Assembly (NCBI GenBank): GCA_003551865.1
Contig: PUNU01000184.1
Location: 1 to 14,290 of the forward strand
DNA length: 14,290 bases
Direction of reading: 5' to 3'
Source of the DNA: Syntrophomonadaceae bacterium
Lineage (GTDB): Bacteria; Bacillota_D; Dethiobacteria; DTU022
The notes under the pieces are model-generated. The model was not told the origin of the DNA. It made no database searches and worked only from the letters and a program-made list of their open reading frames with translations. Below are positions 1-14,290 of the stretch, one piece after another (within the stretch, counting starts at the first letter, position 1; the number at the start of each line of letters is the position of its first letter). The position numbers were made by a program, and so were the translations under genes.

Positions 1-566
1 GCCCGTCCGGTGGACTTTTTTTCCGTTGTGTATTCGTCAAAAAGTTCTTCAAGCTTGCCGGCCAGGCTTTCAAAATCATCGGTTGAGTATGTTTCCACCC
101 ATTCCCGGTAGGGGCTTTCGGGGTTGACCTTATGTTTAAGCGCCTGACCCAGGTAAGAGTAAAGGCGCATGCAAGGCATCATGGCGGCCATAATACAGTC
201 TACCGATTCACTCCAGGCCACCCGCAGGAGGAAGTCGGTGTAAGCCCTGGTCGTCGAGGCCGGTTCCGGGGCAAGTTCGATTTCCCATTTTTCGGCGTAA
301 TTACGGTGGAGGCGCAGTTCTTCCAGGGCCCCTTCCAACAGCTCCAGAAAAGTATACATGGCAGAGCTGTCGGGTGCTTTGGCCAGGGACAGCGCATAGG
401 CGCGGGCAAACGATTCAAGAAAGAAAGCGTCCTGGCCGATATAGAACTTGAAGCTGTCGCGAGAGAGATCGCCTCCGGCAATACCCTGGACGAAGGGGTG
501 ATCGAGGCAGGCATCTGCCAGGTGACGGTATGAATGAAACAAATCACTGCCGGTTTTCAACGTCAT
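1..566 (-). CDS. tenA: TenA-family thiaminase II / aminopyrimidine aminohydrolase, 3' end beyond window
   Basis: An open minus-strand frame runs from ATG (complement of 564-566) off the left edge, giving the first 188 residues. GGGAGG (complement of 574-579) lies 7 nt upstream and supports the start. TenA hallmarks are visible: HPFV at residues 23-26, YIGQD at 42-46 with the conserved Asp46, MMPCMRLYSYLG around Cys132 (the position of the catalytic cysteine in TenA), and YREWVETYS near 153-161. TenA enzymes are helical-bundle hydrolases that release the aminopyrimidine of thiamin or its breakdown products for salvage. Known members run to about 220-235 residues, so roughly 35-45 are missing. 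It is transcribed away from hbd. I see no TPP riboswitch in the 266-bp gap, so it may not be under classical thiamin control. TenA paralogues of other specificity exist, so the substrate is inferred. Confidence 0.9.
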   Translation of the reverse strand, partial: MTLKTGSDLFHSYRHLADACLDHPFVQGIAGGDLSRDSFKFYIGQDAFFLESFARAYALSLAKAPDSSAMYTFLELLEGALEELRLHRNYAEKWEIELAPEPASTTRAYTDFLLRVAWSESVDCIMAAMMPCMRLYSYLGQALKHKVNPESPYREWVETYSTDDFESLAGKLEELFDEYTTEKKSTGR

Positions 567-609
567 TTTCAAACCTCCCGGTGAAATTATTGTAAAGAGT
601 TTTAAGCAT

Positions 610-615
610 ATTATA
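610..615 (-). promoter_or_regulatory. Possible -10 box for the tenA-like gene
   Basis: The minus strand reads TATAAT here, 43 nt upstream of the tenA start. The best-spaced -35 (TGGCTT, complement of 633-638) is poor, so this is only a candidate promoter. Confidence 0.35.
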
Positions 616-750
616 CCGGTAGTTTTACGGAGAAGCCAGGGGGGTGGCGTTAAATATGATCTAAAGAGTAAAGCAGGGAAGTCGTGGAGGCGGCAATTTA
701 ATGCAGGTAAACCGGGTCTGAAAGTTTAATAATATACAAGGTTTGCTGAT

Positions 751-778
751 TTGATTCCTGATCGTGGCTTGTTAAAAT
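751..778 (+). promoter_or_regulatory. Candidate promoter for hbd
   Basis: TTGATT (751-756) and TAAAAT (773-778) are separated by 16 bp, and the start codon follows 54 nt further on. The match to sigma-A boxes is moderate. The rest of the 567-832 gap shows no gene or recognisable RNA structure. Confidence 0.4.
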
Positions 779-832
779 CATTATTATGGTTTGGTTTTTT
801 ACCGACTTACTTTTATGAGGAGGGAATTAAAC

Positions 833-1681
833 TTGGAGATCAGTAAGATAGCAGTACTGGGAGCGGGGCAGATGGGAAGCGGTATCGCCCAGGTAGCTTC
901 CGCTTCCGGCTATGAAGTGAGCATGCTTGATGTTTCCGAAGAAGTTTTGGAAAAAGGAATGGAGAGTATTAGCAGCAGTTTGAGCCGCTTCGTCAAGGCC
1001 GGCAAAATCAAGCAGGAAGAAGTTGAAGAGATTTTAGATAGAATATCAACTACCACTGTTATGGTCGAGGCAGTGAAAGATGTCCAGCTGGTCATTGAAG
1101 CGGTACCCGAAAACCTTAAACTTAAGAAGAATATCTTTGCCGAGCTGGGAGCTTCATGTGAAGAAGAAACAATCCTGGCCAGCAATACCACAGAGTTGAG
1201 CATAACCGATATAGCTTCAGCTACTTCCTGTCCGGACAGAGTAATCGGCATGCACTGGTTTAACCCGGCCCCGATCATGAAGCTGATTGAGATTGTGGCC
1301 GGAGTGGATACTTCGGAAAAGACGATCCAGTCAATCCAGATAGTTTCCCGGAAAATGGGTAAAGAAACTGTTTTGGTTAAGGATGCCCAGGGGTTTGTGA
1401 CCAGCCGGGTCCTGGCGGCCCACATGATGGAGTGCATGCGGGTGCTGGAAGAAGGTGTAGCCTCTGCTGAAGATATCGACAAGGCCGTAAAACTGGGGTT
1501 AAACTACCCAATGGGGCCTTTTGAGCTGGCCGATTATGTCGGACTTGACACCCTGCTTTTTGCTTCTGAAGGGATGACTGAGGCCTATGGAGATCGCTTT
1601 CGAGCACCGCAGGTAATGAGAAAGCTGGTGGAAGCCGGTCACCTGGGACGCAAAACCGGCCGGGGATTCTACAGCTATTGA
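833..1681 (+). CDS. hbd: 3-hydroxybutyryl-CoA dehydrogenase (TTG start)
   Basis: This NAD(P)-dependent enzyme interconverts acetoacetyl-CoA and 3-hydroxybutyryl-CoA in butyrate formation or beta-oxidation. The frame is open from 791, but AGGAGGG at 818-824 sits 8 nt before a TTG at 833. That start gives 282 residues, the usual Hbd length, and puts the Rossmann strand at the N-terminus. Visible motifs are the dinucleotide loop GAGQMG (10-15), SNTT with Ser118, MHWFNP with catalytic His141, IEIV with Glu153, and a C-terminal 3HCDH domain (about 184-282, NYPMGPFELADYVGLD). One oddity: the GF(I/V)VNR motif of the family reads GFVTSR, so Ser191 takes the place of the usual catalytic-site Asn. The gene stands alone, with no crotonase or thiolase beside it. 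Its TGA stop is part of the repeat that follows. Confidence 0.93.
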   Translation: MEISKIAVLGAGQMGSGIAQVASASGYEVSMLDVSEEVLEKGMESISSSLSRFVKAGKIKQEEVEEILDRISTTTVMVEAVKDVQLVIEAVPENLKLKKNIFAELGASCEEETILASNTTELSITDIASATSCPDRVIGMHWFNPAPIMKLIEIVAGVDTSEKTIQSIQIVSRKMGKETVLVKDAQGFVTSRVLAAHMMECMRVLEEGVASAEDIDKAVKLGLNYPMGPFELADYVGLDTLLFASEGMTEAYGDRFRAPQVMRKLVEAGHLGRKTGRGFYSY

Positions 1682-1780
1682 AACAACGGATGAAACAACG
1701 GGGACGGTTCTTTTTGTTTCAAATGAATGAAACAAAAAGAACCGTCCCCGGTGTTTCCCCAACGTTTCATCGTTTCATTG
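1679..1780. repeat. Long hairpin-forming repeat between convergent hbd and sppA
   Basis: Two perfect 22-bp inverted arms (1700-1721, beginning GGGGACGGTTC; 1728-1749, ending GAACCGTCCCC) flank a 6-nt loop. Pairing extends outward with one mismatch, so 1692-1757 can form a stem of about 30 bp. The left flank has a tandem direct repeat, TGAAACAACGG at 1679-1689 and 1691-1701. The right flank (1761-1780) carries related TGAAAC units in inverse orientation. The hbd stop codon lies in the first unit. The position between convergent genes suits a bidirectional terminator, although U-runs are short. The same 22-bp sequence recurs at 8885-8906, pointing to a dispersed REP-like family. Confidence 0.9.
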
Positions 1781-3469
1781 ATCAAACGGGTTTTGAAAGT
1801 AAAAGGGGCCGGCAAGCAAAGCCGGGCTTTTATTGACGCGGTCAATGTTTTCTAAAGCATAATCAATCAAACTTGCGGTAGTGGGCAAGGGGGCTGTTTC
1901 CCGCCTCGGGTAAGGTATTTCAATAAGACGAGTGTTTTGGGGAAGCTTGGCCAGTTCGCACAGCTTGGATAGGGCTGATTGCAGGCCGCCGAGTTCGTCG
2001 ACCAGGCCGTGCTCAAGGGCCTGTTCGCCGGTCCATACTTTGCCACCGCCGATTTGTTCCAAAGATTCAGGGTTGATGTTGCGGCTTTTGGCTACACGGT
2101 TGATAAACATATTATAAATATGGTCGATAAACCCCTGGGCTTTTTCTCTTTCTTCATCAGTGAAGGGTTTTTCGGGGGAAGCAAAGAGCTCTTTTTGGCC
2201 CCGCTGGATGGTTTCCCGGTTTAGGAGCAGCCTTTCCAGCAGGCGGGAATTAACTATTTTGGCGGCGATTACCCCGATTGAACCGGTAATGGTGGCCGGT
2301 TGGGCCACAATACAGGAAGCGGGGGTGGCTACGTAATATCCCCCGGAACCTGCGATCGAACTCATCAGGGCCACAAGGGGCTTTTTGGCGGCAATTTTTT
2401 CTAGAATTGCAGTAATGGCTTCAGACGAGGTGGCTGAGCCGCCACCGGAATCGATGTAGAGCAAGACCGCCCGGGCCCGTTTATCTCTAAGGACCTGGCG
2501 TGCCTGTTGAACAAAAGTAAGATCACCGGTTAGATCATTGAATAAAAAGGGTATAGGTAAAGGAGGGCGGGCCGGCGGACGCTGGCTTTTGCCGTCGATG
2601 ATATTGCCCTGTACTTTTAAGATGGCAATGTATTTTCCAGGCATTGGTGGCAGTGGCCTGGGAAATATTTTACCGCACTCATCCCAGGAGGACAGGCGCA
2701 GGGCTTTTTTATTGCTGCTCAGGTATGTCGAAAGATCCTCGGCATTGACGATGCCGTCAATTGTCCCGCTTTCCAATGCATCTTCACCATAAAGCGGGGT
2801 TTGTTCGATCAGGGTTTGGACCTTGCTTTCTTCCAAACTGCGGCCCCGGGCGACGGCCCGGACAAACTGCTGATAATAAGAATCCAGCAGCCACTCAGTC
2901 ATCTCCCTGACTTCATCGGACATATTTGACCGCACAAACCGTTCAAGCGCCGATTTATAGGGACTTACCTGGACGACATCGAATTCCAGGCCGCACCAGT
3001 CAAGGGCATCTTTCATGTAAATCTGGCGGCTGGCAAAACCAAGGGTATGGATAACCCCGCCTTTTTGCATCAAAATTCGATCTGCCGCCGCCGCCAGAAA
3101 ATAACTATGGATATTGTAACCGGTTGCCCAGGTTATTACTTCCTTGCCGTTGTCCTGTAGATTTTTGATCATCTGTGTCAAATGTTGGATCTGGGAATAG
3201 GAGAGGGCAAGGGTGCCCAGTTGAAGGATAACACCCTTAACTTGCGGGCTTTTGCCTATGAGCCGGAATTCGTTTTCCAATTCCTGCAGGCTTTTCAAAG
3301 GGGGTTTCATTCTTTTTTGAATAAACCCCTCCGGTAATTGCTTGAGATCGGGATAATAGCCATGAAGGGTAAAGATAACATAATCAGGATGGCGAACTCC
3401 TCTTTTTAGGATGTTGGCAAAAATCACCAATAGTGTGCGCAGGATGTATATCAGGTAAGAGATAAGCAT
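1775..3469 (-). CDS. sppA: Signal peptide peptidase SppA, long (two-domain) form, peptidase family S49
   Basis: This is a 564-residue membrane-anchored serine protease that degrades cleaved signal peptides. Residues 1-22 form a single hydrophobic N-terminal anchor. Two S49 halves follow. The N-terminal half holds YKSALERF with Lys172, matching the general-base Lys of Escherichia coli SppA. The C-terminal half holds [14 protein letters not shown] (339-352) and [15 protein letters not shown] with Ser375, matching the nucleophile. The Ser/Lys dyad is therefore complete, and the length fits the 67-kDa type rather than the short SppA common in Bacilli. AAGGAG (complement of 3478-3483) is 8 nt before the ATG. 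The gene converges on hbd; its 3' end reaches the edge of the hairpin repeat. No neighbour suggests a specific substrate. Confidence 0.93.
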
Positions 3470-3569
3470 TACTCCAACTCCTTATGCGTTCCGGTTATAT
3501 TGTTTTTCGGTTTTAGGTCCTCATTTCCCTGCAAGGCTTGTTGTGATAATAAGCTAAGAACATCAGTAA

Positions 3570-3800
3570 TTATTCAAGAGTAATCGGTTGCCTGGCAAAA
3601 AGGGATACGATGAGGAGCGGAGCAACAATCAAATTAATATAAGACGGGAACTTGCAAAAACAATGATTGACAAGGTTGTTCGCCGTGTGCTCAGGGCCGA
3701 GGAAGAGAACAATAGGCAATATAAGGAAATAACATATACAAAAACCCTGTGCATACGGTGGCGCAGATCCGGTGACAATCAGCACCCAACCGCTTGCCAA
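3570..3800 (-). pseudogene. Possible decayed C-terminal fragment of a spore-germination permease (GerAB-like)
   Basis: This lies in the 3470-3850 gap, which otherwise holds no convincing gene. The minus-strand frame encodes about 76 residues with two hydrophobic stretches: a cysteine-containing segment ending LILPIVLFLG, and a C-terminal INLIVAPLLIVSLFARQP. The spacing and the P-L-L-hydrophobic-A-basic ending resemble the last two membrane segments of GerAB/spore permease proteins. An in-frame stop lies immediately upstream, no initiator with a ribosome binding site is present, and I find no upstream continuation. It is therefore read as a remnant at best. The similarity is judged by eye and it could be a chance hydrophobic frame. 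Confidence 0.22.
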
Positions 3801-3850
3801 TCAAGTTTGGCTAATACTCGAGATATTCTTTTTTCTGTTTTTTTATGACA

Positions 3851-4225
3851 CTATGAAGTTGCTTCTTTTAACATGTTCAATAATTTTGGCAGTGCAACAC
3901 TCATCAAAATTCCCATGGTTGTCTTGGACAAGTCGACCAGTGTCCCGTTCTGGTAATCGCCTACGAGGATAACGACAACTAGAAGGTCATTTTCCAGATG
4001 GACGATATAATAATCGCCGAGGCCTGGGTATTCCGATTCGTTTGTAGTCTTATCCAACATTCGTGTGACCTCGTTAAACAGGGCAACCGCCTTGGGCTGA
4101 GAATTGTATGAGGCAAGCGGCTGGGCATCTTTGGTGTGCCAAATATCACTGGCTATAAGTCCTTCTCCAAGGTCATCTTTTAGGTCTTCGATAATCTTGT
4201 TAAACTTTTCCACTAGCTTTGCCAT
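3851..4225 (-). CDS. Small roadblock/LC7-like protein of unknown function
   Basis: The product has about 124 residues. Two ATGs compete. AGGAAGG (complement of 4235-4241) touches the upstream one (4234) but lies 9 nt from the one at 4225, which is preferred. The predicted order is an N-terminal helix, a strand pair (GLIASDIWHTKDAQPLASYN), a helix (PKAVALFNEVTRML), two strands (DYYIVHLENDLLVVVILV), and a C-terminal helix (MSVALPKLLNMLKEA). This alpha-beta-beta-alpha-beta-beta-alpha pattern resembles roadblock/LC7 (MglB-like) domains, which bind small GTPases or form dimeric scaffolds. There is no signal peptide or membrane segment, and no GTPase gene is adjacent. The family assignment is by pattern only. 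The protein appears single-gene, between the synthetase and the gap upstream of sppA. Confidence 0.75.
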   Translation of the reverse strand: MAKLVEKFNKIIEDLKDDLGEGLIASDIWHTKDAQPLASYNSQPKAVALFNEVTRMLDKTTNESEYPGLGDYYIVHLENDLLVVVILVGDYQNGTLVDLSKTTMGILMSVALPKLLNMLKEATS

Positions 4226-4341
4226 ATTGCTCATCCTTCCTATTTTTTGTTATCTCTGTAAATTCAACTCGATATGATCCAAAAATAGCAGGGCGTATTA
4301 CCGGGTGCTTAACTTTAGGACAATAAACCCTTTAGCCGGCA

Positions 4342-4388
4342 CCAGGCACAAAATATTTATTTCTCCCTGAATTAATCTGTGCCGATGG
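4342..4388. other. Imperfect inverted repeat between the roadblock-like gene and the synthetase
   Basis: CCAGGCACA (4342-4350) can pair with TGTGCC-GA-TGG (4378-4388) through a 2-nt bulge, leaving a 27-nt loop. It lies in the 4226-4458 gap. It may be part of the roadblock-like gene's leader, a terminator for the synthetase transcript, or a degraded dispersed repeat. Confidence 0.3.
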
Positions 4389-4410
4389 CAAGACCCCCTT
4401 TCTTTATTTT

Positions 4411-4444
4411 CGGCAGGCTGTAACCCTGTTACCCGGCATGCCGG
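4411..4444 (-). other. Hairpin cluster downstream of the acyl-CoA synthetase stop
   Basis: There is a perfect palindrome CCGGCATGCCGG at 4433-4444, a small hairpin GTAAC-CCT-GTTAC at 4420-4432, and outer arms CGGCA (4411-4415) / TGCCG (4439-4443). These begin 15 nt after the synthetase stop, so they may end its transcript or protect its 3' end. No U-run follows on the minus strand, so it is not a classic intrinsic terminator. Confidence 0.35.
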
Positions 4445-4458
4445 AGGATATTCGTTTT

Positions 4459-6183
4459 TTACAGCCTGAAATCCTCCTCAAAATCTTCAATGCTTAAAAT
4501 ATCTTCTTCCCAGCTTGACGGTTCGGCACTTTCGTAAGGTTCATCTCTTCTTTCCAAAATTGTTTTGTTGTTTTCTTCCTCCACCAGCACCCGGCGGAGA
4601 TGTTTGCCGGCATTGCTTTTTGGTAGTTCACTGCGGAATTCAACAGCACTGGGCAGTTTGTAGACTGCCAGCTTTTGAGCACAGTAATCGAGAAGTTCAT
4701 CCGCACTGATATACACTCCATTTTTCGGCACTACGTACGACTTCAGCACTTCTCCGTAATAGCTGTCGGGAATGCCGGTAGTAATCACCTCGGAGACCTT
4801 GGGGTGGTTGGAGATAACTTCGTCCACTTCCCGGGGATAGACATTTAGGCCTCCGGTAATAACCAGGTCTTTCTTTCGGCCGACGATATAAAAGTAGCCC
4901 CCGCCGTCCATTCTGGCAATATCCCCGGTATAAAGCCAGCCGTCGCGCAGGGTTTCTGCAGTTTCTTCGGGGCGGTTCCAGTAACCTTTCATTACTTGGG
5001 GCCCCCGGATAATCAGTTCACCTTCTTCGCCAAACGGCATATCCCTGGTTCCGCTTTCCAGGTCGACAATTCGGCACTCAGTGTTGGGGAAAGGCAGGCC
5101 AATGCTCCCGAACTTGCGGATTCCTCTAAACGGATTGGCGTGGGTAGTAGGGGAGGCCTCGGTTAAGCCGTAGCCCTCGACAATTTTGATTCCGATTTTT
5201 GCTTCATAGTACTCAATTACATCTACAGGCATGGGAGCTCCGCCGGTACGCCAGATATCCACGGCTTTCAAATTGTGCTCATTTGTGTTTGGATGATTGG
5301 CAATGGTGGTAAAAATTGTAGGAACACCCATAAAGAATACCGGGCGGTACTGGTCTATCAATTCAAGGGTGGTATTTACATCGAAGCTGGGTAATATCAG
5401 CAGGCCCATTGGAAATGTTAGCCCGAAATTCATAACGGCGGTCATCCCGGTGGCGTGGAAGAAGGGCATGATTGCCAATCCAAATTGTTGGGTAACCCCT
5501 TGAGCAAATTTTTCCTTAAACCAGCTGGAAAACCATTCCTTCTTCTGGACTACATTGCAAACAAGATTGTAATGAGTCAGCATGGCTGCCTTGGGAGAAC
5601 CTGTTGTTCCACCGGTATACTGGAGAACGGCCACATCTTCTTTTGGATCGATTTCCGCTCCCCCTAATTCTGGTGGATATTTTGCCAGCAGTTCATCAAA
5701 GCAGAGGTTGTCTTCGTTTGAATCCAGCTTATCCGACAGTCTGTTTACAATCACGTGCTCGACATTTAATTTGCTGCGGACGGCCTGGAAGGATCCACTG
5801 ACAACATCTGCCATAACCACGACTTTAGGCGTGGAATCGTTAATAGCCATCTCCACTTCGGAAGGCATGAAGAGGGGGTCTACCTGGACTTCAATTGCCC
5901 CGATCTTCATGCATGCATAATAAGCGTAGACGTATTCGGGACAATTGGGCATTATTATGGCTACCCGGTCGCCTTTTTTGACACCTAAATCTATAAGCGC
6001 AGCTGCAAAGCGGTCAATGTTTTCATGGACCTTTCCAAAAGTAATTTTTTCATCCATGAAAACAAGGGCTATCAAATCCCTGTGTTGGAAGGTTTTTTCC
6101 TTCATATAACGGTAGATTGAAGTTTCCGGGTATTCCAGGTTCCACCGCACAGGGTAATTTTTTAGCCACTTATGATATGACAT
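4459..6183 (-). CDS. AMP-forming acyl-CoA synthetase (long-chain fatty acid-CoA ligase type)
   Basis: This 574-residue member of the ANL superfamily activates a carboxylic acid to acyl-AMP and then to acyl-CoA. Motifs in order are the phosphate loop YTGGTTGSPKAA (189-200), the aromatic-flanked MPFFHATG (239-246), GYGLTEASP (337-345), YTGD (418-421), the hinge GRKKDLVITGGLNVYPREVDEV (435-456), and PKSNAGK with catalytic Lys527. The start has an ideal AGGAGGT (complement of 6193-6199) 9 nt upstream. Residues after about 545 form an acidic tail rich in Glu/Asp that extends beyond the usual end just past the catalytic lysine. Chain length is not readable from sequence; fatty, branched or aryl acids are possible. 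It may feed acyl-CoA into reactions such as that of Hbd, but the two genes are not in one operon. Confidence 0.92.
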   Translation of the reverse strand: MSYHKWLKNYPVRWNLEYPETSIYRYMKEKTFQHRDLIALVFMDEKITFGKVHENIDRFAAALIDLGVKKGDRVAIIMPNCPEYVYAYYACMKIGAIEVQVDPLFMPSEVEMAINDSTPKVVVMADVVSGSFQAVRSKLNVEHVIVNRLSDKLDSNEDNLCFDELLAKYPPELGGAEIDPKEDVAVLQYTGGTTGSPKAAMLTHYNLVCNVVQKKEWFSSWFKEKFAQGVTQQFGLAIMPFFHATGMTAVMNFGLTFPMGLLILPSFDVNTTLELIDQYRPVFFMGVPTIFTTIANHPNTNEHNLKAVDIWRTGGAPMPVDVIEYYEAKIGIKIVEGYGLTEASPTTHANPFRGIRKFGSIGLPFPNTECRIVDLESGTRDMPFGEEGELIIRGPQVMKGYWNRPEETAETLRDGWLYTGDIARMDGGGYFYIVGRKKDLVITGGLNVYPREVDEVISNHPKVSEVITTGIPDSYYGEVLKSYVVPKNGVYISADELLDYCAQKLAVYKLPSAVEFRSELPKSNAGKHLRRVLVEEENNKTILERRDEPYESAEPSSWEEDILSIEDFEEDFRL

Positions 6184-6235
6184 TTTCTGCTTACCTCCTG
6201 TGTATGAATGCTTAAGCGAAAAGTGTTAAAGGTGT

Positions 6236-6293
6236 TGTTATATATAACAGTTACTGCAGTGTGCAAATAGTGCTCACTATTGGTGCCCGGGCA
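6236..6293 (-). promoter_or_regulatory. Promoter/operator region of the acyl-CoA synthetase with three palindromes
   Basis: Three inverted repeats lie in series: TGTTATATATAACA (6236-6249), ATAGTG-CT-CACTAT (6267-6280) and TGCCCGGGCA (6284-6293). Read on the minus strand, TTGCAC (complement of 6261-6266) and TATATA (6239-6244) are 16 bp apart and make a plausible promoter. The first palindrome then covers the -10 and the second sits just upstream of the -35, as expected for repressor or activator sites. Fatty-acid synthetase genes are often controlled by TetR- or GntR-type acyl-CoA sensors, but no such gene is in this window. Confidence 0.5.
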
Positions 6294-6387
6294 AACAGTT
6301 AAAAAAAGCACCTTAATGAGAACGAGGGGCTGGAAAGCACAATACAGCTAATTTGAAAGTTCATATATCCTTATCAATCCCGGGGCT

Positions 6388-7731
6388 TTAACCTGCCACA
6401 AGGATCCAGATGATCATAGCCGCCAACAAAGCAGTAATTACAATATTCCAGATCCATAAAGTTTTTAACGGCGATTTTGTTTCTTCTTCTTTTCTTTCCA
6501 GCTGTTCTGTAAGTTTTGCTATTTCCCTTTTCAACTCCCGGCTTGAGTCTTCTTCCCGGTGAGCATCAGCGCGGCTGACAACAGTCGTACTTTGAGAGCC
6601 ATGTTGAGCGCTTATTTCCGCGCCTGTTGATTTGCTTTTTTCTGTCGCTGTTTCGCCAAAATGAGCCTGTGCTTTTTCGTCTTCTTTCAATTCCCCGGCC
6701 GTTTTTTGTTCTTCCGATATGCTGTCGTCATACTGGGCCTGGATCTCGTCGTCTTTCCATTCACCTGTATACTTTCTCCCGTCTGCATTGATCATAGTTC
6801 CCTGGCCGTGTTTTTTGTCGTTTTCCCAATTGCCGATATATTTTTTCCCGTCCGTATAAATCATGGTCCCATAACCGTGTCTTTTGCCTTCATATCTTGT
6901 CCCAATGTATTTTAATCCGTTTAGATATAACATAATTCCCGGACCTTGTATCCTGTCGTCTTTCCATTCACCAATATATCTTTCGCCGCCGGTATAAACC
7001 ATTGTTCCCTGGCCGTGTCTTTTTCCGTCTTTCCATTCACCAATATATTTTCTTCCGTCCTGCCAGGAGATTATTCCATGTCCATTTGGCCGGTCATTAT
7101 CTGATGCAAGGAGATCTTTAAAATCGTCTGCGTTGATCCTGATTTCTTCACCATGCCTTTTACCGTCTTTCCATTCACAAAATAGGATGTTTCCGCTGGC
7201 ATAGATAATGGTTCCCGGGCCGTTTCTTTTACCGTTTCTCCATTCACCGATGTATTTGCCAACATAGGTATCTTCATCCCAAATTGTCATAACGCCCTGT
7301 CCGTTTCTCTTGCCTTCCTTAAATTCCCCGACATATTTTCTATTACCCGGCCAAAATATCATTCCCTGGCCGTTGGGCTGATCTTTTTCCCATTCGCCAA
7401 TATATTTTGCTCCATCCGGCCTGGTCCAGGTGCCGTAACCATTTCTCAATCCATTTTTGTATTCGCCTTCGTACTTGCTTCCATCTCGCCAGGTTATTAC
7501 TCCCTGACCATGAGGTTGGTCGCTTTCCCACTCTCCAACATACTTTCTTCCATCGGCGTAAATCATTGTGCCATGACCGTGTTTCATGCCGTTTTTAAAT
7601 TCACCTTCGTACTTACTTCCATCTTCACGGGTCATGGTCCCGTAGCCGTCTGTTTTACCCTCTTTCCATTCGCCGACAAATTTTCTTTTTTCCGGGAACA
7701 GATAAACTCCTTGATTTACTCCCTTATTCAT
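6388..7731 (-). CDS. MORN-repeat protein with coiled-coil linker and C-terminal membrane anchor
   Basis: The protein has 447 residues. Residues 7-332 form 14 consecutive units of about 23 residues with the MORN pattern (G-x-G-T-M-x-x-x-D-G-x-K-Y-x-G-E-W-K-x-x-x-x-x-G). Unit 7 (145-171) carries 4 extra residues, and unit 9 (195-217) has lost the motif (EEIRINADDFKDLLASDNDRPNG). A low-complexity Glu/Lys/Ala/Thr region (about 333-385) and a charged heptad-like stretch (about 390-420) follow. The protein ends in one 22-residue hydrophobic segment (426-447) with only Ala-Gly after it. No signal peptide is present, so it looks tail-anchored with the repeats in the cytoplasm. MORN repeats form elongated beta-sheets that bind lipids or proteins; the role here is unknown. 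AAGGTGG (complement of 7738-7744) is 6 nt before the ATG. A GEMM-I riboswitch in the leader implies c-di-GMP control. Confidence 0.9.
   Translation of the reverse strand: MNKGVNQGVYLFPEKRKFVGEWKEGKTDGYGTMTREDGSKYEGEFKNGMKHGHGTMIYADGRKYVGEWESDQPHGQGVITWRDGSKYEGEYKNGLRNGYGTWTRPDGAKYIGEWEKDQPNGQGMIFWPGNRKYVGEFKEGKRNGQGVMTIWDEDTYVGKYIGEWRNGKRNGPGTIIYASGNILFCEWKDGKRHGEEIRINADDFKDLLASDNDRPNGHGIISWQDGRKYIGEWKDGKRHGQGTMVYTGGERYIGEWKDDRIQGPGIMLYLNGLKYIGTRYEGKRHGYGTMIYTDGKKYIGNWENDKKHGQGTMINADGRKYTGEWKDDEIQAQYDDSISEEQKTAGELKEDEKAQAHFGETATEKSKSTGAEISAQHGSQSTTVVSRADAHREEDSSRELKREIAKLTEQLERKEEETKSPLKTLWIWNIVITALLAAMIIWILVAG
6736..7713 (-). repeat. Fourteen degenerate ~69-bp coding tandem repeats (MORN units)
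   Basis: The in-frame units of 23 codons (27 codons in unit 7) are diverged at DNA level but keep phrases such as GGNCARGGNAC and GAATGGAAA. The array is an old internal duplication within the MORN gene rather than a recent DNA repeat. Confidence 0.85.
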
Positions 7732-7893
7732 ATTTTTCCACCTTCCCCAGCGATATAGATTTGAAATTTTTCTGGTTGATTGTTTCTATCGGTTTTAGTG
7801 ACTTGTGTTTATATCATGGCTGCTGTTTGTGCAAATCAGTTTAATTTTTATTAACTTCAAAAGCCTGATAAATCGTGATTAAAGACAAAAACA

Positions 7894-7992
7894 ACCCATT
7901 TTGGCAACCCGGCAATCATAGCTCTCGAATAAGAGCATTAGACCCGTGGCTTTGCGTCCTCGCCTTTCAACGAGTTTGCCTTTTTCATTGGG
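7894..7992 (-). ncRNA. Cyclic di-GMP-I (GEMM-I) riboswitch upstream of the MORN-repeat gene
   Basis: Read on the minus strand, the conserved blocks occur in order: GGCAAAC (complement of 7974-7980); stem P2 CUCGUU/GGCGAG closed by a GAAA tetraloop (7965-7968); GGACGCAAAGCC (7948-7959); GGGUCUAA (7938-7945, tetraloop-receptor side); P3 hairpin GCUCU/AGAGC (7921-7936); UAUG receptor side; and GCCGGGUUGCC (7903-7913). The outer P1 uses CCCA (7989-7992) with UGGG (7895-7898). Known members bind c-di-GMP in this three-helix fold. The conserved guanines of the GGCAAAC strand are kept, which fits c-di-GMP rather than the cGAMP-selective variants, though that is inferred. About 160 nt separate it from the start codon. 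I cannot resolve a clear terminator or sequestering stem there, so ON or OFF control is not decided. Confidence 0.93.
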
Positions 7993-8033
7993 TTTTTTTA
8001 TGTCTTTTTAATTATGTCCCCTATATATGTAAT

Positions 8034-8062
8034 ATTATATGATTTTAAAAAGATTATGTCAA
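8034..8062 (-). promoter_or_regulatory. Consensus sigma-A promoter of the riboswitch/MORN transcript
   Basis: On the minus strand TTGACA (complement of 8057-8062) and TATAAT (complement of 8034-8039) are exactly 17 bp apart, both boxes perfect. Transcription would begin near 8027, about 35 nt before the riboswitch and about 295 nt before the start codon. Confidence 0.88.
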
Positions 8063-8280
8063 TATTAAAATAATTTTAAGCCGTTTGTCTTGTTAAAAAA
8101 ACTACTTTTTTTGAAAAATTTCATGCCTTTAACCGACAACCCTAGATTATGAGAGGTAATAGAGTTTTCCATGCCCGCTGCTCCTGTATGCAGGGCGATT
8201 TACTATTTATTGTTAAATGTCTTTGTATAAATATTAAAATCCGAAATTTAAGGCAGCGTGGTGGAAAATACTTGCCCCTG
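8063..8280. other. AT-rich gap between the redox protein gene and the MORN promoter
   Basis: No coding frame with a ribosome binding site is visible. The only structure is an imperfect hairpin at about 8173-8198, where GCCC-GC-TGC can pair with GCA-GGGC. It lies about 80 nt past the stop of the gene ending at 8281. It lacks a U-run on the minus strand, so it is at best a weak 3' structure of that transcript. Confidence 0.35.
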
Positions 8281-8799
8281 CTAAAGCTGTTTCGGTTCTA
8301 TGCCTTTTTCCAGTAAAATTTCTGCAACCCATCTGGCGGTTTTCCCCGCTACATCTGTGCACTTGTCATCATGTCCTCCGTCTGCTTCAAATTTTTGGTA
8401 TTCTTCTTTATCCCACAGGTTATAAGAGCGGCCCATTTTTTTATGCTGAACGTCATGGCAAATCACACTTCCAAATTCATCGACGAATTTATTGCGGAGT
8501 TCTTTTGATAAAAAGAAATTCTTAAAGTGCCTGCCGCCTTGCCCGAATTCTTTTCGTTCTCTGCCAAACTGACTGCTGATCGCGGCAATGCCGCCAACCA
8601 GGGCTCCGCAGGTTCCATCACCGCAGAGGGCTCCGCCGGCTGCAAAGGAGTGAACTGCTTTAATAGTTGCATCGTCAATAAAATCAAAATAATCCTTGAT
8701 TGCCGAGAGGACCGCCTGAGGACATGATCCATATTTGCCTTCATACTCGTAAGCCCGGTTGTAGATTTCTTCCAGCAGTTTTTCTTTGTCAACCTCCAT
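8281..8799 (-). CDS. C_GCAxxG_C_C family putative redox-active protein
   Basis: The product has 172 residues and is predicted soluble. It shows the spaced cysteines of this small family: GSC at Cys26, the core ALCGDGTCGALVGG with Cys59 and Cys64 in a glycine-rich loop, VICHD with Cys114, and DKCTD with Cys147 near the end. The family is common in anaerobes and is thought to be redox- or metal-active, often near electron-transfer genes; its biochemical reaction is not established. AAGGAG (complement of 8809-8814) lies 9 nt before the ATG. It is transcribed toward the MORN gene, but the strong promoter at 8034-8062 makes that gene independently expressed. It diverges from the ArsR regulator; a shared operator region is possible, though its own promoter is not obvious. 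Confidence 0.85.
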   Translation of the reverse strand: MEVDKEKLLEEIYNRAYEYEGKYGSCPQAVLSAIKDYFDFIDDATIKAVHSFAAGGALCGDGTCGALVGGIAAISSQFGRERKEFGQGGRHFKNFFLSKELRNKFVDEFGSVICHDVQHKKMGRSYNLWDKEEYQKFEADGGHDDKCTDVAGKTARWVAEILLEKGIEPKQL

Positions 8800-8884
8800 T
8801 TACACATTCTCCTTTTCGGTTTTTTTGATAAGTGGTTATTTGTATAGTAATTCTTTATTGATCACCAGGCTCCTTCACATTATT

Positions 8885-8906
8885 GGGGACGGTTCTTTTT
8901 GTTTCA
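8885..8906 (+). repeat. Second copy of the 22-bp dispersed repeat
   Basis: The sequence starting GGGGACGGTTC and ending TTTGTTTCA is identical over all 22 bases to the left arm at 1700-1721. Here it is single, without the inverted partner. It ends 1 bp before the -35 box of the arsR promoter. Confidence 0.9.
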
Positions 8907-8907
8907 C

Positions 8908-8936
8908 TTGACACAAACAGTTAGTTAATATATAAT
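8908..8936 (+). promoter_or_regulatory. Consensus promoter of the arsR-ABC exporter operon
   Basis: TTGACA (8908-8913) and TATAAT (8931-8936) are separated by exactly 17 bp, both perfect. The arsR start codon is 40 nt downstream. A strong core promoter suits a repressor-controlled operon. Confidence 0.88.
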
Positions 8937-8961
8937 CTAATTAAGCATACAGTTAATTAAT
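8917..8961 (+). promoter_or_regulatory. Candidate ArsR operator: two direct repeats around the -10
   Basis: ACAGTTAGTTAAT (8917-8929) and ACAGTTAATTAAT (8949-8961) match at 12 of 13 positions and are 32 bp apart, about three helical turns. The first lies inside the promoter spacer and the second just past the expected start site. In addition 8921-8940 is an imperfect palindrome (TTAG...CTAA) over the -10. Either could be the site where the encoded regulator represses its own operon. Confidence 0.5.
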
Positions 8962-8976
8962 TGATAGAGGTGCGGC

Positions 8977-9462
8977 ATGGATATTAATAAGGCGGTTCTA
9001 ACTTTTAGGGCAATTGGGGATGACACCCGTTTAAAAATAATGAAATTGCTTCTTGAAAACGATCTTTGTGTTGGCGCCCTGGCCCGGATGCTGGAAATTT
9101 CCAAGCCGGCGGTTTCCCAGCACTTGAAAGTGCTGCGCGAGGCCGGCTTGGTTAAAGGTGATAAACGCGGTTATTGGACACATTACGAAGTAAACAGATC
9201 ATCCCTTCGAGATGCTGTCTTCTACCTGCAGGGAATGGCCGAATCTGAAGGTTCGGCTGCTTATGTTTGCCTGCGGACTAAAGATCGGAATTACGACATA
9301 GACGACATAGACATGGAAAGGAGGGTTTTGGCGATGTGCAAAGATTGCTGTGAACAGCCGGAAAAACTGAAAATGAAGCCTCAGCAGTGTACACCTGAAC
9401 AGATCAAAGAATGCCATGGTGATGAAAAAGAGCATCCCTGCGAGAAAGAAAAGGAAGAATAA
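8977..9462 (+). CDS. ArsR-family transcriptional regulator with cysteine-rich C-terminal tail
   Basis: The product has 161 residues. Residues 1-85 form a winged helix: TFRAIGDDTRLKIMKLLL, then the recognition region LARMLEISKPAVSQHLKVLREAGLV (35-59), and the wing KGDKRGYWTHYEV. Cys31 in LCVGAL falls where ArsR/SmtB sensors have the ELCVCD metal-binding segment, but only one of the two cysteines is kept. From about 113 a hydrophilic tail carries six more cysteines (121, 124, 125, 138, 146, 155) with a CKDCC cluster and His residues, suggesting metal or thiol sensing. GAGGTG (8967-8972) lies 4 nt before the ATG. The ABC exporter genes follow after 49 bp, so it is probably the operon's self-regulating repressor. 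The inducer is unknown. Confidence 0.9.
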   Translation: MDINKAVLTFRAIGDDTRLKIMKLLLENDLCVGALARMLEISKPAVSQHLKVLREAGLVKGDKRGYWTHYEVNRSSLRDAVFYLQGMAESEGSAAYVCLRTKDRNYDIDDIDMERRVLAMCKDCCEQPEKLKMKPQQCTPEQIKECHGDEKEHPCEKEKEE

Positions 9463-9511
9463 ACCGGCAGCGGTACCGGCTTGGTAACTTTCAGTGAGGT
9501 GAAGCGTTAAG

Positions 9512-10468
9512 TTGGTGATTATTGAAGCAGAAAACATAAAAAAGAATTATAATGGCCTGACCGCGGTAGACGGAGTTAATTTTCATATTGAACGGGGAGA
9601 AATTTTTGGTTTTCTCGGTCCGAACGGGGCCGGGAAAACCACAACTATTAATATGCTTACCGGATTGGCCCGTATTACTGAAGGCAGGGTTAAGCTTCTT
9701 GGAGAAGACTACACCAATAACGCCAAAAAAGCCCAGGCCAGAATGGGTATAGTGCCCGATGAGAGCAACCTTTACGAAGAGTTAAATGGTTGGGAGAACC
9801 TGTGTTTCTGCGGGGCTCTTTACGGTATGGAAAGAAAGCTCCGGGAGAAACGAGCTGAGCAACTGCTTAAGCAGTTTGGGTTGGACGAAGCAGGCCGCAG
9901 GCCATTTAAGGCTTATTCCAAGGGCATGAAAAGAAAACTGACCATCGCTGCGGGGATTATCCATCAACCGGAAATCTTGTTTCTGGATGAACCTACCACC
10001 GGGATTGATGTAGCCTTTGCACGGCAGATCCGCAGGTTGATAGTTGATCTTAACCGCAGGGGGACAACAATTTTTCTTACCACCCATTATATCGAGGAGG
10101 CGGAAAGACTTTGTAAACGCCTTGCTTTTATTGTTCGGGGAAATATTGTCCGTGAAGGTACTGTAGATGAACTATTGGAAGAAGCCCGGGAAGGAAATGT
10201 AGTCAATTTTACCCTGGGAGGAGATGTTTCCGGAATAGAAGGGGAGCTTGAGAGCCGGTTTCCGCAGTATGATATCAACCTGCCGGAAAACAGTGCGGTG
10301 AGCATTTATTCTCCTCAATCTTTCAACCTGCTGCCTCTGGTGCAGTTCTTCGAGGAAAAGGGGCTTCCGGTTTATGAAGCCAAGATACAGCGCCCATCCC
10401 TGGAGGAAGTATTTGTCAAAGTAACGGGGATCGAGTTGGAAAAGATGCGGAACCAAAAAGGGGCTTGA
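9512..10468 (+). CDS. ABC-2 type transporter, ATP-binding subunit
   Basis: This 318-residue ATPase couples ATP hydrolysis to export through the adjacent permease. It has Walker A GPNGAGKTT (36-44), a signature of YSKGMKRK form (135-142), Walker B plus D-loop EILFLDEPTTGID (154-166) and H-loop His192 (LTTH). The usual Q-loop glutamine is replaced in VPDESNLYEEL, as seen in some drug- and lantibiotic-type exporters. Residues about 220-318 form the C-terminal accessory region typical of CcmA/DrrA-like ATPases. The start is TTG at 9512 with GAGGTG (9496-9501) 10 nt upstream; GTG at 9515 is the alternative. The stop codon sits just before the permease ATG, so the two are translationally coupled. 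Export of a toxic compound, metal complex or peptide is likely, but the substrate cannot be read. Confidence 0.92.
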   Translation: MVIIEAENIKKNYNGLTAVDGVNFHIERGEIFGFLGPNGAGKTTTINMLTGLARITEGRVKLLGEDYTNNAKKAQARMGIVPDESNLYEELNGWENLCFCGALYGMERKLREKRAEQLLKQFGLDEAGRRPFKAYSKGMKRKLTIAAGIIHQPEILFLDEPTTGIDVAFARQIRRLIVDLNRRGTTIFLTTHYIEEAERLCKRLAFIVRGNIVREGTVDELLEEAREGNVVNFTLGGDVSGIEGELESRFPQYDINLPENSAVSIYSPQSFNLLPLVQFFEEKGLPVYEAKIQRPSLEEVFVKVTGIELEKMRNQKGA

Positions 10469-10470
10469 TC

Positions 10471-11205
10471 ATGAAGACCTGGATTGCTTTTACCAACATT
10501 TTAATGAAAGATATGCGCAGTTATTATTTAAAACCGCCCAATATCAGCTGGGGGCTGATTTTTCCCGTAGCCTGGACCTTGATGTTTTTTTTACGTTCTC
10601 CCGCCGCCCTGGAAGTGCGCGATTTGCTGCCGGGAGTAATGGCCCTGTCTATCCTTTTCGGAACCACTTCCATGTTGGCGGTAACGATTACTTTTGAAAG
10701 GAAAAGCCGTTCTTTTGAACGTCTCCTCTTAGCACCGATCAGCCTCAACCTATTGATGCTGGCCAAAACCTCCGGGGCAATTGCTTTCGGAGTGATCAAC
10801 GCTTTTGTGCCGGTGATTTTTGCAAGCTTTTTGACAGAGCTGATCGAAATCAACTGGCTTATGGTCTTTGGCAGTGTGCTGTTTATTGCGATCACCTCCA
10901 CCTTCCTTGGACTTTTTATTGCTGTTTCCGTCAGCCAGGTTTTTGAAGCCCAGACTTTTTCGAATTTCTTCCGCTTTCCAATGATTTTCCTCTGCGGGCT
11001 TTTCATTCCGCTGACAGATCTTCCTGCTTTCCTTCAACCTCTTTCGTATGCCCTGCCGCTTACATACGGTGCCGATATTTTAAAAACCGCCATCAACGAA
11101 AACGGATTTTTATCCGTACCTTTAAGTTTTTTGGCCCTTGCCGCTTTCAGTGTCTTTTTGTTTGCCTACAGCATCCATAATGTGAACCGAAAATGGATTA
11201 ATTAA
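10471..11205 (+). CDS. ABC-2 type transporter, membrane permease subunit
   Basis: The product has 244 residues and about six hydrophobic segments: near 27-42, 55-75, 98-120, 128-152, 166-186 and 219-240. It matches the ABC2_membrane fold, including the conserved FERLLLAPIS stretch after the second segment and the FIPLTDLPAFLQPLSYALPLTYGADIL loop before the last. ATG at 10471 is preferred over the in-frame TTG at 10465, because AAAGGGG (10457-10463) lies 7 nt upstream of the ATG. It begins 2 nt after the ATPase stop. With that ATPase it should form a dimeric exporter of the drug-resistance or NodJ/DrrB type. No self-protection or biosynthesis gene is adjacent to name a substrate. Confidence 0.92.
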   Translation: MKTWIAFTNILMKDMRSYYLKPPNISWGLIFPVAWTLMFFLRSPAALEVRDLLPGVMALSILFGTTSMLAVTITFERKSRSFERLLLAPISLNLLMLAKTSGAIAFGVINAFVPVIFASFLTELIEINWLMVFGSVLFIAITSTFLGLFIAVSVSQVFEAQTFSNFFRFPMIFLCGLFIPLTDLPAFLQPLSYALPLTYGADILKTAINENGFLSVPLSFLALAAFSVFLFAYSIHNVNRKWIN

Positions 11206-11210
11206 GAGAA

Positions 11211-11232
11211 AAAAGTGCAAATAAATGCTTTT
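11211..11232 (+). terminator. Weak AT-rich stem-loop after the ABC permease
   Basis: AAAAG-T-GCA (11211-11219) can pair with TGC-TTTT (11226-11232) with one bulged base, followed by a T/A-rich tract. It is the only hairpin between the exporter operon and the next gene. It is weak, so termination here is uncertain. Confidence 0.3.
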
Positions 11233-11301
11233 ATAATTTAGGGATATTAAAAACAACTCAGGTTCAAAGAAAGTTTAAAGTTTTTTAAGGAGTATTTTTT
11301 C

Positions 11302-11619
11302 ATGTCGGAAAAACTAAAGGTGGGAATTAAGTTTTGTGGACACTGTAATCCTTATATGTCGACACATGAAGTATATCGGAAAATAGTACAAAAAGCGGAA
11401 ATTGAGCACTGGCTTAGCTTTGTTTCAATGGACTCATTAGATATGGAAGTGTTAATTATAATTAGCGGTTGCCCCGTTGATTGTGCCGATCGAGACACAA
11501 AAGTGTATCAAAATATAGTAGTGGCTGGAGAATCAGTAAACCGTGAAGATTGTCCTGCCAAAGAGATCCCAGATAAAGTAATCAAAGTTCTCAAAAAAAT
11601 ATATAATAACAAAAAATAG
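11302..11619 (+). CDS. Small five-cysteine protein of unknown function (CGHCNP motif)
   Basis: The product has 105 residues. AAGGAG (11287-11292) lies 9 nt before the ATG. I do not recognise a named family. Visible features are an N-terminal strand leading into KFCGHCNPYMSTHE with Cys12 and Cys15 as a CxxC pair, a central strand LIIISGCPVDCADR with Cys57 and Cys61, Cys84, a VAGESVN turn, and a basic C-terminal helix. The alternating strand/helix pattern with CxxC and CxxxC suggests a thioredoxin-like or [2Fe-2S]-ferredoxin-like fold that binds metal or a cluster. It has no signal peptide or membrane segment. It stands in an AT-rich stretch between the exporter and an IclR/IorA pair, which hints at an electron-transfer or accessory role for that pathway, but this is inference. 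Confidence 0.85.
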   Translation: MSEKLKVGIKFCGHCNPYMSTHEVYRKIVQKAEIEHWLSFVSMDSLDMEVLIIISGCPVDCADRDTKVYQNIVVAGESVNREDCPAKEIPDKVIKVLKKIYNNKK

Positions 11620-11845
11620 TAAACCTAAAATATTTTAGTAAAATTGGCAATTTTGCTATTTCTTTTTCCTACCTGAAGCTGCTAAAATAAAATTTTATAG
11701 GATCTTAAATTTAATTGATAAAAATAATTTTTTAAGAAGGAATATCAAAAATTTAATAGAATATATAAAGCGTAATTTGAAATAATATTTTACTAGATAA
11801 AACATTCGCGTGGAAATTAAATGTGGAAATTGAGGGAGTTGTGCG
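11620..11845. other. Very AT-rich intergenic stretch with a palindrome and hairpin
   Basis: CTAAAATATTTTAG (11625-11638) is a perfect 14-bp palindrome beginning 6 nt after the preceding stop. It is followed by AAAATT-GGC-AATTTT (11640-11654) and a pyrimidine-rich run, which could act as a weak terminator. I find no other gene. No good promoter is evident for iclR, although -10-like A/T tracts abound. Confidence 0.4.
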
Positions 11846-12643
11846 ATGAAAAATAATTATAGTATTAGAGTTTTAGAAAGGGCCCAAAAAATACTTAATT
11901 GCTTTACATTAGAAGAACCAGAGAAATCTTTGATGGACTTGAGCCTGGAAACAAAACTTCATAAAAGCACAGTTTTTCGAATTTTAGAAACTTTGGAAGG
12001 GTTGCGATGGGTTCAACAAGACCCAAAAACCGGGCTTTATTATCTTGGGACAGGGATATTTGAACTGGGGAGTCGGGCAGTAAACGGACTTGATTTATAT
12101 AAAGTAAGTCGTCCTCATTTGGAAAAATTGCTGAAATCTACGGGTCAGACTGTTCACCTGGTTATTCATGCTGATGGAGAAGTGCTTTATCTAAACAAGT
12201 TGGAAAGCCCCGGTTCATTCATTGCTCAACCGTCGCACATAGGTTTGCGAATGCCGATGCACTGCACTGCGGTTGGTAAGGTATTATTGGCTTATATGGA
12301 AAAAGAAAGGGTAGAACAAATTATAGAAGAAAAAGGGTTGCCTAAACTAACTCCCAATACAACAACTTCAAAAAAGAGCCTTTGGCATGAATTAGACAAA
12401 ATCAAAAACCGCGGTTATGCACTAGATGACGAAGAAATACAATTGGGGCTTCGCTGTGTAGCTGCGCCCCTGTGTGGATACAATGAGAAAGTGATAGCAG
12501 CGGTAAGTGTTAGTGGATTGGTATCGAATTTATGTGACAAACGTTTACCTTTTATAATCCGTGAAGTTATGCAGGTTGCATCAGCTATTTCAAGAGACCT
12601 GGGATGCCCCAAGCTTAATTATGTTATTAATAGTATGGATTGA
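11846..12643 (+). CDS. IclR-family transcriptional regulator
   Basis: The product has 265 residues. It has an N-terminal winged helix (about 6-70), with SLMDLSLETKLHKSTVFRILETLEGLRWV as the helix-turn-helix and KTGLYYLGTGIFELGS as the wing and linker. An IclR effector domain (about 80-255) follows, including RMPMHCTAVGKVLLAY (135-150), GYALDDEEIQLGLRCVAAPL (190-209) and AAVSVSGL. GAGGGAG (11832-11838) lies 7 nt before the ATG. IclR proteins bind small carboxylates or aromatic acids and control the adjacent catabolic gene. The next gene, an IorA-like oxidoreductase, is the obvious candidate target. Codon use is more AT-rich than in the genes to the left. Confidence 0.92.
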   Translation: MKNNYSIRVLERAQKILNCFTLEEPEKSLMDLSLETKLHKSTVFRILETLEGLRWVQQDPKTGLYYLGTGIFELGSRAVNGLDLYKVSRPHLEKLLKSTGQTVHLVIHADGEVLYLNKLESPGSFIAQPSHIGLRMPMHCTAVGKVLLAYMEKERVEQIIEEKGLPKLTPNTTTSKKSLWHELDKIKNRGYALDDEEIQLGLRCVAAPLCGYNEKVIAAVSVSGLVSNLCDKRLPFIIREVMQVASAISRDLGCPKLNYVINSMD

Positions 12644-12674
12644 GGTGTTTCTCCAAAAAACATAATATATTAAA

Positions 12675-12712
12675 AAGCAAAACTATGGTTGGGAGGGTGG
12701 GTTGTTTTGCTT
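12675..12712. promoter_or_regulatory. Inverted repeat between iclR and the iorA-like gene
   Basis: AAGCAAAAC (12675-12683) and GTTTTGCTT (12704-12712) are perfect 9-bp inverted arms around a 20-nt G-rich loop. It may be an IclR operator, because it overlaps the candidate promoter, or a stem-loop ending the iclR transcript. Confidence 0.5.
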
Positions 12713-12717
12713 ATATT
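12689..12717 (+). promoter_or_regulatory. Candidate promoter of the iorA-like gene
   Basis: TTGGGA (12689-12694) and TATATT (12712-12717) are 17 bp apart, ending 51 nt before the start codon. The right arm of the inverted repeat fills the end of the spacer, so binding there would block the polymerase. Confidence 0.45.
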
Positions 12718-12768
12718 ATAAAACTAAGTTTCACAGCATAAAACAATTGTTGCAGAAAGGAGTTAGTC

Positions 12769-14290
12769 ATGAAAAAGTACATCATGGGTAATGACGCGAT
12801 TGCCAGTGGAGCCTTGGAGTCTGGTGTCAAGTTGGTCACCGGCTATCCGGGTACCCCATCCACAGAAGTTGTGGATGCGTGCGCAAAGGGGGATGATGTT
12901 TACGTAGAGTGGTCTGCCAATGAGAAAGTGGCCTTGGAAATGGCCATGGGTGCTTCTCTGTGTAATGTCCGTGCTATGGCAGTAATGAAGCACAACGGCA
13001 CCAATTGTGCTACAGATTTTATTATGCATCTTAACTTTACGGGGGTCAGGGGGGGACTGGTGCTTTTATCCAGTGACGATCCCGGGGGAAACTCTTCCCA
13101 AAACGAAGAAGACACTCGTATACCAATTCACACCTATGCTCACCTGCCTCTTTTTGATCCCTGTTCTCCGGAAGAGGCAAAGGAAATGGTTAAGGAGGCG
13201 TTCGAGCTTTCAGAGGAGATGGAATCTTGTTTTGTCCTGCGTCCAGTAATGCGGGTATGTCACTCAAGGGAAATGATAGAAGTAGGGGAGCAAAGGGACC
13301 TGGGAAGAGAGCCTGAATTTGTAGATGATCGCTCCCGTTTCGTTATGAGCGCAGTGAGCGAAGTAAAAGCTGGGGGCAAATTGCGCCCCCTGTGGAGGCA
13401 CAGCCTGTTAAACCAGAAGCAAAAAGAATTTACCGATTACGCTGAAAAAAGCGTTTTTAACCATGTAGAAGCCGGCGAAGGAAAGGTTGGACTGGTCGGA
13501 TGCGGCATCGGGTATACATACATTAAAGAAGCCGAAGCTATTCTCGGCACCAAATTTCCCGTTTTAAAATTGGGAACCTTGCCACTTCCTCGTGAGAAGG
13601 TAGTTTCGTTTCTTAGGCAATTTGACAAGGTGGTTGTGTTTGAAGAAGTGGAGCCGGTTGTTGCCAGGATGTTAAAACAAATTTGCTATGAGGAAGGGCT
13701 TTCAGTAGAAATCCTGGGGAGAGAGGGTTTTCTGCCCGAAGAAGGGGAGTTAGTTACGGAAGTAGTTTTAAAGGCGCTGGTTGATCTGGGCCAGGCTGAT
13801 CCCTCTTGCCTTGAAGAACGAAGTATAAATGTGCCGGTTCCCATTAGAACGCGTACACAATGCATCGGTTGTCCACACCGAGGAATGTTAAGTGCTTTAA
13901 AACAAGTAGCCAGAAAAAATAAGGCCGTAGTAACCGGGGACATTGGTTGTTATGATGCCGGAAGTTTCCAGCCTTTGGAGCTGCAGTCTACTATCTTTTG
14001 TATGGGTTCTTCAATCCCCATGGCATCAGGTATAGAGAAAACTGGAATCAATCGGCCTGTGATGTCTATTATCGGTGACTCTACATTTTTCCACAACGGT
14101 TTAATGGGGTTGGTAAATGCTTCTTTTAACCGATCAAACCTTACTATTGTTCTTTGTGATAACGGTACTACTGCCATGACCGGATTTCAACCTCATCCCG
14201 GGAGTGCAGAGACTATTAGGAATGAAGAAGCACCCTGGCTTGATGCTGCCAAGATTGGTGAAGGCTTGGGTATCAGCACCCGGGTAATTA
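12769..14290 (+). CDS. iorA: Indolepyruvate:ferredoxin oxidoreductase alpha subunit-like (IorA), 3' end beyond window
   Basis: ATG at 12769 follows AAAGGAG (12756-12762) by 6 nt, and the frame stays open to the right edge (507 residues seen). IorA enzymes oxidatively decarboxylate aryl-pyruvates to aryl-acetyl-CoA and reduce ferredoxin. The N-terminal pyrimidine-binding domain shows VTGYPGTPSTEV and EWSANEKVALEMAMG with Glu52. A mid segment has CxxC in TQCIGCPHRG (Cys365, Cys368). The thiamine-diphosphate domain shows GDIGCYD, CMGSSIPMASGIEK, IIGDSTFFHNGLMGLVNA (from about 434) and NGTTAMTGFQPHPG, i.e. the GDS...N diphosphate/Mg site. Known IorA proteins end in ferredoxin-like [4Fe-4S] domains, which lie outside this window, as would iorB. 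The upstream IclR regulator and small cysteine protein suggest a dedicated aromatic or 2-oxoacid pathway; the exact substrate is inferred. Confidence 0.9.
   Translation, partial: MKKYIMGNDAIASGALESGVKLVTGYPGTPSTEVVDACAKGDDVYVEWSANEKVALEMAMGASLCNVRAMAVMKHNGTNCATDFIMHLNFTGVRGGLVLLSSDDPGGNSSQNEEDTRIPIHTYAHLPLFDPCSPEEAKEMVKEAFELSEEMESCFVLRPVMRVCHSREMIEVGEQRDLGREPEFVDDRSRFVMSAVSEVKAGGKLRPLWRHSLLNQKQKEFTDYAEKSVFNHVEAGEGKVGLVGCGIGYTYIKEAEAILGTKFPVLKLGTLPLPREKVVSFLRQFDKVVVFEEVEPVVARMLKQICYEEGLSVEILGREGFLPEEGELVTEVVLKALVDLGQADPSCLEERSINVPVPIRTRTQCIGCPHRGMLSALKQVARKNKAVVTGDIGCYDAGSFQPLELQSTIFCMGSSIPMASGIEKTGINRPVMSIIGDSTFFHNGLMGLVNASFNRSNLTIVLCDNGTTAMTGFQPHPGSAETIRNEEAPWLDAAKIGEGLGISTRVI

Follow-up and report, generated by a model that had tools for sequence, protein, structure and literature searches.

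A c-di-GMP-I riboswitch upstream of a tail-anchored MORN-repeat protein gene and its conserved neighbours in a Syntrophomonadaceae bacterium and seven relatives

Organization of the locus

The window analysed here is a stretch of 14,290 nucleotides from a Syntrophomonadaceae bacterium (contig PUNU01000184.1 of assembly GCA_003551865.1). It carries a promoter, a c-di-GMP-I riboswitch aptamer and, behind them on the same strand, genes for a tail-anchored MORN-repeat protein, a FadD-like acyl-CoA ligase and a roadblock-fold protein.

8034..8062, minus strand: sigma-A-type promoter TTGACA-17-TATAAT, 12 of 12 consensus matches
7989..7995, minus strand: P1 5' strand (AAACCCA), read from leader folds and alignment
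7900..7990, minus strand: c-di-GMP-I (GEMM-I) aptamer, RF01051 match over the full model (1-87)
7893..7898, minus strand: P1 3' strand (UGGGUU), read from leader folds and alignment
7886..7892, minus strand: U-tract GUUUUUG directly 3' of P1; U-tract there in 7 of 8 leaders
7738..7748, minus strand: probable ribosome-binding site GGGGAAGGTGG, read directly; purine-rich box at the same place in the aligned leaders
6388..7731, minus strand: MORN tail-anchored protein, 447 aa, open reading frame; PF02493, E 4.1e-72; 8 orthologs
6724..7680, minus strand: MORN array, aa 18-336, 14 repeats by repeat pattern; 63% mean pairwise identity in 8 orthologs
6541..6723, minus strand: variable charged linker, aa 337-397; 22% mean pairwise identity in 8 orthologs
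6469..6540, minus strand: probable short coiled coil, aa 398-421, by eye; 40% mean pairwise identity
6391..6462, minus strand: C-terminal transmembrane segment, aa 424-447, by hydropathy; hydrophobic in 8 of 8 orthologs, 46% identity
4459..6183, minus strand: FadD-like acyl-CoA ligase, 574 aa; PF00501 and PF13193
3851..4234, minus strand: roadblock-fold protein, 127 aa, without Pfam or NCBIfam match

The original prediction placed a GEMM-I aptamer behind a perfect sigma-A promoter, and both elements were recovered. A cmscan search with RF01051 gave a minus-strand match of 90 bits (E 3.3e-17), where the gathering score is 35. Among eight promoter-like sites in the window (5.0 in shuffled sequences), the one at 8062-8034(-) is the sole perfect match, and 11 to 12 of 12 matches with an identical 17-nt spacer recur in seven of the eight ortholog leaders, the exception being that of G042 with 9 of 12. 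The aptamer ends 168 nt before the MORN start codon. When the leader was used as a DNA query against plasmids, 34 records were obtained, and the best place covers 26% of the query, inside the aptamer.

The leader residue that, by alignment, we take to be equivalent to Vc2 G20 is a G in all eight leaders. In one study, an A20G exchange is reported to switch selectivity from cGAMP to c-di-GMP (PMC6456294), and judged by residue 20 the aptamer is likely of the c-di-GMP rather than the cGAMP type. A cGAMP switch was considered for the window aptamer and rejected because this residue is G.

The MORN protein matches PF02493 with 234.3 bits (cut-off 22.5). Its repeats start at aa 18, 41, 64, 87, 110, 133, 160, 183, 206, 229, 252, 275, 298 and 321; 12 are clear, the one at aa 206 is degenerate and the one at aa 321 is half a repeat. 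The count of 14 uses a pattern devised for this analysis, while Pfam gives eight stretches that pass alone. Kyte-Doolittle hydropathy in 19-residue windows peaks at aa 427-445 (mean 2.53), and no such window starting before aa 400 exceeds 0.26. The predicted 14 repeats and C-terminal anchor are thereby confirmed. The charged coiled coil that had also been proposed is a probable one at aa ~398-421, read by eye. The difference in identity between array (63%) and linker (22%) points to a conserved MORN array on a variable tether.

A homolog search with the whole protein was dominated by MORN proteins (5078 of 7969 scored candidates, with 120 listed), and no gene context was gained. A query with aa 388-447 yielded none of 55 candidates at E<=10 and did not recover the protein itself either, and no inference was drawn from it. 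In PHROGs, the MORN protein matches one family of unknown function.

Two other features of the window are recorded here. The gene at 8281-8799(-), upstream of the riboswitch promoter and on the same strand, encodes a redox-type protein of the C_GCAxxG_C_C family (TIGR01909, 47.8 bits vs 47.4). A long inverted repeat at 1677-1769 lies between converging 3-hydroxyacyl-CoA dehydrogenase and SppA genes; microRNA-type matches to both strands of this stretch fell below the family cut-offs and were discarded.

Recurrence of the riboswitch-MORN pairing

All comparisons use the genomes of relatives, and seven orthologs together with the window give eight loci. A scan of genome contigs detected 59 MORN loci, two of which (L001 and L002, from Syntrophomonadaceae drafts) match residues 2-445. 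Both carry RF01051 upstream, and the 12 other loci scanned alongside carry none. In the order to which the L001 genome belongs, some MORN match (E<=1e-10) is present in 48 of 71 genomes, seven of which reach at least 442.9 bits; the next relative in that order scores 165.8 bits. A class-wide search with all eight orthologs returned the identical seven among 97 genomes at E<=1e-60.

The original prediction raised the question of recurrence in homologues, and the riboswitch precedes the MORN gene on the same strand in all eight full-length orthologs (the seven relatives and the window), at a distance of ~140 to 300 nt from the start codon that varies with the start chosen. Of the outcomes named as refuting that prediction, a missing RF01051 hit and homologues never led by the riboswitch were both looked for and not observed. 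RF01051 was found upstream of none of 47 other MORN loci (0/12 in the first set, 0/20 in the same order, 0/15 elsewhere). The reach of this control is restricted in that some loci start at a contig end, the same-order loci include only 1500 nt of sequence before the matched part, and many of the loci belong to phyla in which the riboswitch may be uncommon. The control comprises 27 of the 57 loci from the contig scan that are not orthologous and 20 of the 23 such loci of the same order.

The genes behind MORN

The acyl-CoA ligase gene follows the MORN gene on the same strand at all eight loci, and an intact roadblock-fold gene of ~125 codons follows the ligase gene at six. In G037 the third gene contains two stops, and in G014 a BCCT-like transporter gene stands behind the ligase gene instead (by N-terminal resemblance; the L001 gene is BCCT by Pfam). 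Because both genes are conserved on the same strand, the view of the MORN gene as the sole gene led by the riboswitch probably leaves out part of the unit. The riboswitch probably controls the two neighbouring genes as well, and we read the locus as an operon whose three genes would share one transcript.

It is also conceivable, if unlikely, that the riboswitch acts on the MORN gene alone, as originally proposed, and that the ligase and roadblock-fold genes are mere neighbours with promoters of their own. The gap between the MORN and ligase genes measures 204 nt in the window and 291 nt in G014, and each of these two gaps contains a hairpin, in the window an imperfect one before U7 (~6300-6332, -4.0 kcal/mol), in G014 one of -10.0 kcal/mol with a poor U tail. 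Furthermore, G028 and G029 (L173 and L172) have ligase and roadblock-fold genes side by side with neither MORN nor RF01051. These hairpins and MORN-less pairs, together with the other gene in G014 and the stops in G037, weaken the operon reading. On the other hand, the MORN-ligase gene order is constant at all eight loci, the gap shrinks to ~50-75 nt in G017 and G042, and a hairpin-plus-U scan found no strong terminator in seven of the eight gaps.

The ligase contains AMP-binding and AMP-binding_C domains. None of the best 25 of 108 NCBIfam models reaches its cut-off (best 494.9 vs 1116), and PRK06187 scores 437.6 against 476; we therefore call the protein FadD-like only. An identity as crotonobetaine/carnitine-CoA ligase was dropped (260.5 bits vs 651). 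In another reading, the MORN scaffold might hold the ligase at the membrane, where it would activate incoming fatty acids in settled cells under regulation by the roadblock-fold protein. Its position as the constant second gene is consistent with such a role in fatty-acid uptake, as is the 3-hydroxyacyl-CoA dehydrogenase encoded in the window (791-1681) and at L162 82-954 and L170 1949-2869 (by N-terminal resemblance). However, the neighbouring genes vary between the islands, near which no transporter for fatty acids was recognised, and the ligase scores below every cut-off among those 25 models; we consider this explanation improbable.

The third protein was assigned by fold comparison, which revealed an alpha-beta-beta-alpha-beta-beta-beta-alpha roadblock fold. 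Three members of the family gave no Pfam match up to E 10, and PHROGs holds no family for the window protein. A family profile searched against PDB sequences gave three matches (E 0.39-0.89), none of them roadblock, so that the roadblock identity is seen by fold comparison alone. PF03259 was matched in 0 of 11 genomes, with the controls matched in 3 of 14. G002 and G040 carry further paralogs led by a c-di-GMP-I or c-di-GMP-I-GGC switch, which counts in favour of the proposed c-di-GMP-controlled unit. A role as GAP for MglA was dropped because no GTPase of MglA size was seen with PF00025, the one GTPase model used on the 11 draft genomes; its 20 listed matches lie in frames of 352-712 aa. In the database protein P0197, the roadblock-fold family is fused to DUF4388 (PF14332).

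Expression platform and switching direction

The closing pair of P1 is A-U in the window and in G014 and G-C in five other leaders, a two-sided change as counted by eye. In five of the eight leaders, a hairpin pairs the aptamer 3' end with the P1 3' strand and is followed by U. Its energy was reached by 5 of 300 shuffles for G001, 3 for G002, 0 for G037 and 10 for G038, and by 22 for G017, which is marginal. The corresponding hairpin was no better than shuffles in the window (158/300) and in G014 (129/300), and the G042 leader has a separate downstream terminator of -16.3 kcal/mol. Since the terminator of the five leaders is built from the aptamer 3' end and the P1 3' strand, aptamer and terminator are mutually exclusive there. 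In most relatives, c-di-GMP binding would block the intrinsic terminator and increase expression. For the riboswitch family we lean towards this ON logic, which draws on the leaders of the relatives rather than on that of the window and is weakened by the shuffle-level values in the window and G014 and the marginal one in G017.

The window switch itself could operate in the opposite direction, with c-di-GMP closing P1 and P1 acting as the terminator by way of its 3' strand, which continues directly into the U-tract. When the window and G014 transcripts are truncated behind the U-tract, which adjoins P1, their minimum-energy folds contain P1. Nevertheless, P1 surrounds the entire aptamer and would make a poor terminator loop, the overlapping terminators of five relatives are of the ON type, and the full window leader favours another long-range pairing over P1. 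This leader folds no better than shuffles (z -0.99; 26/200). Taken with these points, an OFF switch in the window seems rather unlikely.

Other c-di-GMP-I switches in related genomes

Searches of 11 genomes yielded 65 RF01051 matches, 64 of them above the cut-off. The downstream region was examined for 41 of the 65, and 38 of these have an open reading frame, including five MORN genes and one roadblock-fold gene. Twenty-three downstream proteins, a few of them the second listed frame, were scanned against Pfam; eight had no match above the cut-off and 15 did. The latter comprise sigma-70 regions (3), transglutaminase-like proteins (2), DUF7305 (2) and one each of camelysin M73, prepilin peptidase A24, PocR/PAS, PAS-GGDEF, TadE, a pilin N-methylation motif, RCC1 and glucosaminidase. 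The earlier expectation that GEMM-I switches govern, among others, pilus and adhesion genes is in line with the pilus and surface-type genes behind this riboswitch class in the related genomes.

In G042, a gene for a PilB/GspE-like ATPase with an MshEN domain (TIGR02538, 609.9 bits vs a cut-off of 675.65) precedes the MORN island, and a riboswitch-led sigma factor and a riboswitch-led pilin come after it. This arrangement favours a link of the MORN island to pili, a link weakened by the fact that pilus genes adjoin one of the eight islands.

Several additional arrangements were observed. The 9.4-kb contig L166 of G042 has two more c-di-GMP-I aptamers (861-2625), one before a SigB/F/G-like sigma factor and the other before a type IV pilin, suggesting a c-di-GMP-controlled sigma factor adjoining pilus genes. 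Sigma-70-region proteins of similar size are encoded directly behind c-di-GMP-I aptamers at L067 1653-2363 (G001) and L130 1728-2441 (G014). Tandem c-di-GMP-I aptamers lie ahead of a single secreted-looking protein at L062/L068, L110/L120, L111/L118 and L113/L129; the two such proteins tested, at L062 and L110, are transglutaminase-like by Pfam. Finally, L177 8743-8842 (G038) matches the pyrrolysine insertion sequence of mtbB (RF02509, 43.3 bits vs 36) and adjoins two neighbouring same-strand reading frames.

A possible c-di-GMP-controlled membrane platform

The aptamer, the promoter and the gene order are present at the locus and conserved among its orthologs. As a whole, the earlier interpretation stood for the aptamer, the promoter, the anchored MORN protein and the recurrence upstream of homologues, and was probably too narrow in naming a single gene. 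To the reading that a c-di-GMP-I riboswitch leads a clade-specific operon, whose MORN, FadD-like ligase and roadblock-fold products act as a membrane platform, we give about an even chance. The operon is supported by the riboswitch-MORN pairing (8/8 vs 0/47), the ligase gene (8/8), the intact roadblock-fold gene (6/8) and the promoter (7/8). The MORN array would lie on the cytoplasmic face, held by the C-terminal transmembrane segment via the variable tether, and would recruit the ligase and roadblock dimers to the membrane; judged from sequence, we see no simpler way to read the gene set. Such a platform might assemble when c-di-GMP pushes cells towards surface-attached, piliated life. This ON and surface-life reading draws support from the overlapping terminator in five of eight leaders and from the genes that other riboswitch copies lead, among them those for a pilin, a prepilin peptidase, TadE, GGDEF, a sigma factor and surface-type proteins.

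A bolder and doubtful proposal is a Ragulator-like hub, in which a c-di-GMP-switched, junctophilin-like MORN scaffold, MglA-independent roadblock dimers of an undescribed kind and the acyl-CoA ligase would set the local membrane lipid state and the site of pilus or adhesin assembly as cells settle.

With its invariant riboswitch-gene pairing, the locus singles out three functionally uncharacterised proteins as a joint c-di-GMP output and would tie a common bacterial lifestyle signal to membrane-associated proteins, in an uncultured bacterium and seven relatives. It also opens a way into bacterial MORN proteins and brings to light a family of roadblock-fold proteins missed by the sequence libraries used in the search. 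A laboratory host is enough for testing it, and the organism need not be cultured.

Comparison with known systems

With the RF01051 class, the window aptamer shares a full-length match far above the cut-off and the G at the selectivity position, and the leaders of relatives continue into a predicted terminator that would exclude the aptamer. In the papers searched, we found no MORN, acyl-CoA ligase or roadblock output. No paper joining MORN repeats to riboswitches or to type IV pili was found there, and among the matches listed for roadblock, c-di-GMP and riboswitch none concerned roadblock proteins by title. Most subscription journals lay outside the search, which makes these negatives a weak guide to what has been published. 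One paper combining MORN repeats with c-di-GMP was found; it concerns Campylobacter Cj0423-Cj0425.

The pilM GEMM-I switch of Geobacter metallireducens is reported to be an ON switch in which aptamer and terminator are mutually exclusive (PMC9262584). As in pilM, the terminator of five of the eight leaders takes the aptamer 3' part and the P1 3' strand. In contrast to pilM, which senses cGAMP, the window family has the G of the c-di-GMP type at residue 20 (PMC6456294; residue mapped by alignment); moreover, the window and G014 are without this stem and the terminator of G042 is separate.

MglB and Roadblock/LC7 proteins share 12-16% identity with the roadblock-fold protein, which lacks a PF03259 match, and no MglA-sized GTPase was seen with PF00025 in the 11 draft genomes.

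The MORN repeats of three eukaryotic MORN1 proteins are reported to serve as dimerising protein-protein modules (PMC7725318). Long MORN arrays are common to these proteins and the window protein, whose best solved matches are MORN1. A tail anchor is not among the MORN1 features quoted there, whereas the window protein is tail-anchored and riboswitch-led.

Junctophilin is described as combining a MORN block split by a degenerate part, a helical part, a divergent linker and a C-terminal tail anchor (PMC8934682). The window protein has the same order of parts, its helical part being read by eye, and solved junctophilin chains appear among the MORN matches. It differs in being bacterial, with 14 repeats, a far shorter tail and no second organelle membrane, and outside the MORN repeats the likeness is one of plan, not of sequence. 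The window protein may thus be said to work like a junctophilin by analogy rather than by membership.
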